Positions 1-64,000 of a stretch of 64,000 nucleotides of DNA are shown here, piece by piece; position 1 is the first letter of the stretch; each line of letters starts with the position of its first letter. Made by a program: the position numbers and the translations under genes. Under the pieces are notes generated by a model. That model was not told the origin of the DNA, did no database searches, and saw only the letters and a program-made list of their open reading frames with translations. This stretch comes from Methylotenera versatilis 301 (GTDB taxonomy: Bacteria; Pseudomonadota; Gammaproteobacteria; Burkholderiales; Methylophilaceae): positions 62,001 through 126,000 of the forward strand of contig NC_014207.1 of NCBI RefSeq assembly GCF_000093025.1. The letters are read 5' to 3'.

Positions 1-377
1 AGTATGCTCTCTGGCATGATGCCAGCTTTGATAATGTCCTGCCCGTGATAGATGTCATTCAAAAACATATTGAGTGCACGCACACGTTGGCAAGCGCCAT
101 CTGACAGCTTTCCCCATTCACTTGCAGCTAAAATTCGCGGAATTACGTCAAACGGAATCAAGCGCTCGGCACCTTCTTCCTCGCCATAGACTGCGAAAGT
201 GATACCGACTCGTCGAAACAGTAGTTCTGCATCGCGAGATTTTTGTGCAAGTTGAGAAAAGTCTTTGCCAGCTAACCAGTCAGCATAAGGTGCGTAAACC
301 TGTCTAACACTTTTTTTTGAATCTACAGATTCATCAAATGCAGTGAGCAGTTTATTTTTATAATCAATAGAAGCCAT
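1..377 (-). CDS. Circularly permuted ATP-grasp family protein, N-terminal part (cut by window edge)
   Basis: Reading the minus strand from the ATG at 377 gives an open frame of about 125 codons that runs off the window. The translation begins MASIDYKNKLL and contains an ITFAVYGEEEGAERLIPFDVIPR block followed by a segment rich in RALNMFLNDIYHG. This matches the N-terminus of the circularly permuted type 2 ATP-grasp family (old DUF404/DUF407), predicted amide- or peptide-bond-forming ligases. The catalytic ATP-grasp core lies outside the window. It is divergent from two transglutaminase-like genes at 747 and 1566, a known association for this family. Its substrate is unknown. Family call is by recognition of conserved text, not a search. 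Confidence 0.8.
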   Translation of the reverse strand, partial: MASIDYKNKLLTAFDESVDSKKSVRQVYAPYADWLAGKDFSQLAQKSRDAELLFRRVGITFAVYGEEEGAERLIPFDVIPRILAASEWGKLSDGACQRVRALNMFLNDIYHGQDIIKAGIMPESI

Positions 378-746
378 AGTAAAGTCCTACTTGCAAGGCG
401 CGTGCCAACTACGGTTAAAGTAACAGGAATGTATATTTAATGCGGCTTTCAGGCTTATTGCAGTTTAAATGTTGAACGTAAAAGATTTAATTTATAAAGT
501 CTAATTTGTTTGGCGCGCTATTTTGGTGCATTAGAAATTGGTAAGGTATTTAGTTAGTGCGTTAATGCTAATAGTGAATGGTTACAAAAAACGCCTATAG
601 GCAATAATAGACTCAAATTACTTTAATCAAAGCCAGCTTATTTATTTACTAGGCGTTGGTATAGTAATTGCTGTATCTTCTAGGCAGTATAGCTGTAAAA
701 GTGTGACTTCCGTCGCGCTTGCATGAATCATTAAAGGAAAACAACT
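378..746. other. Divergent intergenic region between ATP-grasp and transglutaminase genes
   Basis: This 369-base AT-rich stretch must hold the promoters of both divergent genes. A 10-base palindrome, GCCTATAGGC, lies at 593-602. An AAAGGAAA ribosome binding site at 733-740 serves the GTG start at 747. I see no RNA gene or convincing promoter hexamers. Open frames on the minus strand here look like shadows. Confidence 0.4.
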
Positions 747-1544
747 GTGTGGCTTCGTACTCGATGTGATATTACTTTTGACGTGGCCATTGCAACCCCG
801 TTTATTCTTATGCTTCGGCCGCGCAGTGGCATCAATCAATGGATTGCGCGCGAATCTTATACGCTTAACCCTAGTGTGCCAGTGGTTGAGTATACAGATA
901 ATTACGGCAATCTTTGCCAGCGGCTGATCGCACCGCCAGGTGAATTTTCTATTCGTACATCCGCTGATATTATGACAGCAGACAACATCGATGTTTGCGC
1001 AGGTGCACCTTTTGATGAGGTACAAAATTTACCTGATGATGTGCTTACCTATTTGCTGCCTACGCGCTATTGCGAATCGGATCGATTTATCGACCTCGGT
1101 CAGGAACTCGTGGCTGGCGTGACACCTGGTTATGATCAAGTCGCGACCATTGTGGCTTGGATACGTGACAATATTCAATTTAATTCAGACTCCATTCACT
1201 TTCAGTTATCTGCGGTAGAGGTTAACCAGCAGCGCGAGGGTGTATGCCGTGAGTTGGCGCATTTGGGCATCGCACTATGTCGAGGGTTGTGTATTCCTGC
1301 GCGCATGGTGGTGGGTTATCTACACGGACTACAGCCTATGGATTTTCATGCATGGTTTGAGGCTTACGTGGGCGGGCGATGGTATACCTTTGATCCGACA
1401 CAACCGCATCCTATAGGTGGCCGTGTCACCGTGGCTTATGGACGCGATGCTGCTGATGTTGCGATATTTAATCAATTTGGCCCCGCTTTATATCCACAAG
1501 CCATGTCGGTGAGTGTTGAGATGTTAGATGCGGCACCAAACTAA
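747..1544 (+). CDS. Transglutaminase-like cysteine peptidase family protein
   Basis: The 265-residue protein has an N-terminal beta domain of the Bact_transglu_N type (about residues 1-85) and a transglutaminase-like core (about 120-220). The catalytic triad is visible: Cys167 in [11 protein letters not shown], His201 in DFHAWFEAY and Asp216 in YTFDPTQ. The GTG start at 747 is supported by AAAGGAAA seven bases upstream; the in-frame ATG at 723 is closed by a stop three codons later. No signal peptide is evident, so it is probably cytoplasmic. It is followed 21 bases later by a second transglutaminase gene and faces the ATP-grasp gene. In this family such proteins are predicted to cleave or crosslink peptides made by the ATP-grasp partner; the actual substrate is unknown. 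Confidence 0.85.
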
Positions 1545-1565
1545 ACGTTATTCAATTCAAAAGCC

Positions 1566-2420
1566 ATGCAAAGATTACGCATCAAACATCTGACTGAATA
1601 CACATTCCCAGCTCAGGTAATGTTGAATCAGCATAAGTTGTTATTGCGCCCAAGAGAGGGGCATGATGTACGCATTGAGTCATCAAAGTTAGAAATCACG
1701 CCCGCTTACAATATTAAATGGCAACGTGATGTGTTTGATAACTCGCTGGCCATCGTCAATTTTCTGGAGCAGTCCAATAAGCTCACTATTGCTAGTGAGG
1801 TTGTTATTCAACATTACGAACAAGCGCCTTTTGACTTTATGTTAGAAAGCTACGCCGCTCAATATCCATTTACCTACGCATTAGACGAGCAAGCGGATTT
1901 GGCTATTTTTCAACAAGCCAGTTTTTATAATGACCAAGCTGTTGTCAATACTTGGCTGCAACAACAAAACCTATTCGGCATGCAAAACTTTAGCTTGCTG
2001 ATGCATTTAAATCAGAATATTAGCCAAAATTTCCGCTACCAAATGCGAGAAGAGGCGGGGGTGCAATCACCTTCGCAAACACTGTCGCAGCGCAGCGGAT
2101 CTTGTCGAGATTACGCGACGCTTTTCATTGAGGCTTGTCGTTGTTTAGGGTTAGCGAGCCGCTTTGTCAGTGGTTATTTACATGCGCCAGCCACAGAGGC
2201 TGGCAATGCAACGACTCATGCATGGGCTGAAGTCTATTTGCCAGGCACTGGCTGGAAAGGATTTGACCCGACTTCAGGCGAGCTCACAGGTAATCGCCAT
2301 ATTGCTGTCGCTGTTGCGCGCAACCCAGAATCGGTTCCACCAATTTCTGGCAGCTTTACTGGGCTGGGCTTGATGGCGACTACGATGATTGTGAATGTGC
2401 AGGTGAATTTGTTGCCATAG
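1566..2420 (+). CDS. Transglutaminase-like family protein (second copy)
   Basis: The 284-residue protein has the same architecture as the preceding gene: a Bact_transglu_N-like domain (about residues 1-90) and a core with Cys180 in GSCRDYATLF, His218 in THAWAEVY and Asp234 in GFDPTSGE. It ends with the NPESVPPISGSF-type strand common to this subfamily. Sequence similarity to the upstream gene is limited outside the core, so this is an old paralogue rather than a recent duplication. Position and strand suggest co-transcription with the 747 gene. It probably acts in the cytoplasm with the ATP-grasp ligase system. Function is inferred only from family context. Confidence 0.85.
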   Translation: MQRLRIKHLTEYTFPAQVMLNQHKLLLRPREGHDVRIESSKLEITPAYNIKWQRDVFDNSLAIVNFLEQSNKLTIASEVVIQHYEQAPFDFMLESYAAQYPFTYALDEQADLAIFQQASFYNDQAVVNTWLQQQNLFGMQNFSLLMHLNQNISQNFRYQMREEAGVQSPSQTLSQRSGSCRDYATLFIEACRCLGLASRFVSGYLHAPATEAGNATTHAWAEVYLPGTGWKGFDPTSGELTGNRHIAVAVARNPESVPPISGSFTGLGLMATTMIVNVQVNLLP

Positions 2421-2466
2421 CTGAACAAGCTAACTATTGAGCTGGCATTGCCAGCTGGTTAGCTAC

Positions 2467-2631
2467 TTAAAATTCAACCATTTCAAATTCTGCTTTAGAA
2501 ACACCGCATTCAGGGCATGTCCACTCAGCAGGTACGTCTTCCCATGCCGTGCCAGGTGCAATACCATCTTCAGGCCAGCCTTTTTCTTCTTCATATACTA
2601 AACCGCATACTACACATTGCCACATTCTCAT
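2467..2631 (-). CDS. Rubredoxin
   Basis: A 54-residue rubredoxin, the usual size for the family. Cys6 and Cys9 (CVVCG) and Cys39 and Cys42 (CPECG) form the Fe(Cys)4 site; the GWPEDGIAPGTAWEDVP core between them is typical. It is a small cytoplasmic one-electron carrier, in aerobes often serving rubredoxin reductases, oxygenases or peroxide and oxygen detoxification. The start at 2631 (MRMWQC) is chosen because GGA lies about seven bases upstream; an earlier in-frame ATG at 2655 would add eight untypical residues. It is a single gene converging on the transglutaminase genes, and its partner is not in the window. Confidence 0.95.
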   Translation of the reverse strand: MRMWQCVVCGLVYEEEKGWPEDGIAPGTAWEDVPAEWTCPECGVSKAEFEMVEF

Positions 2632-2951
2632 GATTTTTCCATTAATTAAGCTCAAAAGCTTTCAAATTAAAAGCTTACTATTTTGTCGTGTGCTAGCTTA
2701 AAGCCTTACAAGAAACATTTCAAATAAAACTGTTAATGGTCTTTTTAAATTTTTGTATATTTGAAGTTTGAAGAAGATTTTAGTTAAATGTTAATCGTGT
2801 TGATTTATAGCTTGCGGCTAAAACATGGAGTTTGCAACTATTTACAGCAATTAATTATAACCAAATTTAAGGAGACAAATACTAAAAGCTCTGCAGGGCT
2901 GTGGCTTTTTCGTTTACGTTTCGGCAATGAAGTACTGATTGTTTTCTATGG
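2632..2951. other. Intergenic region upstream of rubredoxin
   Basis: About 320 AT-rich bases with no convincing gene. Two direct copies of AAAAGCTT lie at 2654-2661 and 2669-2676, just upstream of the rubredoxin ribosome binding site. I see no RNA gene, and no terminator for the 2952 gene that I would defend. Confidence 0.35.
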
Positions 2952-3476
2952 TTAAGGGAAAATAACATGATCCGTAGGCCAAGTGCCTCTGTAGGTAGCC
3001 TCAGGATGTTTTTTTGACACTAACTCTCGAATTTCATTAACTCGGTGAAAGGGTACAAGTGTCATCATCAATACTTTGCCATTGGCGATAGACTCTTCAA
3101 ATGGTTTGAGCTGGGCATTAGGAATCGTAGTGGCAACTACAGCTGTCCAAAATCCACCACCTAGAAACCCTATCAAAGTGCAGATCAGCAGTGTGGTGGT
3201 AATGGATACTGGTTTTGTATACCACCAAGTGGGTATTGAGATGGCTATCAAGCCTAGAAAAAATCCCAGCAGGGCACCCAAACCCATGCCTATTTCCCAG
3301 CCATCGATGAGATCGGTGCGTTCGGAAATAGTCGCATCTGGCAAATCACCCATCGGCGTACCGGGTCTGGCAAGAAAGTGGATGCGGTCGCCATTAAGAC
3401 GAGCTAGCAGCAAATCGTTCATCATTGCATGTGCACTCGCAGTGTCCGGTAGTATAAAATATAATCTGCGGTTCAC
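2952..3476 (-). CDS. DUF1269-like inner-membrane protein
   Basis: A 174-residue protein with a soluble N-terminal half (about 1-60, beginning MNRRLYFILPDTASAH and containing a GTPMGDLPDATI loop), two hydrophobic segments (about 65-85 and 92-118) and a soluble C-terminal tail. This layout matches a betaproteobacterial family usually labelled DUF1269; no function is established. The start is GTG at 3476, decided by an AAAGGAG ribosome binding site seven bases upstream. It lies downstream of the cytochrome genes on the same strand, separated by a hairpin at 3531-3556, so it may be partly co-expressed with them. Confidence 0.6.
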   Translation of the reverse strand: MNRRLYFILPDTASAHAMMNDLLLARLNGDRIHFLARPGTPMGDLPDATISERTDLIDGWEIGMGLGALLGFFLGLIAISIPTWWYTKPVSITTTLLICTLIGFLGGGFWTAVVATTIPNAQLKPFEESIANGKVLMMTLVPFHRVNEIRELVSKKHPEATYRGTWPTDHVIFP

Positions 3477-3530
3477 TTTACTCTCCTTTAGACCTGTAAG
3501 TAAAAACGAGTTCGTATGTTTTTTTTGAGG

Positions 3531-3556
3531 CTGATATTAAGATAATTTAATATCAG
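3531..3556. terminator. AT-rich hairpin at the end of the cytochrome c gene
   Basis: Perfect 10-base arms CTGATATTAA (3531-3540) and TTAATATCAG (3547-3556) enclose a 6-base loop. The hairpin overlaps the stop codon of the cytochrome c gene (3553-3555). There is no T-run on the exit side, so it may be a weak terminator, an mRNA 3' stabiliser or a pause site. Confidence 0.4.
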
Positions 3557-3933
3557 TGCTGCTGTGATAAAAACTGTATGACATCAGCACATTTTTGCGG
3601 GTCTTTTAGCCCCGGAAAAGCCATTTTCACCCCTGGCAGCAATCCCTGGGGGTTTGTAATATAAGTAGAGATTCTATCTTCTGTCCATATTATGTCATTC
3701 TTACGCATAGCATCTGAATAGTTAAAGTCGCTAATGCTGGCAGGCTTTCTTCCCACGACATTCCAAAGTGAGGGACCAATTTTATTTTTGCCCTCTGTAA
3801 TACTGTGGCAGTCTGAACAGTACGTGTTAAATACACGCATACCATTTGCGGCATCACCAGCATAGGCTGTCTGGACATTAATGATGGCTTCGACAACCTG
3901 AAAGCTTAAAAATAGTAACGTATAACTTTTCAT
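3553..3933 (-). CDS. Class I monohaem cytochrome c, periplasmic
   Basis: A 126-residue protein with a signal peptide (cleavage after TAYA, about residue 25) and one haem site, CSDCH (Cys39, Cys42, His43). KIGPSLWNVVGRKPAS and the GVKMAFPGL segment, whose Met104 is the likely sixth haem ligand, are typical of cytochrome c2/c550-like class I cytochromes. It is a soluble periplasmic electron carrier. It lies 17 bases downstream of the fused haem-porin gene on the same strand, so the two are very probably co-transcribed, and it is the obvious candidate to take electrons from that outer-membrane protein. The pairing is inferred from position. Confidence 0.9.
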   Translation of the reverse strand: MKSYTLLFLSFQVVEAIINVQTAYAGDAANGMRVFNTYCSDCHSITEGKNKIGPSLWNVVGRKPASISDFNYSDAMRKNDIIWTEDRISTYITNPQGLLPGVKMAFPGLKDPQKCADVIQFLSQQH

Positions 3934-3950
3934 TTTTACATGTCCATTTT

Positions 3951-5300
3951 TTAAATCGCAAACCAGGCAAATATAAATGTTGTGTTGTTGTCCTTTGCGT
4001 CTCGACCCAAGCCATCATAATCATTTTTAGCGCCATTAAATTTGGTATAACCCGTGTATTGAATGCCTAAACGCATATTAGCAAAAGGGGCTCCCCAAGA
4101 ATTTTCTTTACCCCAAGGGGTCCAGTCGGCTTGAAGAATATAGCCGCGGCTATTTGGCGAGCCGTTGATGCTGCCAGAGTCTGCCTCACCGTTGTTATAC
4201 AAAGTATCATCCTGATTTCCACGAATATCAAAAACCGCTGCAGTGACGCCATAAGTGTTTTTGTAGGTATAGCTGCCAGCTAAATCAAAACGTTTGAGCG
4301 TGCCATGTAAATGACTTGCACCACCTCCGTCGAAAGCATTATTTAAAGTCCTGCGTTCGTTGATATAGCTAGTGCTTATGGTAAAAATATGTTCCTTAGT
4401 GCCCATATATTGATAAGCCGCATCCACACCGATATCTCGATAGTTGTCCGTTGGACCACTCATAAATTCAGGCTGAAGCCTTGATGACATACCAAATAAA
4501 CCTACACGGAAATTCTGTTCAGTCATATCGTTGAAGTAAGTTAAGCGCCAATATGGTGCAATACCATCAAGTCTGCCATCTTCACCAACATTCAATTTAT
4601 TTCTGATGCTTCTTGATAGCGTTTTATATCCACCCAATTCAGCATAAAAATGATCGTCATAGAATCCGTAAGCACTGACGCCAATTACCTGCTGCTCTAA
4701 TGCGCCATTAATGAACGGTGAAGCTTCTGGGCCAGGTGCTAGCTCAGAGGCCATATATGGAAATATCCATCCACTCAAGGTATTGAATGGGTCTTGAATT
4801 GTTGGATTGTTGTTAATTGATATACCGTAAGTTAAGTTCTTGCCTGAAATCGGTTTTGAATCCGCAAATCGAATATCCATATTGTCCATGCCAAATCTTT
4901 GATCAAAATCATTACCTGTCACTTGTATAAAGGTACCAATATGATCTGTCATTCTGCCTGCTAGAAATATGGATAACTCTTGCAGTGATAGGTTATCGTT
5001 TTTACCGAAATGTGGTTGAGCATCTTCCGTCAGGCTTTTATTGGTATGAGTAAAGCCCTCTACCAGCATGGCGGCTACAGGTATTTTGCCTTCTTTACCA
5101 TCCGTCTCGGTATAACCACCTAGTTTAAAATGCATACCATGAGGAGTGAGCTGCGGACCAAAAGCACCCACATGACAAGCAGCACATTCTAGGCCTGTTT
5201 GCCTTGCAAAGCTTGGTACAGCATGTGTATAGGCGCTGAATGCAACCAAGTTGATAATAAAAAAAGTTTTTAATAATGGCGCTAATATTCGAAATTTCAT
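3951..5300 (-). CDS. Cyc2-like fused cytochrome-porin (monohaem outer-membrane protein)
   Basis: A 449-residue protein with a signal peptide (to about residue 27), then a conserved block starting VPSFARQTG, a haem site CAACH (Cys39, Cys42, His43) and PQLTPHGMHFKLGGYT. About 400 residues of alternating polar/hydrophobic, aromatic-rich sequence follow, ending NTTFIFAWFAI, as expected for an outer-membrane beta-barrel. A small N-terminal cytochrome fused to a porin, with FARQTG before the haem, is the layout of Cyc2, the outer-membrane Fe(II) oxidase of iron-oxidising bacteria, and of a wider family of unknown substrates. The start at 5300 is chosen because GGAG (5307-5310) lies six bases upstream; an upstream in-frame start at 5348 would add 16 residues. 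A periplasmic cytochrome c gene follows 17 bases later. Barrel topology and Fe(II) use are inference. Confidence 0.75.
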   Translation of the reverse strand: MKFRILAPLLKTFFIINLVAFSAYTHAVPSFARQTGLECAACHVGAFGPQLTPHGMHFKLGGYTETDGKEGKIPVAAMLVEGFTHTNKSLTEDAQPHFGKNDNLSLQELSIFLAGRMTDHIGTFIQVTGNDFDQRFGMDNMDIRFADSKPISGKNLTYGISINNNPTIQDPFNTLSGWIFPYMASELAPGPEASPFINGALEQQVIGVSAYGFYDDHFYAELGGYKTLSRSIRNKLNVGEDGRLDGIAPYWRLTYFNDMTEQNFRVGLFGMSSRLQPEFMSGPTDNYRDIGVDAAYQYMGTKEHIFTISTSYINERRTLNNAFDGGGASHLHGTLKRFDLAGSYTYKNTYGVTAAVFDIRGNQDDTLYNNGEADSGSINGSPNSRGYILQADWTPWGKENSWGAPFANMRLGIQYTGYTKFNGAKNDYDGLGRDAKDNNTTFIFAWFAI

Positions 5301-5605
5301 CATATTCTCCAATTTTAATTTTTGGAACGCATTATCTTTAGAAAACAATATTTTTACATGCTATTCAAATGCCAATACAAAATTCTAGCAATACAGTTAA
5401 CACCTTAGTTTTATGTGCGTGCTTCTTATATATTAATGCCGTCACTAGAGTTTAAAATATGATTTTGTAGCTAAAATAACTGCAAATTGCAGTCTTACTT
5501 AGTTGGAAATCTTGGCGCGCAGTGGAGCCATTTACTATATATCTGATGCCCTAAATTAAATGGATTTTTAACTCTTGATAATAAAAAATTTATATCTTGA
5601 TAAAA
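5301..5605. other. Promoter region of the cytochrome-porin operon
   Basis: AT-rich sequence between the divergent cytochrome-porin gene and the damaged DJ-1 operon. It must hold the promoter for the minus-strand operon, with GGAG at 5307-5310 as its ribosome binding site. I see no coding sequence, and no promoter hexamers I would defend. Confidence 0.3.
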
Positions 5606-5632
5606 AACTAGTAGACAACTGGTCTACTAGTT
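5606..5632. promoter_or_regulatory. Perfect TetR-type operator palindrome
   Basis: Two perfect 11-base arms, AACTAGTAGAC (5606-5616) and GTCTACTAGTT (5622-5632), flank a 5-base centre. The inner TAGAC-N5-GTCTA core has the size and symmetry of operators bound by TetR-family repressors of the NemR kind, which control electrophile-detoxification genes. It stands 14 bases before the first codon of the truncated DJ-1/PfpI gene. No tetR gene is in the window. Assignment to a regulator family is inference. Confidence 0.6.
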
Positions 5633-5646
5633 GACAAAGTGCTTAC

Positions 5647-6174
5647 ATGCATACTGAAAATAACAACCTTGATGTCCGCCAGCATACATTGGAAACTGCC
5701 TCAGAAGCGCAATCTGCACTTGCCAGCACCTTATCTCTGCAATCGATAAGTCTTGACGATTTCGATGCGGTATTTTATCCAGGCGGTCATGGACCATTAT
5801 GGGATCTGGCTGAGGATAAAAGCTCAATCGACTTACTAGCCAGCGCATTAGCAAGCAATAAACCTGTAGCACTGGTGTGCCACGCGCCTGGTGTTTTAAG
5901 GCATGTAAAAAATCCAGATGGCACACCAGTAGTAAAGGGCAAGAAAGTGACTGGCTTCAAAAATTCGGAGGAAGCTGCTGTTGGATTATTAGAAATTGTA
6001 CCGTTCCTAGTAGAAGACGAACTTATCAGTAGGGGCGGGCAGTATTCTAGCGCTTCTGATTGGGCATCTTATGTTGTCAAGGACGGTAATCTTATTACTG
6101 GGCAAAATCCTGCCTCTTCTGCAGAGGCGGCTAGACAGCTCTTACTTTTAATCAGTGAAAGTGTTCGACCATGA
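5647..6174 (+). pseudogene. DJ-1/PfpI-family protein lacking its N-terminal ~50 residues
   Basis: The 175-residue open frame is clearly a type 1 glutamine-amidotransferase-like DJ-1/PfpI protein: AVFYPGGHGPLWDLAED, the nucleophile elbow ALVCHAPGVL (Cys78) and KVTGFKNSEEAAVGL. Family members are about 225 residues, and the alignable part begins near their residue 50. The first strand-helix units, including the conserved acidic residue that pairs with the catalytic cysteine, are missing. An in-frame stop at 5632-5634 and the operator at 5606-5632 lie immediately upstream, so the lost segment is not present in that frame. There is no good ribosome binding site before the ATG at 5647. It overlaps a DUF1330 remnant by ATGA. 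Most likely a deletion relic; if made, it is unlikely to be a normal enzyme. Confidence 0.7.
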
Positions 6175-6317
6175 GTGCTTATGTCGTCATGATACGAGAG
6201 CGTACATTGGATCAGGAAGCAGTGAAGCATCGTCACAAGGGTGCTGAGTACCGTGTTTTAATCGTTGAAGGGGGGACTAACAATCTTTCGAATTTTTGTG
6301 TGGCACAGCGAGTATAA
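6171..6317 (+). pseudogene. DUF1330 gene with internal in-frame deletion
   Basis: A 48-codon frame starts at the ATG overlapping the DJ-1 stop. It begins SAYVVMIRERTLD, the N-terminus of DUF1330 proteins, then jumps directly to EAVKHRHKGAEYRVLIVEGG, their C-terminus. The middle of the usual ~95-residue domain, with its histidine, YG and WY motifs, is absent, as though some 50-60 codons were removed in frame. A 14-residue tail follows before the TAA. Too short for usual gene-calling limits. Together with the truncated neighbour it indicates a decayed small detoxification operon. Confidence 0.65.
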
Positions 6318-6417
6318 AATCATATTTATCTTGCTGCAGCCTACCCCCAATACTTTTCAGTGATTACAAATTCTTTCCTATTTTTTGAGCACTATATGCT
6401 TCACTCGAGATTAAAAT

Positions 6418-6870
6418 CTAATGATGGATGTATTCAGCAACTTCAGTCAAATGGCCTTTGTCAGAAAAACGTACAATCACCGACTGCTTTTGTCTTAGCT
6501 GTATTAACTGGTTTTCTTGCAGTTTAAATAGTTTCGCTATTTCTCTTACAGAGACTGGTGTGTTATCAACACGCCTTGCTGAATCTTTAAACCGGAATCG
6601 TTCGATGTTTGCCCATCCAATAAGCGTGACACTGAGTATTACAACTATCGCCGAATATAAGCCTAGTTTACCAATTACTCCAGCATATCCATGTAGCTCA
6701 ACAATTTGTAAGTGGAACAGCTTCACGCCTATCCACCAAGCTAGAAGCGTGATAAATGGTAACCATAAGTATATATATAGCCCCCAGAAAAAAAGTGTAA
6801 TTGAGCTCCATCCAAATCGATGCGCGTGTGATTGTAGTTCTGGTTTTTCTATAATTAATGATTTACTCAT
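6418..6870 (-). CDS. pgaD: PgaD, poly-beta-1,6-N-acetylglucosamine synthesis accessory protein
   Basis: A 150-residue inner-membrane protein with two transmembrane segments (about residues 24-50 and 66-90) and a cytoplasmic C-terminal tail. This is the PgaD layout, including the PELQS motif near the start and WANIERFRFKD after the second segment. PgaD binds PgaC and is needed for polymer synthesis; in Escherichia coli the complex is activated by cyclic di-GMP. It overlaps pgaC by four bases and ends the pgaABCD operon. Length is close to the 137 residues of E. coli PgaD. Confidence 0.88.
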   Translation of the reverse strand: MSKSLIIEKPELQSHAHRFGWSSITLFFWGLYIYLWLPFITLLAWWIGVKLFHLQIVELHGYAGVIGKLGLYSAIVVILSVTLIGWANIERFRFKDSARRVDNTPVSVREIAKLFKLQENQLIQLRQKQSVIVRFSDKGHLTEVAEYIHH

Positions 6871-8138
6871 GGATTAGTCCTATTCTGATGGATGCCACGG
6901 TCTGGACTGGTCCAGGTGGCGCGTTTATTACGATCTTTGATTAGTGCAGCTGGCAGGCCAACAATGGTAGTCGCTGCTGAGAGTAACCAGAACAGCATTG
7001 GATACCATATCATCCAGTAATAGTAACGACGGATTTTTGGCTCATAACGGCTATCGATAAATAGGCTTAATGCGAATTGCAATAAGCATGTCATCGCAAG
7101 TAGCACGCCGTTCCATTCCGGGATAATCGTCTTGATATAAAGAGATGAAGGTAAGTCAACAAACTTCCCCAGCCCCCATAACAAAAAGATGGCACACATC
7201 ACGTATGCCCAAATAATACTGACGACTAACTCAGCATAGACAGGCCACATGCGACGTTTTTTAACATTTAAAAATATATTCTTGAATTTAAGTAAGACTT
7301 CCGCGCCACCCTGCGCCCAACGCACACGTTGCTTCCATAGCCCTTTAAGCGTTTCTGGCATGAGTATCCAACAAAGTGCATTGGGTTCGTATCGAACATC
7401 ATAATAATTAGTCTGCATCTTCCAGCTGATATCAATATCTTCAGTCACCATGTTGGTGCTCCAGTAGCCCACTTCATGTAATGCAGATTTGCGGAATGCT
7501 GCCACTACGCCAGAAACAGTAAACACCCGACCATAAACGCGTTGCGCACGCTTAATGAGCCCAATCACTGATGAGAACTCACCCACTTGTAATTTACCAA
7601 GCATCGTGGAGCGATTACGGATTCTTGGGTTGCCTGTCACAGCACCCACTCTTGAACTGGAGATAAAATGCCGCACCATCCATGTAATACAGTTTGGATC
7701 AAGTACTGCATCGCCATCTATACAAACGAGGTACTCGCTGGATGACAACATCGCACCCATAGTTAACGCCATTGCTTTACCCTGATTGCTGGCTAATTGA
7801 ACGGCTTTAACCTTGGCGTGCTTAGATGCAATGTCATTAATGATGTCCGCAGTGTTGTCGCTGCTGCCATCATTAATGGCAATAATGTCGTAGTGCGGAT
7901 AGTTCAGCTGAAGTAATGCGCCTATAGTTTCGTAAGCGTTATCGCCTTCGTTAAAGCAGGGTACCAATACACTTACATGCGGGTACTCGGGCAGTACTGG
8001 GGGGGCGTTATATAGCGGCTCGTTTTGTTCTTTACTAAAATAAAAATAGAGTGCTCCGGCCATCCATAAGTAGGCCATAAACAAGGGATAATAGAAGGCA
8101 AAGCCTAATAACCAATCGAGTATATCTTGGTACCACAT
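6867..8138 (-). CDS. pgaC: PgaC, poly-beta-1,6-N-acetylglucosamine synthase (GT2)
   Basis: A 423-residue membrane glycosyltransferase that polymerises UDP-N-acetylglucosamine into PNAG. One or two N-terminal membrane segments precede the GT2 domain (VSVLVPCFNEG). The catalytic motifs are present: DGDAVLD (DxD), MVTEDIDISW (TED) and QRVRW (QxxRW). C-terminal membrane helices follow (about 300-400). Length and order match PgaC of E. coli (441 residues). The gene lies between pgaB and pgaD on the minus strand, overlapping pgaD. A ribosome binding site AAGGA lies about 13 bases before the ATG. Confidence 0.95.
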   Translation of the reverse strand: MWYQDILDWLLGFAFYYPLFMAYLWMAGALYFYFSKEQNEPLYNAPPVLPEYPHVSVLVPCFNEGDNAYETIGALLQLNYPHYDIIAINDGSSDNTADIINDIASKHAKVKAVQLASNQGKAMALTMGAMLSSSEYLVCIDGDAVLDPNCITWMVRHFISSSRVGAVTGNPRIRNRSTMLGKLQVGEFSSVIGLIKRAQRVYGRVFTVSGVVAAFRKSALHEVGYWSTNMVTEDIDISWKMQTNYYDVRYEPNALCWILMPETLKGLWKQRVRWAQGGAEVLLKFKNIFLNVKKRRMWPVYAELVVSIIWAYVMCAIFLLWGLGKFVDLPSSLYIKTIIPEWNGVLLAMTCLLQFALSLFIDSRYEPKIRRYYYWMIWYPMLFWLLSAATTIVGLPAALIKDRNKRATWTSPDRGIHQNRTNP

Positions 8139-8179
8139 CTTAAGTTTTTTCCTTAAATTTCATGTCTGTGCAACGGCAT

Positions 8180-10144
8180 TTATTTACTTTTTGGTAAATA
8201 TGGAAAATTACGCGATGAAATGTAAGGGCGAATAACCTCCATTTCAGGTTGGTTGTGCAGAAAATCATCAGGGTAATAACCCATATGAATCGCACCAGCC
8301 TGACTAAGTGTTTGCATCTCCTGCTTTAGTATTTCAGACTTGATGGGGCGCTTTGATTTCCAGTCAGTTGCTTGCAGCTCAAAAACCGTTTTTTGTAATC
8401 CATTTTTAGTAAGCTTCGCTTGTGCGACTAATGACTTCAACCAAGTATCTGGATTTGCTACGTTTTCCATCAATGGCATCGCCATTACCGCGGTGTAATC
8501 ATAATTTGCAATGAAATCTCGATAGTTTTGACTTAACCAGCGCTCACTGGCGGGGTTTAATAATGCTGGAGCGTATAAATTGCGCGCTGTTTTTAATTCT
8601 GGTTGATAGCGTTTCAGTTCTTTAGCTAAATCTGACGTGAACTCAATGAGATATTGACTTTTTAGTGCGGCTAACTTAGCCGCTTGCGTAGGGTTTTGGT
8701 TAATTTCTGTAATGTTAGCGCCTACAAGTTTGAAGCCTTTTTGATAATAAGCTCTTGCGTACTCGCTATCGTCTTCAGATTCTGAAAATACCGCATCATC
8801 ATGAAAAAGTACGCCAGAGAACTTGGTATATGCACCAAGATCGCTGTAAATCTCTTTGATAATCTGCTTAGCTTCTGGTGAAAATGGCGTTAAGCGTTTA
8901 TAAGAGGCTTTATCAGCCGATGGTTGCGCGGAAACCACTTGTAGCATTTGCTGCTTCTGTTTGTCTTTTAATTCGAAAGCCAGAACTGGCATCCATGCAT
9001 ATACTTTGACGTTAGCGCGTGTCATCAACTGCCATGCCACTCGACCAAAGAGATCTGCACGCATGTCGACATGGCGATTGGGGAAATAGACGGCTTCAGC
9101 CACTCCGTCACCATTAGTGTCTGAAAAAGCCTGTAAATAAACGGTGGTAGGAGCCAGTGACTTTACACGATCTAATAATAAGTCGAGATTCTTGCTCAAT
9201 TGCTCAGGGTGATCATCGTAGACATAATCTAAATCGATATGCATGGCCCGCTGTTTATCTAAATTAGGCTCATGTCTTTCAATCTCAGCCAGGCGCATTT
9301 CTGATGGGTTGCCATCAATTAAAAAGCGCGCTACTTGTGTTAAGTTGTTGGCCTGTGCTTGTTCCGCTTCGCTTAAATTTAGTGTGATGGGCATGCCTGT
9401 TTCATTAGCAACTTTTGATGCAATTGCATTATTTGCACCATATGGCCACACCATAACTCTGGGCTGTTTGCCCGTAATGCGCTGGATTACCGCATTATTT
9501 TTAATGAAATCTTGCTTAATGCGAGTGCGATAGTTTTCGCGGGACTCATAAGTTTTAGTGGTTGAGTCATATTGCAAAGTCACTGCCGCAGCAATCATAT
9601 TGCCTTGCGGGTTAGCTAAAATACCGTGATGCAAATCAAAGCTATGTGAGGCAAACTCTACTAAACCAGAATCAGCCATTTCTTTAATTTGTGCTGTTGA
9701 TAGGAAGTGCTCACGTGGTACTAGATCATCACCGTACTTTACAGTTCCGCCAGTTTTCACTTCTAGCCAGCTACCGACTAGTGCAGCAACAGCAGGGTAT
9801 TGATATAACTTAAGTAGTGGATAAGCCCGTGAATACAAGCTTTCATAACCGTCATCAAATGTCAGTAAAACCGGTTTGCTAGGTAAAGATTTTTTACCGG
9901 CTTTAGCATCCAACAAATCATTAATACTGATAGGATGATAACCATGCGCCTGAATCCAGGCAAAATGACGTGCCAGATTTTTAGTTGAAATGGTCGTGGA
10001 CTCTTGCTCTAGGTCACCATCAACACTGTCTCTTACATCATGATAGCTAAATACCTCAAATGTTTGCGTGCCAGCAAAATTTGTCGTTGCGAGAGCGCTA
10101 GTGTTAGCCAGCAGTAATAATACGTAGAAGAATATTCTGATCAT
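8180..10144 (-). CDS. pgaB: PgaB, PNAG N-deacetylase
   Basis: A 654-residue exported enzyme that partially deacetylates PNAG for export. It has a signal peptide (about 1-20), a carbohydrate esterase 4 NodB-like domain (about 25-290) with LLTFDDGYESLY and the SHSFDLHHG histidine motif, and a C-terminal TIM-barrel-like hydrolase domain (about 295-640) with DLDYVYDDHPEQ and LFHDDAVFSE. E. coli PgaB is a lipoprotein; here no cysteine follows the signal peptide (TSALATTNFAG), so it may be soluble or membrane-tethered in another way. The gene starts one base after the end of pgaA. Confidence 0.93.
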   Translation of the reverse strand: MIRIFFYVLLLLANTSALATTNFAGTQTFEVFSYHDVRDSVDGDLEQESTTISTKNLARHFAWIQAHGYHPISINDLLDAKAGKKSLPSKPVLLTFDDGYESLYSRAYPLLKLYQYPAVAALVGSWLEVKTGGTVKYGDDLVPREHFLSTAQIKEMADSGLVEFASHSFDLHHGILANPQGNMIAAAVTLQYDSTTKTYESRENYRTRIKQDFIKNNAVIQRITGKQPRVMVWPYGANNAIASKVANETGMPITLNLSEAEQAQANNLTQVARFLIDGNPSEMRLAEIERHEPNLDKQRAMHIDLDYVYDDHPEQLSKNLDLLLDRVKSLAPTTVYLQAFSDTNGDGVAEAVYFPNRHVDMRADLFGRVAWQLMTRANVKVYAWMPVLAFELKDKQKQQMLQVVSAQPSADKASYKRLTPFSPEAKQIIKEIYSDLGAYTKFSGVLFHDDAVFSESEDDSEYARAYYQKGFKLVGANITEINQNPTQAAKLAALKSQYLIEFTSDLAKELKRYQPELKTARNLYAPALLNPASERWLSQNYRDFIANYDYTAVMAMPLMENVANPDTWLKSLVAQAKLTKNGLQKTVFELQATDWKSKRPIKSEILKQEMQTLSQAGAIHMGYYPDDFLHNQPEMEVIRPYISSRNFPYLPKSK

Positions 10145-10145
10145 T

Positions 10146-12602
10146 TTAAAACAGTAGGTTTAACCTAGAAAAAAATTGGGTAGAGAGTTCATTTGTGCCG
10201 TCGTAGGGGTGGCGACTACGTGTTATTCCATAGTCGATTTCAAAACGATCATCCCATTTGAACTGTTGTTCATAGCTCATCATCCACGTTAAATCTGAGC
10301 CAAAGTTCTTTTGCCAATAATCACCTGCGCCCAATTGAAGACGATGGCTGAATGATCGATCATAGCGACGCCACAATATCCATTCATTATCAAGAACAGC
10401 GCTAGTATCTAAATCACGCTCTGGATTGAAGTAGATGGCATCATTTTTATCGTTGCGAGAGGCATCGACACGAAGATGTGTGGTCAATTTATAATGAGGT
10501 TGAGTGATTAATCTTTTATCAAATTGAAGGTTAAGCGCTTCTCGATGATTGCCATCACTAATATTCATGTAACTAAAGCCTGCAGATGCGCTCGTGAGAT
10601 CGCTCCAGCGATATACAGCACTCGCACTTGCTAAATCACCACTTGCACCTGTTTTTAGTCCACGCAATGGCATTTGAGTTGAATTAGCATCTAATGCAGC
10701 GGCGAAAGACCAATAATCATTTAAACGATAATCGGCGGTGATTGCAGCAGTAATGCCGATATCAGACAAGCTAGCCTGACTGATTTCACCCGTTAAACGC
10801 CAATCTCTGTTGGTGTATTCCATACCAATACCAGGATAGACAACATTCCCAGAGCCTTCTGGAAACGTCGCATGATCATATTGCGTACTTACAAATGCAC
10901 GATAGTTGTAATCAATAGGGCTTGAATATAAAACAGCGTTTAAACCTTGTGTACGACTGCCAAAAGTAGAACCAGAGGACTTGCTGCCAAACCCATCAAC
11001 TGTTAACTGACGTTCGTTATGTAACATCCAACGGCGATCAAGCGCTTGTACAGAGGCATTCTCCGGATACTCTTTTACTAGCGGCTTGATTTCACTCTCT
11101 GCAACTTGCCAATCACGCAAATCAAGGTGAGTGTTAGCTAAATCAACTTTAGCTTGTAATAGATCTGGGTAATCTCCGCTAATTTCTGAAAAACGTTGTT
11201 CAGCCTGCTCTGGCCAACCACGCCAACGCCAGATTTCACCTAGAGCCATCCTGACATCATTGTTCATTGGCCCAATATTGTTCAATGCTTGAAAATGTTG
11301 TTCAGCCGTGTCTAAATCATTGCCATAGGCAAGCACATAGAATGCTTTACTGTCAGCATCCAACTTGTTGCTATCTTGTCTTATGATAGGATTCTTGGGT
11401 CTTTGCCTATAAGCAGAGGTGTTTTTTGACAGGTCATTGATGAGTGCAGTAGCTTCCTCAAACCTCTCTAAATCAACTAAGGTATAGAATTTAGAAAACT
11501 TAGTCTCATTATTATCAGGATCTTTTTGCATAGACACGCTGTAAACTTTGATGGCCTCTTCAGGCATCCGTTTATATAAATAAGCATCACCAACTGCATT
11601 TAATACATAAGCCGGCGGGTCAATTTGGGCATTAAGTAGCTCTTCATAAAGCGAGATGACCTCTTGCATGCGATAACGATCACGCAACGCCACTATTCGG
11701 TCAAATGCTAAGTTCTTGTTGATACCTGAGTTCAAATCCAGCTTATTCCAGTCGCATTTGCATGCTTCATCTAGCTTGACCAGTGCCTTGTCAGTATCTT
11801 CAAAACGCTCTGCTGGATTTTTAGGGCTGTAATGACCCCATGCAATATATTGCGCTGCGCTATCGTTATTGATTTTATCAATTTCACTTTTATCAATAGC
11901 ATTCGGGTATTGCTCAGCTAATGCCAATGCTTGCGGTATTGCACCGGCCTCTCTTGTGGCCTGAATTAGTGCACGAGCCGCTTCCAAATCCTGATGATTT
12001 AATGCTAACAAACGCGTATTAGCATCAATCACGATGACTGGTTGCTTGGATTGCTGACCATAATAAGAAAGTGCTCGATAAACATCTGCATTATTAGAAT
12101 ATTGTTGGCGTAGCTTTGTTAATTCTGACTCGGCTTCTGTAAATTGCTTTGCATCGATGCGCGTGAGCACTTTGCCTAATAAGGGATCTAGTTTATTAGG
12201 GTCGCGCGCAATTAATTGCTCGTAATAAGCTATTGCAGTTGCAAACTGATTTGTATTTCGTGCTGCTTTTGCTAAAACACTCAGGCAGTAGCTAGGAATA
12301 GCTTTAGTATCCATATCCGCTGCAACAGCTAAGGCTTCTTGTTCTTTTTTAGCCCATGTAAGAATCACGATGTAATCAGCTTTAATGCCAACATCGTTGG
12401 GTGCTTCTTTCACCATCGTGGCAAAGGCCGGTATTGCAATTTCATATTTGCCATCACGCGCTATTTGCAATGCGGCATGACGGCGCTCACCCAAACTCGA
12501 TTGCGAGGAGGGTGTTTCAGCAGCGGAGGCTGATTGATCTATGGTTGCCCCTAGCAGCACTAGGGCAGTGATTGGATGGATTATGTTTTTAAAATATTGC
12601 AA
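10146..12602 (-). CDS. pgaA: PgaA, PNAG outer-membrane export porin
   Basis: An approximately 818-residue outer-membrane protein that exports deacetylated PNAG. The N-terminal half is a chain of tetratricopeptide-like repeats (about residues 30-480). The C-terminal ~300 residues are a beta-barrel (TQGLNAVLYSSP to the final FFSRLNLLF, ending in the aromatic residue usual for barrels). I prefer a TTG start at 12602: AAGG lies eight bases upstream, and it gives a normal signal peptide ending SASAAE. An in-frame ATG at 12665 would add 21 residues with acidic and cysteine residues that do not suit a signal peptide. First gene of the pga operon. Confidence 0.9.
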   Translation of the reverse strand: MQYFKNIIHPITALVLLGATIDQSASAAETPSSQSSLGERRHAALQIARDGKYEIAIPAFATMVKEAPNDVGIKADYIVILTWAKKEQEALAVAADMDTKAIPSYCLSVLAKAARNTNQFATAIAYYEQLIARDPNKLDPLLGKVLTRIDAKQFTEAESELTKLRQQYSNNADVYRALSYYGQQSKQPVIVIDANTRLLALNHQDLEAARALIQATREAGAIPQALALAEQYPNAIDKSEIDKINNDSAAQYIAWGHYSPKNPAERFEDTDKALVKLDEACKCDWNKLDLNSGINKNLAFDRIVALRDRYRMQEVISLYEELLNAQIDPPAYVLNAVGDAYLYKRMPEEAIKVYSVSMQKDPDNNETKFSKFYTLVDLERFEEATALINDLSKNTSAYRQRPKNPIIRQDSNKLDADSKAFYVLAYGNDLDTAEQHFQALNNIGPMNNDVRMALGEIWRWRGWPEQAEQRFSEISGDYPDLLQAKVDLANTHLDLRDWQVAESEIKPLVKEYPENASVQALDRRWMLHNERQLTVDGFGSKSSGSTFGSRTQGLNAVLYSSPIDYNYRAFVSTQYDHATFPEGSGNVVYPGIGMEYTNRDWRLTGEISQASLSDIGITAAITADYRLNDYWSFAAALDANSTQMPLRGLKTGASGDLASASAVYRWSDLTSASAGFSYMNISDGNHREALNLQFDKRLITQPHYKLTTHLRVDASRNDKNDAIYFNPERDLDTSAVLDNEWILWRRYDRSFSHRLQLGAGDYWQKNFGSDLTWMMSYEQQFKWDDRFEIDYGITRSRHPYDGTNELSTQFFSRLNLLF

Positions 12603-12964
12603 ATCTTTACACCTTGCATCATCAAAAGCGTCTAATTTATTGAGTGATTCAGTACATTTGCACACCTAAATACCGCATATATTCGCGCCCATTCTTGATT
12701 TCGGGTTTTATGTCGGTATCGGCAGCTGTACTTTGTTCAAATAAATTAATGAATTTCATCGAAAATGTCAGTAATTTAGAATACGAGCGCAATATATATG
12801 AAATGCATATTTTGTGTATGTATACGCGCAAAGAAATTACACAACTTTACAGTTACGACTTTATCGTTGAAGTTGGAGGGTTGAAGTTATGATGGCGTGG
12901 GAGTATTGGTGTCGATATGCTTCTAGCTTTATTTAAGAATTCAAATAAAAGCTGATTAAATAAA
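12603..12964. other. Promoter region of pgaABCD and spacer to the catalase terminator
   Basis: AT-rich non-coding sequence upstream of pgaA. Small open frames on both strands have no recognisable content. The pga promoter must lie here, but I cannot assign hexamers with confidence. Confidence 0.3.
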
Positions 12965-13002
12965 AAATCCCGTACTTGATAACACAGTCAAGTACGGGAT
13001 TT
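12965..13002 (-). terminator. Rho-independent terminator of the catalase gene
   Basis: Perfect 15-base arms, AAATCCCGTACTTGA (12965-12979) and TCAAGTACGGGATTT (12988-13002), enclose an 8-base loop. Read on the minus strand the hairpin is followed by a T-rich stretch. It begins 36 bases after the catalase stop codon. Confidence 0.9.
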
Positions 13003-13037
13003 GACAAGCAACGTTGGGGTTGCTTAAGGCTATTAAC

Positions 13038-14474
13038 TTACAAACCTAATGCTTTGGCAACGCCAGCGCCGTAGGCAGGGTCTGCCTTAGTGCAATTGGC
13101 AATATGCCGTTTTTGAATCTCAACTGAAGCGCCACCAACAGAGCGAGCTGTATTCTCAAATAACACTTGCTGTTCAGCAGGCGTCATTAAGCGGAACAAA
13201 TTGCCAGGCTGTGAATAATAGTCATCATCTACGCGGTGATTCCAATGGTCCGCCATGCCTTCAATGGCTAATGGTGGTTCGCTGAAATCTGGCTGCTCTT
13301 GCCATTCGCCTTTGGTATTTGGCTCATAACCAATTGTTGCTCCTTGATTACCATCAATACGCATCGCACCATCGCGGTGATAACTGTGGAATGGACATTT
13401 AGGCGCATTCACAGGAATCTGGTGATGATTCACACCTAATCTGTAACGCTGAGCATCCCCGTATGAGAACAAACGTGCTTGCAACATTTTGTCTGGTGAA
13501 AAGCTGATGCCAGGTACGACTGCAGCAGGGTTAAACGCAGACTGCTCAACCTCTGCAAAGAAGTTCTGAGGATTACGGTTAAGTTCCATCACGCCCACTT
13601 CAATCAATGGGTAGTCTTTGTGCGGCCATACTTTGGTTAAATCAAATGGATTCATGTAGTAAGTCCCTGCATCTTTTTCAGGCATGATTTGTACTGCAAG
13701 TGTCCATTTTGGATAATCACCATTTTCAATACTCTCAAACAAATCGCGCTGATGGCTTTCACGGTCTTTACCCACAATCGCCTCTGCTTCGGCATCGGTT
13801 AAATTCTTAATACCTTGATGTGAAGTAAAATGGAATTTCACCCAGTAACGTTCATTTTTAGCATTAATAAAGCTAAATGTATGGCTGCCAAAGCCATGCA
13901 TGTGGCGATAGCTTGCAGGTAAACCGCGGTCGCTCATCACAATAGTGACTTGGTGTAAGGCTTCTGGTAATGATGTCCAGAAATCCCAGTTGTTCTCGGC
14001 GCTGCGCATATTAGTGCGCGGGTCGCGCTTCACGGCATGGTTCAAGTCAGGAAACTTAAGTGGATCACGTAAGAAGAATACGGGTGTGTTATTACCTACT
14101 AAATCCCAGTTACCTTCTTCAGTATAAAATTTCACTGAAAAGCCACGAATATCACGTTCTGCATCGGCAGCGCCACGTTCACCAGCTACGGTGGTGAAGC
14201 GTGCAAACAACTCAGTTTTCTTACCCACTTGTGAGAATATTTTGGCACGTGTGTATTGGCTAATATCATTCGTCACCGTAAAAGTGCCATAGGCTCCGGA
14301 CCCTTTAGCGTGCATACGGCGTTCTGGAATCACTTCGCGGTCAAAATGCGCAAGTTTTTCTAACAACCATACGTCTTGCAACAATACTGGTCCACGTGGG
14401 CCAGCAGTCATCGTGTTTTGGTTATCTGGCACTGGTGCGCCAGCAGCGGTAGTCAATTTCTTTTTAATGCTCAC
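13038..14474 (-). CDS. katA: Monofunctional haem catalase (small-subunit, clade 3 type)
   Basis: A 478-residue catalase that converts hydrogen peroxide to water and oxygen. The catalytic His lies in [13 protein letters not shown], the Asn in the FTVTND and PVFFLRDP region, and the haem-ligand Tyr in [14 protein letters not shown]. The length fits small-subunit catalases. No signal peptide is seen, so it is probably cytoplasmic. The GTG start at 14474 is decided by AAGGAG seven bases upstream; the ATG at 14492 lies before that ribosome binding site. It is divergent from oxyR, so peroxide induction through OxyR is likely. Confidence 0.96.
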
Positions 14475-14719
14475 GAGATTTCTCCTTATCAATATTGGTT
14501 AATTGTTTGCTGCAAAGTTGGCGAGCAGTTCGATCAGGTCTTGTCTATTAGATTCAATCATTATTCTAAACATTCTTTAACTCCTTAATCCGTCATCAGT
14601 AACAATGTGTAGCCATTCTATAGCGCGTAAATTGATTTGTATAATTGTATGTTTCAATGTGATTGATAAATATAATTTATCAATGTATGATAGAAAAAAT
14701 TGATGGTAGTGAGCATAAA
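14475..14719. promoter_or_regulatory. Divergent katA-oxyR control region
   Basis: This 245-base region separates divergently transcribed katA and oxyR and must hold both promoters. The katA ribosome binding site AAGGAG is at 14482-14487. A strong palindrome close to oxyR (14662-14684) is listed separately. I could not align a full tandem four-element OxyR site. Confidence 0.6.
14662..14684. promoter_or_regulatory. Palindrome in the oxyR promoter, possible OxyR site
   Basis: Perfect 9-base arms ATTGATAAA (14662-14670) and TTTATCAAT (14676-14684) surround TATAA. The inner GATAAAT...ATTTATC resembles one dimer half of an OxyR site (GATAGGT...ACCTATC). It ends 35 bases before the oxyR start, a place suited to autorepression. 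It also shows that an in-frame ATG at 14663 is not the translation start. Confidence 0.5.
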
Positions 14720-15622
14720 ATGAGTCTAACAGAATTAAAGTTTATTGTAGCCGTGGCGCAAGAGCGCAACTTTAGGCGTGCCGCTGAAAAGTGTTTTGTT
14801 TCACAGCCGGCACTTAGTCTAGCGATTAAAAAGCTTGAAGAAGAGCTCAATGTGATTATTTTTGAGCGTAGTAGAAGCGAAGTCAGTATGACTGAAATTG
14901 GCGAAAAAATAGTTGAACAGGCCTCAAAAGTATTAGAAGAAGCAGCCTATATCAAGCAATTAGCCGACCTAGGTAAAAATCAGCTAAAAGGTACGTTAAA
15001 GCTGGGTATGATTCATTCAGTAGGACCATATTTATTGCCAGAGATCATTCCGATATTACGTAGTAGCGCACCAGATATGCCTTTGGAAGTGGAGGAAAAC
15101 TTAACGGCTAATTTAGAAGTGCAATTGCGTAATGGCGTCATTGATGCAGCTATTATTGCGCTGCCGTTTAATGTGCCTGGCTTACAATATCGTGCTTTAT
15201 ATGACGAAGAGTTCGATGTGGTTGTACCAAGCGACCATCATTGGGCAAAGCGTAAGCATATTAAGCCTGAAGAGTTGTCTGATGAAAAAGTACTGTTATT
15301 GAATAGTGGTCACTGTTTCAGTAACCAAGTCACACAGGCATGCCCAGAACTTTCACGTAAGGGGGAGATTCTGCAAGGCAACTCATTAGAAACCATCCGT
15401 AATATGGTCGCTTCAAACCTTGGTATTACCGTATTGCCTTGTTCTGCAACCGCAGAGCGCTACAATAATCCACTCATTAAAGTGATTCCATTTGCCAGCC
15501 CAGCCCCTACAAGACGTATCGCCATTGCGTGGCGTAAGAGCTTTATGCGATTGGAAGCGGTAGAAAAAATAGCTGAGGCGATTAAAGCCATTGATTCAAA
15601 TTACATGTTGTTGATTAAGTAA
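14720..15622 (+). CDS. oxyR: OxyR, hydrogen-peroxide-sensing LysR-type regulator
   Basis: A 300-residue LysR-family regulator. The N-terminal winged helix-turn-helix (SLTELKFIVAVAQERNFRRAAE) is typical of OxyR. The redox pair is intact: Cys199 in NSGHCF and Cys208 in TQACPE, the same numbers as in E. coli OxyR when the ATG at 14720 is used. Oxidation to the 199-208 disulphide switches it to an activator. Earlier in-frame ATGs at 14663 and 14687 would add an untypical N-terminus and run through the promoter palindrome. The gene is divergent from katA, its likely target. The ribosome binding site before 14720 is weak. Confidence 0.95.
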   Translation: MSLTELKFIVAVAQERNFRRAAEKCFVSQPALSLAIKKLEEELNVIIFERSRSEVSMTEIGEKIVEQASKVLEEAAYIKQLADLGKNQLKGTLKLGMIHSVGPYLLPEIIPILRSSAPDMPLEVEENLTANLEVQLRNGVIDAAIIALPFNVPGLQYRALYDEEFDVVVPSDHHWAKRKHIKPEELSDEKVLLLNSGHCFSNQVTQACPELSRKGEILQGNSLETIRNMVASNLGITVLPCSATAERYNNPLIKVIPFASPAPTRRIAIAWRKSFMRLEAVEKIAEAIKAIDSNYMLLIK

Positions 15623-15920
15623 TTAGAAGTAGCCTAGGCACTTAGGTATACATTAACCTATAGCAGAAGCCCCAAATGACAATTGTTTACAATTAAGCAG
15701 TATTCAGTATAACTAATTGATTTTTAATTAAAAATCAACAATTTTCGACTAATCCTAGTCCAAAAACACAGCCATTCACCCAATCAGGCTATTGCCCGTG
15801 TTTTGTGAGTAATTAAAATCCCTCCTCGTCGAAAGGCAACAAGATTTAATTGGTCTGTAAGCGCTGCTTGTAAGCATGCTTGCGGGTTCACATTCACAAT
15901 CAACGAGATCTAGGAATTTT
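15623..15920. other. Intergenic region between oxyR and the PEP-CTERM gene
   Basis: About 298 non-coding bases. A 22-base AT-rich palindrome lies at 15717-15738. Two direct copies of TGTAAGC lie at 15856-15862 and 15869-15875 (13-base period), 46 to 65 bases before the PEP-CTERM start. No sigma-54 or sigma-70 promoter could be assigned with confidence. Confidence 0.35.
15717..15738. terminator. Perfect AT-rich palindrome downstream of oxyR
   Basis: Two 11-base arms, TTGATTTTTAA and TTAAAAATCAA, meet without a spacer. It lies 95 bases after the oxyR stop. It may act as a weak bidirectional terminator, but the stem is AT-only apart from one G-C pair and has no clear T-run, so a protein-binding role is also possible. 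Confidence 0.35.
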
Positions 15921-16604
15921 ATGAAAACTCAAATATTGAAAAGCGTTATTGCAACCAGTGTATTGACTGTATTAACGGTTATTAGCAGTTCTGCTTACGC
16001 GAATAATGTCACTGCTACAGTGACAGGTTTTGCATACGCCAATCCACAAACGGCAACCATCACATCTGCAACACCTGCAGTGAATAATTTAGCTGTTTAC
16101 GCAGGCGGCTTCAGTGGTACTTACGCAGACTCCACTTCATTCATCGCTTATTGCGCTGATATTAGCCAAGAACTAGCACCTTGGAATAGTGCACAAACTT
16201 ATACACAAGGTAATCTTGCAAGTGCCTTCTCAAGCACAAAGGCAGCTGATCTAACTACTCTCAGCAATAAATATTATTCATTAGTGAATAATGCTGAGAC
16301 TTCTGCCGCATTTCAGATTGCTACTTGGGAAATCTTGTACGAGAACACGGTAAACCCATACCAAGTTAACAGCAATGGCTTCAAAGCCTTTGGCGGTACA
16401 GGGGTTAGTTTAGCGCAGACTTGGCTATCCGGTTTGCATGACTCATCGTTTGCTGTTACCGGTAATTACAGTATCGGCTTGCTGCAGTCTGGGAAGTATC
16501 AGGATGTGGTGACAGTTACGCCAGTTCCAGAACCAGAAACATACGCTATGATGCTAGCTGGTTTGGGCTTGATGGGCTTTGTAGCTAGACGTCGCAAGTC
16601 ATAA
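15921..16604 (+). CDS. PEP-CTERM sorting domain protein, secreted
   Basis: A 227-residue exported protein. It has a signal peptide (MKTQILKSVIATSV... to SSAYA), a beta-rich middle with no domain I recognise (including CADISQELAPW), and a textbook C-terminal PEP-CTERM signal: VPEPETYAMM, a hydrophobic segment and the basic tail RRRKS. Exosortase (EpsH/XrtA type) would cleave at the PEP motif and pass the protein to the surface or exopolysaccharide. No exosortase gene is in the window. The start at 15921 has AGGA about five bases upstream; an in-frame start at 15876 would add 15 residues before the signal peptide. Confidence 0.9.
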   Translation: MKTQILKSVIATSVLTVLTVISSSAYANNVTATVTGFAYANPQTATITSATPAVNNLAVYAGGFSGTYADSTSFIAYCADISQELAPWNSAQTYTQGNLASAFSSTKAADLTTLSNKYYSLVNNAETSAAFQIATWEILYENTVNPYQVNSNGFKAFGGTGVSLAQTWLSGLHDSSFAVTGNYSIGLLQSGKYQDVVTVTPVPEPETYAMMLAGLGLMGFVARRRKS

Positions 16605-16667
16605 TCCACATGATTTCGCTGACAGATAAATAGGCATAGCTTAAAACTATGCATCTAATTTACTAAT

Positions 16668-16696
16668 AAAAAAGCCTTCCGTTGGAAGGCTTTTTT
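16668..16696. terminator. Bidirectional rho-independent terminator between PEP-CTERM gene and pqqA
   Basis: Arms AAAAAAGCCTTCC (16668-16680) and GGAAGGCTTTTTT (16684-16696) with a GTT loop give a GC-rich stem and a T-run on both strands. It serves the plus-strand PEP-CTERM gene and the minus-strand pqqA, which converge here. Confidence 0.93.
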
Positions 16697-16713
16697 ACGA
16701 TACTTAAAAACAA

Positions 16714-16785
16714 TTATTTGTTCATTACGTACATTGTTACTTCGAAACCGAAACGCATTTCAGTAGCTGCTGGTGTTGTCCACAT
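16714..16785 (-). CDS. pqqA: PqqA, precursor peptide of pyrroloquinoline quinone
   Basis: A 23-codon gene encoding MWTTPAATEM then RFGFEVTMYVMNK. This is the PqqA family pattern, with Glu15 and Tyr19 spaced as in characterised PqqA peptides; these two side chains are crosslinked by the radical SAM enzyme PqqE and become PQQ, the cofactor of methanol and other alcohol dehydrogenases. GGAG lies seven bases before the ATG, and a strong terminator lies 17 bases beyond the stop, so it is a complete transcription unit. No pqqB, C, D or E gene is nearby, so it is an orphan or extra copy. The direct neighbours are unrelated (PEP-CTERM and DUF3426 genes). Confidence 0.93.
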   Translation of the reverse strand: MWTTPAATEMRFGFEVTMYVMNK

Positions 16786-16886
16786 AATAACTCTCCTGTA
16801 AGTTAATTAATTAAGTCATACACAACCTATGACTCGCATAATACAGAGCAGTTGCAATTACCAGCTATGTAAAGCAACTAAATTAG

Positions 16887-16905
16887 ACTAATGATTTTCA
16901 TTAGT
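16887..16905. promoter_or_regulatory. 19-base palindrome upstream of pqqA, Fur-box-like
   Basis: Perfect 8-base arms ACTAATGA (16887-16894) and TCATTAGT (16898-16905) flank TTT. By hand it agrees with the classical 19-base Fur box at 13 positions, including the central AATGAT...TCATT. It lies about 100 bases upstream of the pqqA start and just past the stop of the DUF3426 gene. No T-run follows, so it does not look like a terminator. Regulator identity is inference. Confidence 0.45.
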
Positions 16906-16923
16906 TCAGCGTTAGAATCAATA

Positions 16924-17739
16924 TTAATAACTTACTGAAATTCGATAACCAGCTACAGGTTCATCCTGTGCAGTTAGTGCTAGTTTCACTTTGATTTCAG
17001 CGCCAGCTGGTAAGCCGCTTGCAACATCAGTATGCGCAGGTAGATATTCTTTGGGTGTGAATATGCGTCTTAACTTAGGTTTATCTTCAATATCGGTCAG
17101 TGTCAGTTCTATATTCGGGTAAGTTTGAATAAATCCAGCTTGGTTAATCAAGGTGCTGGAAAAATGGATTAAGCCTTCGTGATCGGCATCTTCCTGCATA
17201 TCGGAATCATCAATGATAATAAATTCAATTTTCTTAGGTAGGCTGATGCTACAAGAGAGCTTCTCACAAGCTTGAGTAAGCAAAGGTTTTAGTTTTGGAT
17301 AGTAAATAGTAATATCGCTGCGCCAAAAGTAAATACTTTGAACAACTGCGGCGATTAACAGAAGAACAGCAAACGAGCTTATTAGCCATTTGTATAAACG
17401 GGTTTTACGTTCGGTTTGTCGGTCAATTGTTTGAAAGTAGTTGGCTTGACTGTCTTTAAGCAAAGCTTTGCTGACAATCTCACTTGCTTCTTCACTTATT
17501 TGCGAGTTTTCGTGTTCTTCAGCGTGGCTAGCTTGAGCTTGATGCTCATCACTGACATTAGCTAAATCGGTGTCATCTAAAACTTCAGCATCAGCCGCGT
17601 TAACATCAACCAGCTCTTCTTTTGCATCAAAAACATGTAAGCAATGACCGCAACGCACTTTGCCATTGTGCTGATTAAGTTGTTCATCAGTCACAATAAA
17701 CTGTGTTTGGCAATTTGGGCAATTGGTGACGTTGGTCAT
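16924..17739 (-). CDS. Zinc-ribbon and DUF3426 domain membrane protein
   Basis: A 271-residue protein. An N-terminal MJ0042-type zinc ribbon has two cysteine pairs (CPNCQTQF and VRCGHCLHVF). An acidic low-complexity linker (about 45-100), one membrane helix (about 117-140, KWLISSFAVLLLIAAVVQSIYFW) and a C-terminal DUF3426 domain (about 150-271) follow. The orientation is probably zinc ribbon inside, DUF3426 in the periplasm. The function is unknown. The gene follows prmA by eight bases in the betaproteobacterial order accB-accC-prmA-DUF3426, so it is probably co-transcribed. Confidence 0.85.
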   Translation of the reverse strand: MTNVTNCPNCQTQFIVTDEQLNQHNGKVRCGHCLHVFDAKEELVDVNAADAEVLDDTDLANVSDEHQAQASHAEEHENSQISEEASEIVSKALLKDSQANYFQTIDRQTERKTRLYKWLISSFAVLLLIAAVVQSIYFWRSDITIYYPKLKPLLTQACEKLSCSISLPKKIEFIIIDDSDMQEDADHEGLIHFSSTLINQAGFIQTYPNIELTLTDIEDKPKLRRIFTPKEYLPAHTDVASGLPAGAEIKVKLALTAQDEPVAGYRISVSY

Positions 17740-17747
17740 GATGTCGT

Positions 17748-18635
17748 CTACTTTTTAGTGCCTGTGAGTAACACCCAAGAATCCATAGTTTGTGGTGCCT
17801 GCATGTTAAACCATTCTGCGTAAATAGCGCTCACGTCAGAGGCTTGCTCTTTTAAAATACCTGAAAGTGAAATCTTACCACCAGTTTTGCAGGATTTTGC
17901 CAGTGCAGGCGCCAATACACTTAGTGCGCTTGAGAGTATATTAGCAACCACTATATCAAATTCACGTGATTGGTATTTACTTGCATGATAAAAGTCAGCG
18001 GCGACGTTATTTTGTTCGGCGTTGTAAACGCTAGATTGAATGGCTTGCGGGTCAATATCTGTACCAATGACTTCGGATGCGCCTAGTTTCTTAGCGGCAA
18101 TTGCTAAAATACCCGAGCCGCAACCGTAGTCCAAAACAGAATCTTGCTGAGACACCGTTTCAGTTAGCCATTTCAAGCAAAGATGTGTAGTAGGGTGGCT
18201 GCCCGTGCCAAAAGCTAAGCCTGGGTCTAATACGATGTTAATCGCCTCTGAATTTGGCGCGCTATGCCACGTAGGCACAATCCACAAATTATCGGTAATT
18301 TTAATCGGCTCAAACTGAGATTGCGTCGCGCGAACCCAATCTTGCTCTTGTATGATTTCAGTAGAATATTGCAGATTGCTTAATTTGGTTTCACGTTCCA
18401 AATCAGCAATCACTTTTGTCACATCAACGCCTTCATAAAACAAAGCGCTGACTAGATTTTGTTGCCAAATACCAGGTGGCGGGTCACCCGGTTCACCGAA
18501 TATTGGCTGTTCGTCTAAGGTGTCGGCGTTGGCATCTTCAATAATGGCAGAAAGCGCACCTTGCGCCATTAGCGTATCGCTAATTAAATCAGCCGTATTG
18601 TCTTGTGCTTCAATTTTTAACGATACCCACGCCAT
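17748..18635 (-). CDS. prmA: PrmA, ribosomal protein L11 methyltransferase
   Basis: A 295-residue SAM-dependent methyltransferase that trimethylates ribosomal protein L11. It has an N-terminal substrate-recognition domain (about 1-110, MAWVSLKIEAQDN) and a Rossmann methyltransferase domain with LDPGLAFGTGSHPTTHLCL, VLDYGCGSGILAIAAKKLGA (motif I) and the DIVVANILSS catalytic-loop motif. Length is that of E. coli PrmA (293). It sits between accC and the DUF3426 gene. Confidence 0.95.
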   Translation of the reverse strand: MAWVSLKIEAQDNTADLISDTLMAQGALSAIIEDANADTLDEQPIFGEPGDPPPGIWQQNLVSALFYEGVDVTKVIADLERETKLSNLQYSTEIIQEQDWVRATQSQFEPIKITDNLWIVPTWHSAPNSEAINIVLDPGLAFGTGSHPTTHLCLKWLTETVSQQDSVLDYGCGSGILAIAAKKLGASEVIGTDIDPQAIQSSVYNAEQNNVAADFYHASKYQSREFDIVVANILSSALSVLAPALAKSCKTGGKISLSGILKEQASDVSAIYAEWFNMQAPQTMDSWVLLTGTKK

Positions 18636-18737
18636 GCAAAACCCTATCTATTTCATGCTGGATTCAAACGAAGACAAATCTAAATATTACAGCTAGAGCC
18701 TGTAACGTAGTATTCGATCGAATCTGGAATGAAAAGC

Positions 18738-20093
18738 TTATTTATTGTAAATACCGAGCTTTTGTTCAAGGTAATGAATGCTAGTACCACCCAAATGGAA
18801 AGCTGCATCGGCCATTAGGTCTGCATGCAATGCCACATTGGTGCTAATGCCGCCTATCATCATCTCTGACAAGGCAATACGCATGCGAGCAATCGCTTGG
18901 TCGCGCGTGTCACCGTAAGTAATCAACTTACCTATCATAGAGTCATAATTTGGTGGCACAGTGTAGCCCGCGTAAGCATGCGTATCGATACGCACACCTG
19001 GTCCGCCTGGCATATGGAACGTAGTGATTTTGCCTGGAGATGGTATAAAGTTGTATGGGTCTTCAGCATTCAGGCGACACTCAATAGCATGGCCTTTGAG
19101 TACAACATCTTTTTGACGGAATTTTAGTTTTTCACCAGCCGCCACAAAAATCTGTTGTTGAACCAAATCAATGCCAGTGATCATTTCAGTCACAGTATGT
19201 TCAACCTGTAAGCGAGTATTCATCTCAATGAAGTAGAACTCATTGTTTTCATATAAGAATTCAAAAGTACCAGCACCACGATATTTAATTTTTCGACATG
19301 CTTCAGCACAACGCTCACCAATTTTGTCGCGTAATCTTGGGTTAAGTAAGGGTGCAGGTGCTTCTTCAAGAATTTTTTGGTGGCGACGTTGCATAGAGCA
19401 ATCACGTTCGCCTAAAAACACCGCATTGCCATGTTGGTCAGCCAATACTTGAATTTCAATATGGCGCGGTTTTTCTAGATATTTCTCCATGTAAACCACA
19501 GGGTTACCAAAGGCAGCTTGCGCTTCGGCTTTTGTCATATTCACTGAGGCTATCAATGCGGCTTCTGTATGCACTACACGCATACCACGTCCGCCACCAC
19601 CGCCAGCAGCTTTAATAATCACTGGATAGCCGACTTTTTTAGCGATTTTAATGATTTCAGCTGGATCATCTGGCAATGCACCGTCAGAACCTGGCACGCA
19701 TGGTACGCCCGCTTTTTTCATTGCATCTTTAGCTGACACTTTATCGCCCATTAAGCGAATAGTTTCAGCGCGAGGGCCAATAAACACGAAGCCGCTTTGT
19801 TCTACACGTTCAGCAAAGTCAGCATTTTCTGATAAGAAGCCGTAACCTGGATGAATTGCTTGCGCATCGGTCACTTCAGCCGCACTAATTACAGCTGGAA
19901 TATTTAAGTAACTTTGACCAGAAGGTGCAGGGCCAATACATACAGATTCATCTGCTAATTTTACATATTTAGCTTCTCGGTCTGCTTCAGAATGAACAGC
20001 AACCGTTCTGATACCAAGTTCGCGACACGCACGCTGAACGCGAAGGGCGATTTCGCCTCGGTTAGCAATTAAGATTTTGTCAAACATAGCCAT
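18738..20093 (-). CDS. accC: AccC, biotin carboxylase subunit of acetyl-CoA carboxylase
   Basis: A 451-residue ATP-grasp enzyme that carboxylates the biotin of AccB in the first step of fatty acid synthesis. [13 protein letters not shown], the glycine-rich loop [27 protein letters not shown] and the catalytic [12 protein letters not shown] region are all present. Length matches E. coli AccC (449). The first of two close ATGs is used; AAAGG lies about 12 bases before it, and starting at the second would remove two residues. accB lies directly upstream on the same strand. Confidence 0.97.
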
Positions 20094-20119
20094 GTTGTTA
20101 AATACCTTTTAAATTTTTA

Positions 20120-20578
20120 TTAGCCAATAATAAATAGTGGCTCACCGTACTCAACAGCCAAGCCGTTTTCGACTAAGATTTTCTTAACAACACCAGCTTT
20201 ATCTGATTCAATTTCATTCAATAGTTTCATGGCTTCAATGATACAAAGCGTGTCGCCCACAGCAACCGTATCACCCACTTCTACAAATGGTTTAGCATCT
20301 GGTGAAGACGAGCGATAGAACGAGCCTACCATAGGTGATTTAACGGCATGACCTTCTTCAACTGCTGGAACTTCAGCCACTGCAGCTTGTGGTGCTTGAG
20401 CTTGCGGCGCTACAGCGTATTGCGCAGGTGCGTAATTAGCATAATGCTGCTGTGCTGGTCCGCTAGATGTAAAATTACGGCTAATACGTACCGTTTCACC
20501 TTCTTCTGTCAGTTCAAGTTCAGCGATGCCTGATTCTTCAACAAGATCGATTAGTTTTTTAAGTTTGCGTAAGTCCAT
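20120..20578 (-). CDS. accB: AccB, biotin carboxyl carrier protein
   Basis: A 152-residue carrier for acetyl-CoA carboxylase. It has an N-terminal helix ([17 protein letters not shown]), an Ala/Pro/Gln-rich mobile linker (about 35-75) and a C-terminal biotinyl domain (about 78-152) with the biotinylation motif EAMKLLNEI, whose lysine receives biotin. It is the first gene of the accB-accC-prmA-DUF3426 group, with aroQ 49 bases upstream. Confidence 0.97.
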
Positions 20579-20627
20579 AATAACCTCTAAAAATCTAGGA
20601 AAATTTTAGTTAATAACAAGAATAAAT

Positions 20628-21077
20628 TTAAGAATGATTGATGCGCCGAATTGCATAATCAAGCGCTAATGTATAGCCATGTGCGCCTAAGCCGCTGATG
20701 ACACCAACTGCAATATCCGTAAAATACGAATGATGGCGGAATGCTTCACGTGCATATACATTCGATAAATGCACTTCAATAAATGGAACTTTCACAGCAG
20801 AAAGCGCATCGCGCATTGCTACTGATGTATGTGTAAATGCAGCAGGGTTAATAATCACAAAGTCCACTTTTGTAGTTGCAATGGATTGAATTTTAGTCAC
20901 AAGATCGCCCTCAGTATTGCTTTGAAAGGTTTCTAAAGCTATACCTGCTTGTGTTGCAATATCCGTTAACGTTTGATTTATTGAACTTAGCGTGTCGCTG
21001 CCATAGTGCTCAGGTTCACGTAAACCCAATAAATTAAGGTTTGGACCGTGCAATACTAATATAGATTTAGCCGACAT
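20628..21077 (-). CDS. aroQ: AroQ, type II 3-dehydroquinate dehydratase
   Basis: A 149-residue enzyme of the shikimate pathway that dehydrates 3-dehydroquinate. The motifs are clear: [20 protein letters not shown] at the N-terminus (with the catalytic tyrosine), [16 protein letters not shown] and [20 protein letters not shown]. The ATG at 21077 gives the usual family length; a TTG two codons upstream has no ribosome binding site. aroQ ahead of accB is a widespread proteobacterial arrangement. Confidence 0.96.
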
Positions 21078-21253
21078 GTTCAACCAATTTTTTGAACGTT
21101 TTAGATTGTAAATTCGTGTAATTCATTATTGCAAGTTTGCCGAAGTTAGCAGGTTTTGTCCAGCTACTTTAGTGAACTTAAACGAAATTAGCTGGCATTC
21201 ACAATTTAAGTGGTTGATATTACAAGCTTAAGTTTAGCAGTAAAATTGGGGTG

Positions 21254-21808
21254 TTATGGTGCCAATAAAGGACGTATTGCAGCCTCTAAAAGCGTTTTAT
21301 TGATACGTCCGAAGTAGGTATCAACGACTACGCCTTGCTGATTAATGATGACGGTATAAGGTAATACGCCTTTATCGTTGCCTAAATCATTGCCTAGTAC
21401 CATGCCGTCGTTCTCAGCCGCGAATAGTGGATAGCTTACTGGTGTGGCTACTGAGAACTCTTTCACTAGCGCTAGTTCATCTACAGCTAGACCTAGCACC
21501 ACCACATTTTTATTTTTGTATTCTGTATATAATTCAGAGAGTTCAGGCATTTCTTCGCGGCATGGCGGGCACCAAGTCGCCCAAAAATTAAGTACGATGA
21601 TTTTGCCTTTGTATTGGCTTAAATCTTGATTGATACCATCTGGATTAGGAAGTTTGCTAGCAAATAACGCTTGTGTAGAAAGCTTGCTGTAATCTGCAGC
21701 AGAGTTTTTTAATGCGGCATTGGGGCTTAGAACATAATAGTAAATCGTGAAACCAAGCGCCAGCATGATGGCTAAATAGCCAACATTGGAAAGTATTTTT
21801 TTTAACAT
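21254..21808 (-). CDS. TlpA/ResA-like thiol-disulphide oxidoreductase
   Basis: A 184-residue membrane-anchored thioredoxin-fold protein facing the periplasm. One N-terminal membrane segment (about 8-27) precedes a redoxin domain with the active site WATWCPPC and the cis-proline region GVLPYTVIINQ. It probably reduces disulphides in exported proteins, for example apocytochromes c. The ATG at 21808 is chosen because it gives an immediate membrane anchor and avoids overlap with dsbD; a longer in-frame start at 21916 would lie inside dsbD. It lies 19 bases downstream of dsbD, its likely electron donor. Confidence 0.88.
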   Translation of the reverse strand: MLKKILSNVGYLAIMLALGFTIYYYVLSPNAALKNSAADYSKLSTQALFASKLPNPDGINQDLSQYKGKIIVLNFWATWCPPCREEMPELSELYTEYKNKNVVVLGLAVDELALVKEFSVATPVSYPLFAAENDGMVLGNDLGNDKGVLPYTVIINQQGVVVDTYFGRINKTLLEAAIRPLLAP

Positions 21809-21827
21809 AGTTTGATGATGAGTTTGA

Positions 21828-23759
21828 TTAACACTGCGTAGTTGCTTCTTGCTGATTTTGTGGTGCGACAATACAACTATCACGTCTAGCGAGCGTGGTG
21901 CTAAAGCGCTCCGCATCTTGAAACCCGACGGTTTTTAGCGTGGTCATTTCTTTGCCATTGCCATTAAAAAAGGCAATACCAGGCGGGCCAAATAAGCCAA
22001 AGCGTTTTAGTAGCGCTTTGTCTTCATCGGAGTTTGCGGTTACATCTACTTGCAATAATGTCGTGTTTTTAAGCTGTTGCTGCACTTTGGGGTCGCTGAA
22101 AGTCAATTGCTCAAGCTCTTTACAGGCTACACACCAATCCGCGTAAAAATCTAACATCACAGGTTGATGAGTTGCAGCCAGTTTTTGTTCTAACTCAGCA
22201 ATGCTAGCAACGCGTGTAAAGTTTAGTGGTGAAGAATCTTTTGATTGGCTAGCGCTGCCAATAGTAAAATTACTGAGTGGGTGTAAGGCCGATTTCGCGC
22301 CAGAAAGTGCACCTATGAATAAAGCTACGCCAAATATCAATAGAATAACGGCAACACCTTTCCAGAGTTTTGCAAACTTACTAGCATGTGCTGGTAAGTT
22401 ATCAAGCGCACTGTGATAAACCGCTGTCACTATTAGCAATATCGCCCATAGCCCTAATTGAACACTCACAGGAATAACTGGCGAAATTAGCCAAATAGCC
22501 ATGCCTAACATCAACACACCAAAGAAGTTACGCACTGCGTTCATCCAGTCACCAGTTTTAGGTAATAAGCTGCCTGCTGATGCACCAATCAGCAATAAAG
22601 GCACACCCATGCCAATGGCGAGCGCAAACAAGCCAACACCACCTAAAAATACGTTGTGCGTTTGACCAATGTAAATCAGAGCGCCTGCTAGAGGTGCCGC
22701 CACACACGGACTGACAATTAAGGCTGAAAGCGCACCCATGACGAACACACCAAAAAAGTGTCCGCCTTTAAGCTTGTTGCTAGTGTTGAGCATTTTGTCT
22801 TCAAAACTTTGCGGGAGTTTTAGTTCATAAAACCCAAACATTGAAAAAGCCAATAAAATGAATATCAAGGCGCTTGCACCAAGCACCCAAGCATTTTGCA
22901 ACGACTGGCTAAGCAGGTCACCAGAGAGGCCTGCCGCGATTCCAGCCAAGGTATAGCTTAATGCCATGCCCAATACATACGCCACAGATAAGCCAAAGGC
23001 ATGTAATTTTGAAGGCTTCACTTGCTGACTTTGACTACCTACAATAATACTCGACAAGATTGGTATCATCGGCAGCACGCAAGGCGTAAGTGAAAGAAGC
23101 AAACCTGCGGCAAAAAAGCCTGCGATAACTAACCATAAATTGCCTGATTTAAGTATTTTTGTCGTGTTATCTGCTTCGTTATCATTCGCGAAAATGGTTT
23201 CTTCTGTGGCTTTTTCTGGAGTGTTGACAATATTTTTAGCTGTAGCCAGATCTACAGTAAATGTTTTGGTCATCGGCGCGTAACATAAGCCCTTTTCACT
23301 GCAACCTTGATACGTTGCGGCAATCTTAATAGCATTATTTTTAATATTAGCTAAATTGATTTTGGCACTAAAATCATGATGATAGACTTCCATTTTGCCA
23401 AAGTTCTTATCATTTTTAATCTCAGCAATTGGAAACTCAACGTTAGAAATCTCGGCTGGAGTTCCAGGCGCCAATACAAACTTGATGCGCTCTTTGTAAA
23501 GATAATAGCCGGGCGTTACAGTAAAATTGGCTTGAATACTTTGGGCGTCTTTAGCGGATAAATCTAGCTGGAAAGCGGCTTCAGGCGATAAAAAAGTTTC
23601 TTCGCTATTAGTTTCAATCAGTGAGTTTGCAAATGAACTGAACTTGTTTTCAGTCGCATAGGTATTAGGTAAAACCCCAATGAAGGCAACAAGGCAAAAA
23701 ACCAAATGTTTAAGAAATACCGAATGTTTGATAAATAAAGGTTTCACTGTTTTATTCAC
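21828..23759 (-). CDS. dsbD: DsbD, thiol:disulphide interchange protein
   Basis: A 643-residue protein that carries electrons from cytoplasmic thioredoxin across the inner membrane. After a signal peptide, the N-terminal periplasmic domain (about 40-170) holds the GCSEKGLCYAP cysteine pair. The eight-helix core (about 205-480) has the conserved CVLPMIPIL and SPCVAAPLAG cysteines. The C-terminal thioredoxin domain (about 510-625) has the active site DWCVACKE. All three cysteine pairs are intact. It precedes a TlpA-like gene, its likely partner in cytochrome c maturation or disulphide repair. Confidence 0.96.
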   Translation of the reverse strand: MNKTVKPLFIKHSVFLKHLVFCLVAFIGVLPNTYATENKFSSFANSLIETNSEETFLSPEAAFQLDLSAKDAQSIQANFTVTPGYYLYKERIKFVLAPGTPAEISNVEFPIAEIKNDKNFGKMEVYHHDFSAKINLANIKNNAIKIAATYQGCSEKGLCYAPMTKTFTVDLATAKNIVNTPEKATEETIFANDNEADNTTKILKSGNLWLVIAGFFAAGLLLSLTPCVLPMIPILSSIIVGSQSQQVKPSKLHAFGLSVAYVLGMALSYTLAGIAAGLSGDLLSQSLQNAWVLGASALIFILLAFSMFGFYELKLPQSFEDKMLNTSNKLKGGHFFGVFVMGALSALIVSPCVAAPLAGALIYIGQTHNVFLGGVGLFALAIGMGVPLLLIGASAGSLLPKTGDWMNAVRNFFGVLMLGMAIWLISPVIPVSVQLGLWAILLIVTAVYHSALDNLPAHASKFAKLWKGVAVILLIFGVALFIGALSGAKSALHPLSNFTIGSASQSKDSSPLNFTRVASIAELEQKLAATHQPVMLDFYADWCVACKELEQLTFSDPKVQQQLKNTTLLQVDVTANSDEDKALLKRFGLFGPPGIAFFNGNGKEMTTLKTVGFQDAERFSTTLARRDSCIVAPQNQQEATTQC

Positions 23760-23919
23760 TAATGTTTTTTAAAATGATGGCGCTTTAATGGCGTAAGGCT
23801 AATTTTAGCAATTACAATTAAACTATCTTGTATTTTAATTGCTCAGACTCCATTACATAGAGAGTTAATTAGCATCATACGTTCAATATTACTTGTGATC
23901 CATTAAGGATAATATACAA

Positions 23920-24315
23920 ATGCGTTTAATACTTACACTGGCCTTACTTGCCTTTCCGATTGCGGAAATCTGGATTCTGGTCAATCTATTCCAACAATAT
24001 GGTTGGTGGGTATTATTATACTTAGTCGCCATGGTTTTGCTTGGCTTACAACTTATTCGCGATGAAAAGCTATTATTTTCAGGTCGAGTGATGCAAAGCC
24101 TTAGCCAAGGCGGCAACCCCTTGAAAGCGATGTTTGGCAGTGCGCGTAATATTGTTGCAGGCATACTGCTCATTATTCCGGGCGTGATGACGGATTTAAT
24201 CGCCGTGGTGTTATTGTTAATACCTGTGGATAAAAGCGCAATAAAATCGGCTACATTTAAGCAACAAGCTGCTAATGATGATGTCATAGAGGGTGAATTT
24301 CACCGCGAAGATTGA
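23920..24315 (+). CDS. fxsA: FxsA family inner-membrane protein
   Basis: A 131-residue membrane protein with three or four hydrophobic segments and the FxsA core (MRLILTLALLAFPIAEI, then LLIIPGVMTDLIAVVLLLIP). In E. coli, FxsA overproduction blocks phage T7 exclusion by the F plasmid; its normal role is unknown. The C-terminal tail is charged (IEGEFHRED). It is divergent from dsbD and lies 26 bases before a flavin reductase gene. Confidence 0.88.
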   Translation: MRLILTLALLAFPIAEIWILVNLFQQYGWWVLLYLVAMVLLGLQLIRDEKLLFSGRVMQSLSQGGNPLKAMFGSARNIVAGILLIIPGVMTDLIAVVLLLIPVDKSAIKSATFKQQAANDDVIEGEFHRED

Positions 24316-24341
24316 AGAAGAATAAAAAGAGAGCCTAAATT

Positions 24342-25379
24342 ATGAGTTATCAAATCACCATAAAATCTACTCAACATACCTACACCGCAAAAGCATCAGA
24401 AACAGTGCTGGAATCCGCCATAGGTGCGGGTGTGAATATTCCATACGGCTGTCGCAATGGTACTTGCGGTAGTTGTAAGGGCGATATTATTTCAGGCGAA
24501 GTGGATTATGGGGACTATGCATCAAGCGCGCTGACTGGTGCAGAAAAAGCGGCAGGTAAAGCACTTTTCTGCTGCGCACATCCCCTGACAGATTTAACGA
24601 TAGAGTGCCGTGAGATTCATGCAGATGTTATTCAGCCAAGAATTTTGCCTGCACGTGTAGAGCGTAAAGAGCAACTTTCACATGATGTGATGGCGTTGTT
24701 TTTAAAGTTGCCAAGTACTGAGCATCTCAAATTTATGGCAGGGCAATACATCGAGTTTTTGCTTAAAGATGGTAAACGACGCGCTTTTTCACTGGCTAAT
24801 GCGCCGCATGTAGATAACCTATTAGAGCTGCATTTACGTTTGATTCCGGGCGGGCAATTTACTGAATACGTATTTAACGAAATGCCAGACAAAGCTATCT
24901 TGCGCATAGAAGCTCCATTCGGCAGCTTTTTCTTAAGGGAAGAGTCAGACAAACCCATCATCATGGTTGCTGGCGGCACGGGTTTTGCGCCGATTAAAGG
25001 CATTATTGAGCATATGTTGCATAACAATATCAATCGCCCGGTGACTTTATATTGGGGGGCACATAGTTTGAAGGATCTTTACATGCCAGCGCTCCCAGAG
25101 GCTTGGGCAAAAGAATATCCGCACATTAAATTCATTCCCGTGTTATCTGACGCTACCTCAGAAGACAACTGGCAAGGCCGCACAGGCTATGTGCATCAGG
25201 CCGTGCTAGAGGATTTCGCCCAAACAGGTTTAGCTGACTATGAAGTATATTGCTGTGGCGCGCCAGCCATGGTGGCAGTCGCACACGCCAGTTTTGTAGA
25301 AGCTGGTTTGCCAGAAGATGAATTTTTCTCAGATGCATTTAATTATGCAAAACCAACACCTAAAGCCACCGCCACTTAA
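24342..25379 (+). CDS. 2Fe-2S ferredoxin/flavin NAD(P)H reductase (CDP-6-deoxyglucoseen reductase-like)
   Basis: A 345-residue electron-transfer protein with three domains. A plant-type 2Fe-2S ferredoxin (about 1-92) has the cluster cysteines in YGCRNGTCGSCKG plus the later FCC cysteine. An FAD domain (about 100-200) has RAFSLANAP. An NAD(P) domain (about 205-340) has MVAGGTGFAPIKG and YCCGAPAM. The architecture is that of oxygenase reductases and of AscD, after which this betaproteobacterial group is often named. No dideoxysugar genes are nearby, so that name should not be taken literally; the acceptor is unknown. Confidence 0.85.
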   Translation: MSYQITIKSTQHTYTAKASETVLESAIGAGVNIPYGCRNGTCGSCKGDIISGEVDYGDYASSALTGAEKAAGKALFCCAHPLTDLTIECREIHADVIQPRILPARVERKEQLSHDVMALFLKLPSTEHLKFMAGQYIEFLLKDGKRRAFSLANAPHVDNLLELHLRLIPGGQFTEYVFNEMPDKAILRIEAPFGSFFLREESDKPIIMVAGGTGFAPIKGIIEHMLHNNINRPVTLYWGAHSLKDLYMPALPEAWAKEYPHIKFIPVLSDATSEDNWQGRTGYVHQAVLEDFAQTGLADYEVYCCGAPAMVAVAHASFVEAGLPEDEFFSDAFNYAKPTPKATAT

Positions 25380-25400
25380 TATATTGTTGATTAATAAAAC

Positions 25401-25429
25401 CAATCTTAATGAATAAGGATTTAAGATTG
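25401..25429 (+). terminator. Hairpin downstream of the flavin reductase gene
   Basis: Nine-base arms CAATCTTAA (25401-25409) and TTAAGATTG (25421-25429) enclose an 11-base loop, 22 bases after the reductase stop. There is no T-run, so termination would be weak. The second arm overlaps the direct repeat described at 25420-25436, so this may equally be part of the regulator site. Confidence 0.4.
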
Positions 25430-25452
25430 CGTTAAGAATTCAACACTATGAT
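25420..25452 (+). promoter_or_regulatory. PmrA/QseB-type box and promoter of the SHP cytochrome operon
   Basis: The direct repeat TTTAAG (25420-25425), five bases, then GTTAAG (25431-25436) has the 11-base period and sequence of the PmrA/QseB box (CTTAAG-N5-CTTAAG; six and five matches allowing C/T at the first base). A possible -10 element TATGAT follows at 25447-25452, which places the repeat over the -35 position. An OmpR-family regulator of this type is encoded in the same operon (27067). Autoregulation is inference. Confidence 0.55.
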
Positions 25453-25487
25453 TTGCTCCATACCCTAATAAAAGGAGCAAATCATGG
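25446..25487 (+). promoter_or_regulatory. Inverted repeat that would pair with the ribosome binding site and ATG of the cytochrome b gene
   Basis: ATGATTTGCTCC (25448-25459) is the exact reverse complement of GGAGCAAATCAT (25474-25485), with a 14-base loop; a G-U and a C-G pair extend it to 25446-25487. The 3' arm holds both the GGAG ribosome binding site and the ATG at 25484. A transcript containing both arms would hide its start. The 5' arm overlaps the proposed -10, so transcripts from that promoter would lack it, while read-through mRNA from the upstream gene would have it. Confidence 0.6.
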
Positions 25488-26122
25488 AAACCATCACATA
25501 CCAAAGAAAAAAGGTCTATGACCCCATTCTGCGGCTGATTCACCTCTGGAATGGCTTGGCCATTCTCTTCCTTATGACCACCGTTTGGCTCTCTGACCTT
25601 TTTGAAAAAGGCGCTGGAGAAAAAATGCTGTGGCATCTTCACATTTACATAGGCTATGGACTAGTTGTTGGCATTGTCGCTCGGCTAGCATGGGGCATTG
25701 TAGGCTCTCGCCATGCAAGGTTTTCTGATATGTGGCATCCAATCGTTTGGTGGGATGCGGTACGCAACTTTAACCTGCAAGCCAAACCTCGTTTTGGACA
25801 CAATACTTTAGCTAGTGGCGTTTATCTGTTGGTTTATTTATTGCTGATTACGATGGCGATTACGGGTCTTTCTCTTGCTGCAATTGAGCATAGCATGGGG
25901 CCGCTTAATGCTTGGATAGGTGACATGCCGTGGTTGAAAGAAATTGTTGAGGAGCCGCATGAGTTTATCTTTTACCTGTTAATGGGTTTTGTAGTGATTC
26001 ATATCGCAGCACTTATTTGGCATGAGCGCAAAGATAAAACACCGCTTGCGCAAGCGATGGTCACTGGTTACCAATATGAGGTTGAGCAAAGTAATTTAAA
26101 TGAAGGAGATCATCATGCGTAA
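25484..26122 (+). CDS. Cytochrome b561 family membrane protein of the SHP operon
   Basis: A 212-residue inner-membrane dihaem cytochrome b with four membrane helices. Candidate haem histidines lie in RLIHLWNG, MLWHLHIYIGYG and FVVIHIAALIWHE, as in hydrogenase-type/b561 cytochromes. It probably passes electrons between the quinone pool and the periplasmic cytochromes encoded next. First gene of an operon continuing with an SHP-like cytochrome, a dihaem cytochrome c, a response regulator and a sensor kinase. The ATG at 25484 has a clear GGAG, which is part of the inverted repeat at 25446-25487. Confidence 0.88.
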   Translation: METITYQRKKVYDPILRLIHLWNGLAILFLMTTVWLSDLFEKGAGEKMLWHLHIYIGYGLVVGIVARLAWGIVGSRHARFSDMWHPIVWWDAVRNFNLQAKPRFGHNTLASGVYLLVYLLLITMAITGLSLAAIEHSMGPLNAWIGDMPWLKEIVEEPHEFIFYLLMGFVVIHIAALIWHERKDKTPLAQAMVTGYQYEVEQSNLNEGDHHA

Positions 26123-26522
26123 TTCATTTTATTTATTAGGGTTAATTTTTAGTATGAATGCATTTGCAGCAACGTCCCAAGAGCTGCTCAAGCAATATGA
26201 AGTGCAAGCTAAGCAAGAGAATACAGCTTTTGCAGGATTCTCGGCTGAACGTGGAGCTAGCTTTTTTAAAGCAGAACGTACGCATAGCGATGGTAAAAAA
26301 GTGAGCTGTGCAACTTGTCACACTTCAGATCCGCGTAAGCAAGGTAAAACTCGTGCTAACAAAGTGATTGAGCCGATGGCGACTATTGCTAATCCTCAGC
26401 GTTTTACTGATGCAACTAAGGTGGAAAAATGGTTTGGTCGTAATTGCAAAGATGTGCTGGAGCGTGCTTGTACGGCTCAAGAAAAAGGCGACTATATTCA
26501 ATATTTAACCAGCGTGAAGTAA
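26115..26522 (+). CDS. SHP-like (DUF1924) monohaem cytochrome c
   Basis: A 135-residue periplasmic cytochrome with a signal peptide (MRNSFYLLGLIFSMNAFA) and one haem site, CATCH. The following TSDPRKQGKTRANKVIEPMA and the pair of later cysteines (NCKDVLERACT) match DUF1924, the family of sphaeroides haem protein (SHP), an oxygen-binding cytochrome with an unusual asparagine ligand. The start at 26115 is fixed by AAGGAG six bases upstream; an ATG at 26100 lies before that site. It overlaps the end of the cytochrome b gene and precedes the dihaem cytochrome gene, the standard SHP gene set. Confidence 0.85.
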   Translation: MRNSFYLLGLIFSMNAFAATSQELLKQYEVQAKQENTAFAGFSAERGASFFKAERTHSDGKKVSCATCHTSDPRKQGKTRANKVIEPMATIANPQRFTDATKVEKWFGRNCKDVLERACTAQEKGDYIQYLTSVK

Positions 26523-26529
26523 AGGCGAT

Positions 26530-27057
26530 ATGATGAAAAAATGGATGCAACTCTTGGTATTAATAACTAGCATTACTTCAGCTGGAACGCTATTGGCTAG
26601 TGGTGGTTTTGGCGAAGGTGGCGAAAGCCATGGCAGTCAAATGCCAGTAGTCAATAACGCAAAATGGAAATCAGAATGTAGCAGTTGCCATATGCTTTAT
26701 CATCCAGCTTTATTGCCTGAGCGCTCATGGAACAAAGTAATGGCAGGGCTAGATCAACATTTTGGCGAAAATGCGAGTTTGGATACTGCAGCGCATGATG
26801 AAATTGCTAAATTTTTAGCAGAAAATAGCGCAGACAAGCAAGCCAATCGCCGTTCAAATCGTATTAATCAATCTATTCCTGCAGCTGCGACGCTAATTCG
26901 AATTAGTGAAACACCTTACTTTGTAGCCAAGCATGACGAGGTTTCTGCTAATACTTTTAAACGTAAAAGCATAGGCAGCCCATCAAATTGTATCGCTTGT
27001 CACAAAGGCGCAGAAAAAGGTGATTTTTCTGAGTCGCAGGTTAAGATTCCACGTTAA
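26530..27057 (+). CDS. Dihaem cytochrome c (DHC)
   Basis: A 175-residue exported cytochrome with two haem sites: CSSCH (about residues 50-54) and CIACH near the C-terminus (about 158-162). The spacing between them and the YHPALLPERSW segment after the first haem match DHC, the partner of SHP. The signal peptide ends near LLASGG. Two adjacent ATGs (26530, 26533) are possible starts; AAAGG fits the second slightly better. It probably carries electrons between the cytochrome b and SHP. It lies seven bases after the SHP gene. Confidence 0.88.
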   Translation: MMKKWMQLLVLITSITSAGTLLASGGFGEGGESHGSQMPVVNNAKWKSECSSCHMLYHPALLPERSWNKVMAGLDQHFGENASLDTAAHDEIAKFLAENSADKQANRRSNRINQSIPAAATLIRISETPYFVAKHDEVSANTFKRKSIGSPSNCIACHKGAEKGDFSESQVKIPR

Positions 27058-27066
27058 TATAATCGA

Positions 27067-27732
27067 ATGAGAGTTCTATTGGTAGAGGACGATGCCCTGC
27101 TGGGCGATGGCGTACGAGCTGGCTTGAAGCAAGCAGGATTTGCTGTAGATTGGACACAAGATGGACAAGCCGCAAAACTAGCGCTAGAAACTGAAGAATA
27201 TGCATTGATGGTGCTAGATTTAGGTTTGCCTAAGTTAAGTGGTATCGATGTGCTTAAATGGCTGCGAGGTGCCAATTTAGCTCTACCAGTGCTTGTGCTT
27301 ACTGCACGAGATACGGTTGCTGACCGGGTGATTGGCTTGAATGCTGGCGCTGATGATTATCTAATCAAACCTTTTGATTTAGATGAATTGATTGCGCGAT
27401 TGAATGCTTTACTGCGTCGCAGCGCTGGTCAAGTCACACTCACTTTGCAACATGGTGACATTGAATTGACGCCCTCTACACACCAAGTGAGTAAAAACGG
27501 TCAAATAGTTGAGCTTGCCGCGCGCGAATTTTCCTTGTTTCATGAACTTTTGCTACATGCTGGTCGTGTGCAATCACGCGAGCAGTTAGAGCAGCATCTT
27601 TATGGCTGGGGCGAAGAGGTTGAGAGCAACTCGGTAGAGGTACATATTCATCACTTGCGCAAGAAATTAGGCTCCGCATTGATTCGAACCATACGAGGTG
27701 TTGGTTATGTGATAGATAAGGAGTCAGCATGA
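27067..27732 (+). CDS. OmpR-family response regulator (QseB/PmrA group)
   Basis: A 221-residue regulator with a receiver domain (about 1-115) and a winged-helix DNA-binding domain (about 125-218). The phosphoacceptor is Asp51 in LMVLDLGLP; the acidic pocket EDD (residues 7-9) and Lys101 in LIKPFD are intact. The C-terminal ending IRTIRGVGYVID is typical of QseB/PmrA/TctD-type regulators. It lies nine bases after the dihaem cytochrome gene and overlaps the sensor kinase start by four bases, so it should regulate this operon. The signal is unknown; redox or oxygen would suit the cytochromes. Confidence 0.93.
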   Translation: MRVLLVEDDALLGDGVRAGLKQAGFAVDWTQDGQAAKLALETEEYALMVLDLGLPKLSGIDVLKWLRGANLALPVLVLTARDTVADRVIGLNAGADDYLIKPFDLDELIARLNALLRRSAGQVTLTLQHGDIELTPSTHQVSKNGQIVELAAREFSLFHELLLHAGRVQSREQLEQHLYGWGEEVESNSVEVHIHHLRKKLGSALIRTIRGVGYVIDKESA

Positions 27733-29090
27733 GTATGAAATCATTGCGATTGCGTCTAGTGTTGCTATTGTCTGTTGGGCTAGGCGTAGCTTGGCTAGTG
27801 GCTGCATGGTTTACTCACCTAGAGTCACGAGAAGAAATCAATCGATTATTTGATGCGCAACTTGCCCAATCTGCTCAGGTGCTGCTTGGTACAACGCGTC
27901 ATGAGATACACGAACGTATTGAACATGGTGAAGATGAAATTCAAGTTTCACACGAATATGAACAAAAATTAGCTTTTCAAATTTGGGATGAGCATGATTT
28001 GTTATTACGTTCTACGACTGCGCCCACTACTGCTATGACCGCTAAAGGGGGATATAGCAACACCATTATCAGCGGTCAACCGTTGCGTGTATTCACTAGA
28101 TGGGATACGAATCATGAGTTTATGATTCAAGTTGCTCAGCCGCTAGCAGGGCGAGAGTCTTTAGCGCGCCACATTACAATCCGGATGCTGATACCTACGT
28201 TGGCCGCTTTGCCAGTACTGGCGTTACTGATTTGGTTTGGCATTAGTACGGGCTTGAGACCTCTGCAGCGATTAAAACATGAGGTTACAGAGCGTGCAGC
28301 AAAGCAGCTTGAACCGCTCGCAATGATGGATGTGCCCGATGAGGTTCTACCATTAGTAAAGTCGCTTAATGAATTATTTGCACGTTTAGAATACGCCTTT
28401 GAAGGCGAAAGACGTTTTACAGCTGATGCCGCACATGAACTGCGCACGCCACTCGCGGCGCTTAAAATTCAAGCGCAAGTGGCATTACGTTCTACCAATA
28501 AAGCAGAACGCAATGCTGCATTGGAGAATGTTCTACATGGCGTTGATCGTGCGACTAGATTGGTTGAGCAGTTACTTACTTTGGCTAGAATAGACCCAGA
28601 AGCCGCCGCCGCAGGTTTTAAGCAAGTTGACTTACAGGGCTTAGCTGCGACTGCGATGGCTAATTTAGAGCCTTTAGCACGTGCAAAGCACATTGAAATG
28701 CTGCTTGAAGAAGGGCAAACTTGTTACATGTTTGGAGATGATGTTCAACTTGGGTTATTGCTACGTAATTTGTTAGATAATGCTATTCGTTATTCACCTG
28801 CAGGTGGTCTAGTGTCCATCAAAGTGACTCATATTAATGGTGTTCACTTAGAGGTGCGTGACACTGGGCCAGGGATTCCTGAGGTTGAGCGCGAGCAAGT
28901 GTTACAACGTTTTTATCGCATCTCTGGTAGCGGTGAAGAAGGTAGTGGGCTCGGTTTGTCGATTGTCCGTCGCATTGTTGAGTTGCACGGAGCAAGGCTA
29001 GAACTTACTGATAGTGAATCAGGACAGGGATTGTTGGTACGAGTGATTTGGCCTAATCCCCAACCTGATGCTACAGACCATTTACTCTAA
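27729..29090 (+). CDS. Sensor histidine kinase (QseC-like)
   Basis: A 453-residue inner-membrane kinase. Two membrane helices (about 8-27 and 152-175) bracket a periplasmic sensor region of about 125 residues, followed by a short linker. The dimerisation/phosphoacceptor motif is FTADAAHELRTPLAALK (H-box). The ATPase domain has the N-box LLRNLLDNAIRYSP, the G1 motif DTGPGIP and the GSGLGLSIV G2 box. All are intact. The overlap with the response regulator gene shows they form one pair. Confidence 0.93.
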   Translation: MSMKSLRLRLVLLLSVGLGVAWLVAAWFTHLESREEINRLFDAQLAQSAQVLLGTTRHEIHERIEHGEDEIQVSHEYEQKLAFQIWDEHDLLLRSTTAPTTAMTAKGGYSNTIISGQPLRVFTRWDTNHEFMIQVAQPLAGRESLARHITIRMLIPTLAALPVLALLIWFGISTGLRPLQRLKHEVTERAAKQLEPLAMMDVPDEVLPLVKSLNELFARLEYAFEGERRFTADAAHELRTPLAALKIQAQVALRSTNKAERNAALENVLHGVDRATRLVEQLLTLARIDPEAAAAGFKQVDLQGLAATAMANLEPLARAKHIEMLLEEGQTCYMFGDDVQLGLLLRNLLDNAIRYSPAGGLVSIKVTHINGVHLEVRDTGPGIPEVEREQVLQRFYRISGSGEEGSGLGLSIVRRIVELHGARLELTDSESGQGLLVRVIWPNPQPDATDHLL

Positions 29091-29195
29091 GAATTTAGTG
29101 CGGGTTTTTTGTAGTTTGTAATATATACGTTGTTCTGCTGTCATAGAATGATGCGCTGGGAATTTTTTGAAATCTATCTTTAGTGAGGTGCTGAT

Positions 29196-29972
29196 ATGAG
29201 TGATTTATCTGCTCTAAAAGGTATTTTATTTGATTTGGATGGTGTGCTTTACACAGGTTCAAATGCGATTGATGGCGCCGTAGAAGCAATTGAAAAGTTA
29301 CGCGCCAGCCATATATGCCGCTTTGTTACCAACACTAGCACCTTATCTTTGGTTTCTCTTCAGCAAAAAATCAATAAGCTAGGCTTTGCAATCCCCATCA
29401 ATGAAATTATCAGCGCCCCGCAAGCGACCTTATTTTATTTACAACGTCAAAAAAATCCAGTTTGTCGTTTGTTATTAGCTGAGGATGTAAAACAGGACTT
29501 CAAAGAATTCCATCAATCTGTAGCTGCTGCAAATTACATCGTCATTGGTGATATTGGAAGCACGTGGTCTTACACGCTTTTAAATCAGGTGTTTAATGAT
29601 TTGATGCAAGGTGCGAAACTGATTGCGATTCATAAAAATAAGTTTTGGCAGACTGAACATGGTTTACAGATGGATATTGGTGGGTTTGTGGAGGCTTTAG
29701 AATATGCCAGCGGCGTGAAAGCCATGATTATAGGTAAGCCTTCTGCCGATTTCTTTCAGATTGCTTTAGATGATATGGGACTTAAATCATCTGAAGTAGC
29801 CATGATAGGCGATGATATTGATGTGGACGTTGGTGGAAGCCAACAAATTGGACTAACAGGAATATTGGTGAAAACAGGTAAATATCGCCAAAACTATGCT
29901 GAGGCATCTCAAGTTAAACCAGACTTACTTATTGACTCGATTGCTGATTTACCTAAATTACTTGGATTATGA
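29196..29972 (+). CDS. HAD-superfamily phosphatase, LHPP/NagD-like (TIGR01458 type)
   Basis: A 258-residue cytoplasmic hydrolase of the HAD IIA group. Motif I is ILFDLDGVLYTG, motif II FVTNTST, motif III the KPSADFF lysine and motif IV MIGDDIDVDVGG. This set matches the LHPP/TIGR01458 subfamily, related to phospholysine phosphohistidine inorganic pyrophosphate phosphatase; the bacterial substrate is unknown. It stands alone between the kinase gene and the convergent hem operon. An AGTGAG ribosome binding site precedes the ATG. Confidence 0.85.
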   Translation: MSDLSALKGILFDLDGVLYTGSNAIDGAVEAIEKLRASHICRFVTNTSTLSLVSLQQKINKLGFAIPINEIISAPQATLFYLQRQKNPVCRLLLAEDVKQDFKEFHQSVAAANYIVIGDIGSTWSYTLLNQVFNDLMQGAKLIAIHKNKFWQTEHGLQMDIGGFVEALEYASGVKAMIIGKPSADFFQIALDDMGLKSSEVAMIGDDIDVDVGGSQQIGLTGILVKTGKYRQNYAEASQVKPDLLIDSIADLPKLLGL

Positions 29973-30022
29973 AGCTTTTTTAAGCTTATTGTTTAGCTAC
30001 GCGTGCTTAACAAGGTTTGCCA

Positions 30023-30445
30023 TCACTTAAATAAAAACCCCTGTTTATTTTTTTCTAATGCCAGTGCTGCCAATAGCTTTTCATGGTCAGCATTTTGAAT
30101 TAAATCATGCGCATGATTAATAGCAGTTTCGGCACTTTCAAAATCGCCTTCCGCGAGTGCATGCATGCCTTCTAGCAACCAGTCGTTGCTGGCTTTTAGG
30201 CGTTGCGCTTCTTGTTTGTTACGTCTATTGGCGGGTAAGAATCGTAAAAAATGCACAAATCTTAAAAAGTAATGGAGTAGTAAAAAGCCCAATACAATCA
30301 AAATCAGTAAAAAATTGAACGAAAATTGCAGGCGATAGGGTGGCCGCACAATCAGCACATAACCCTGATTGTTACTGGCTATTAATACCACGGCTAGTAG
30401 CAGTAACGCCATGAATAACCACCAAAATATTTTGCGTTTTATCAT
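30023..30445 (-). CDS. hemY: HemY-like protein reduced to its membrane domain (short)
   Basis: A 140-residue protein that matches only the HemY_N part of HemY: two membrane segments (about 8-26 and 40-64), SNNQGYVLIVRPPYRLQFSFN between them, and one helix pair (LLEGMHALAEGDFESAETAI) resembling the first tetratricopeptide repeat. It then stops. HemY proteins are usually about 390-420 residues with many repeats. The missing ~250 residues cannot be encoded nearby: only 50 bases separate its stop from the end of the convergent HAD gene. It keeps its place after hemX in the hemC-hemD-hemX-hemY order. It is either a shortened functional form or a truncation. Confidence 0.75.
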   Translation of the reverse strand: MIKRKIFWWLFMALLLLAVVLIASNNQGYVLIVRPPYRLQFSFNFLLILIVLGFLLLHYFLRFVHFLRFLPANRRNKQEAQRLKASNDWLLEGMHALAEGDFESAETAINHAHDLIQNADHEKLLAALALEKNKQGFLFK

Positions 30446-30459
30446 GATTGATTGCTGAT

Positions 30460-31500
30460 TTAATCTGATTTTTCTAGACTTAATTTATAACGGTTCACAG
30501 CTGCGATACTTTCCGTCAGTTGTGGCAACTGAATATCAATGTTGTTGCCAGATAATTTTTTTAATAACTTAAATGCTTGTGTGGCGTTTGGGTGTTTGGC
30601 ATCAAAATATTGATTGATCCATGCCGTAACGGTGGCAAGATCCGCTTTATAACTCACTTCGTCATGCTGCAATAACGCAATTCTAGCGGTGAGCAAACGC
30701 AATTTTAAATTCTCGCGCAGATAAAATGCGTGATCTGTTGATAGTAGTGGCGGCTCGGGTTTATCAATGCGCTCTACCGTGACTAGATTTTTAATATCGT
30801 TCCAAATGGGGTAGGTGACTTTTTGCAAAGTATTTAGGTGTGTGGTTTTGGCAATATTTTGCTGAGCCGCATTTGCATTGAGTGTAGGCTGACGTTCGCT
30901 GATTAACGGTATGGTCGCACATAAATCAGCTAAGGTTTCTAGTTGTGCACTCATGCCTACTACATCTACTTGCGGTAATTTTCGCAGATTCTCTATTTCA
31001 AGTGCGAGAGTTTCTCTTAGCTGATTTGCTCGCGGTAAATTGAGTGGCTCCAAGCGCTTATCTGCCGCCTGCAACGCTAATAAAGCAGTTTTTACATTGC
31101 CTACAAGTTGCAGTTGTTGGTTGGCAATCGTTAATAGCTGCTCAACTTCAGCCACAGCAGTAGCTTCGCGGTTCTCAGCGAGCTGATCATAAAGTGTTTG
31201 CAGTACATCTTGCTGGTCACGTGACTCTTCTAATTTTTGCTCTAAAATTACCGTGCGGGCGTTGGCTTCAGTACTTCGTTCTTCTGCCTTTTTCGCAAGC
31301 GCCAAGCTTTGTTGGTTGTTTGCTTGATAGTCTTCAAGTTTTTGGCTGAGCGACTTTTCTACTTCATTAAATCGCTGGCGAGTGTTTACCCATTGCCATG
31401 CGAGTGTTAGCAATGCGATTATACCCAGTATCAACGCGGTATTGGCGAAGAGTGAGGGCTTACGTCTATCTGAAATTGAGGTGTTTGGTGTGTCAGCCAT
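30460..31500 (-). CDS. hemX: HemX, uroporphyrinogen-III C-methyltransferase-like membrane protein
   Basis: A 346-residue protein with one N-terminal membrane helix (about 19-37), a long coiled coil (about 40-110, rich in Lys, Glu and Gln) and the HemX domain (about 115-340). Despite the family name it lacks the SAM-binding methyltransferase motifs of CobA, so enzymatic activity is doubtful. HemX is regularly found after hemD and before hemY, as here, and is thought to help haem biosynthesis at the membrane. hemY follows 14 bases later. Confidence 0.85.
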   Translation of the reverse strand: MADTPNTSISDRRKPSLFANTALILGIIALLTLAWQWVNTRQRFNEVEKSLSQKLEDYQANNQQSLALAKKAEERSTEANARTVILEQKLEESRDQQDVLQTLYDQLAENREATAVAEVEQLLTIANQQLQLVGNVKTALLALQAADKRLEPLNLPRANQLRETLALEIENLRKLPQVDVVGMSAQLETLADLCATIPLISERQPTLNANAAQQNIAKTTHLNTLQKVTYPIWNDIKNLVTVERIDKPEPPLLSTDHAFYLRENLKLRLLTARIALLQHDEVSYKADLATVTAWINQYFDAKHPNATQAFKLLKKLSGNNIDIQLPQLTESIAAVNRYKLSLEKSD

Positions 31501-31517
31501 TGTAATTCATCACTTGT

Positions 31518-32300
31518 TTAATTCGCTACTTGAGATAAAGCCAACTGAGATAAACATTTAATCATCGCATCATCGCCTGGTGCTTCAGTCACTAATACTT
31601 TAAAACCAAGCTGCAGTGGCTGCTCGGCGATTCGGGCATGATTAACACACAGCGTGACGCGGCGCAGCCATTCGGATTCGCCTGCTATATCTAACAAATT
31701 GCGCATGGCTTCACTGCTCGTCACGATGACGGCATTTAAATGACCTTGCTGCCATTCACTATTCAGAAATTGTGCGTCAGTTTGTGGGTTAATGCGACGG
31801 TAGCATTCGGCAAATGTGACATTTGCGCCGCGAGATTTAAGCGTATTTGCTAACATGTCGCGCCCGCCAACTCCACGAAAAATGACGATATTTTTATTCT
31901 CAACATCGTGCATTTCAGCAAGTGCCAGTAAGGTTTCGCTGTCAAAACGTGTGTGTGGTATCAGCACTTGATGAACGCCATACAAACTGAGTTCTTTAGC
32001 GGTTTGATGACCAATTGCGGCAAATTTCAGATTTTCAGGCACATTGCCAAATTTTTTGAGAATTCTCGGTAATGAGTTATCAACCGCATTGGTGCTAATA
32101 AAGATTGCCCAGTCAGCTTGCTCAAGGTCGGCAATGACATTTTCAAATTCATGATAATCGTCTAAAGGCGAAATGGCGAGCAATGGAAATGAAATCGCAT
32201 CACCGCCATGGTGTTGAATCGCCTCACAGATACTTTCAGCTTGGTCGACAGGCCGGGTGACCGCAACGTGCAAACCTTTTAGTACATTATCTGCCATCAT
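31518..32300 (-). CDS. hemD: HemD, uroporphyrinogen-III synthase
   Basis: A 260-residue enzyme that cyclises hydroxymethylbilane to uroporphyrinogen III. It shows the two-lobe fold signature with weak overall conservation: VAVTRPVDQAESIC near the start, ADWAIFISTNAVDN, FAAIGHQTAKEL, the FRGVGGRDMLANTLKSRGA segment and AVIVTSSEAMRNLL. It lies between hemC (22 bases upstream) and hemX (17 bases downstream), a common proteobacterial order. No unusual features. Confidence 0.93.
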   Translation of the reverse strand: MMADNVLKGLHVAVTRPVDQAESICEAIQHHGGDAISFPLLAISPLDDYHEFENVIADLEQADWAIFISTNAVDNSLPRILKKFGNVPENLKFAAIGHQTAKELSLYGVHQVLIPHTRFDSETLLALAEMHDVENKNIVIFRGVGGRDMLANTLKSRGANVTFAECYRRINPQTDAQFLNSEWQQGHLNAVIVTSSEAMRNLLDIAGESEWLRRVTLCVNHARIAEQPLQLGFKVLVTEAPGDDAMIKCLSQLALSQVAN

Positions 32301-32322
32301 GAATAATGACTACTTTCGCTAT

Positions 32323-33282
32323 TTACTTATGACCATCAAGCGCAGAGAGAATGTCGTTAGCGCCTTTTGCCAACAATTGATTGGCTAACGCTTTGCCTAA
32401 AGCATCCGCTTGGTTTCTGTTACCGTTGGCAGTCTCTATTAGCATTTGCTTACCATCCACACTCGCTACGAAGCCAGTGATGCTAATCTCCTCGCCTTTG
32501 CATGTTGCATAAGCGCCAAGTGGCACGGTGCAACTGCCCGCGAGCGCACGGCTCATGGCGCGTTCTGCTTCAACACATACTTGTGTATCTGGGTGATTTA
32601 ATGGGGCTAAAACGGCTAACAAATCAGGGCGGTTCGCATTGATTTCTATGCCTAAAGCACCTTGGCCAACCGCAGGAATACTTAATTCAGGTGAAATCAC
32701 ATTGCGAATTCTGGCGCTAAGTCCTAAGCGAATCAAACCCGCTGCGGCGAGGATAATCGCGGCGTATTGACCTTCATCCAGTTTGCGAAGGCGCGTTTGC
32801 AAATTACCACGTAAGGATTCGATTTTTAAATGCGGTAAACGTGCTTGTAATTGGCTCTGACGACGCAGGCTAGAAGTACCAACAATACTCCCTTCAGGCA
32901 AGTCTTCAAGTGAGTTAAAGTCATTTGAAACAAAGGCGTCGCGAGGATCTTCACGTTCACCAGTGGCAGCCATCATAAAGCCTTCAGGCAAGTTCATTGG
33001 CACGTCTTTCATGCTATGAACAGCCAAGTCTGCACGGCCATCTTCCAATGCAGTTTCTAGCTCCTTTACAAACAAACCTTTGCCGCCGACTTTTGCCAAA
33101 GGTGTATCTAAAATTTGATCGCCAGTGGTGGTCATGCCCAAGATTTCCACAATAGTGGAAGGGTAAAGCGCTTGCAAACGGCTTTGAATATGCAAGGCTT
33201 GCCACATTGCTAATGGGCTTTCGCGTGATGCAATTACCAGTTTGCTGGGTGTTTGAAAGGAAGTTGGGCTAGGAGTATTCAT
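32323..33282 (-). CDS. hemC: HemC, porphobilinogen deaminase
   Basis: A 319-residue enzyme that joins four porphobilinogen units into hydroxymethylbilane. [33 protein letters not shown] (with the catalytic aspartate), [16 protein letters not shown] and [14 protein letters not shown], whose cysteine carries the dipyrromethane cofactor, are all present. The first ~12 residues ([13 protein letters not shown]) are an extra leader. It begins the hemC-D-X-Y group and lies 60 bases after the algR-like gene, the same order as in Pseudomonas algZ-algR-hemC-hemD. Confidence 0.97.
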
Positions 33283-33342
33283 AAGCTTAAAATAGGCAGT
33301 TTAATGGGTAAGTTTTATTTTAGCACAAGCAGCGATGTAGCT

Positions 33343-34101
33343 TTAGTTTGCGCGGATGAGATGTTGTTGACGTCGGCTGACAGCGATCGTCTCATCGGTG
33401 TTTTTTAATAAGGCGACCCAATGTTTTTCGCAACTTTTATTGCCATCTTCATCAAACTCTTGGTGACGTTTTTCATAGCCTAGAATATAGGCTTTTGCCA
33501 CTAAACAATTACGATGTAAACGAATGAAAATATTATGAAATTCGTGCTCTAAATTATTAAGCGACTCTTCAAGAAGGTATTCTTTTTCTGCGGTCCGCAC
33601 AGTGATGTATTTAAGCTCAGCACGCAAATATATTACATCAGCAACGGGAATCAATAAAATTCGCCCACGTTCAGAAATGCTGAAATGTGTCTTTTGCGGA
33701 CTCAGTGGCGCGATTGCCTCAAGCTGGCTGGGCAATAGGGCGCGTGCTTTTTGTATGGCGCTTTGCAGGCGCTCCAAACGAATTGGCTTCAATAAGTAAT
33801 CTACTGCGCTCATATCAAAAGCTTGCATGGCATAGCTATCAAAAGCGGTGGTAAAGATAATGGCAGGCGGCTTAGTCATTTTTTGCAAATGTTGAGCCGC
33901 TTCAATGCCGTCTACGCCTGGCATACGAATGTCGAGTAAAACGATGTCCGGCTGATGTATATTGGCTAAGCTGAGTGCTTCCTGCCCATTTTTAGCTTCT
34001 GCAACAACATTAACATGGCTAATGTCGCTTAAAAGTTCACGCAAGCGATTGCGAGCTGGCGCTTCATCATCTGCAATTAATATGTTTAACGAGTTGGTCA
34101 T
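33343..34101 (-). CDS. LytTR-family response regulator (AlgR-like)
   Basis: A 252-residue regulator with a receiver domain (about 1-120; phosphoacceptor Asp in IVLLDIRMPGVDG; conserved Lys in YLLKPIRLERL) and a C-terminal LytTR DNA-binding domain (about 145-250: ISERGRILLIPVADVIYLRAELKY, then HRNCLVAKAYI). The layout and position beside hemC match AlgR of Pseudomonas. It overlaps the sensor gene by four bases. The targets here are unknown; AlgR controls exopolysaccharide and type IV pilus genes in pseudomonads, and a Pga operon and fimV genes are in this window, but a link is speculation. Confidence 0.9.
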   Translation of the reverse strand: MTNSLNILIADDEAPARNRLRELLSDISHVNVVAEAKNGQEALSLANIHQPDIVLLDIRMPGVDGIEAAQHLQKMTKPPAIIFTTAFDSYAMQAFDMSAVDYLLKPIRLERLQSAIQKARALLPSQLEAIAPLSPQKTHFSISERGRILLIPVADVIYLRAELKYITVRTAEKEYLLEESLNNLEHEFHNIFIRLHRNCLVAKAYILGYEKRHQEFDEDGNKSCEKHWVALLKNTDETIAVSRRQQHLIRAN

Positions 34102-35102
34102 TTAGTCGTATGTGGCAAAGTAATATGGACCTGATACTCACCATTTGATAGGCTACTTTTTAATGAGGCTTCAAGGTCAAAATGCAAAGTTAAACGCTCC
34201 TTAATGTTCTTCAGCGCCATTTGGTTACCAATATGTTTAGTGTTTTTGATACTGTAAGGATTGCTGAGGACTAAGTGAACTTCATTACGCTTGGTGTAGA
34301 TTTGGATGGTAATTTTACCACCAGTTGCTAACGGTTCTATGCCGTGATAGACCGCATTTTCTATCAACGGCTGCAATAGCAATGGTGGTATAAGTGCATC
34401 TGGCGGCATGTCATCGACTTTCCATTCAATAATAAGCCGCTCTTCTAGGCGTAACTTTTCTAAGGCTAAATATTGTCTGCATAAGGCGATTTCCTGCGCT
34501 AACGGGACTAAATCGCGATTATCTGCCATCAGCACGCGAAATAAGTCTGCCATATCTTCCAATGCAGTTTCAGCACGTTTGGGCTGGCTGCGAATCAGCG
34601 ACAGCACTGCGTTAATACAATTAAACAAAAAATGCGGGCGAATGCGTGCCTGTAGTGCTTGGAGTCTAGCTTCATCAATTGCTGGAGAATAAGCGCGCTC
34701 TTGAAGATTAAAGTAATGCAAGATGATACTACACACAATAAATGCATAAAAAATCGTACGTTTAATCGATGGTAAATTGTCAAATATCAAGGCTTGTGTG
34801 AGTAGCCAATGTAAACTATAACAAGCGAACAAAACAATGATAAAAATGGCGGTTATGCCGTGCCTATAACGTAGCTTTTTGAGTAGTGGGTAGCTTGCGT
34901 ATAACAATAGTAAGCTCAATAGCAGCATGGGTTGCGCGATTGCTGAGATGTTTGTCACAAGTGTTACAAACTCGGCAGCATTGCTGCTTAAGATCATCGC
35001 AGTGAGCGCTAATAATGCATTGGTAATCACTAAAATGCGTAACGCCACGCCTAGGTTACGTAGGTTAGGAAGGCGGTTACTTTTTCTCATGGCATGATTC
35101 AT
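34098..35102 (-). CDS. LytS/AlgZ-type sensor histidine kinase
   Basis: A membrane sensor with about four hydrophobic helices (residues ~20-130) and a cytoplasmic His_kinase domain (LQALQARIRPHFLFNCINAVLSLI, with the phosphorylated histidine in RPHFLFN) plus an ATPase lobe (PPLLLQPLIENAVYHGIEP). This is the unorthodox AlgZ/FimS class lacking a classical H-box. The ATG at 35102 is used; a TTG at 35111 and an ATG at 35090 are alternatives, none with a good ribosome binding site. It is divergent from argH, as algZ is in Pseudomonas. Confidence 0.87.
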   Translation of the reverse strand: MNHAMRKSNRLPNLRNLGVALRILVITNALLALTAMILSSNAAEFVTLVTNISAIAQPMLLLSLLLLYASYPLLKKLRYRHGITAIFIIVLFACYSLHWLLTQALIFDNLPSIKRTIFYAFIVCSIILHYFNLQERAYSPAIDEARLQALQARIRPHFLFNCINAVLSLIRSQPKRAETALEDMADLFRVLMADNRDLVPLAQEIALCRQYLALEKLRLEERLIIEWKVDDMPPDALIPPLLLQPLIENAVYHGIEPLATGGKITIQIYTKRNEVHLVLSNPYSIKNTKHIGNQMALKNIKERLTLHFDLEASLKSSLSNGEYQVHITLPHTTK

Positions 35103-35317
35103 GCACGTCAAATGTTGTTATTTGGTCTTTTTTGCGCATTAGTTAAATCGTAATCTTTGCAATATGCATTATACTAATCACATAAGTGTATTATTATTAA
35201 GCAATAATTGATATAAAAAGTCAAAGTAGTGATTAAAAATGGTGTGATAAGCACTTGAGTAAAATTTAATCCGAAACTATGAAATAGACATTCGAGCCGT
35301 AAGATAAGAAAGAAAAA

Positions 35318-36763
35318 GTGAAAGTGACAAAAAAGACAAGCGCATTAAATAACAAAAATACCAGTTGGTCAGGCAGATTTAACGAGCCTGTCGCTGAGTT
35401 AGTGAAGAAATACACAGCTTCTGTAAGTTTTGATCAACGCTTGGCGGCGTTTGATATTCAAGGCTCTATTGCCCATGCACAAATGTTGGGCGCACAAAAA
35501 ATTATTAGTTTGGATGACGTTAAGTCTATCGAAACAGGCTTAGCGGAAATTTTGCAAGAAATCGAGAGCGGTCAATTCGAATGGTTGTTAGATTTAGAAG
35601 ACGTACATTTAAATATTGAAAAGCGTTTAACTGATAAAATTGGTGATGCAGGTAAGCGCTTACATACTGGCAGAAGCCGTAACGACCAAGTGGCAACCGA
35701 TGTGAGGTTATGGTTGCGAGCCACTACAGATGATGTCATTGCAGGCTTAAAAGGACTGCAGCTAAGTTTGTTAGATTTAGCAGAAGCACACTTTGATACG
35801 GTGATGCCAGGTTTTACGCATCTACAGGTAGCGCAACCAGTCACCTTTGGGCACCATTTAATGGCCTACGTCGAAATGCTGACGCGAGACACTGGACGTT
35901 TTGTTGACTGTAGAAAACGTATCAATAAACTGCCTTTGGGCGCCGCAGCATTGGCGGGGACAAGCTACCCGATTGATAGGGAGTTAGTTGCTAAAAAACT
36001 AGGTTTCGATGGCGTTTGTGAAAACTCACTAGATGCAGTTTCTGACCGTGATTTTGCCATTGAATTTACTTTTGCTGCTTCATTAGTGATGACGCATTTA
36101 TCAAGATTATCCGAAGAGCTAATCTTATGGAGCTCACCAAGATTTGCCTTTATTGATATTGCTGATAGATTTTGTACAGGCTCATCTATCATGCCGCAGA
36201 AGAAGAATCCGGACGTACCAGAATTGGTACGAGGCAAAACAGGTAGGGTTTACGGCCATTTAACCGCGTTGCTCACTTTGATGAAAGGTCAGCCACTAGC
36301 CTACAACAAAGATAACCAAGAAGACAAAGAGCCGTTATTTGATACGGCTGATACCTTACTGGTCACCCTGCAAATTTACGCAGACATGCTGCGTTTGCCA
36401 GTCGTAGAAGACGGCGTAGTGGTTAAAAAAGGCTTTATAGTGAATAAAGACAATATGCGCCAAGCAGCTTTTGAGGGTTATGCTACAGCTACAGATTTGG
36501 CCGATTATTTAGCTAAAAAAGGTATGCCGTTTAGAGATGCGCATGAAGCGGTAGCTTTGGCTGTGCGCTACGCGGTAGATAAAAAGGTGGATTTAAGTGA
36601 TTTACCACTGACAACTTTACAAGAATTTGCAATTGAAATTGGTGAAGATGTTTATGCTGTGTTAACTTTAGAAGGTTCATTAAACAGCCGCAACCATATT
36701 GGCGGCACGGCACCTGAGCAAGTTAAAGCAGCCATTGCACGCGTTAGAAAATCAATGAGTTGA
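35318..36763 (+). CDS. argH: ArgH, argininosuccinate lyase
   Basis: A 481-residue enzyme of the last step of arginine synthesis, cleaving argininosuccinate to arginine and fumarate. [21 protein letters not shown] at the start, [36 protein letters not shown] and the superfamily signature [12 protein letters not shown] are intact. It starts with GTG. Compared with E. coli (457 residues) it has a short basic N-terminal extension. It lies divergent from the AlgZ-like kinase and 24 bases before a FimV-like gene. argC is also in this window but not in the same operon. Confidence 0.97.
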
Positions 36764-36787
36764 ACGATTATAAAATAAAGGTGTGAA

Positions 36788-38413
36788 TTGATTTTTAGCG
36801 AAAAAAAATTAAAAAAAACTAACCTGGCATTGGCTTTATTAGTCGCAATGCATGCTAATTTTTCGCTGGCACAAGATATTCCACAAGAAATACCTGCTCA
36901 ACAAGATACTACGCTACAGCAACTAGATGACCGTGAGTCTACAACGATTACTTGGCCATTGTTATCTGGTGAAAGTGTGCAAAGTTTATCGTCTTTGTTT
37001 TATCCAAAAAACAAAAGAATGCAGCATTTATTTATACAGAGAACGCTGCATTTAAGCCAAGAAATGCGCCCTAATCTGAATGCTTATACAACGACCAATC
37101 AAGCAAGCTTGATTGTCATACCCAATATTAAATATTTGGCTAAGCATAGTGGCAGAATTAGGCACCCATCTACAAAAGCTGAGCATCACAGCAGTCCAGC
37201 AACTCAACCAGAATTACAAATGAGCTATGGTCTGAAAGATGCTAATCAGTTTGCGCTAACTTCAGAAATGCAGACCAAATACGAAGATTTGGTGAAAAGA
37301 AATGAACAGCTTAAGGTCGACTTAGAAAAACTAAATACAAAGCTGGCACATTTACAAGACGTGATGGCGGCACTTAACGTGGAAGCAAAGCGTGTGCAAA
37401 GCTTGCCTGCAGCACCACAAGTCTCTAACGTATTACCAACACCAACACCAACACCAACACCAACACCAACACCAACACCAACACCAACACCAACACCAAC
37501 ACCAACACCAACACCAGTAGCTTCGCCAGTTGTGGCTCCTACTCCTGTAGCTGTTGCAAACGTGCCAGAACCAGCAAAGCCTAAAGTCATTAAACGCGTG
37601 CTATCGCCAGCGGCTCAAACGCCAGCTAGTGCAACGGCAGCATCGATCACACAGCAAGAGTCGCTCATTTCTCAATTTGGCTTACAATTTCTTTTAGCCT
37701 TATTCATTTTAGCTTCAGCATTTGCGGTCTATCGATATAGATGCAAGCAAACAGAAGTCTTTAGTTATCTCACGGCAGATAAACTCGAGCCTATGGATAA
37801 AAAAGAATTCGCGAGTGTTGTTGATGAAGTTGACGAAACGCCCGCTACAGTAGATTTCTCTCTAACATCGAGTGAGTTCTCAGGCAGTATTTCAGATAAT
37901 GATTTAGATGCCATCATGTCTTTGAAAAACAAAGAAGAGGGTGATTTAGTTCTTGAGCAAGCTAGAATTTACGTCAATATTGATCGTGAAAAAGAGGCGA
38001 TTCTGATACTGAAGGCACAAATTCAATCTGCTCCAAAAGCATCGTTAGATCACTGGCTGGCGCTGTTGGATATTTATAGAAAAACCAATCAAAAAGAAGC
38101 GTTTTTAGAAAGCGCACACCAATTACATCAAACTTTTAATGTGATTCAGCCAACATGGGATAACTTACCGCTACCAATGGTTATCGCGACTAGTTTGTTA
38201 GAGTTTCCGCACATTATTGAGGCTTTGATGAAGCTTTGGGGTGAGTGTGATCGGAACTTAGAAAAACTGATAGAAACAAAGAGTTATTTAGATGCGCTAT
38301 TAACCGATAATCGTGACAGTGAGCGTGGTGGCTTTGGTTTAGAAGTGCTGTTGGAAATTAAGCTACTGCGTGATATTTTGGATCTCCGCGACAAATTTTC
38401 TAATCAAGAATAG
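36788..38413 (+). CDS. FimV-like exported protein with LysM-like domain and Pro-Thr repeat
   Basis: A 541-residue protein. In order: a basic N-terminus and signal segment (to about 28, SLAQ), a LysM-like region (about 54-115, SGESVQSLSSLFYP), a coiled coil (about 165-200), a run of 13 Pro-Thr repeats (about 218-244), one membrane helix (about 297-316, FLLALFILASAFAVYRY), and an acidic cytoplasmic C-terminal part with a FimV-like helical domain. The TTG start at 36788 has AAAGG about seven bases before it. FimV/HubP proteins anchor polar factors and bind peptidoglycan. A classical FimV is encoded at 51237-53555, so this is a diverged paralogue without the GLGDAELKS domain. Confidence 0.65.
   Translation: MIFSEKKLKKTNLALALLVAMHANFSLAQDIPQEIPAQQDTTLQQLDDRESTTITWPLLSGESVQSLSSLFYPKNKRMQHLFIQRTLHLSQEMRPNLNAYTTTNQASLIVIPNIKYLAKHSGRIRHPSTKAEHHSSPATQPELQMSYGLKDANQFALTSEMQTKYEDLVKRNEQLKVDLEKLNTKLAHLQDVMAALNVEAKRVQSLPAAPQVSNVLPTPTPTPTPTPTPTPTPTPTPTPTPTPVASPVVAPTPVAVANVPEPAKPKVIKRVLSPAAQTPASATAASITQQESLISQFGLQFLLALFILASAFAVYRYRCKQTEVFSYLTADKLEPMDKKEFASVVDEVDETPATVDFSLTSSEFSGSISDNDLDAIMSLKNKEEGDLVLEQARIYVNIDREKEAILILKAQIQSAPKASLDHWLALLDIYRKTNQKEAFLESAHQLHQTFNVIQPTWDNLPLPMVIATSLLEFPHIIEALMKLWGECDRNLEKLIETKSYLDALLTDNRDSERGGFGLEVLLEIKLLRDILDLRDKFSNQE
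37435..37512. repeat. (ACCAAC)13 hexanucleotide repeat
   Basis: Thirteen perfect tandem copies of ACCAAC, followed by ACCA, lie inside the FimV-like gene. They encode alternating proline and threonine in a rigid linker between coiled coil and membrane helix. The repeat unit is a multiple of three, so slippage would change linker length without a frameshift. Confidence 0.95.
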
Positions 38414-38425
38414 CTCTGAATTTAA

Positions 38426-38439
38426 GCCTTAATTAAGGC
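38426..38439. terminator. Palindrome at converging gene ends
   Basis: GCCTTAA followed by TTAAGGC forms a 14-base perfect palindrome between the FimV-like gene (stop 38411-38413) and hemW (stop 38433-38435), overlapping the latter. It could be a weak shared terminator; there is no T-run. Confidence 0.3.
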
Positions 38440-39665
38440 AGAAACAGCTCTAGAAGCTCATTCAAAAAGCGCTGTCCTAGTAAAGTCGGCTGTATATTGC
38501 CAGCTTCAATGATTAACAATCCTTTGCTTTGTGCTGTTTTAATCGCGGCTTGTAGCGTACGAATATTTAAACCTGTGCGCTGCTGAAATAAATCCACAGG
38601 TACCCCATCAATCAGCCTTAGCGCGTTCATCATAAACTCAAAACCTAGCTCATTTTGCGGTATTAGCCACTCGCGCTCTACCGCTTTGCCTTGTAAAGCT
38701 TGTTCCATATAGGCTTTGGGGTGTTTTGGACGCACTTCGCGGGTGATTTTATCGTGGTAGCTTAATTTACTATGCGCGCCCGCACCTATGCCTAAATAAT
38801 CGCCGAACTGCCAGTAGTTGAGATTATGTTTAGCCTGTTTGCCTTTTTTTGCAAAAGCCGAGGTTTCGTAATGCTCATAACCATTTTCAGCTAACAGTGT
38901 TTCAATGGCAATTTGCATATCGCTACTAGTGTCATCATCGGGCAAGCTAGGCGGTGTGCGATAAAAAGGTGTATTTGGCTCTAAAGTTAAATGGTAAAAA
39001 GACAAATGTGTTGGGTTTAAACGCACCGCAGTTTGTGCATCCTGCATGGCATCCTCTAAGCTTTGATTGGGCAAGCCATACATAATGTCGCAATTCACTT
39101 GGTCGAAGGTTTTCATGGCAAGTTCAACAGCCGCAAAAGCCTGTTCACTGTCGTGAATGCGCCCTAAAGCTTTTAGATAATCACTCTTAAAGCTTTGTAT
39201 GCCTAGCGAAAGTCGATTCACGCCTGCTTGTTTATAACCCACAAAGTTGGCAGCATCCACAGTGCCGGGGTTGGCTTCTAACGTAATTTCAGCATCAAAT
39301 TCTAGCGGCGTAAGCATGCGCACATGGCTCAAAATGCGGTCAATCGCCTCAGCAGAAAACAGACTAGGCGTACCGCCGCCAAAAAATACACTTTTGATTT
39401 TCCGCCCCCACACTTTAGGCGTGGCAAGCTCCAAATCTGCGATTAAGGCATCGACATAGGCGCTTTCTGGAATTGCGCCATCTTTATGCCGGCTTTCATG
39501 AGAGTTAAAGTCGCAATAAGGACATTTTTTAACGCACCACGGAATATGGATATATAGAGACAGTGGCGGTGGGTTGGTCAGGCCAGATAAAGTCGCCTCG
39601 CCTGCTAGTGGCGCAATGGTATTAATTGGCTTTGGATCAAACGACGCCGCAGGTTTTATTTCAAT
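38433..39665 (-). CDS. hemW: HemW, radical SAM haem chaperone (non-standard start codon)
   Basis: A radical SAM protein of the HemN/HemW family; HemW binds haem and hands it to proteins, despite frequent labelling as coproporphyrinogen oxidase. The SAM cluster motif CVKKCPYCDF follows LSLYIHIPW, and SVFFGGGTPSLF and YGLPNQSLEDAMQD are typical. In the reading frame from the stop at 39684-39686 to this motif there is no ATG, GTG or TTG. The N-terminal text (IKPAASFDPKPINTIAPLAGEA) looks like natural HemW leader, so I place the start at an ATT (39663-39665) overlapping the upstream stop; ATC at 39675-39677 or CTG at 39579-39581 are alternatives. A first TTG at 39434 would remove the cluster and is rejected. 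Confidence 0.8.
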   Translation of the reverse strand: MEIKPAASFDPKPINTIAPLAGEATLSGLTNPPPLSLYIHIPWCVKKCPYCDFNSHESRHKDGAIPESAYVDALIADLELATPKVWGRKIKSVFFGGGTPSLFSAEAIDRILSHVRMLTPLEFDAEITLEANPGTVDAANFVGYKQAGVNRLSLGIQSFKSDYLKALGRIHDSEQAFAAVELAMKTFDQVNCDIMYGLPNQSLEDAMQDAQTAVRLNPTHLSFYHLTLEPNTPFYRTPPSLPDDDTSSDMQIAIETLLAENGYEHYETSAFAKKGKQAKHNLNYWQFGDYLGIGAGAHSKLSYHDKITREVRPKHPKAYMEQALQGKAVEREWLIPQNELGFEFMMNALRLIDGVPVDLFQQRTGLNIRTLQAAIKTAQSKGLLIIEAGNIQPTLLGQRFLNELLELFLP

Positions 39666-39891
39666 GATTTTTTTGATAAGGATTCACCAGCATATCAACA
39701 AGACGATGCAAAGCCTCACGCATTTGCTCTTCAGAAACTTCCATCAACAAGCCATCTTCAAATGCGTCTTGGGCGATTTGTTTAATTTCATCAAAGTTTT
39801 CAGTCATCACTTTGACTTTTTCTGTGCATGCAACTACGCTGTCGTCGTCGCGTACCCATTTAGGCCATGCTGATTTTTCAGGCGTACTCAT
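39661..39891 (-). CDS. Small conserved protein between rdgB and hemW
   Basis: A 76-residue acidic protein: a WPKWVRDDDSVVACTEKVKVM start, a central FDEIKQIAQDAFEDGLLM helix and a C-terminal helix ending MLVNPYQKNH. It resembles an uncharacterised betaproteobacterial protein that I recall only loosely; no catalytic motif, signal or membrane segment is seen. It overlaps rdgB by four bases (ATGA) and its stop overlaps the proposed hemW start, so it is translated within this operon and may be translationally coupled to hemW. Confidence 0.75.
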   Translation of the reverse strand: MSTPEKSAWPKWVRDDDSVVACTEKVKVMTENFDEIKQIAQDAFEDGLLMEVSEEQMREALHRLVDMLVNPYQKNH

Positions 39892-40484
39892 GTGCTTAAT
39901 CGCTCTATTTTTTGCAATAATTTTGCCATTGCGTGTCCACGGTGGCTGATGCGGCTTTTAATTTCTATCGATAACTCCGCCACAGTTTTACCCGTTTTAT
40001 CGTCTAAAAATATGGGGTCGTAACCAAAGCCATCATTGCCACGATATTCGCTTAATATCTCGCCTACCCATTGGCCTTCCGCAATGATAGGTTCTGGATC
40101 ATGTTCATGGCGCACTAGCACCATCACGCAGTAAAAATGCGCATGGCGATTTTTTTCGTTTACCATGACTTTGAGCAATTTTTGATTATTTGCTTCGTCG
40201 GACTTGGGTTCACCTGCATAACGTGCAGAAAGCACACCAGGTGCGCCTTGTAACGCATCTACGCATAAACCAGAGTCATCAGCCAACGCTGGCAAGCCTG
40301 TGTGTTTACTGGCGTGACGTGCTTTGGCAAGCGCATTTTCAATGAAGGTACAAAAAGGCTCTTCACACTCAGGTACATTAAGCGCGTTTTGTGGAATGAT
40401 TTCGATGTGTAGCGGTGCAAGTATGTGCTCAATTTCGCGCAACTTGCCTTTATTACCTGATGCGATGACGAGCTTGCTAAACAC
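39888..40484 (-). CDS. rdgB: RdgB, XTP/dITP diphosphatase
   Basis: A 198-residue Ham1/RdgB enzyme that hydrolyses non-canonical purine nucleotides (XTP, dITP, ITP) to monophosphates, keeping them out of DNA and [21 protein letters not shown], the [16 protein letters not shown] active-site loop, [12 protein letters not shown] and the DGFGYDPIF segment are all present. Length equals E. coli RdgB (197). It overlaps rph by eight bases, an arrangement widespread in proteobacteria. Confidence 0.97.
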
Positions 40485-41208
40485 TTAATACCTCATTTTG
40501 TTTGATAACGAGTTGCTTGATGCCGTGTGCCGCTAAATCTAGCATGGCATTCATGGCATCACGACTAAAGGGTTCGCCTTCCGCTGTGCCTTGAATTTCC
40601 ACAAAGCCACCATCTGCTGTCATGACGACGTTCATGTCGGTGTCGCAATCTGAGTCTTCAATGTAATCTAAATCGAGTACTGGCGTGCCTTTATAAACAC
40701 CTACGGAAATTGCTGCCACGCCTTGTTTTAATGGGCTTGTCGTAAGTTTGCCGTTTTTTAATAAGGTAGAAATGGCGTCATGTAGCGCCACATAAGCCCC
40801 TGTAATGCTGGCAGTGCGGGTGCCGCCATCGGCTTGAATCACGTCGCAATCCATATGAATACTGCGTTCGCCTAACTTTTCTAAATCAATAATGGCGCGT
40901 AGTGAGCGACCAATCAAACGCTGAATCTCTTGCGTACGACCGGATTGCTTGCCTTTTGCGGCTTCTCTATCCATACGGCTGCCAGTAGAGCGCGGCAACA
41001 TGCCGTATTCAGCCGTCACCCAGCCTTGACCTTTGCCTTTTAAAAAGCCAGGTACTTTTTCTTCTACACTGGCTGTGCATAGTACGTGCGTGTCACCAAA
41101 TTTTACTAATACTGAACCTTCAGCATGCTTGGTGTAATGGCGAATGATTTCGACATTGCGTAATTGATTGTTAGCGCGTTGGCTAGGTCTTGAATTGCTT
41201 GATTGCAT
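40477..41208 (-). CDS. rph: Rph, ribonuclease PH
   Basis: A 243-residue phosphorolytic 3'-5' exoribonuclease that trims tRNA 3' ends. [17 protein letters not shown], the [35 protein letters not shown] region (given here only as a landmark), [19 protein letters not shown] and [17 protein letters not shown] are conserved. Length is normal (E. coli 238). It precedes rdgB and follows the PP2C phosphatase gene by 49 bases on the same strand. Confidence 0.96.
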
Positions 41209-41257
41209 GCTTCTAAATCCTGATTAATCTTTTGAGGTACGTATTATACGTTTAGTT

Positions 41258-42187
41258 CTATATTCGTTTGGTTTTAAGCAACGCACGTTGAATTTCAGCA
41301 ATGGTATTTTCAATTTCATCATCGGTAAAATCGCCATCCATCGCCCCGTCTTGTGTGTTTTGCGGATTTGGGTATGTCGTTGGATTCATGATGGTAGTAG
41401 TTAAGCCCATTGCCATCGAGATGGTTGAAACGGCAAGGCCATTGCTTTGTTTATCACCCCATTGCAAGCCGATAGCACTCATATTATCGCCTTGGTCTTG
41501 GCTGGTGTTCTCGGCGACGTCTAACAGAGTAGTAACACCGTCAGTAATAGAAGGGCTGTTGAGTATGCGTTTAATCTGTTCGTCTGTCACTGCGCCCCAA
41601 ACACCATCAGTACACAATAAGATGGTATCGCCTTCAGCCAATTCTTGTCGATCAGAAAGGTCGATTTTCGGTGGCACATCACCGCCTAGGCAGCTATAAA
41701 CTTTGTGTCGATAAGGGTGCGTAGACATATCATCTTTATTGATAATGCCTTTTGAATAGAGGGATTGCACAATTGAATGGTCTTCGGTGCGGTAAAGCAA
41801 GTGACCATCTCTAAAATGATAAAGCCGCGAATCGCCAACATGCGCACAATACAATACGCCGCGTTGCACTACCGCAGCGACAATGGTGGTGCGCGGTGCT
41901 TCAACCAGTTCTCGTTCTTGCGTGAGCTGGTCTATCATGTCGTGAATCTGTTGCATGTGGTCAATTAAAAACTTAGCTGGGCTAGAAAGCATAGGCACAG
42001 CTAAGCGTTGAAAAGCATCTGTCATTGTGGTCACAGCTAGTTGTGCGGCGATTTCGCCATGTCGATGACCGCCCATACCATCAGCCACCACTAGCAATAG
42101 TGCATCTTTACTATATGAGTAAGCTAGCCTGTCTTGATTATATTGCCGTGGGCCCTGACGGCTATTCTGAAAAATTGTAAATTTCAT
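41258..42187 (-). CDS. PP2C-family serine/threonine protein phosphatase
   Basis: A 309-residue cytoplasmic metal-dependent phosphatase of the bacterial PppA/Stp type. The metal-binding motifs are VVADGMGGHRHGE, CAHVGDSRLY, LLCTDGVWG and the terminal QGDNMSAIGL. The C-terminal ~60 residues form an extra acidic tail. The gene follows the Ser/Thr kinase gene by 15 bases, so the two almost certainly act as an opposed pair on the same targets. No type VI secretion genes are nearby. Confidence 0.93.
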   Translation of the reverse strand: MKFTIFQNSRQGPRQYNQDRLAYSYSKDALLLVVADGMGGHRHGEIAAQLAVTTMTDAFQRLAVPMLSSPAKFLIDHMQQIHDMIDQLTQERELVEAPRTTIVAAVVQRGVLYCAHVGDSRLYHFRDGHLLYRTEDHSIVQSLYSKGIINKDDMSTHPYRHKVYSCLGGDVPPKIDLSDRQELAEGDTILLCTDGVWGAVTDEQIKRILNSPSITDGVTTLLDVAENTSQDQGDNMSAIGLQWGDKQSNGLAVSTISMAMGLTTTIMNPTTYPNPQNTQDGAMDGDFTDDEIENTIAEIQRALLKTKRI

Positions 42188-42202
42188 GATGATTGATGAA
42201 CG

Positions 42203-43192
42203 TTAAATGATTGTCGTATGTGTTGCCGCCGCTTTTTGCAGCGGTGTTTTTTTCATCAAAATAGGTTTATTGAGTGCAAGCACTATTTTATTCACTAAGC
42301 TGGACTTCTTCTCAGGAAGTGGCTTAGATTCAAGCAAAGCCTTTTGTAGCGAGAACACACTCTGTGGGCGCTCAAGATAATCTAAACTCAAGCAACTGTC
42401 GATAATTTCAAGCAAGCTTTGCGAATAATGGTCTTTGCCCAATTTGACTGCCGGAATTAGCAAGTCATTTTTAATGCGCTGATTAGCAGCGGGTGGCGAA
42501 GTGCGTGTTAAGCATGAATACATGGTTGCGCCTATGCTGTAAATGTCGCTCCAAGGCCCAAGTAATTTTCTGTCGTAATACTGTTCAGGCGAAGCGAAGC
42601 CGGGTGTGTAACTGGGTGAGAACTTTGCTAAATTCTCACTTAAAGCTTGTCTAGCAGAGCCAAAATCCAGTAGAACAGGCGAACCATCCAGACGAATGTA
42701 AATATTCGCGGGTTTAATATCTAAATGCAAAAGTTTCTGTGTGTGTACTTCTCTTAAACCATTGGAAAGCTCACCAAAAACGCGTCTGATAAACTGCTCA
42801 GAAACTAAGCCTTGCTGTCCTAAGATGTATTCTTGCAATGATTTCCCACGCTCGTACTGCATGACCATATAAACGGTCTCATTTGCACGAAAGAAATTAA
42901 GGACTCGAACGATATTTTTATGGTCGATTTTAGCGAGCGATAAGCCTTCATCGAAAAAACATTTAAGGCCGCGCCTAAATAAGGCTACGTCGTCAGCATT
43001 TGGTTGAACCGTTGCACTATCGGTGCGCAAAGCAATTGAAGTGGGCAAATACTCTTTGATGGCTACCGTATTTTTATCTTTATCACGCGCTAAATAGACG
43101 AAGCTGAACCCACCAGAGCTCAAGACTTTTCTAATTTCGTAATCTTGTAACTGGTAACCAGTAGGTAATGCTAAATTTTCAGTAGATGACAC
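42203..43192 (-). CDS. Hanks-type serine/threonine protein kinase
   Basis: A 329-residue soluble kinase; no membrane segment or PASTA repeat. Kinase motifs: the glycine loop LSSGGFSFVYLA, VAIKEYLP (lysine VAIK), the catalytic loop LHLDIKPANIYI (HLD rather than HRD, suggesting no activation-loop phosphorylation requirement), DFGSARQ and the APE equivalent ASPEQY. It is paired with a PP2C phosphatase and leads an operon with rph, rdgB, the 76-residue gene and hemW. It is divergent from yicC. Confidence 0.93.
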   Translation of the reverse strand: MSSTENLALPTGYQLQDYEIRKVLSSGGFSFVYLARDKDKNTVAIKEYLPTSIALRTDSATVQPNADDVALFRRGLKCFFDEGLSLAKIDHKNIVRVLNFFRANETVYMVMQYERGKSLQEYILGQQGLVSEQFIRRVFGELSNGLREVHTQKLLHLDIKPANIYIRLDGSPVLLDFGSARQALSENLAKFSPSYTPGFASPEQYYDRKLLGPWSDIYSIGATMYSCLTRTSPPAANQRIKNDLLIPAVKLGKDHYSQSLLEIIDSCLSLDYLERPQSVFSLQKALLESKPLPEKKSSLVNKIVLALNKPILMKKTPLQKAAATHTTII

Positions 43193-43408
43193 TAGATATT
43201 TTTCTATTTACTTGTTTTATTAAGGGTAAATTAATTCAAATAATGCATTCAGACTTGGAATATATCCAGCAATATAACGCGTAATTGATTGTACTTAAAG
43301 TTATTTATGAAGTTATTTAATGGTTTATTTTGGCATCTATCGGCTTGTATTTGATAACATGCTGTTAATTTATTAGTTTTAGCTAACGCAGCTTCAGGAA
43401 TTCTCATT

Positions 43409-44287
43409 ATGACTTTCAGTATGACTGGCTTTGCAGCCATTGAACAATCGATCAATCCACCTATAGATAACGCGACTTTAATACTGGAGTTGCGCGCGGT
43501 AAATAGCCGTTATTTAGATCTACACTTTAAACTGGATGAAAATTTAAGAAGCTTCGAACCCGCTATTCGTGAGCTGATTAGTGCAAAACTCAGTCGCGGT
43601 AAAATTGAATGCAAAGTTAATTTAATTCAACGCACTCAAGCTGGGCAGGCAACACAGTTGGATGATGCACTGATGCAGCAATTGGCTGCAATGCAAGTTA
43701 AAGCACAGCAGTATTTTCCGCAAAGCCGACCGCTCAGTGTTGCGGATATTTTGCGTTGGCCCGGCGTAGTGTTAAGTGACGCCTTGAGCCAAGACACACT
43801 GTTGGAAGATGTGAAAAAACTACTCCAAAAAGGCTTGCAAGACCTGAATGCATCGCGAGCGCGTGAAGGCGAGAAATTAAAAGCGTTAGTGCTCGAGCGG
43901 TTAAGCCAAATTGAATCTTTAGTGATTAAAGTTAAGCCGTTCTTACCTGCGCTCACCAAAGAATATCAAGCAAAGCTCGAAAATAAACTGCAAGAAAACC
44001 TAAAAAATATTGACCCGGAACGTGTCGCACAAGAGCTGGTGATGTTTGCGCAGCGTATTGATGTTGATGAAGAGCTGACTAGACTAACTGCTCATATTTC
44101 AGAAGTGAAACGTATTTTGAGTAGTGACGCGCCCGCAGGTAAACGTTTAGACTTTTTGATGCAAGAGCTTAATCGTGAAGCGAATACGTTGGGTTCAAAA
44201 TCTGTTTCAGTACAAACCACCCAAGTGTCCATGGAGTTGAAAGTGCTAATCGAGCAAATGCGTGAGCAAATTCAAAATATTGAATAG
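43409..44287 (+). CDS. yicC: YicC family endoribonuclease-like protein
   Basis: A 292-residue YicC protein: SMTGFAAIEQ at the N-terminus, VNSRYLDLHFKL, the long helical middle and the C-terminal DUF1732 part (FLMQELNREANTLGSKS... VSMELKVLIEQMREQIQNIE). E. coli YicC is reported to promote degradation of the small RNA RyhB; the family shows endoribonuclease activity. It lies 42 bases before gmk, the usual proteobacterial pairing, and is divergent from the Ser/Thr kinase operon. Confidence 0.93.
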   Translation: MTFSMTGFAAIEQSINPPIDNATLILELRAVNSRYLDLHFKLDENLRSFEPAIRELISAKLSRGKIECKVNLIQRTQAGQATQLDDALMQQLAAMQVKAQQYFPQSRPLSVADILRWPGVVLSDALSQDTLLEDVKKLLQKGLQDLNASRAREGEKLKALVLERLSQIESLVIKVKPFLPALTKEYQAKLENKLQENLKNIDPERVAQELVMFAQRIDVDEELTRLTAHISEVKRILSSDAPAGKRLDFLMQELNREANTLGSKSVSVQTTQVSMELKVLIEQMREQIQNIE

Positions 44288-44329
44288 GCAAAACACATGA
44301 TTCAGCTAAATTTAGAATAAAATACCGGT

Positions 44330-44941
44330 ATGACTACAGGCAATCTTTTTATTATCACTGCAGCTTCTGGCGCGGGCAAAACTAGCTTGATTAAAGCTTT
44401 GCTGGCTAAAGACGAGCATTTGAAACTTTCCATCTCTCACACCACGCGTAAGCCGCGTCCTAGCGAGTTGAATGGCGTGGATTATCACTTTGTGGATGAT
44501 GCGACATTTTTGCGTATGCTGGGCGAGGCGCAATTTTTAGAAAGCGCAGAAGTGCATGAGGCGCGTTATGGCACTTCACAATCTGCTATAGAAGCGCCAT
44601 TAGCTGCAGGCTTTGATATTATTTTAGAAATTGATTGGCAAGGTGCCGAGCAAGTGCGTCTTTTGTATCCACATGCCGTGAGTATTTTTGTGTTGCCGCC
44701 GTCTATCGAAGCGCTAGAGCGCAGGCTGAATGGCCGCGGTCAAGATAGCGCAGAGGTCATTGCTAAACGCGTTGCTGCGGCGCGTACTGAAATGCGCCAC
44801 GTGAGCGAGTTCGATTATGTTACAATCAACGATGATTTTGATGTGGCATTACAAGACATTACCGCAATCATTCGAGCACAACGGCTTGTAGGTTCAGTTC
44901 AACTACAACGTTATGCAGATTTAATTCAAACACTTACATAA
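44330..44941 (+). CDS. gmk: Gmk, guanylate kinase
   Basis: A 203-residue enzyme that phosphorylates GMP to GDP. The P-loop is ITAASGAGKTSLIKALL; SISHTTRKPRPSELNGVDYHFV is the GMP-binding signature; EIDWQGAEQVR and FVLPPSIEALERRL follow. Length is normal (E. coli 207). It heads the gmk-rpoZ-spoT-recG series, linking GTP supply with (p)ppGpp metabolism. Confidence 0.97.
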   Translation: MTTGNLFIITAASGAGKTSLIKALLAKDEHLKLSISHTTRKPRPSELNGVDYHFVDDATFLRMLGEAQFLESAEVHEARYGTSQSAIEAPLAAGFDIILEIDWQGAEQVRLLYPHAVSIFVLPPSIEALERRLNGRGQDSAEVIAKRVAAARTEMRHVSEFDYVTINDDFDVALQDITAIIRAQRLVGSVQLQRYADLIQTLT

Positions 44942-45016
44942 ATTTCTAGATTGAAGTGCATTAGACTCTTTCAATATAGAAGCTTTATTTCTCATTATTA
45001 ATTAGGAAACACCATC

Positions 45017-45229
45017 ATGGCACGTATTACAGTAGATGATTGCTTAGACCAAATTCCAAATCGTTTTCAATTGACATTAGTTGCTGCGTACCGCGCACGT
45101 CAATTACACAATGGCGCAGAGCCACTCATTAATACACAAGGTTTGCGTGATAAAACAACCGTATTAGCTTTGCGTGAAATCGCCGCTGGTAAAATTGGCG
45201 TAGAAATTCTAGCGCGCATCCATCCTTAG
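45017..45229 (+). CDS. rpoZ: RpoZ, RNA polymerase omega subunit
   Basis: A 70-residue omega subunit that helps assemble RNA polymerase and contributes to the ppGpp site. [24 protein letters not shown] is diagnostic. It is shorter than E. coli omega (91 residues), ending soon after the second conserved helix, as in many betaproteobacteria. AGGA lies about nine bases before the ATG. It lies between gmk and spoT. Confidence 0.97.
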
Positions 45230-45290
45230 TATCTGGCGTAATTTAGAATTTTATTACCTAATTTCTTAGAAAAAGCCTAGTGAAAGTGGT

Positions 45291-47585
45291 ATGCCAAAAA
45301 CCGCAACACATCAAAACGCGGAGTTATTCAAGCCTAGTTCAGCACTAGCTTCAGCCCCCTTGCTGCCTGCGGACAGCGAGGATTCGGCACTTAGTTTACG
45401 TCTTAAAGAATACTTAAAACCACAAGATATTGCCCAAGTTTGGGAGGCGTATCGTTACGCCTATCAGGCGCATGAAGGCGTGGTGCGCAAAACGGGCGAG
45501 CCTTATATCACGCATCCCGTTTCTGTCGCATGTATTTTGGCTGACTTGCACTTAGACGTACCAACACTACTCGCGGCTTTATTGCATGATGTAGTGGAAG
45601 ATACTGACGTTTCCACACACGACATTAAAGAGAAATTTGGCCTACAAGTAGCTGAATTGGTTGATGGTGTGACCAAGCTAGATAAAATTGAGTTTCAAAG
45701 CGCCAGTGTCGCGCAGGCAGAGAACTTCAGAAAAATGCTGCTCGCAATGTCGCAAGATGTGCGGGTGATTTTGGTGAAATTGGCAGATCGTTTGCATAAT
45801 ATGCAGACTCTGGAAGCCATGCGACCAGAAAAGCAAAAGCTTATTGCTAAAGAAACGCTAGAAATTTATGCGCCAATTGCCAATCGGCTTGGTTTGAACG
45901 ATATATACCAATCGCTTGAAGATCTAAGTTTTCAGTATCTTTACCCAATGCGGTTTCGAGCGATTTCAAAAGCCATTTTAGCGGCACGTGGTAACCGTAA
46001 AGAAGTCGTTAGCAAGATATTAGAATCCATCAAGCAGCAACTGATTACCTTGAATATTGATGCAGAGGTGTCTGGACGTGAAAAGCATCTTTACAGCATT
46101 TACAAGAAAATGTCGGGTAAAACCACGGCGTTCTCGCAAATTTACGACATTTACGGTTTTAGAGTTGTTGTTAAAGATTTATCGAGTTGTTATCTAGCGC
46201 TAGGCGCTTTGCACGCTTTATATAAACCCATCCCAAGCAAATTCAAAGACTATATCGCAATTCCAAAAGCCAATGGCTATCAGTCGCTACACACCACGTT
46301 ATTTGGCCCATTTGGGACGCCTATTGAGGTGCAGATTCGCAGCACGGAGATGCACAATATAGCCGATGCTGGCGTAGCTGCACATTGGTTATATAAAGCC
46401 AGCGATGCGCAACTTACCGCATTGCAGCAGCAAACCCACCAGTGGTTACAGCGTTTACTAGAGATTCAAAGTGAAAGTGTGGATTCACTCGATTTTCTTG
46501 AGCATCTTAAAATTGATCTGTTTCCAGATGAGGTGTATGTGTTTACGCCTAAAGGAAAGATTTTTGCTTTGCCTAAGGGTGCGACAGCGGTTGATTTTGC
46601 TTATGCTGTGCATTCAGGCATTGGTAATAGTTGCGTGGCGGTGCGTATCAATCAAGAGTTGGCGCCATTGCGTACAGAGTTACATAACGGTGACCACGTG
46701 GAAATTATCACGGGTTCACTCGCTAAACCTAATCCTGCTTGGCTGAATTATGTAGTGACAGGTCGTGCGCGAGCGCATATCCGACACTTCTTAAAATCGC
46801 AACAATCGACTGAGTCAGCCCACCTCGGAGAACGTATGCTCAATCAAGCTTTACGCGCTTTGCATGTGGAGCCTAGCCAAATTACAGATGATCATTGGCA
46901 AAAGCTGATACGCGACTATGGTCTGAAAAAGAAATCGCAAATATTGACTGAAATTGGTTTGGGCAAACGCCAGAACGTCATGGTTGCGCACCAGTTATTA
47001 GCCATGCTTGAGGTGCAGGAAGTGCCAGAAGAGGGCGCCATTGGTAAATTCTTGGGCGGCAAGTTCTTCGACAAGATTTTCGGTAAAACAGTTAAGCCGT
47101 TAGACACCATTACCATACGTGGCTCAGAAGGCATGGCGGTACAGTTTGCGCAATGTTGCAGGCCGATACCTGGTGACCCAATTCTAGGCTTTATTAATAA
47201 AGATAAAGGCTTAGTGGTACATACGCACGATTGCCCTGCGATACGTAAATTCCGTTTAGACCCAGACAAATGGCTAGATGTGGAATGGGAGCCAGAAAGT
47301 CAGCGTCTGTACAAAACTAACCTTAATCTCACCGTGGCCAATCAGCCTGGCATGTTGGCAAAAATCGCTTCAGGCATTGCCGATGCAGGCTCTAACATTG
47401 ATAACGTGAGTGTGGAAGAAGAAGATGGTAGCGCTTATGCTAATCTTTACTTCACGGTGCAAGTGAAAGACCGTATTCATTTAGCCGAGTTAATGCGTAG
47501 CTTACGCAAAATACCTGATGTGGTGCGGATTAACCGAACTAAGGGCAATCCTGCAGGCAATGGTGCGAAAAAGTCTTCTCAATAA
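45291..47585 (+). CDS. spoT: SpoT, bifunctional (p)ppGpp synthetase/hydrolase
   Basis: A 764-residue RelA/SpoT homologue. The HD hydrolase domain (about 55-210) keeps ITHPVSVACI, LLHDVVEDT and KLADRLHNM. The synthetase domain (about 240-375) has GREKHLYSIYKKM and YGFRVVV. TGS (about 410-470: VYVFTPKGKIFALPKGATAVDFAYAVH), a zinc-finger-like region (CCRPIPGDPILGF) and a C-terminal ACT domain (about 685-755) follow. Active-site residues for hydrolysis look intact, so it is probably bifunctional. rpoZ precedes and recG follows. Confidence 0.96.
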   Translation: MPKTATHQNAELFKPSSALASAPLLPADSEDSALSLRLKEYLKPQDIAQVWEAYRYAYQAHEGVVRKTGEPYITHPVSVACILADLHLDVPTLLAALLHDVVEDTDVSTHDIKEKFGLQVAELVDGVTKLDKIEFQSASVAQAENFRKMLLAMSQDVRVILVKLADRLHNMQTLEAMRPEKQKLIAKETLEIYAPIANRLGLNDIYQSLEDLSFQYLYPMRFRAISKAILAARGNRKEVVSKILESIKQQLITLNIDAEVSGREKHLYSIYKKMSGKTTAFSQIYDIYGFRVVVKDLSSCYLALGALHALYKPIPSKFKDYIAIPKANGYQSLHTTLFGPFGTPIEVQIRSTEMHNIADAGVAAHWLYKASDAQLTALQQQTHQWLQRLLEIQSESVDSLDFLEHLKIDLFPDEVYVFTPKGKIFALPKGATAVDFAYAVHSGIGNSCVAVRINQELAPLRTELHNGDHVEIITGSLAKPNPAWLNYVVTGRARAHIRHFLKSQQSTESAHLGERMLNQALRALHVEPSQITDDHWQKLIRDYGLKKKSQILTEIGLGKRQNVMVAHQLLAMLEVQEVPEEGAIGKFLGGKFFDKIFGKTVKPLDTITIRGSEGMAVQFAQCCRPIPGDPILGFINKDKGLVVHTHDCPAIRKFRLDPDKWLDVEWEPESQRLYKTNLNLTVANQPGMLAKIASGIADAGSNIDNVSVEEEDGSAYANLYFTVQVKDRIHLAELMRSLRKIPDVVRINRTKGNPAGNGAKKSSQ

Positions 47586-47615
47586 TGCCTAGTTTGTGCA
47601 GCTATAGTTTCTGTT

Positions 47616-49655
47616 GTGACAAATCTTTCTGAAATAAAAACCTTTAGCAAACCGCTAGTGGCTAATCTGAATAAGCTTGACGTCAATACCACTCAGGCTT
47701 TATTACTGCACCTACCTTTACGCTACATTGACGAAACGCACATGACTAGTGTGCGCGATTTACGAGTTGGCGAGCCATCACAGGTTGAAGGCGAGATTGT
47801 CCATGCGGAAGTGACTTATAAGCCGCGTAAAGCTTTAATCGCAAGGCTGGAAGATGCGAGCGGGCAACTCACTTTACGTTTTCTGCATTTTTATCCTAGC
47901 CAAATTTCTGCACTTAAAGTCGGTAATAAGTTGCGAGTGTATGGTGAGGTGCGCAGTGGTTTTTTCGGTAATGAGATGGTGCATCCTACATGTAAAGCTG
48001 TAGGCGAAAAAACCATGGTGGCTGAAACATTAACGCCTGTTTACCCAACGGTGGCAGGGTTGACGCAAGTGAATTTGCGCAAAGCGATTGCGACGGCATT
48101 AAAGCAAAATGTGCTGAATGAAACCTTGCCAGTTAGTGTCTATCAGCAGTATCAATTTCCAAGTTTTTCTGCAAGTTTAAAAGCTTTGCACAACCCACCG
48201 CCAGATGCTGATCTACAGGGCTTGGAAGAAAAAACCACACCAGAATGGCAACGCCTCGCCTTTGATGAGTTGCTTGCACAGCAGCTTTCTATGCGTAAAC
48301 ATTATGCACGTCGTCGCAGTGTGGATGCGCCACAGTTTAAGCAATCGAAACAGTTGGTTTCAGCTTTGCTTAAAAGCTTGCCGTTTGCTTTAACGCAAGC
48401 GCAGCAAAAAGTCGCGGTCGAGATTCAAAATGATTTAACGCAACCGCACCCCATGCAACGCTTATTGCAGGGCGATGTGGGCAGCGGTAAAACCATAGTC
48501 GCGTGTATGGCGGCATTGCAGAGTATAGAAAGCGGTTGGCAAGTAGCGCTGATGGCGCCAACTGAGATTTTGGCAGAGCAACATTTTCGCAAAATGATAG
48601 GCTGGCTCACGCCTTTGAATATAAAAATTGCTTGGCACACGGGCAGCCAGTCTAAAAAAGACCGTGAAGCTGCGATGCAAATCATTGCCGACGGAAGTGC
48701 ACAGCTCGTGATTGGAACGCATGCGCTGTTTCAAGAAGCGGTACAGTTTAAAAAATTGGGCTTAGCGATTATTGATGAGCAGCATCGCTTTGGCGTACAT
48801 CAGCGTTTGGCTTTGCGGCAAAAAGGCCAGCCTGAGCCGCACCAACTGATGATGACCGCCACGCCAATTCCGCGCACTTTATCCATGAGCTATTACGCAG
48901 ACTTAGATGTTTCGGTGATTGATGAGCTGCCACCAGGTCGCACGCCGATTGTGACTAAGCTGGTGTCAGACGTGCGTCGTGATGAAATTCTACAACGTGT
49001 ACGCGAAGCCTGTGCGCAAGGTAATCAAGCCTATTGGGTATGCCCGCTAATTGAAGAGTCTGAAGCTTTACAGCTGGCAACAGCCAATGACACTTATGCA
49101 TTAATGCAGAGCGAATTTCCAGAATTAAAAATCGGCTTAGTGCATGGTCGTATGAAGCCAGCAGAAAAGCAAGCCGTGATGGCGGCTTTCAGCGCAGGTG
49201 AAACGCAGTTGCTAGTAGCAACTACAGTGATTGAGGTGGGCGTAGACGTGCCCAATGCCAGTTTAATGGTCATAGAGCACGCTGAACGCATGGGTTTGAG
49301 TCAGTTGCATCAGTTACGCGGTCGCGTCGGTCGTGGCGCCGCAAAAAGCACTTGTATCCTGCTTTATCAAAACAAGCTTTCTGAAACTGCCCGCGCAAGG
49401 CTAAAAGTGATTTATGAAAGCAATGATGGGTTTGCCATCGCCCAAGCCGATCTAAATTTACGTGGGCCAGGTGAGTATTTAGGCACACGTCAAAGTGGTG
49501 TGCCTATGCTGAAAATCGCAGATTTGAATCGAGATGCAGATTTGTTAAACGCTGCTAAAAATATGGCGGATCGCCTAATTAAAGAACATCCGTCTGCCGT
49601 AGAGCAGCATTTGGAAAGATGGATGGGGCGAGCAGATGAACTGGTCAAGGTTTAA
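47616..49655 (+). CDS. recG: RecG, ATP-dependent DNA helicase
   Basis: A 679-residue branch-migration helicase that reverses stalled forks. The N-terminal wedge/OB domain (about 1-170: LLLHLPLRYIDETH) is followed by SF2 helicase motifs: QGDVGSGKT (Walker A), APTEILAEQH, DEQHRFGVHQR (DEQH box), TATPIPRT, STATTVIEVGVDVPNAS-like motif V, and QLRGRVGRG (motif VI). Length is close to E. coli RecG (693). It starts with GTG at 47616, 30 bases after spoT. Confidence 0.96.
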   Translation: MTNLSEIKTFSKPLVANLNKLDVNTTQALLLHLPLRYIDETHMTSVRDLRVGEPSQVEGEIVHAEVTYKPRKALIARLEDASGQLTLRFLHFYPSQISALKVGNKLRVYGEVRSGFFGNEMVHPTCKAVGEKTMVAETLTPVYPTVAGLTQVNLRKAIATALKQNVLNETLPVSVYQQYQFPSFSASLKALHNPPPDADLQGLEEKTTPEWQRLAFDELLAQQLSMRKHYARRRSVDAPQFKQSKQLVSALLKSLPFALTQAQQKVAVEIQNDLTQPHPMQRLLQGDVGSGKTIVACMAALQSIESGWQVALMAPTEILAEQHFRKMIGWLTPLNIKIAWHTGSQSKKDREAAMQIIADGSAQLVIGTHALFQEAVQFKKLGLAIIDEQHRFGVHQRLALRQKGQPEPHQLMMTATPIPRTLSMSYYADLDVSVIDELPPGRTPIVTKLVSDVRRDEILQRVREACAQGNQAYWVCPLIEESEALQLATANDTYALMQSEFPELKIGLVHGRMKPAEKQAVMAAFSAGETQLLVATTVIEVGVDVPNASLMVIEHAERMGLSQLHQLRGRVGRGAAKSTCILLYQNKLSETARARLKVIYESNDGFAIAQADLNLRGPGEYLGTRQSGVPMLKIADLNRDADLLNAAKNMADRLIKEHPSAVEQHLERWMGRADELVKV

Positions 49656-49717
49656 TATTGATATTGCCAGCCCTCAGTGTCGCATGGATATTGGCTCGTA
49701 GACCATCCTATTTATGC

Positions 49718-49731
49718 GATAATTCCTCTCG
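49718..49731 (+). promoter_or_regulatory. Possible extended -10 just before the ubiC start
   Basis: GATAAT at 49718-49723, preceded by TATGC, resembles an extended -10. Transcription would start near 49730, at or next to the GTG of ubiC. No ribosome binding site precedes that GTG. No good -35 is seen at the right spacing. Confidence 0.3.
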
Positions 49732-50297
49732 TGAAAATTCAACGAAATCTTGCTAGTACGCGTCAGCGCTGGCTGAAAAAGCCCATACAGGCGAATAGGC
49801 TGCAACTTTGGCTTATCGATAATGGCTCACTTACCTCGCGATTACAGCAACATTTCAGCAAATTTGCAGTGAAGCCCATTTCAGTAAAATATGCCAAATT
49901 AATTCAAGATGAAGTCGCATTACTGCACCAACCAAATTATCAAATCGCACTAATACGCGAGGTCTTACTCATGGGTGATGATCAAGCTGTCTTGTTTGCG
50001 CATAGCGTAATCCCAAGAGCTAGCCTGAGAGGCGCATGGAACAGACTTGGTCGATTAGGCAATAAGCCGCTCGGGGCGACTTTATTTGCTAATCCTAAGG
50101 TGAAACGTACGGCGTTGAGTTATAAAAAACTCACACCAAACCATGTGCTTTATCAACATGCAACGCGACATTTAACGCAAAATCCTGATGTCAGAAAACC
50201 ACCTTACTTGTGGGCGCGACGTTCTATTTTTAGTTTAAATTGCGCTAACATTATGGTTACCGAGGTTTTTCTACCTGATTTGCTCATTGAAGGTTGA
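49731..50297 (+). CDS. ubiC: UbiC, chorismate pyruvate-lyase
   Basis: A 188-residue chorismate lyase that makes 4-hydroxybenzoate for ubiquinone. RQRWLKKP near the start, IREVLLMGDDQAVLFAHSVIPRASL (with the active-site arginine/glutamate region), LGRLGNKPLGATLF and the terminal LWARRSIFSL followed by VTEVFLPDL match the family. I choose the GTG at 49731; the in-frame GTG at 49677 would add 18 residues that do not look like UbiC. Neither has a ribosome binding site. It is followed by ubiA, which uses its product. Confidence 0.9.
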   Translation: MKIQRNLASTRQRWLKKPIQANRLQLWLIDNGSLTSRLQQHFSKFAVKPISVKYAKLIQDEVALLHQPNYQIALIREVLLMGDDQAVLFAHSVIPRASLRGAWNRLGRLGNKPLGATLFANPKVKRTALSYKKLTPNHVLYQHATRHLTQNPDVRKPPYLWARRSIFSLNCANIMVTEVFLPDLLIEG

Positions 50298-50363
50298 GAA
50301 GAAAATTAAAATGCCGGTCATGCTAAAGTAGAAGTGACTAGGGAAGAGTTAGGTCATCAAACT

Positions 50364-51236
50364 ATGAATATACAAAATATCATCAAGAAACTAGACGCCT
50401 ATGAACGCCTAATGCGTTTAGATAAGCCCATCGGTATTTTATTGTTGCTATGGCCAACGCTTTGGGCGTTGCTGATTGCAGGACACGGCAAGCCAGACTG
50501 GATTGTCGTATTGATATTTGTCACAGGCACCGTGCTAATGCGCAGCGCAGGTTGTGTGATGAATGATATTGCCGATAGTGAATATGATGGCTTGGTCGAG
50601 CGTACGCGTCATCGACCTTTAGTGAATCATGAAGTGAGCAAAAAAGAAGCCTATTTCTTGGCAGCGGGTTTAAGCTTAGTTGCGTTTGGTTTGGTATGTA
50701 CGCTCAATACATTAACGATTAAATTATCCATGCTAGCCTTATTCTTGGCGGCAAGTTACCCTTTTACCAAGCGATTTTTTGCGATTCCACAGGCCTATTT
50801 AGGCATTGCTTTTGGCGCAGGAATCCCAATGGCATTCGCCGCAATTTTGGGCTATGTGCCGCCAGTGGCGTGGCTGTTATTGTTAGCCAACGTATTTTGG
50901 GCGGTTGCTTATGACACTGAATATGCCATGGTAGATAGAGATGACGATTTAAAAATTGGTATTAAATCTTCTGCCATTACCTTTGGTAAGTTTGACGTAG
51001 TGATAGTGATGATTTGTTATGCGCTCACATTGCTCATACTTGTGATTTGTGGCATTTGGTTAATCATGGGATACGCCTACTATATTGGCTTAATAGCCGC
51101 AGCGGCAGTGGCTATTTACCATTATTATTTGATACGAGCACGTGAAAAAACCAACTGCTTTAAAGCTTTTCTACATAACAATTGGTTTGGTTTTGCCGTG
51201 TTTGCAGGCTTGGGTGTGCAGTACTTAGTAAAATAA
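50364..51236 (+). CDS. ubiA: UbiA, 4-hydroxybenzoate polyprenyltransferase
   Basis: A 290-residue inner-membrane prenyltransferase that attaches the polyprenyl tail to 4-hydroxybenzoate. About eight membrane helices. The two Asp-rich motifs are NDIADSEYDG and DTEYAMVDRDDD, which bind the prenyl diphosphate through magnesium. YERLMRLDKPIGILLLLWPTLWAL is diagnostic near the N-terminus. The ATG at 50364 gives the family length; a GTG at 50334 would add 10 residues. It lies just after ubiC and converges on fimV, ending directly beside it. Confidence 0.95.
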   Translation: MNIQNIIKKLDAYERLMRLDKPIGILLLLWPTLWALLIAGHGKPDWIVVLIFVTGTVLMRSAGCVMNDIADSEYDGLVERTRHRPLVNHEVSKKEAYFLAAGLSLVAFGLVCTLNTLTIKLSMLALFLAASYPFTKRFFAIPQAYLGIAFGAGIPMAFAAILGYVPPVAWLLLLANVFWAVAYDTEYAMVDRDDDLKIGIKSSAITFGKFDVVIVMICYALTLLILVICGIWLIMGYAYYIGLIAAAAVAIYHYYLIRAREKTNCFKAFLHNNWFGFAVFAGLGVQYLVK

Positions 51237-53555
51237 TTACTTGTTGGCTTTGGGCTTTATCTCAGGCTCAATTGTTGGCAAATCCCACTCAATCTCGTTT
51301 GATTCAGATTGATTTTTAGCAGAATTAGCTTTGGTTTTGCTCTTCGCTTTGGGCTTATCATCATCTGGAAATTCTAGAGAAAAATCTAGGTGACCGTTTT
51401 TATCAGTAGTCACATTCTCGCCGCCACCTAATACAATCTCTTCATTCAGCATATTGGCTTTTTGCTCTGTAGCATACTCAACTTTTTCTGTAGGCAAGCT
51501 AAAGTTGATTTCTTCGGCTACAAACAATAGGTCATCATCTTTAGCAATAACGACTTTTTCAGGTATTTCAAACTCTAATGCTTCATCTTTAGTGTTGGGC
51601 GCTGGCTGTACTTCATCATGCGGTATCATATTCACTTCATATGACGTTTCATCATTGAATGAATTAAAGTTGGCTTTAGTGCTGAGCTGAGTGTCGTTCA
51701 ATTCTTCTTTCGGGTCATTACCGATGTCCGTGAGCGGCTCAATATCTGTAAACAGTGCATCATTAAAGCTAGTGTTTTCAATATTAATGGCAGCTACACT
51801 CGCTTGATTAGCTTTAGGTGGCCGACTTGCTTGATTCGAATCGGGCGCGTCTGAGCTAGTTCTAAACGTCGTAGGGTTAGCATGCTCCAGATCTTTAGCG
51901 ATATTTTTCAAGAAGAAAAGATCGTTAAATGCACCTTGATTAAGGCCTTCTCTAGGCTGCGAGCGCTTATTGAAAATTAAGTCATTTAAAAAGCCAACCG
52001 CGTAAGGAGAGCCCCAAACGCCTTCTAAGCGCGTGATGATGTGTGGATAGTCTTCTATTGATGAGTCATCTGCAGTCGAATCGCTGTTAAATGTGGCGGC
52101 CCTAATATTAAAATGTTTGTTGCATTCAATCACCGCTGAGTCATATTCAGCTTCTGATCCTTCTTTCGACAGCAAATTAAGTAGTTTTAACCAAATTGCA
52201 GGGGAATCTTCAGGCGAGTCGCTTAAATGGTTTTGTAGCAACTGAATGGCCAGCGCTGGACGTCCATGCTCAATAAATACATCTGCATCTTCAATGATAG
52301 TGCCGTGCTCTTCTTTTTCTGTTTTACTCATAGCTTGAGCGTCAGCAGGATTCAGGTGATGCATAGGAGTTTCATTAAAATTAGGTTCGTCGAAAGATGA
52401 AGCCTTTGCATTGTGTGCGTTAAATTCGTTCGCAGAACTCACATTTAGCTTATTTGGGCTGTCATCAGTGTCGTCGGGATATTCATCATCAAACCAAGTA
52501 TCTTTAATGTGAATTTCACGTTTAGCAAATTTGCGGCGTAGCAATTCAAGAAAAACTAGAGCGACCAGTATTCCGAGCGCTATTTTTAAGTATTTTAACC
52601 AATCAAAGCGCTCGTTTTCCTCTTTAGCCATTTGAGCTTCTGTGACTAGTTGTGCATTACGTGATTGCAAGGTGGCAATTTGTTTTTCTAAGTGAGCTAA
52701 ACGATTGGACATGACTGTCGCTTCATCCATCGTGTCAGTGACAGATTGCACAGCCGCTACTTCATCTGGCCTCGTTACATCGATTTCAGTAGCTAACCTC
52801 AGCGACAATCCTGGCTTATCGCTACCCTGAGTCACATTGGTATTGCCTGCGGAAATCACCAAAAATGGTTTATCGGCCGATGATTTGTGTTCACTTACAT
52901 TTGCATTGACTTTACTTTCTGGACTCGAGCTAGGTTGAGGCGTGGGGCTGGTGATTGGTTTGCCGATATAAGCTTCATTCAGTTTTTCATCAACTGAACT
53001 GATCTTCTTGGGTTTCTTTTTCTTAGGAGCTTTTTTTACTACAGCTTGCTCTGGAGTGGCTTCGTCAATTTGCTCTGCTGCTTCGGGCGTAGATGATTTT
53101 TTGCTGCTGGTTTGCTGTGATTTGCGATTTTTCTTTTTTGTATCGCTAGAGCTTGGCTCGTTATTAGCGCTGACATCATTAGTACTAGCCTTCTCAGCAG
53201 CTGAGATTGGCGCTGGATCGAGAAGTAACACATATTCACGATTTACATTGGGTTCGCAAAGAAATGAAATGCGTAAATTGACAATGGGCTCTGTAATCAC
53301 ATCATTGCTACTAATCGTCAGATGATAGTTGCCATTAACCGCCTTCAGATTGACCGACGCTCTCTTAATAGCAGGCACATCGCCAACATCGGTTGCGCTA
53401 AAGCAGCTAGGTTCAGGTGCAGATTCAATATCTGTCACGTTAACTGTAGCAAGAAATTTTTCACCTAAATTAGATTTAAGTTCGGCATCACCCAAACCTA
53501 AAGCGAAGCTGAGGTTTGCATAACAACATAATGATAAAAACGTGAAAAATCTCAA
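51237..53555 (-). CDS. fimV: FimV, polar/peptidoglycan-associated membrane protein
   Basis: A 772-residue FimV/HubP family protein. The signal peptide leads into LGLGDAELKSNLGEKFLATV, the family's N-terminal domain signature (about 18-115). A Lys/Ser/Glu-rich low-complexity region (about 115-230), a coiled coil (about 285-318), one membrane helix (about 325-342: YLKIALGILVALVFLELL) and a long acidic cytoplasmic tail with tetratricopeptide-like segments (about 420-520) follow. In pseudomonads FimV is needed for type IV pilus secretin assembly, in vibrios HubP anchors polar factors. The only start codon in frame is TTG at 53555, without a clear ribosome binding site. A second FimV-like gene lies at 36788. 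Confidence 0.85.
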   Translation of the reverse strand: MRFFTFLSLCCYANLSFALGLGDAELKSNLGEKFLATVNVTDIESAPEPSCFSATDVGDVPAIKRASVNLKAVNGNYHLTISSNDVITEPIVNLRISFLCEPNVNREYVLLLDPAPISAAEKASTNDVSANNEPSSSDTKKKNRKSQQTSSKKSSTPEAAEQIDEATPEQAVVKKAPKKKKPKKISSVDEKLNEAYIGKPITSPTPQPSSSPESKVNANVSEHKSSADKPFLVISAGNTNVTQGSDKPGLSLRLATEIDVTRPDEVAAVQSVTDTMDEATVMSNRLAHLEKQIATLQSRNAQLVTEAQMAKEENERFDWLKYLKIALGILVALVFLELLRRKFAKREIHIKDTWFDDEYPDDTDDSPNKLNVSSANEFNAHNAKASSFDEPNFNETPMHHLNPADAQAMSKTEKEEHGTIIEDADVFIEHGRPALAIQLLQNHLSDSPEDSPAIWLKLLNLLSKEGSEAEYDSAVIECNKHFNIRAATFNSDSTADDSSIEDYPHIITRLEGVWGSPYAVGFLNDLIFNKRSQPREGLNQGAFNDLFFLKNIAKDLEHANPTTFRTSSDAPDSNQASRPPKANQASVAAINIENTSFNDALFTDIEPLTDIGNDPKEELNDTQLSTKANFNSFNDETSYEVNMIPHDEVQPAPNTKDEALEFEIPEKVVIAKDDDLLFVAEEINFSLPTEKVEYATEQKANMLNEEIVLGGGENVTTDKNGHLDFSLEFPDDDKPKAKSKTKANSAKNQSESNEIEWDLPTIEPEIKPKANK

Positions 53556-53920
53556 TTTGTAAGTATGCTTCCAGAAATGTGTACTACTTAGATTAAATCT
53601 GAGTATAAAGAACGGCTTTAACTACAAACTTAAATATTATTTTAATATCCTAGCATAAGTCACGTAAAACAATATAATAATGCTGGCTAAAACACCCAAA
53701 AGGGTTATACTTTTTCGTATGAAATTCACAGAATATTTCAGTGAAAAAAGCAAATGCTTACTTAGTTCAGTTAACTGAGACTAACTTTAGCTTACTAAAT
53801 TTCGTTAAATCTAAAATATTTAATAAATTTCATTCATATACTGAACATATTGTTTGACAAAGCACTAGGCTTCAGCATAAAATCCGCCTCTTAATTTTTT
53901 TAGCTCATAGTATTGGTTAC
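53556..53920. other. Divergent intergenic region between fimV and rplM
   Basis: About 365 AT-rich bases holding the promoters of fimV and of rplM-rpsI. The rplM promoter is at 53854-53883. A 12-base palindrome TCAGTTAACTGA occurs within 53760-53785. No gene or RNA was recognised. Confidence 0.4.
53854..53883 (+). promoter_or_regulatory. Sigma-70 promoter of rplM-rpsI
   Basis: TTGACA at 53854-53859, an 18-base spacer and TAAAAT at 53878-53883 form a near-consensus promoter. Transcription would start about 30 bases before the rplM ATG. This fits a strongly expressed ribosomal protein operon. Confidence 0.75.
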
Positions 53921-53923
53921 ATG

Positions 53924-54352
53924 ATGAAAACCTTTTCAGCAAAATCACATGAAGTGAAGCGTGACTGGTTTGTGGTAGATGCCACAGACTTAGTGCTAGG
54001 CCGTTTGGCTAGTGGCATTGCGCATCGTTTACGTGGAAAACATAAAACTATTTATACACCTCACGTTGATACAGGTGATTATATTGTCGTGATTAATGCC
54101 GACAAACTAAAAGTAACTGGTAATAAGGCTGATGGTAAGCTTTACCACAGTCACTCTGGTTACCCAGGTGGTATCAGCACAACAACATTCTCTAAAATGC
54201 AAGACAAGTTTCCGGGTCGCGCTTTAGAAAAAGCAGTAAAAGGTATGTTGCCTAAAGGTCCTTTAGGTTATGCAATGATCAAAAAAATGAAAGTTTATGC
54301 TGGCGACAAGCATGAACATGCGGCGCAACAACCGCAAACATTGAAAATCTAA
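53924..54352 (+). CDS. rplM: Ribosomal protein L13
   Basis: A 142-residue 50S protein: [39 protein letters not shown] and the [20 protein letters not shown] signature. The second of two adjacent ATGs gives exactly the length of E. coli L13. rpsI follows 12 bases later in the universal rplM-rpsI pair. Confidence 0.98.
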
Positions 54353-54364
54353 GGGTATATAAAG

Positions 54365-54757
54365 ATGATCGGTAAATATAATTATGGTACAGGCCGCCGC
54401 AAGAGTTCAGTAGCGCGCGTGTTTTTAAAAACAGGTAAAGGCAACATCGTTGTTAACGATAAACCTGTTGATGAGTATTTCTCACGTGTAACTGCACGTA
54501 TGATTCTACGTCAACCACTTGAATTGACTAACAACTTAACTAGCTTTGATATCATGGTTAATGTTATCGGTGGTGGTGAATCAGGCCAAGCTGGTGCAGT
54601 ACGTCACGGTATTACACGTGCTTTGATTGACTTTGATGCTAATTTGAAAAGTGCATTGTCACACGCTGGTTTCGTAACACGTGATGCTCGTGAAGTTGAA
54701 CGTAAAAAAGTTGGTTTCCGCAAAGCGCGTCGTCGTAAACAATTCTCTAAACGCTAA
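54365..54757 (+). CDS. rpsI: Ribosomal protein S9
   Basis: A 130-residue 30S protein, the same length as E. coli S9. [36 protein letters not shown] and the basic C-terminal tail ending [11 protein letters not shown], which reaches the P-site tRNA, are all present. A strong terminator follows 32 bases after the stop. Confidence 0.98.
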
Positions 54758-54789
54758 GCTTTTAATAAGTTTTGGGCGGTTGAGTTACG

Positions 54790-54815
54790 AAAAGGTCGCT
54801 ATTGCGACCTTTTTT
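54790..54815 (+). terminator. Rho-independent terminator of rplM-rpsI
   Basis: Stem AAAAGGTCGC (54790-54799) pairs with GCGACCTTTT (54804-54813) around a TATT loop, ending in a run of T. It closes the ribosomal protein operon before argC. Confidence 0.93.
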
Positions 54816-54868
54816 GTTTTGGTGTTTGCACATAGTTTTGTTATGCTAAGTTTATGATGATGCTCTAA

Positions 54869-55936
54869 GTGAGTAATAAAAAATTGACGAATAAAAAATT
54901 AAAAGTTGGTATCGTTGGCGGCACTGGTTACACGGGCGTAGAACTGTTGCGCCTGTTGAGTATTCATCCCGGTGTTGAGTTAACTGCAATCACGTCGCGT
55001 GGTGACGCTGGCTTGCCTGTAGCTGACATGTTTCCGAGTTTACGTGGATATGTAAATTTGAAATTTACAGACCCAGCACAATCAAATTTAACTGAATGTG
55101 ATGTGGTGTTCTTTGCAACGCCGCATGGCGTGGCGATGAGTCAAGCGCAAGAGTTGTTAGATACGAATGTGAAGGTGATTGATCTAGCTGCAGATTTTCG
55201 TCTGCAAGATACGGCAGTTTTTGAAAAATGGTACAAAATGCCACATAGCTGTCCTAATGTCCTTAAAAAAGCAGTGTACGGAATCCCAGAACTGTATCGT
55301 GAGCAGATTAAATCTGCACAAGTGATAGGCAACCCTGGCTGCTACCCAACAACTGTATTATTAGGCTTGGCACCGTTATTAGAGCAAGGCTTGATTGATT
55401 TTACTGCGCCAATTATTGCTGACTCGAAATCTGGTGTTTCTGGCGCGGGTAGAAAAGCCGAAGTGGCGACTCTGTTTGCTGAATCTAGTGACAATATGAA
55501 GGCTTATGGTGTGAGTGGGCATAGGCATCACCCAGAAATTCACGCGCAGTTGATGCAATTGGCGGGTGAAAACGTGCAATTTATTTTTGTGCCGCACTTG
55601 ATACCGATGATACGCGGTATGCTTTCTACCATTTACGTTAAACTGTCAGCAAAAGCAAAAACACTGGATCTGCAATCCATGTTTGAGCAGCGTTATCAGC
55701 ACGAGCGTTTTGTCGATGTGTTGCCAGCAGGTGTATTGCCAGAAACGCGTTCAGTTCGTGGTTCGAATCAAATTCGCATTGCGCTGCACAAGCAAGATGA
55801 AGCTGGTTATTTGACGCTCATTGTGGTGCAGGATAATTTAGTGAAGGGCGCTGCTGGTCAGGCAGTTCAGAATATGAACATTATGTTTGATCTAGCTGAA
55901 AATACGGGCTTAGAAGTTGTGCCACTTTTACCATAA
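54869..55936 (+). CDS. argC: ArgC, N-acetyl-gamma-glutamyl-phosphate reductase
   Basis: A 355-residue NADP-dependent enzyme of arginine synthesis. The dinucleotide loop is [18 protein letters not shown], the catalytic cysteine lies in [16 protein letters not shown], and [11 protein letters not shown] and GHRHHPEI are conserved. The start is GTG at 54869 without a strong ribosome binding site; the first ~10 residues (SNKKLTNKK) are a basic leader. It begins the argC-DUF6776-bactofilin-erpA series found in betaproteobacteria. Confidence 0.96.
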
Positions 55937-55954
55937 GTGTCAGAATATTAGCCA

Positions 55955-56311
55955 ATGAAGCCTGTTAGAAGAAGAATTCGTCGACACTTTGGTTTAACTG
56001 CCAAGCAGGTGGCGGTGCGCTCGCAACGCCCTTGGTATTTCCAGTGGGTTGTGGCTGCGCTGTTTGTCGTTATAGGTTATGTTGCTGCCTATTGGCAGTT
56101 TACTGGCGGTGAAAATTTAACTGTAAAGTTAAATCAGGCTATACTTGAAAATCAAGCGTTTCAGACCAAGATTATACAAGTGGAGCAGCAAATTAAGATT
56201 GAGCAAGCCTCACAAAAGAATCTCAATGAAGAACTGAAGCTTGTGCATGATGAAAACATCAAACTTAAAGAAGATTTGTTGTTCTATAAAAATATGTTGG
56301 GTAAAAAGTAA
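55955..56311 (+). CDS. DUF6776-like membrane coiled-coil protein
   Basis: A 118-residue protein with a basic cytoplasmic N-terminus (KPVRRRIRRHFG), one membrane helix (about 30-50, WVVAALFVVIGYVAAYWQF) and a coiled coil (about 60-115) ending LKEDLLFYKNMLGKK. This fits the short form of an uncharacterised betaproteobacterial family found between argC and bactofilin genes. The coiled coil probably faces the periplasm. Its position suggests a role with the bactofilin, but nothing more can be said. Confidence 0.7.
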   Translation: MKPVRRRIRRHFGLTAKQVAVRSQRPWYFQWVVAALFVVIGYVAAYWQFTGGENLTVKLNQAILENQAFQTKIIQVEQQIKIEQASQKNLNEELKLVHDENIKLKEDLLFYKNMLGKK

Positions 56312-56369
56312 ACACCTAGTTAACTTAGCATGAGTAGCATCAAGCTATTGAATTAAAATAGGAAATAAA

Positions 56370-56762
56370 ATGTTTTTTAGAAAAAGCAATCGAATTCAAA
56401 ATAGCATAGATACGCTTATAGGTGCGGATACGCGCATAGAAGGCGATATTCATTTTTCTGGCGGTTTGCGTGTTGATGGAACGATTCGCGGTAAGGTAAG
56501 TGAACCAATTGCAAGTCCGAGTACACTAATACTCAGCGAGCATGGCAGTATTGAAGGTGCGGTAAGCGCATCTAAAATTGTAATTAATGGCAAAGTGACA
56601 GGCCCAGTAAGAGCCGGTCAGTTTATAGAGCTGCAGCCTAAAGCGCATATTACTGGTGACGTTTACTATAAATCCTTAGAAATGCATACAGGCGCGGTGA
56701 TTGAAGGCAGATTGGTGTATTTAGGTGAGAGTGCACAAGAGCAAGACGTCAGCGCGAATTAA
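56370..56762 (+). CDS. Bactofilin
   Basis: A 130-residue polymer-forming cytoskeletal protein. The central bactofilin beta-helix (about 15-115) has the repeated pattern IDTLIGADTRIEGDIHFSGGLRVDGTIRGKV (landmark region) followed by HGSIEGAVSASKIVINGKV. Bactofilins form filaments at the membrane and localise wall- or polysaccharide-related enzymes. It lies 58 bases after the coiled-coil membrane protein and upstream of erpA. Confidence 0.93.
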   Translation: MFFRKSNRIQNSIDTLIGADTRIEGDIHFSGGLRVDGTIRGKVSEPIASPSTLILSEHGSIEGAVSASKIVINGKVTGPVRAGQFIELQPKAHITGDVYYKSLEMHTGAVIEGRLVYLGESAQEQDVSAN

Positions 56763-56839
56763 GATTGATTTTAAATATTGATTGACCTTGCTACCACACA
56801 GTAGCACAATGATTTTATTAAGAAATTTAGGAGTACGTA

Positions 56840-57214
56840 ATGAACACAGTAACTGATGTACAAAATTTAGATTTGGGTGAAATGCCAGCACCATTGGTGT
56901 TTACTGACAATGCGGCGAAAAAAGTGAAAGAGCTGATTGAAGAAGAAGGCTCTCCTGACCTTAAACTGCGCGTATTTGTGAGTGGTGGTGGCTGTTCAGG
57001 CTTCCAATACGGATTTACTTTTGAAGAAGAAGTGAATGACGATGACACACAGGTGCAAAAAGACACGGTGACCTTATTGATTGATCCAATGAGCTTGCAA
57101 TACTTGATGGGTGCTGAAATTGACTATCAAGATAGCTTACAAGGTTCACAGTTTGTGATTCGTAACCCACAAGCGACGACGACTTGCGGTTGCGGCTCAT
57201 CATTCTCAGTTTAA
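56840..57214 (+). CDS. erpA: ErpA, iron-sulphur cluster insertion protein
   Basis: A 124-residue A-type carrier that delivers 4Fe-4S clusters to target enzymes. The three cluster cysteines are present: [11 protein letters not shown] and the C-terminal TTCGCGSSF pair. [19 protein letters not shown] and [11 protein letters not shown] place it with ErpA rather than IscA. It is the last gene before a bidirectional terminator. GGAG lies about eight bases before the ATG. Confidence 0.95.
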
Positions 57215-57235
57215 TAATGAGTTGTACTCGTTAAT

Positions 57236-57265
57236 AAAAAAGCCAAGCTGATGCTTGGCTTTTTT
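57236..57265. terminator. Bidirectional terminator between erpA and the metal cluster
   Basis: Arms AAAAAAGCCAAGC and GCTTGGCTTTTTT enclose a TGAT loop, with a T-run on each strand. It ends erpA on the plus strand and the MerT-like gene on the minus strand. Confidence 0.93.
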
Positions 57266-57284
57266 ATTGCCATAATAGACCTAT

Positions 57285-57686
57285 TTAAAACAGCAGCGGC
57301 GCAATAAAAGCAAAGAATCCGCCTACTAAAAATATCAACACAGAGAATAGATAAACTCTAAACGAAGCTTTACGCGTCGCTATACAAGTTGCGGCTAATG
57401 CTGGGTCAACTGGACAAGGTAAGCTCTTTGCTCGCCATTGCATGAAGCCAGAAACTAGTAACATCAAAGCGGCAAAGCTAAATACACCTAGCTTATGTTC
57501 AGAAAACCAAACAAGCTGCGGCACATTTGATACCAAAGTTGACATCGCCGCGCCAGCACCTATGCCGACTAATAAAGCCGGCAGTGCGCAGCATATTAGC
57601 GTACCGCCACTTGTAAATAGTGATAATACGGATGCTGCTTTAGTTTGTTTGAGGCTGGTCATTTCATCTGCGCTATACGCCGCCAT
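57285..57686 (-). CDS. MerT-like heavy-metal transport membrane protein
   Basis: A 133-residue inner-membrane protein with three hydrophobic segments (about 19-45, 68-85, 108-130). The first has a vicinal cysteine pair in LICCALPALLVG, and a second pair lies in the loop SLPCPVDPALAATC, both as in MerT-type metal importers. It lies directly after a MerP-like gene. No merR or merA is present, so mercury is not the only candidate; copper or another thiophilic metal is possible. Start at 57686; a nearby internal ATG would remove eight residues. Confidence 0.7.
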   Translation of the reverse strand: MAAYSADEMTSLKQTKAASVLSLFTSGGTLICCALPALLVGIGAGAAMSTLVSNVPQLVWFSEHKLGVFSFAALMLLVSGFMQWRAKSLPCPVDPALAATCIATRKASFRVYLFSVLIFLVGGFFAFIAPLLF

Positions 57687-58031
57687 TTACTTTGCCTCCT
57701 TTTCCGCAGCTTCGTAGCCAGCCTTAATATGTGCGATAGGGTGTTCAGTGATTTCAATAGAAGTCACTTCGTAGCCCGCATCTTTAATCAAATCTTTTAC
57801 TTTGTCGTTTGATAAAGTTTGGCCTTCTTTAAGCTCAACTGCTACAACACGTTGCTTCAAATTGACGTATACATCTTTAGTTTGCGATAGTGCGCGCATC
57901 TTTTTCTCAATCCCTTGCGCGCAGAACGCACATACCATGCCGTTTACATTGGCTTTAATGGTTTGTGTAGCAAAAGCGACATTGCTTAATAGCGTAGATA
58001 AAATGAGTGAAGTGAATAATAGTTTTTTCAT
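57687..58031 (-). CDS. Periplasmic heavy-metal-binding (HMA, MerP-like) protein
   Basis: A 114-residue exported protein with a signal peptide (MKKLLFTSLILSTLLSNVAFA) and one heavy-metal-associated domain (about 23-90) with the metal site GMVCAFCAQGIEKKM (CxxC). The ending DLIKDAGYEV is typical of this fold. A charged tail of about 20 residues follows. Its stop directly abuts the MerT-like gene, so it probably passes a captured metal ion to that transporter. The metal is unknown. Confidence 0.85.
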   Translation of the reverse strand: MKKLLFTSLILSTLLSNVAFATQTIKANVNGMVCAFCAQGIEKKMRALSQTKDVYVNLKQRVVAVELKEGQTLSNDKVKDLIKDAGYEVTSIEITEHPIAHIKAGYEAAEKEAK

Positions 58032-58064
58032 AATAAAAATCCTTAAATATTTGTCTTTAATGGT

Positions 58065-58736
58065 TTAAAAAATATACATAAAGTTAAAGCGTGGTTCACG
58101 TGAGTTATTTACTCCGGCCTCGACAAAGAAATTTTTGTTAATGAAACGCAACATTGGTGTGATTTCAATTTTGTCAGATAAGCCGTTCATATGACGGGCT
58201 TCCAAAATGAACCACGGCTGGGTTTTATCGTACTCAGTCTCATAAAATGAAAAGCCAGCACGTACTGCGCTGTAATCATGGTTAATGTCAGATGCACGAT
58301 AGAAGCGATGCGTTGCAGCAAAGTAAACGCGCGTGGTTTCATAATCAAACTGCGCCCCAGGTGTTACCATTATTTTGTCAAAACTCAGGTCGTTGCCTGC
58401 CCGCTTGTCTTCACCTTGTAGCATGCCTAGCCCACCCATGAACCATAGATTGGCTTGAGCGTGCGGCATATTCCAGCGATTGAGCAAGCGCGTGTAAGTG
58501 ACCTCTTCTAAAGTGCGCGTTTTGGATTTGTCATCAGCGCGCATATAGGTCGCGCTTACACCAAAGGCATCGCGTGGTGTAATGGCGTAGTTGATAAACG
58601 TTTCACGCCAGTTATTGTTGAAATCACCCATGGTCATGGCTGATCCACTAAATCCCATAGGCCCAGCAGTGGCGTATTGATGACTCAATAATAACGCAAA
58701 GCAGGGCATTATTATGCTTAATGGTTTAATAAACAT
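58065..58736 (-). CDS. Predicted outer-membrane beta-barrel protein of the metal cluster
   Basis: A 223-residue exported protein with a signal peptide (to about residue 24, HQYATA) and a series of amphipathic, aromatic-rich strands (FINYAITPRDAFGVSATYMRA, VYFAATHRFYRASD, FVEAGVNNSREPRFNFMYIF). It ends in phenylalanine, as barrel proteins do. I recognise no named family. It lies 33 bases before the MerP-like gene on the same strand, so it may provide an outer-membrane step or sensor for the same metal. That role is inference. Confidence 0.6.
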   Translation of the reverse strand: MFIKPLSIIMPCFALLLSHQYATAGPMGFSGSAMTMGDFNNNWRETFINYAITPRDAFGVSATYMRADDKSKTRTLEEVTYTRLLNRWNMPHAQANLWFMGGLGMLQGEDKRAGNDLSFDKIMVTPGAQFDYETTRVYFAATHRFYRASDINHDYSAVRAGFSFYETEYDKTQPWFILEARHMNGLSDKIEITPMLRFINKNFFVEAGVNNSREPRFNFMYIF

Positions 58737-58806
58737 GGTGATCCTTTCTTTCCGAATAGCTAAATAGTTGCGCCTGTTTGAATGTACAGGCGTGACAAGG
58801 CTTAAT

Positions 58807-59208
58807 CTAAGAAAGGCGTATGGGTGGGCGTTGCAGGTTAGGAAGTGTGATTGAAGTGTAAGATTGGTAAGCCGAGCTAAACGTTTGTGCTGAAGTTTCT
58901 AAAGCTTCAGATTTCAAATGGCTAGGTAATGCCGCCATTGCACACATACTGGCGCAATGAGCGCAGTTGGCCTTGCAGGCATCTTTGTATTTTTTGCTAT
59001 TGGTGCTATCACTATCATGTTTTTGATTGATGTTATTCGAAGCCGTGCTATTCATATGTTCATGACACGGCATCATTTGCGATTTTTCACTGACTTTATC
59101 CATATACATCATGCTATTACAGATAAGCATGTTTGCTGCAGCGATGCTTTGTAGTGGCATTAAAACCAGTAGCAGGTAAATGGTAATATGTGAAAAACGT
59201 TTAAACAT
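58807..59208 (-). CDS. Exported Cys/Met/His-rich small protein
   Basis: A 133-residue exported protein with a signal peptide (about 1-23, LLLVLMPLQSIAA). It has a Met/His/Cys-rich middle (ICNSMMYMDKV, MMPCHEHMN) and a cluster of cysteines CKANCAHCASMCAM, both suited to Cu(I) or similar ions. The C-terminus is Ser/Thr-rich and ends in PPIRLS. It resembles the small secreted copper-cluster proteins of the DUF2946/CopL kind only loosely. First gene of the minus-strand metal cluster. No clear ribosome binding site precedes the ATG at 59208. Confidence 0.6.
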   Translation of the reverse strand: MFKRFSHITIYLLLVLMPLQSIAAANMLICNSMMYMDKVSEKSQMMPCHEHMNSTASNNINQKHDSDSTNSKKYKDACKANCAHCASMCAMAALPSHLKSEALETSAQTFSSAYQSYTSITLPNLQRPPIRLS

Positions 59209-59251
59209 GGAGTTTAGGATTGTTGAAGTAAATTAAAGGTTCAATTTATTT

Positions 59252-59275
59252 TAGGCATGGCAATTGCCATGCCTA
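59252..59275. promoter_or_regulatory. 24-base perfect palindrome between gltA and the metal cluster
   Basis: TAGGCATGGCAA is followed directly by its exact reverse complement TTGCCATGCCTA. It lies nine bases after the gltA stop and 43 bases before the metal cluster's first ATG on the same strand. As RNA it could form a stem with a tetraloop and end gltA, but no T-run follows on the minus strand. It is equally well placed as an operator for the metal genes. Confidence 0.5.
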
Positions 59276-59283
59276 GGTGTGGC

Positions 59284-60579
59284 TTAACGTCTGTCCATTG
59301 GTACTAAATCTCTACGTAAATTACCTTTGTAGAGTTGACGAGGTCTGCCTATTTTATGCTCCTCATCTGAAATCATTTCAGACCACTGCGCAATCCAGCC
59401 TGCGGTTCTGGCGAGTGCAAAAATAGCGGTAAACATCGAATTAGGAATGCCCATTGCGCGCATGACGATGCCGCTATAGAAGTCTACATTTGGATAAAGT
59501 TTGCGTGAAACGAAGTATTCGTCTTCAAGTGCAATTTTTTCAAGCTCCATAGCCAATTTAAACATAGGATCGTCGTGGAGTCCCAACTCATCCAGCACTT
59601 CATGGCAAGTGGTACGCATAATTTTCGCGCGTGGATCCATATTGCGATAAACGCGATGCCCAAAGCCCATTAGGCGGAAGGTGTCAGTTTTGTCTTTTGC
59701 GCGTTTAATGAATTCGCCTATGCGCGAAACATCGCCAATTTCTTCTAACATTTTGAGTGTGGCTTCGTTGGCGCCCCCATGAGCAGGGCCCCATAGCGAG
59801 GCAATGCCAGCAGAAATGCAGGCGAATGGATTGGCGCCGCTAGAGCCAACTAACCTCACTGTTGAGGTCGATGCGTTTTGTTCATGATCAGCATGTAAAA
59901 TCAAAATACGCTCGAAAGCTTTCGCTAGTACTGGATTTGGCACATAGGTTTCGCAAGGCGTGGCAAACATCATATGCATGAAGTTTTCAGCATAGTTAAG
60001 ATGATTTTGCGGGTACATAAATGGCTGACCCAAGTTGTATTTATAGCTCCAAGCCGCAATCGTTGGCACTTTTGCTAATAAGCGATGCGCAGAAATCTCG
60101 CGGTGTTTCGCGTCACGAATATCCATCGCGTCAAAATAGAAAGCTGAGAGTGAGCCTACAACACCAACCATGACTGCCATTGGGTGAGCGTCACGTCTGA
60201 AGCCGCGGAAGATATTACTTAACTGATCATGCAGCATAGTGCTGCCACTGATTGTGTCAGTAAACTCCTTTGTTTGGGTGGCATTTGGTAACTCACCATG
60301 CAGCAACAGGTATGAAACTTCCATGAAATTACAGTGTTCGGCTAATTGCTCAATCGGATAGCCGCGATAGTAAAGCAGACCTTCTTCGCCATCAATAAAA
60401 GTAATATTAGAGTTACAGGCGGCGGTAGACAAAAAGCCAGGGTCGTAAGTGAATACCCCGTGTTTGCCTAGGCTGCGAATATCAATGACATCGTTGCCAA
60501 GGGTGCTAGTCAGAATCGGCAGTTCTATAGGGGTTGCACCGTTATCAAACGTAAGGGTGGCTTTTGTTGCTTTGGTCAT
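59284..60579 (-). CDS. gltA: GltA, citrate synthase (type II)
   Basis: A 431-residue enzyme that condenses acetyl-CoA and oxaloacetate. Active-site residues are visible in [49 protein letters not shown] (His) and [11 protein letters not shown] (Asp). The N-terminal beta region ([16 protein letters not shown]) marks the Gram-negative hexameric, NADH-sensitive type. Length is close to E. coli GltA (427). In many methylotrophs the citric acid cycle is incomplete, but citrate synthase is kept for biosynthesis; that point is general knowledge. Confidence 0.97.
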
Positions 60580-60704
60580 GTTGGCGCGCCTTGTAGGTTA
60601 GTCTAGAGTTAAATTAATTATACTTTATAGATATGCATAATTGCTTAATCAAACGTAGCTAAATCACAAGAAGATGAGCTGAAGTTAAATCTTAGTCGCT
60701 AACG

Positions 60705-61805
60705 TCAGCGTTGATAGATAGCACCCAAGATCCGCGCGCCTTTCGCGCCAGTGACTTCTGGCAAGCTGGCTGTTTGTTGTTTCAGGCATAGTTCAGCCAA
60801 CCATGCGAAGGCGATTGCCTCTACCCAATCCACGCCGATGCCAAGTTGATCGGTAGTTTCAATTTTTACATCGCCCAATAGGCCTTGTAATTGCTTTATC
60901 AGCAAGGCATTATGTGCACCGCCGCCGCATAGATAGACTTCATCAACACCCCTACAGTGTTCTAGAAGTGCGTTACGAATAGTGTGTGCGGTGAGTGAAA
61001 CTAAAGTAAGCGCAACATCTTCAGGCGCGTAATCGCGACCAGCCAAGTGCTCTGCCAGCCATGCATCATTAAATAAGTCACGCCCAGTACTTTTAGGTGG
61101 CATTAAGGCAAAGTAGGGTTCTGCGAGCATGGCTGATAATAATGGCGGAATGAGTTGCCCAGTGCTAGCCCATGCGCCATTGGCATCATAATTTAAGTTT
61201 TTATGTTGTTTAATCCATGCATCAAGCAGCATATTGCCTGGACCAGAATCAAAGCCGATTAAATCGCTGCTGCTGGCAAGGTAGGTGATGTTGGCAATAC
61301 CACCGATATTGATAACCGCGCGATTGAGTTGAGGGTGGGAAAATATTGCTTGATGAAAAGCGGGCACTAGAGGCGCGCCTTGGCCGCCAGCCGCAATGTC
61401 TCGGCTTCTAAAGTCACTTATCACAGTAATACCTGTGAGTTCCGCTAGTAGTGCAGGATTGCCAATTTGTAAGGTAAAACCGAGCTCAGGTCTGTGCCGT
61501 ATGGTTTGACCATGACAGCCAATTGCGGAAATTTCATTTGGGGATAATGTTGTGATGGCTAGCAATTGATTAACTGCATCGGCGTATAACCTAGCTAATG
61601 TATTCGCCATTAGCGCTGTAGTTTCTAGCTCGTTTTCGGTTGGGTGTTGTAGCGCTAAAATTTGTGCGCGAAGTTCAGGCGGGTATGCTAAGAAGTGTGT
61701 TTGCCGTACATTGGGCTTGTGTGTACTTTGAAATTCGACTAGTGCAGCATCTACTCCATCAAGGCTGGTGCCAGACATCAGCCCAATGAATAGTGCGCCA
61801 GCCAT
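60705..61805 (-). CDS. anmK: AnmK, anhydro-N-acetylmuramic acid kinase
   Basis: A 366-residue kinase that opens and phosphorylates 1,6-anhydro-MurNAc during peptidoglycan recycling. FIGLMSGTSLDGVDAALVEF, the phosphate-2 loop AVINIGGIANITYL, GFDSGPGNMLLDAW and EVYLCGGGAHNALL are diagnostic. It follows the M23 endopeptidase gene by 29 bases on the same strand, a logical pairing of wall cleavage and turnover product recovery. Confidence 0.95.
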   Translation of the reverse strand: MAGALFIGLMSGTSLDGVDAALVEFQSTHKPNVRQTHFLAYPPELRAQILALQHPTENELETTALMANTLARLYADAVNQLLAITTLSPNEISAIGCHGQTIRHRPELGFTLQIGNPALLAELTGITVISDFRSRDIAAGGQGAPLVPAFHQAIFSHPQLNRAVINIGGIANITYLASSSDLIGFDSGPGNMLLDAWIKQHKNLNYDANGAWASTGQLIPPLLSAMLAEPYFALMPPKSTGRDLFNDAWLAEHLAGRDYAPEDVALTLVSLTAHTIRNALLEHCRGVDEVYLCGGGAHNALLIKQLQGLLGDVKIETTDQLGIGVDWVEAIAFAWLAELCLKQQTASLPEVTGAKGARILGAIYQR

Positions 61806-61834
61806 GATATTTAGAGTGAGTTGCTAAAGCTTGG

Positions 61835-63229
61835 TTATTCTAATGCGGCAATATTGCTGTTTCCAAGCAAATCTATTTGCGCAGTTAATTCACGGCTAAT
61901 TGCGTCAAATGCCACTTTGTTCTGACCAGTAATCGGGTCAGCTTTAGGTAAAGCCACTGTCATAGGGTCTCTATGTTCACCATTCACCATAAACTCATAA
62001 TGTAAATGCGGACCTGTAGCTAAACCTGTCATACCTACAAAGCCAATTACCTCACCCTGTGCAACTTTTTCGCCTCTATGCAAGCCATCAGCAAAGCGTG
62101 ATAGGTGGCCGTATACCGTACTGACGCCATTCTCATGCTTAAGAACAATCACATTGCCGTAACCGCCTTTTTGACCAACAAAATCAACAACCGCATCGCC
62201 AGAGGCTTTAACACGTGTGCCTGTAGGCGCAGCTAAATCAACGCCTTGGTGCGCTTTAATGCGTTGCAAGATTGGGTGGAAACGACCAGTGCTGAAGCTA
62301 GAACTGACACGTGTAAACTCTAAGGGTGAGCGTAAAAATGATTTATGCAGACTTTTGCCATCGGGTGTGTAGTATTGCATTTCACCTGTCGCATCGCGAT
62401 AACCAATGGCTTGGTAAGTCTTGCCATTGTTCACAAATTCAGCGGCTAGCACATCACCTGTTTTTACCAGTTCACCTTCATCGTAGCTACCTTCGTAAAT
62501 CACGTTGAAGTGGTCGCCACGACGTAAATCTGTATTAAAGTCAATTTGGCTTTCAAACATTTCAGCAACCTGTATGGCAACGTCATCAGGGATGTTGGCG
62601 TCATCAGTCGCACCAAACAAAGAACTTTTGATTTTTGCTGATTTTAAAATCGGGCGAATTTCTAGCTTGTGGGTGACTTTGCTGGCGGTATAGCCAGAAG
62701 GTATTTGCTCAATATTAATGAACTGATCAGTATCTAATTGATACTCTAGTGAAATTAAATTGCCATCACCATCTGTCTGCGCTTCCATATTATGGCTAGG
62801 TTTTAATGCGGAAGTAATCTCGCTAGCAACGGCATCGCTACGTATAAAGTTAATCGCATCACGGTTATGAACATTTAGGCGAGACAATACATTGTTCAAC
62901 GTATCATCCCGGCGTACATGATCTTTATACCAAAAATGTTGTTCAGCAACATTTGTTTGAGTATTCGCCGCACTAGGCAATGCAATCTCTTCAACCACGG
63001 TAGCCGTTGCAATAGTGCCTGTCAATGTCTGTGGTGCAATACCAAAAGCAGCGTAAATACCAAATAAAGGTAAGCAAGAAATAGCTAAAATCCAGCGCAA
63101 TTTAAGCTTGCGCTCAGCTTTATCGGCGATTTGCGCTAAAATAGCGCTTTGCTCATAAGCTGGTGTTAAATTCTGTTTAGTTGAACTATCAAATTCAACG
63201 TTGTGTTGACTAGGCTCGTTAATATCCAC
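61835..63229 (-). CDS. M23 (LytM) family peptidoglycan endopeptidase
   Basis: A 464-residue membrane-anchored wall hydrolase. A cytoplasmic start (about 1-40) is followed by one membrane helix (about 44-64), an OapA/LysM-like region (about 100-200: HVRRDDTLNNVLSRLNVHNRDA), a middle domain and the M23 peptidase domain (about 325-425). The zinc ligands lie in KAHQGVDLAAPTGT and HLHYEF, with STVYGHLSRF between. This is the layout of MepM-type D,D-endopeptidases. It lies divergent from tyrS and upstream of anmK, as in many betaproteobacteria. Confidence 0.93.
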   Translation of the reverse strand: MDINEPSQHNVEFDSSTKQNLTPAYEQSAILAQIADKAERKLKLRWILAISCLPLFGIYAAFGIAPQTLTGTIATATVVEEIALPSAANTQTNVAEQHFWYKDHVRRDDTLNNVLSRLNVHNRDAINFIRSDAVASEITSALKPSHNMEAQTDGDGNLISLEYQLDTDQFINIEQIPSGYTASKVTHKLEIRPILKSAKIKSSLFGATDDANIPDDVAIQVAEMFESQIDFNTDLRRGDHFNVIYEGSYDEGELVKTGDVLAAEFVNNGKTYQAIGYRDATGEMQYYTPDGKSLHKSFLRSPLEFTRVSSSFSTGRFHPILQRIKAHQGVDLAAPTGTRVKASGDAVVDFVGQKGGYGNVIVLKHENGVSTVYGHLSRFADGLHRGEKVAQGEVIGFVGMTGLATGPHLHYEFMVNGEHRDPMTVALPKADPITGQNKVAFDAISRELTAQIDLLGNSNIAALE

Positions 63230-63346
63230 GGGCTGACCTCTAAAAGAGTTGATACGGTTTTGGATAATAACAGAAAACTCAATTAGAACAAGTAAATGAA
63301 CTGTAAATGTTAATCGCTTACAGTAAAGATTAAGGATGTAAATTAA

Positions 63347-64000
63347 GTGAATATTGACGAACTAAGTACCGATATCAAGCAGCAGCTTGCAGTCATTAAG
63401 CGTGGCGCGGATGAGCTTTTAATTGAAGCTGAGCTTATCGAGAAGTTAAAAAAAGGCCAGCCACTAAGAATTAAAGCAGGTTTTGACCCAACTGCACCTG
63501 ATCTGCATTTAGGTCATACCGTACTGATTAATAAGCTACGTCAATTTCAAGAGCTTGGTCATCAAGTCTTGTTCTTAATTGGCGACTTTACTGGCATGAT
63601 AGGCGATCCCACTGGTAAAAGTACTACGCGCCCGCCGCTCACTGCAGAACAAGTGCAGGAGAATGCCAAGTCATACACAGCTCAGGTATTTAAAATCTTG
63701 AAGCCAGAACAAACTGAAGTGGTTTTTAACTCTAAATGGCTTACTGAGTTAGGTGCAGCCGGTATGTTGAAACTTGCGGCCAGTCACACCGTGGCGCGTA
63801 TGTTGGAGCGTGATGATTTTACTAAAAGATATAAAGCTAATCAGCCAATCGCGATTCATGAATTTTTATACCCTTTACTACAAGGGTATGACTCAGTCGC
63901 ATTAAAAGCCGATGTTGAGTTGGGCGGAACAGACCAAAAATTCAATCTCTTAATGGGGCGTGAGCTACAAAAGCAAGCAGGCATGTCGCAACAATGCGTG
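63347..64000 (+). CDS. tyrS: TyrS, tyrosyl-tRNA synthetase, N-terminal part (cut by window edge)
   Basis: A frame of 218 codons from GTG 63347 runs off the window. [20 protein letters not shown] contains the HxGH class I signature (HLGH), and [45 protein letters not shown] are tyrosyl-tRNA synthetase landmarks. The KMSKS loop and the RNA-binding domain lie beyond the edge. AAGGA lies ten bases before the GTG. The longer N-terminus ([16 protein letters not shown]) places it with the TyrRZ-type enzymes common in betaproteobacteria. Confidence 0.96.

Follow-up and report, generated by a model that had tools for sequence, protein, structure and literature searches.

A Cyc2-like cytochrome-porin and its c550-type partner in Methylotenera versatilis 301: a predicted single-haem conduit with quinone-linked relatives

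Background

The presence of Cyc2 serves as a genomic sign of iron oxidation, and a gene pair in Methylotenera versatilis 301 raises the question of whether a Cyc2-like protein in a user of methanol and methylamine does the same work, or offers a simple way of moving other electrons across the outer membrane. The pair lies in a window of 64,000 nucleotides, the whole stretch of DNA analysed here (contig NC_014207.1, positions 62,001 to 126,000). A sequence-only reading of this window had described a Cyc2-like cytochrome-porin with its own periplasmic cytochrome, had named Fe(II) oxidation as one option, and had suggested an unrecognised route for electrons in a methylotroph. The last suggestion does not stand, because a Cyc2-like gene and possible extracellular electron transfer (EET) in Methylotenera have been published (He 2017, 2019): passages of PMC5566968 place M. 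versatilis 301 among bacteria with Cyc2-like genes, and passages of PMC6344600 suggest Fe(III) or humics as possible electron acceptors for methyl-group oxidation in Methylotenera that carries Cyc2 and porin-cytochrome genes. The published M. versatilis 301 gene may be either the window gene or its paralog at 2057331-2058686. The gene family, its presence in the strain and its adjacency to small cytochromes or HiPIP are already in print; we report here the two genes, their motif, the predicted barrel, the clade and a gene module found in relatives. For two aspects of that module, the replacement of b561 by NapC and the two-component association, a literature search with supplements, preprints and most subscription journals outside its scope found no account among the matches listed, and in the two papers listed as naming both 'Cyc2' and 'cytochrome b561' the b561 passages concern other matters.

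Results

Two adjacent genes on the minus strand

Both genes and the gap between them are as first described, and both lie on the minus strand, which the sequence-only reading had not given. The upstream gene (3951..5300) encodes a Cyc2-type fused cytochrome-porin of 449 aa, assigned from its translation, AlphaFold2, Foldseek and trees; a second in-frame ATG stands at 5303, 3 bases upstream of the start, preceded by GGAG. The hydrophobic N-terminus holds a putative signal peptide (residues 1-27, 5220..5300, minus strand, cleavage after THA by inspection), within which the structural model has a helix at residues 6-24. The motifs then run in the order AVPSFARQTG-LE-CAACH-VGAFG-PQL, with the AXPXFAR[Q/K][T/Y] element, here AVPSFARQT, at residues 27-35 (5196..5222, minus strand) and the CXXCH haem site CAACH at residues 39-43 (5172..5186, minus strand), and about 400 residues follow this single CAACH. 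A Pfam search with the porin gave no match up to E 1, NCBIfam gave none near its cut-off, and comparison with the PDB by sequence found no relative, weak cellulosome matches alone appearing at E 0.1 or worse. A chance open reading frame was rejected: of the 399 genomes searched in the order, 74 have relatives at E ≤ 1e-10 (own genome and other subfamilies counted), and an alignment of the window protein with 54 relatives (55 rows) shows 27 invariant columns. Both cysteines and the histidine of CAACH are invariant in that alignment, in part by selection, as the scan patterns included CH or PSFARQTG.

The second gene, encoding a class I (c2/c550-type) cytochrome c of 126 aa (3553..3933, minus strand), begins 17 bases past the porin stop, downstream. 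It matches Pfam PF00034 (E 5.8e-8), and among proteins of solved structure it is closest in sequence to cytochrome c2 and mitochondrial-type cytochrome c (1hro, E 1.1e-27). Translation and alignment place its CXXCH haem site, CSDCH, at residues 39-43 (3805..3819, minus strand). This motif and a putative axial-ligand Met are kept in 56/56 c550 partners, a set that includes G loci, some of which copy named loci.

A predicted 16-strand barrel

The fold prediction that the sequence-only reading had proposed as a check supports the layout that it described. AlphaFold2, run with the 55-row alignment, gave a confident model of the porin (mean pLDDT 88.6, pTM 0.86) with three short N-terminal helices downstream of the signal helix and 16 main strands, which span residues 75-448 (3957..5078, minus strand). 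The best Foldseek matches in the PDB are OmpT, AlgE, MOMP, Omp32 and porins of the OmpF/OmpC type, with E down to 5.4e-9; the TM-scores of the 50 matches listed are modest, 0.35-0.49 when normalised by query length. Most of these porins are 16-strand barrels, AlgE and MOMP having 18. Keffer et al. likewise predicted 16 strands for PV-1 Cyc2 (PMC8406198). We infer haem occupancy, an outer-membrane location and electron transfer for the porin.

Kinship with Cyc2

The text of Keffer et al. 2021 (PMC8406198) gives rules for recognising Cyc2, and against these the window porin has AVPSFARQT upstream of the haem where AXPXFAR[Q/K][T/Y] is expected, a single CXXCH, 449 residues where at least 365 are asked for, an N-terminus that by eye resembles a signal peptide and, by prediction, the 16-strand porin fused to a cytochrome. 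The rules place PXL four residues past CXXCH, and the window PQL sits after five. That spacing of five is found in 41/42 members of the clade described below and one of four in 13/13 Cluster-1-like rows. Together, the motif, the predicted barrel and the conserved gene pair support the layout originally read from the window, a Cyc2-like fused cytochrome-porin with its own periplasmic cytochrome. A methionine of the barrel, M78, separates the same groups: it is kept in 40/42 rows of the c550 clade, 25/26 rows without a detected partner and 17/19 others, and is present in 0/13 Cluster-1-like rows. That M78 serves as the sixth haem ligand is a guess.

For the phylogeny, a set of 122 porins (the window protein among them) was reduced to 100 rows by an identity threshold of 80%. 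Since rows were chosen by the FAR-CXXCH motif and by length, the invariance of that motif among them is without meaning. The rows do not cover all 80 named loci: twelve are absent, of which four are copies of G loci and eight failed the filter (L084, L086, L103, L115, L136, L144, L145, L147). A careful tree of 68 of the 100 rows put the window porin in a c550 clade with support 99/97, whose 42 rows all have c550 apart from L097; the purity of this clade is partly a matter of choice, because L024, L101 and L098 were left out of this tree, and in the quick tree L024 and L101 fall inside the c550 clade, yet no c550 was detected beside either. A HiPIP-bearing clade is sister to the c550 clade (joint support 99/96).

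The five Cluster-1-like rows of the careful tree stand apart with support 100/100, and the identity of the window porin as a Cluster 1 (neutrophilic FeOB) Cyc2 was rejected on this ground; the label Cluster-1-like is itself inferred, from motif spacing and from 11/19 matching genomes belonging to one family, the tree holding no named Cyc2 reference. The Fe(II) oxidase option is accordingly unsupported as such, and Fe(II) stays among the possible substrates.

Distribution and paralogs

The distribution of the porin looks patchy. Matches at E ≤ 0.001 occur in 17/61 genomes, among them 11 of the 37 within the genus (own genome included), and the window type with GPQLTP is found in 3/37 genus genomes, namely the own genome, G011 and G014. 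The paralog in the own genome (L065 7326-8738) is a second cytochrome-porin, 35% identical and without an adjacent cytochrome c. It reads FSRQTG and CASCHLSYGEL, lacks the proline of PXL and sits on a long branch; it adjoins a gene that resembles YncE weakly, below the Pfam cut-off, and a two-component pair lies about 2 kb off. Another genome of the genus (G001) carries a Cluster-1-like Cyc2 (L016 1450-2700, CHFQHFPTLN) with, by eye, a c4-like cytochrome gene behind it, and this gene is the better candidate Fe(II) oxidase within the genus.

A quinone-linked module in relatives

We compared the neighbours of the best 80 of 569 relatives listed, which we call the named loci and to which the following counts refer; they are not independent, several coming from Zoogloea, Dyella or Rhodanobacter. 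A gene scored as a neighbour if a phmmer match at E ≤ 1e-6 lay no more than 1.2 kb away (4.2 kb in the case of two-component genes), and the loci that were read first supplied the search seeds. In 49/80 a c550-like gene adjoins the porin. Either b561 or NapC accompanies 39 of these 49 c550 loci against 1/31 loci without c550. Within the 49, 31 have b561, eight have a NapC/CymA-type tetraheme cytochrome and none has both; over all 80 the counts are 32, 8 and 0, the additional b561 belonging to L097. Upstream sequence is shorter than 1 kb in L080, L084 and L107, which belong to the ten loci that have c550 and no quinone cytochrome. Two-component genes show the same association, lying near 33/49 c550 loci against 1/31 others.

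Pfam searches on ten sampled proteins confirmed 4/4 b561 (PF01292), 2/2 NapC (PF03264), one regulator and one c550, and found 2CSK_N in 2/2 kinases. In sets that again include G loci, some copying named loci, four His are present as b561 haem ligands in 35/35 and two in 34/35, and four haem motifs are present in 9/10 NapC, the tenth being cut by a contig end. The two cytochromes have replaced one another at least four times over 34 rows in both trees, as would be expected from a shared role in linking to quinone. Unrelated cytochromes that swap in one slot would most simply share contact with the quinone pool. The relatives within the genus illustrate both forms: G011 (L048), whose porin is 75% identical, has a b561 gene before the porin and c550, and G014 (L049), 59% identical, has a NapC-type tetraheme gene before the pair and a two-component system behind.

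In the sister group the partner differs. A HiPIP gene adjoins the porin in 11/31 loci without c550 (six Dyella, four Rhodanobacter, one Thermomonas) against 0/49 with c550, and PF01355 was confirmed on one HiPIP, that of L108. A HiPIP beside Cyc2 is described in passages on Bradyrhizobium (PMC5566968), and HiPIP forms part of the iron-oxidation wiring of acidithiobacilli in PMC10715153, its role left unresolved in the passages concerned.

The pair in its own genome

M. versatilis 301 has four b561 genes above the Pfam cut-off, none adjoining the pair; a search of its genome for NapC gave no match, and no two-component genes are adjacent to the window pair. The own-genome b561 that best matches that of G011 is 33% identical and adjoins a YceI-like ORF (by eye), not a porin, and was rejected as a partner. 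The slot in which G011, the closest relative, has b561 is occupied here by a decayed duplicate. The module of M. versatilis 301 may therefore have lost its quinone link, and the pair may be a degraded module, because the adjacent b561 of its nearest relative is absent.

The duplicate itself (about 5536-6225) corresponds, at 89-90% identity, to a segment near 955 kb with a TetR-like gene (by eye) and a DJ-1/PfpI gene, and an internal deletion fuses the regulator's first codons in frame to the PfpI gene (ORF 5647-6174, PF01965). It contains a perfect palindrome, CTAGTAGACAACTGGTCTACTAG (5608-5630), expected 0.01 times per window. A second site, differing at one position, stands roughly 35 bases ahead of the intact TetR-like gene at 955 kb, and for this reason the palindrome may be a putative operator of that gene; a reversed control pattern likewise has one genome site.

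Near the pair, at 6867-12665, Pfam identifies genes for a PgaA-type barrel, a GHL13/polysaccharide deacetylase and a glycosyltransferase, which we take to be a poly-N-acetylglucosamine biofilm set. Further along, at 24342-29090, are genes for a reductase (Fer2/FAD/NAD), a b561, a diheme cytochrome (DHC), a response regulator and a 2CSK_N kinase. Passages of PMC3728764 report m301_0064-0069 as over-expressed in situ. A rough ORF count, in which the pair is ORFs 42-43 and the 24342-29090 cluster 61-66, suggests that these genes are probably that cluster and probably not the window pair.

Discussion

A proposed single-haem conduit and its direction

We consider it likely that the cytochrome-porin and its c550 form a minimal conduit across the outer membrane, in which a single haem connects an extracellular partner with a periplasmic cytochrome c. 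The porin would be a 16-strand outer-membrane barrel whose small N-terminal domain holds one covalently bound haem, and electrons would cross it one at a time, with a soluble redox compound as partner at the cell surface and the co-encoded c550-like cytochrome as partner in the periplasm. In most c550-bearing relatives the adjacent b561 or NapC/CymA-type membrane cytochrome would give the pair access to the quinone pool. With no b561 or NapC adjacent and no NapC match in the genome, the c550 of M. versatilis 301 would probably trade electrons with the general periplasmic cytochrome c pool, which would be fed by methylotrophic dehydrogenases and drained by oxidases.

The direction of flow is harder to call. 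Net export, either as respiration or as a way of discharging electrons onto Fe(III) chelates, humics or the like, is favoured slightly, at an even chance, because of the quinone link and of the heterotrophic life of many carriers. Export by Cyc2-type proteins has precedents in the proposal for Methylotenera in PMC6344600 and in PMC10715153, which describes the Fe(III)-reduction pathway of acidithiobacilli as composed of Cyc2 and Cyc1 isoforms. Uptake, which we find doubtful, would fit HiPIP and a partner of the c2/c550 type, both of which typically donate electrons to oxidases or reaction centres, and it would fit the Fe(II) oxidation by the three characterised Cyc2 proteins. The neighbours leave the direction unfixed, since those Cyc2 proteins oxidise Fe(II) and the NapC-family ImoA can work in iron oxidation (PMC13390463), NapC relatives working both ways. 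RuBisCO was rejected as a marker of direction, being matched in 23/47 relatives' genomes (47 of 50 loci were searched, L109, L140 and L146 being omitted as copies of G loci), with 11/30 for the b561 type, 5/7 for NapC and 7/10 for c550 alone (one of them weak, 1.8e-19). Its absence is weak evidence because many of these genomes are incomplete MAGs.

Alternative explanations

In one alternative the porin would be a genuine Fe(II)-oxidising Cyc2, whose haem would take electrons from dissolved Fe(II) and hand them through c550 to a terminal oxidase. All three biochemically characterised Cyc2 proteins, one per published cluster, oxidise Fe(II) (PMC8406198), RuBisCO occurs in some of the genomes with the module, ones that bear the names Thiobacillus, Parasulfuritortus or Gallionellaceae, and it is matched in most of the genomes with c550 and no quinone-linked cytochrome. 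The separation from FeOB-like sequences argues the other way, as does the lack of a RuBisCO match in 19/30 b561-type genomes (many of them incomplete MAGs) and in a search of the M. versatilis 301 genome; moreover, electrons bound for an oxidase need no quinone link. We regard this reading as rather unlikely for the window pair, and as improbable a further one that takes its cue from the regulators. Here a two-component system would switch on a leak from quinol to the surface, either to dispose of excess electrons or to reduce a toxic oxidant or metal there. Such a valve would suit the matches to a response regulator and a histidine kinase that lie near the pair in two thirds of the c550 loci, as well as the 2CSK_N domain of both sampled kinases, and electrons drawn directly from quinol would bypass proton-pumping steps. 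Against it, no metal-resistance gene was recognised by eye in the ORF clusters common to at least 8/49 loci (unannotated, with many shadow ORFs), and the window pair stands without adjacent two-component genes.

An ordinary substrate porin with a structural or vestigial N-terminal haem domain would explain why the model matches general porins. It would leave unexplained the invariant Cys and His of the haem site, partly selected as these are, and a gene partner that is repeatedly a redox protein (c550, a c4-type diheme cytochrome or HiPIP), and we give it very little weight. The conduit of porin and c550 remains the reading that we prefer. More tentatively, the window gene could belong to a distinct class of quinone-linked, single-haem EET systems that work mainly outward, with the HiPIP loci as a sister class; with the same reserve, we would describe that class as a two-component system, b561 (or NapC by repeated replacement), c550 and cytochrome-porin, carried by many heterotrophic and phototrophic Proteobacteria. 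On that view the conduit family would be a broad one, with Cyc2-mediated Fe(II) oxidation as one special case within it. A Cyc2-like clade found beside quinone-linked cytochromes in Zoogloea, Accumulibacter and Derxia, which to our knowledge are not known as iron oxidisers, would make some calls of iron oxidation wrong on substrate or direction. The module would also be an EET system small enough for an expression test in E. coli.

Comparison with known systems

In chains of b561 and diheme cytochrome c (DHC), a b561 tied to quinone accompanies a c cytochrome of the periplasm and a two-component system, and an outer-membrane component is absent; that absence distinguishes them from the module, and one such cluster is the 24342-29090 cluster of the window. 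MtrAB, MtoAB and PioAB with CymA or ImoA share with the module an outer-membrane barrel with a haem conduit, a periplasmic carrier and a NapC-type quinone link. The window porin falls outside that group, having one haem site, fused to a barrel of 16 predicted strands, in place of a separate decaheme cytochrome and a barrel for which PMC10654088 gives 26 strands. Acetobacteraceae Cyc2 with an adjacent mono- or diheme cytochrome represents the same pairing of cytochrome-porin and small cytochrome genes, and the passages of PMC10715153 that describe the pair name no b561 or NapC partner. The Cyc2 cluster of Bradyrhizobium, which also encodes HiPIP and three periplasmic cytochromes (PMC5566968), resembles the sister clade in its HiPIP adjacency; the window clade, with c550 and no HiPIP, is set apart from it by description. 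With the Cluster 1 Cyc2 of Mariprofundus ferrooxydans PV-1 (PMC8406198) the window porin shares AXPXFAR[QK][TY], one CXXCH, a PXL and 16 predicted strands, and its putative N-terminal export signal would be a further common feature. It differs in belonging to a clade separate from the Cluster-1-like rows, in the five residues rather than four before PXL, in keeping M78, which no Cluster-1-like row has, and in its c550-like partner, joined in relatives by b561 or NapC.
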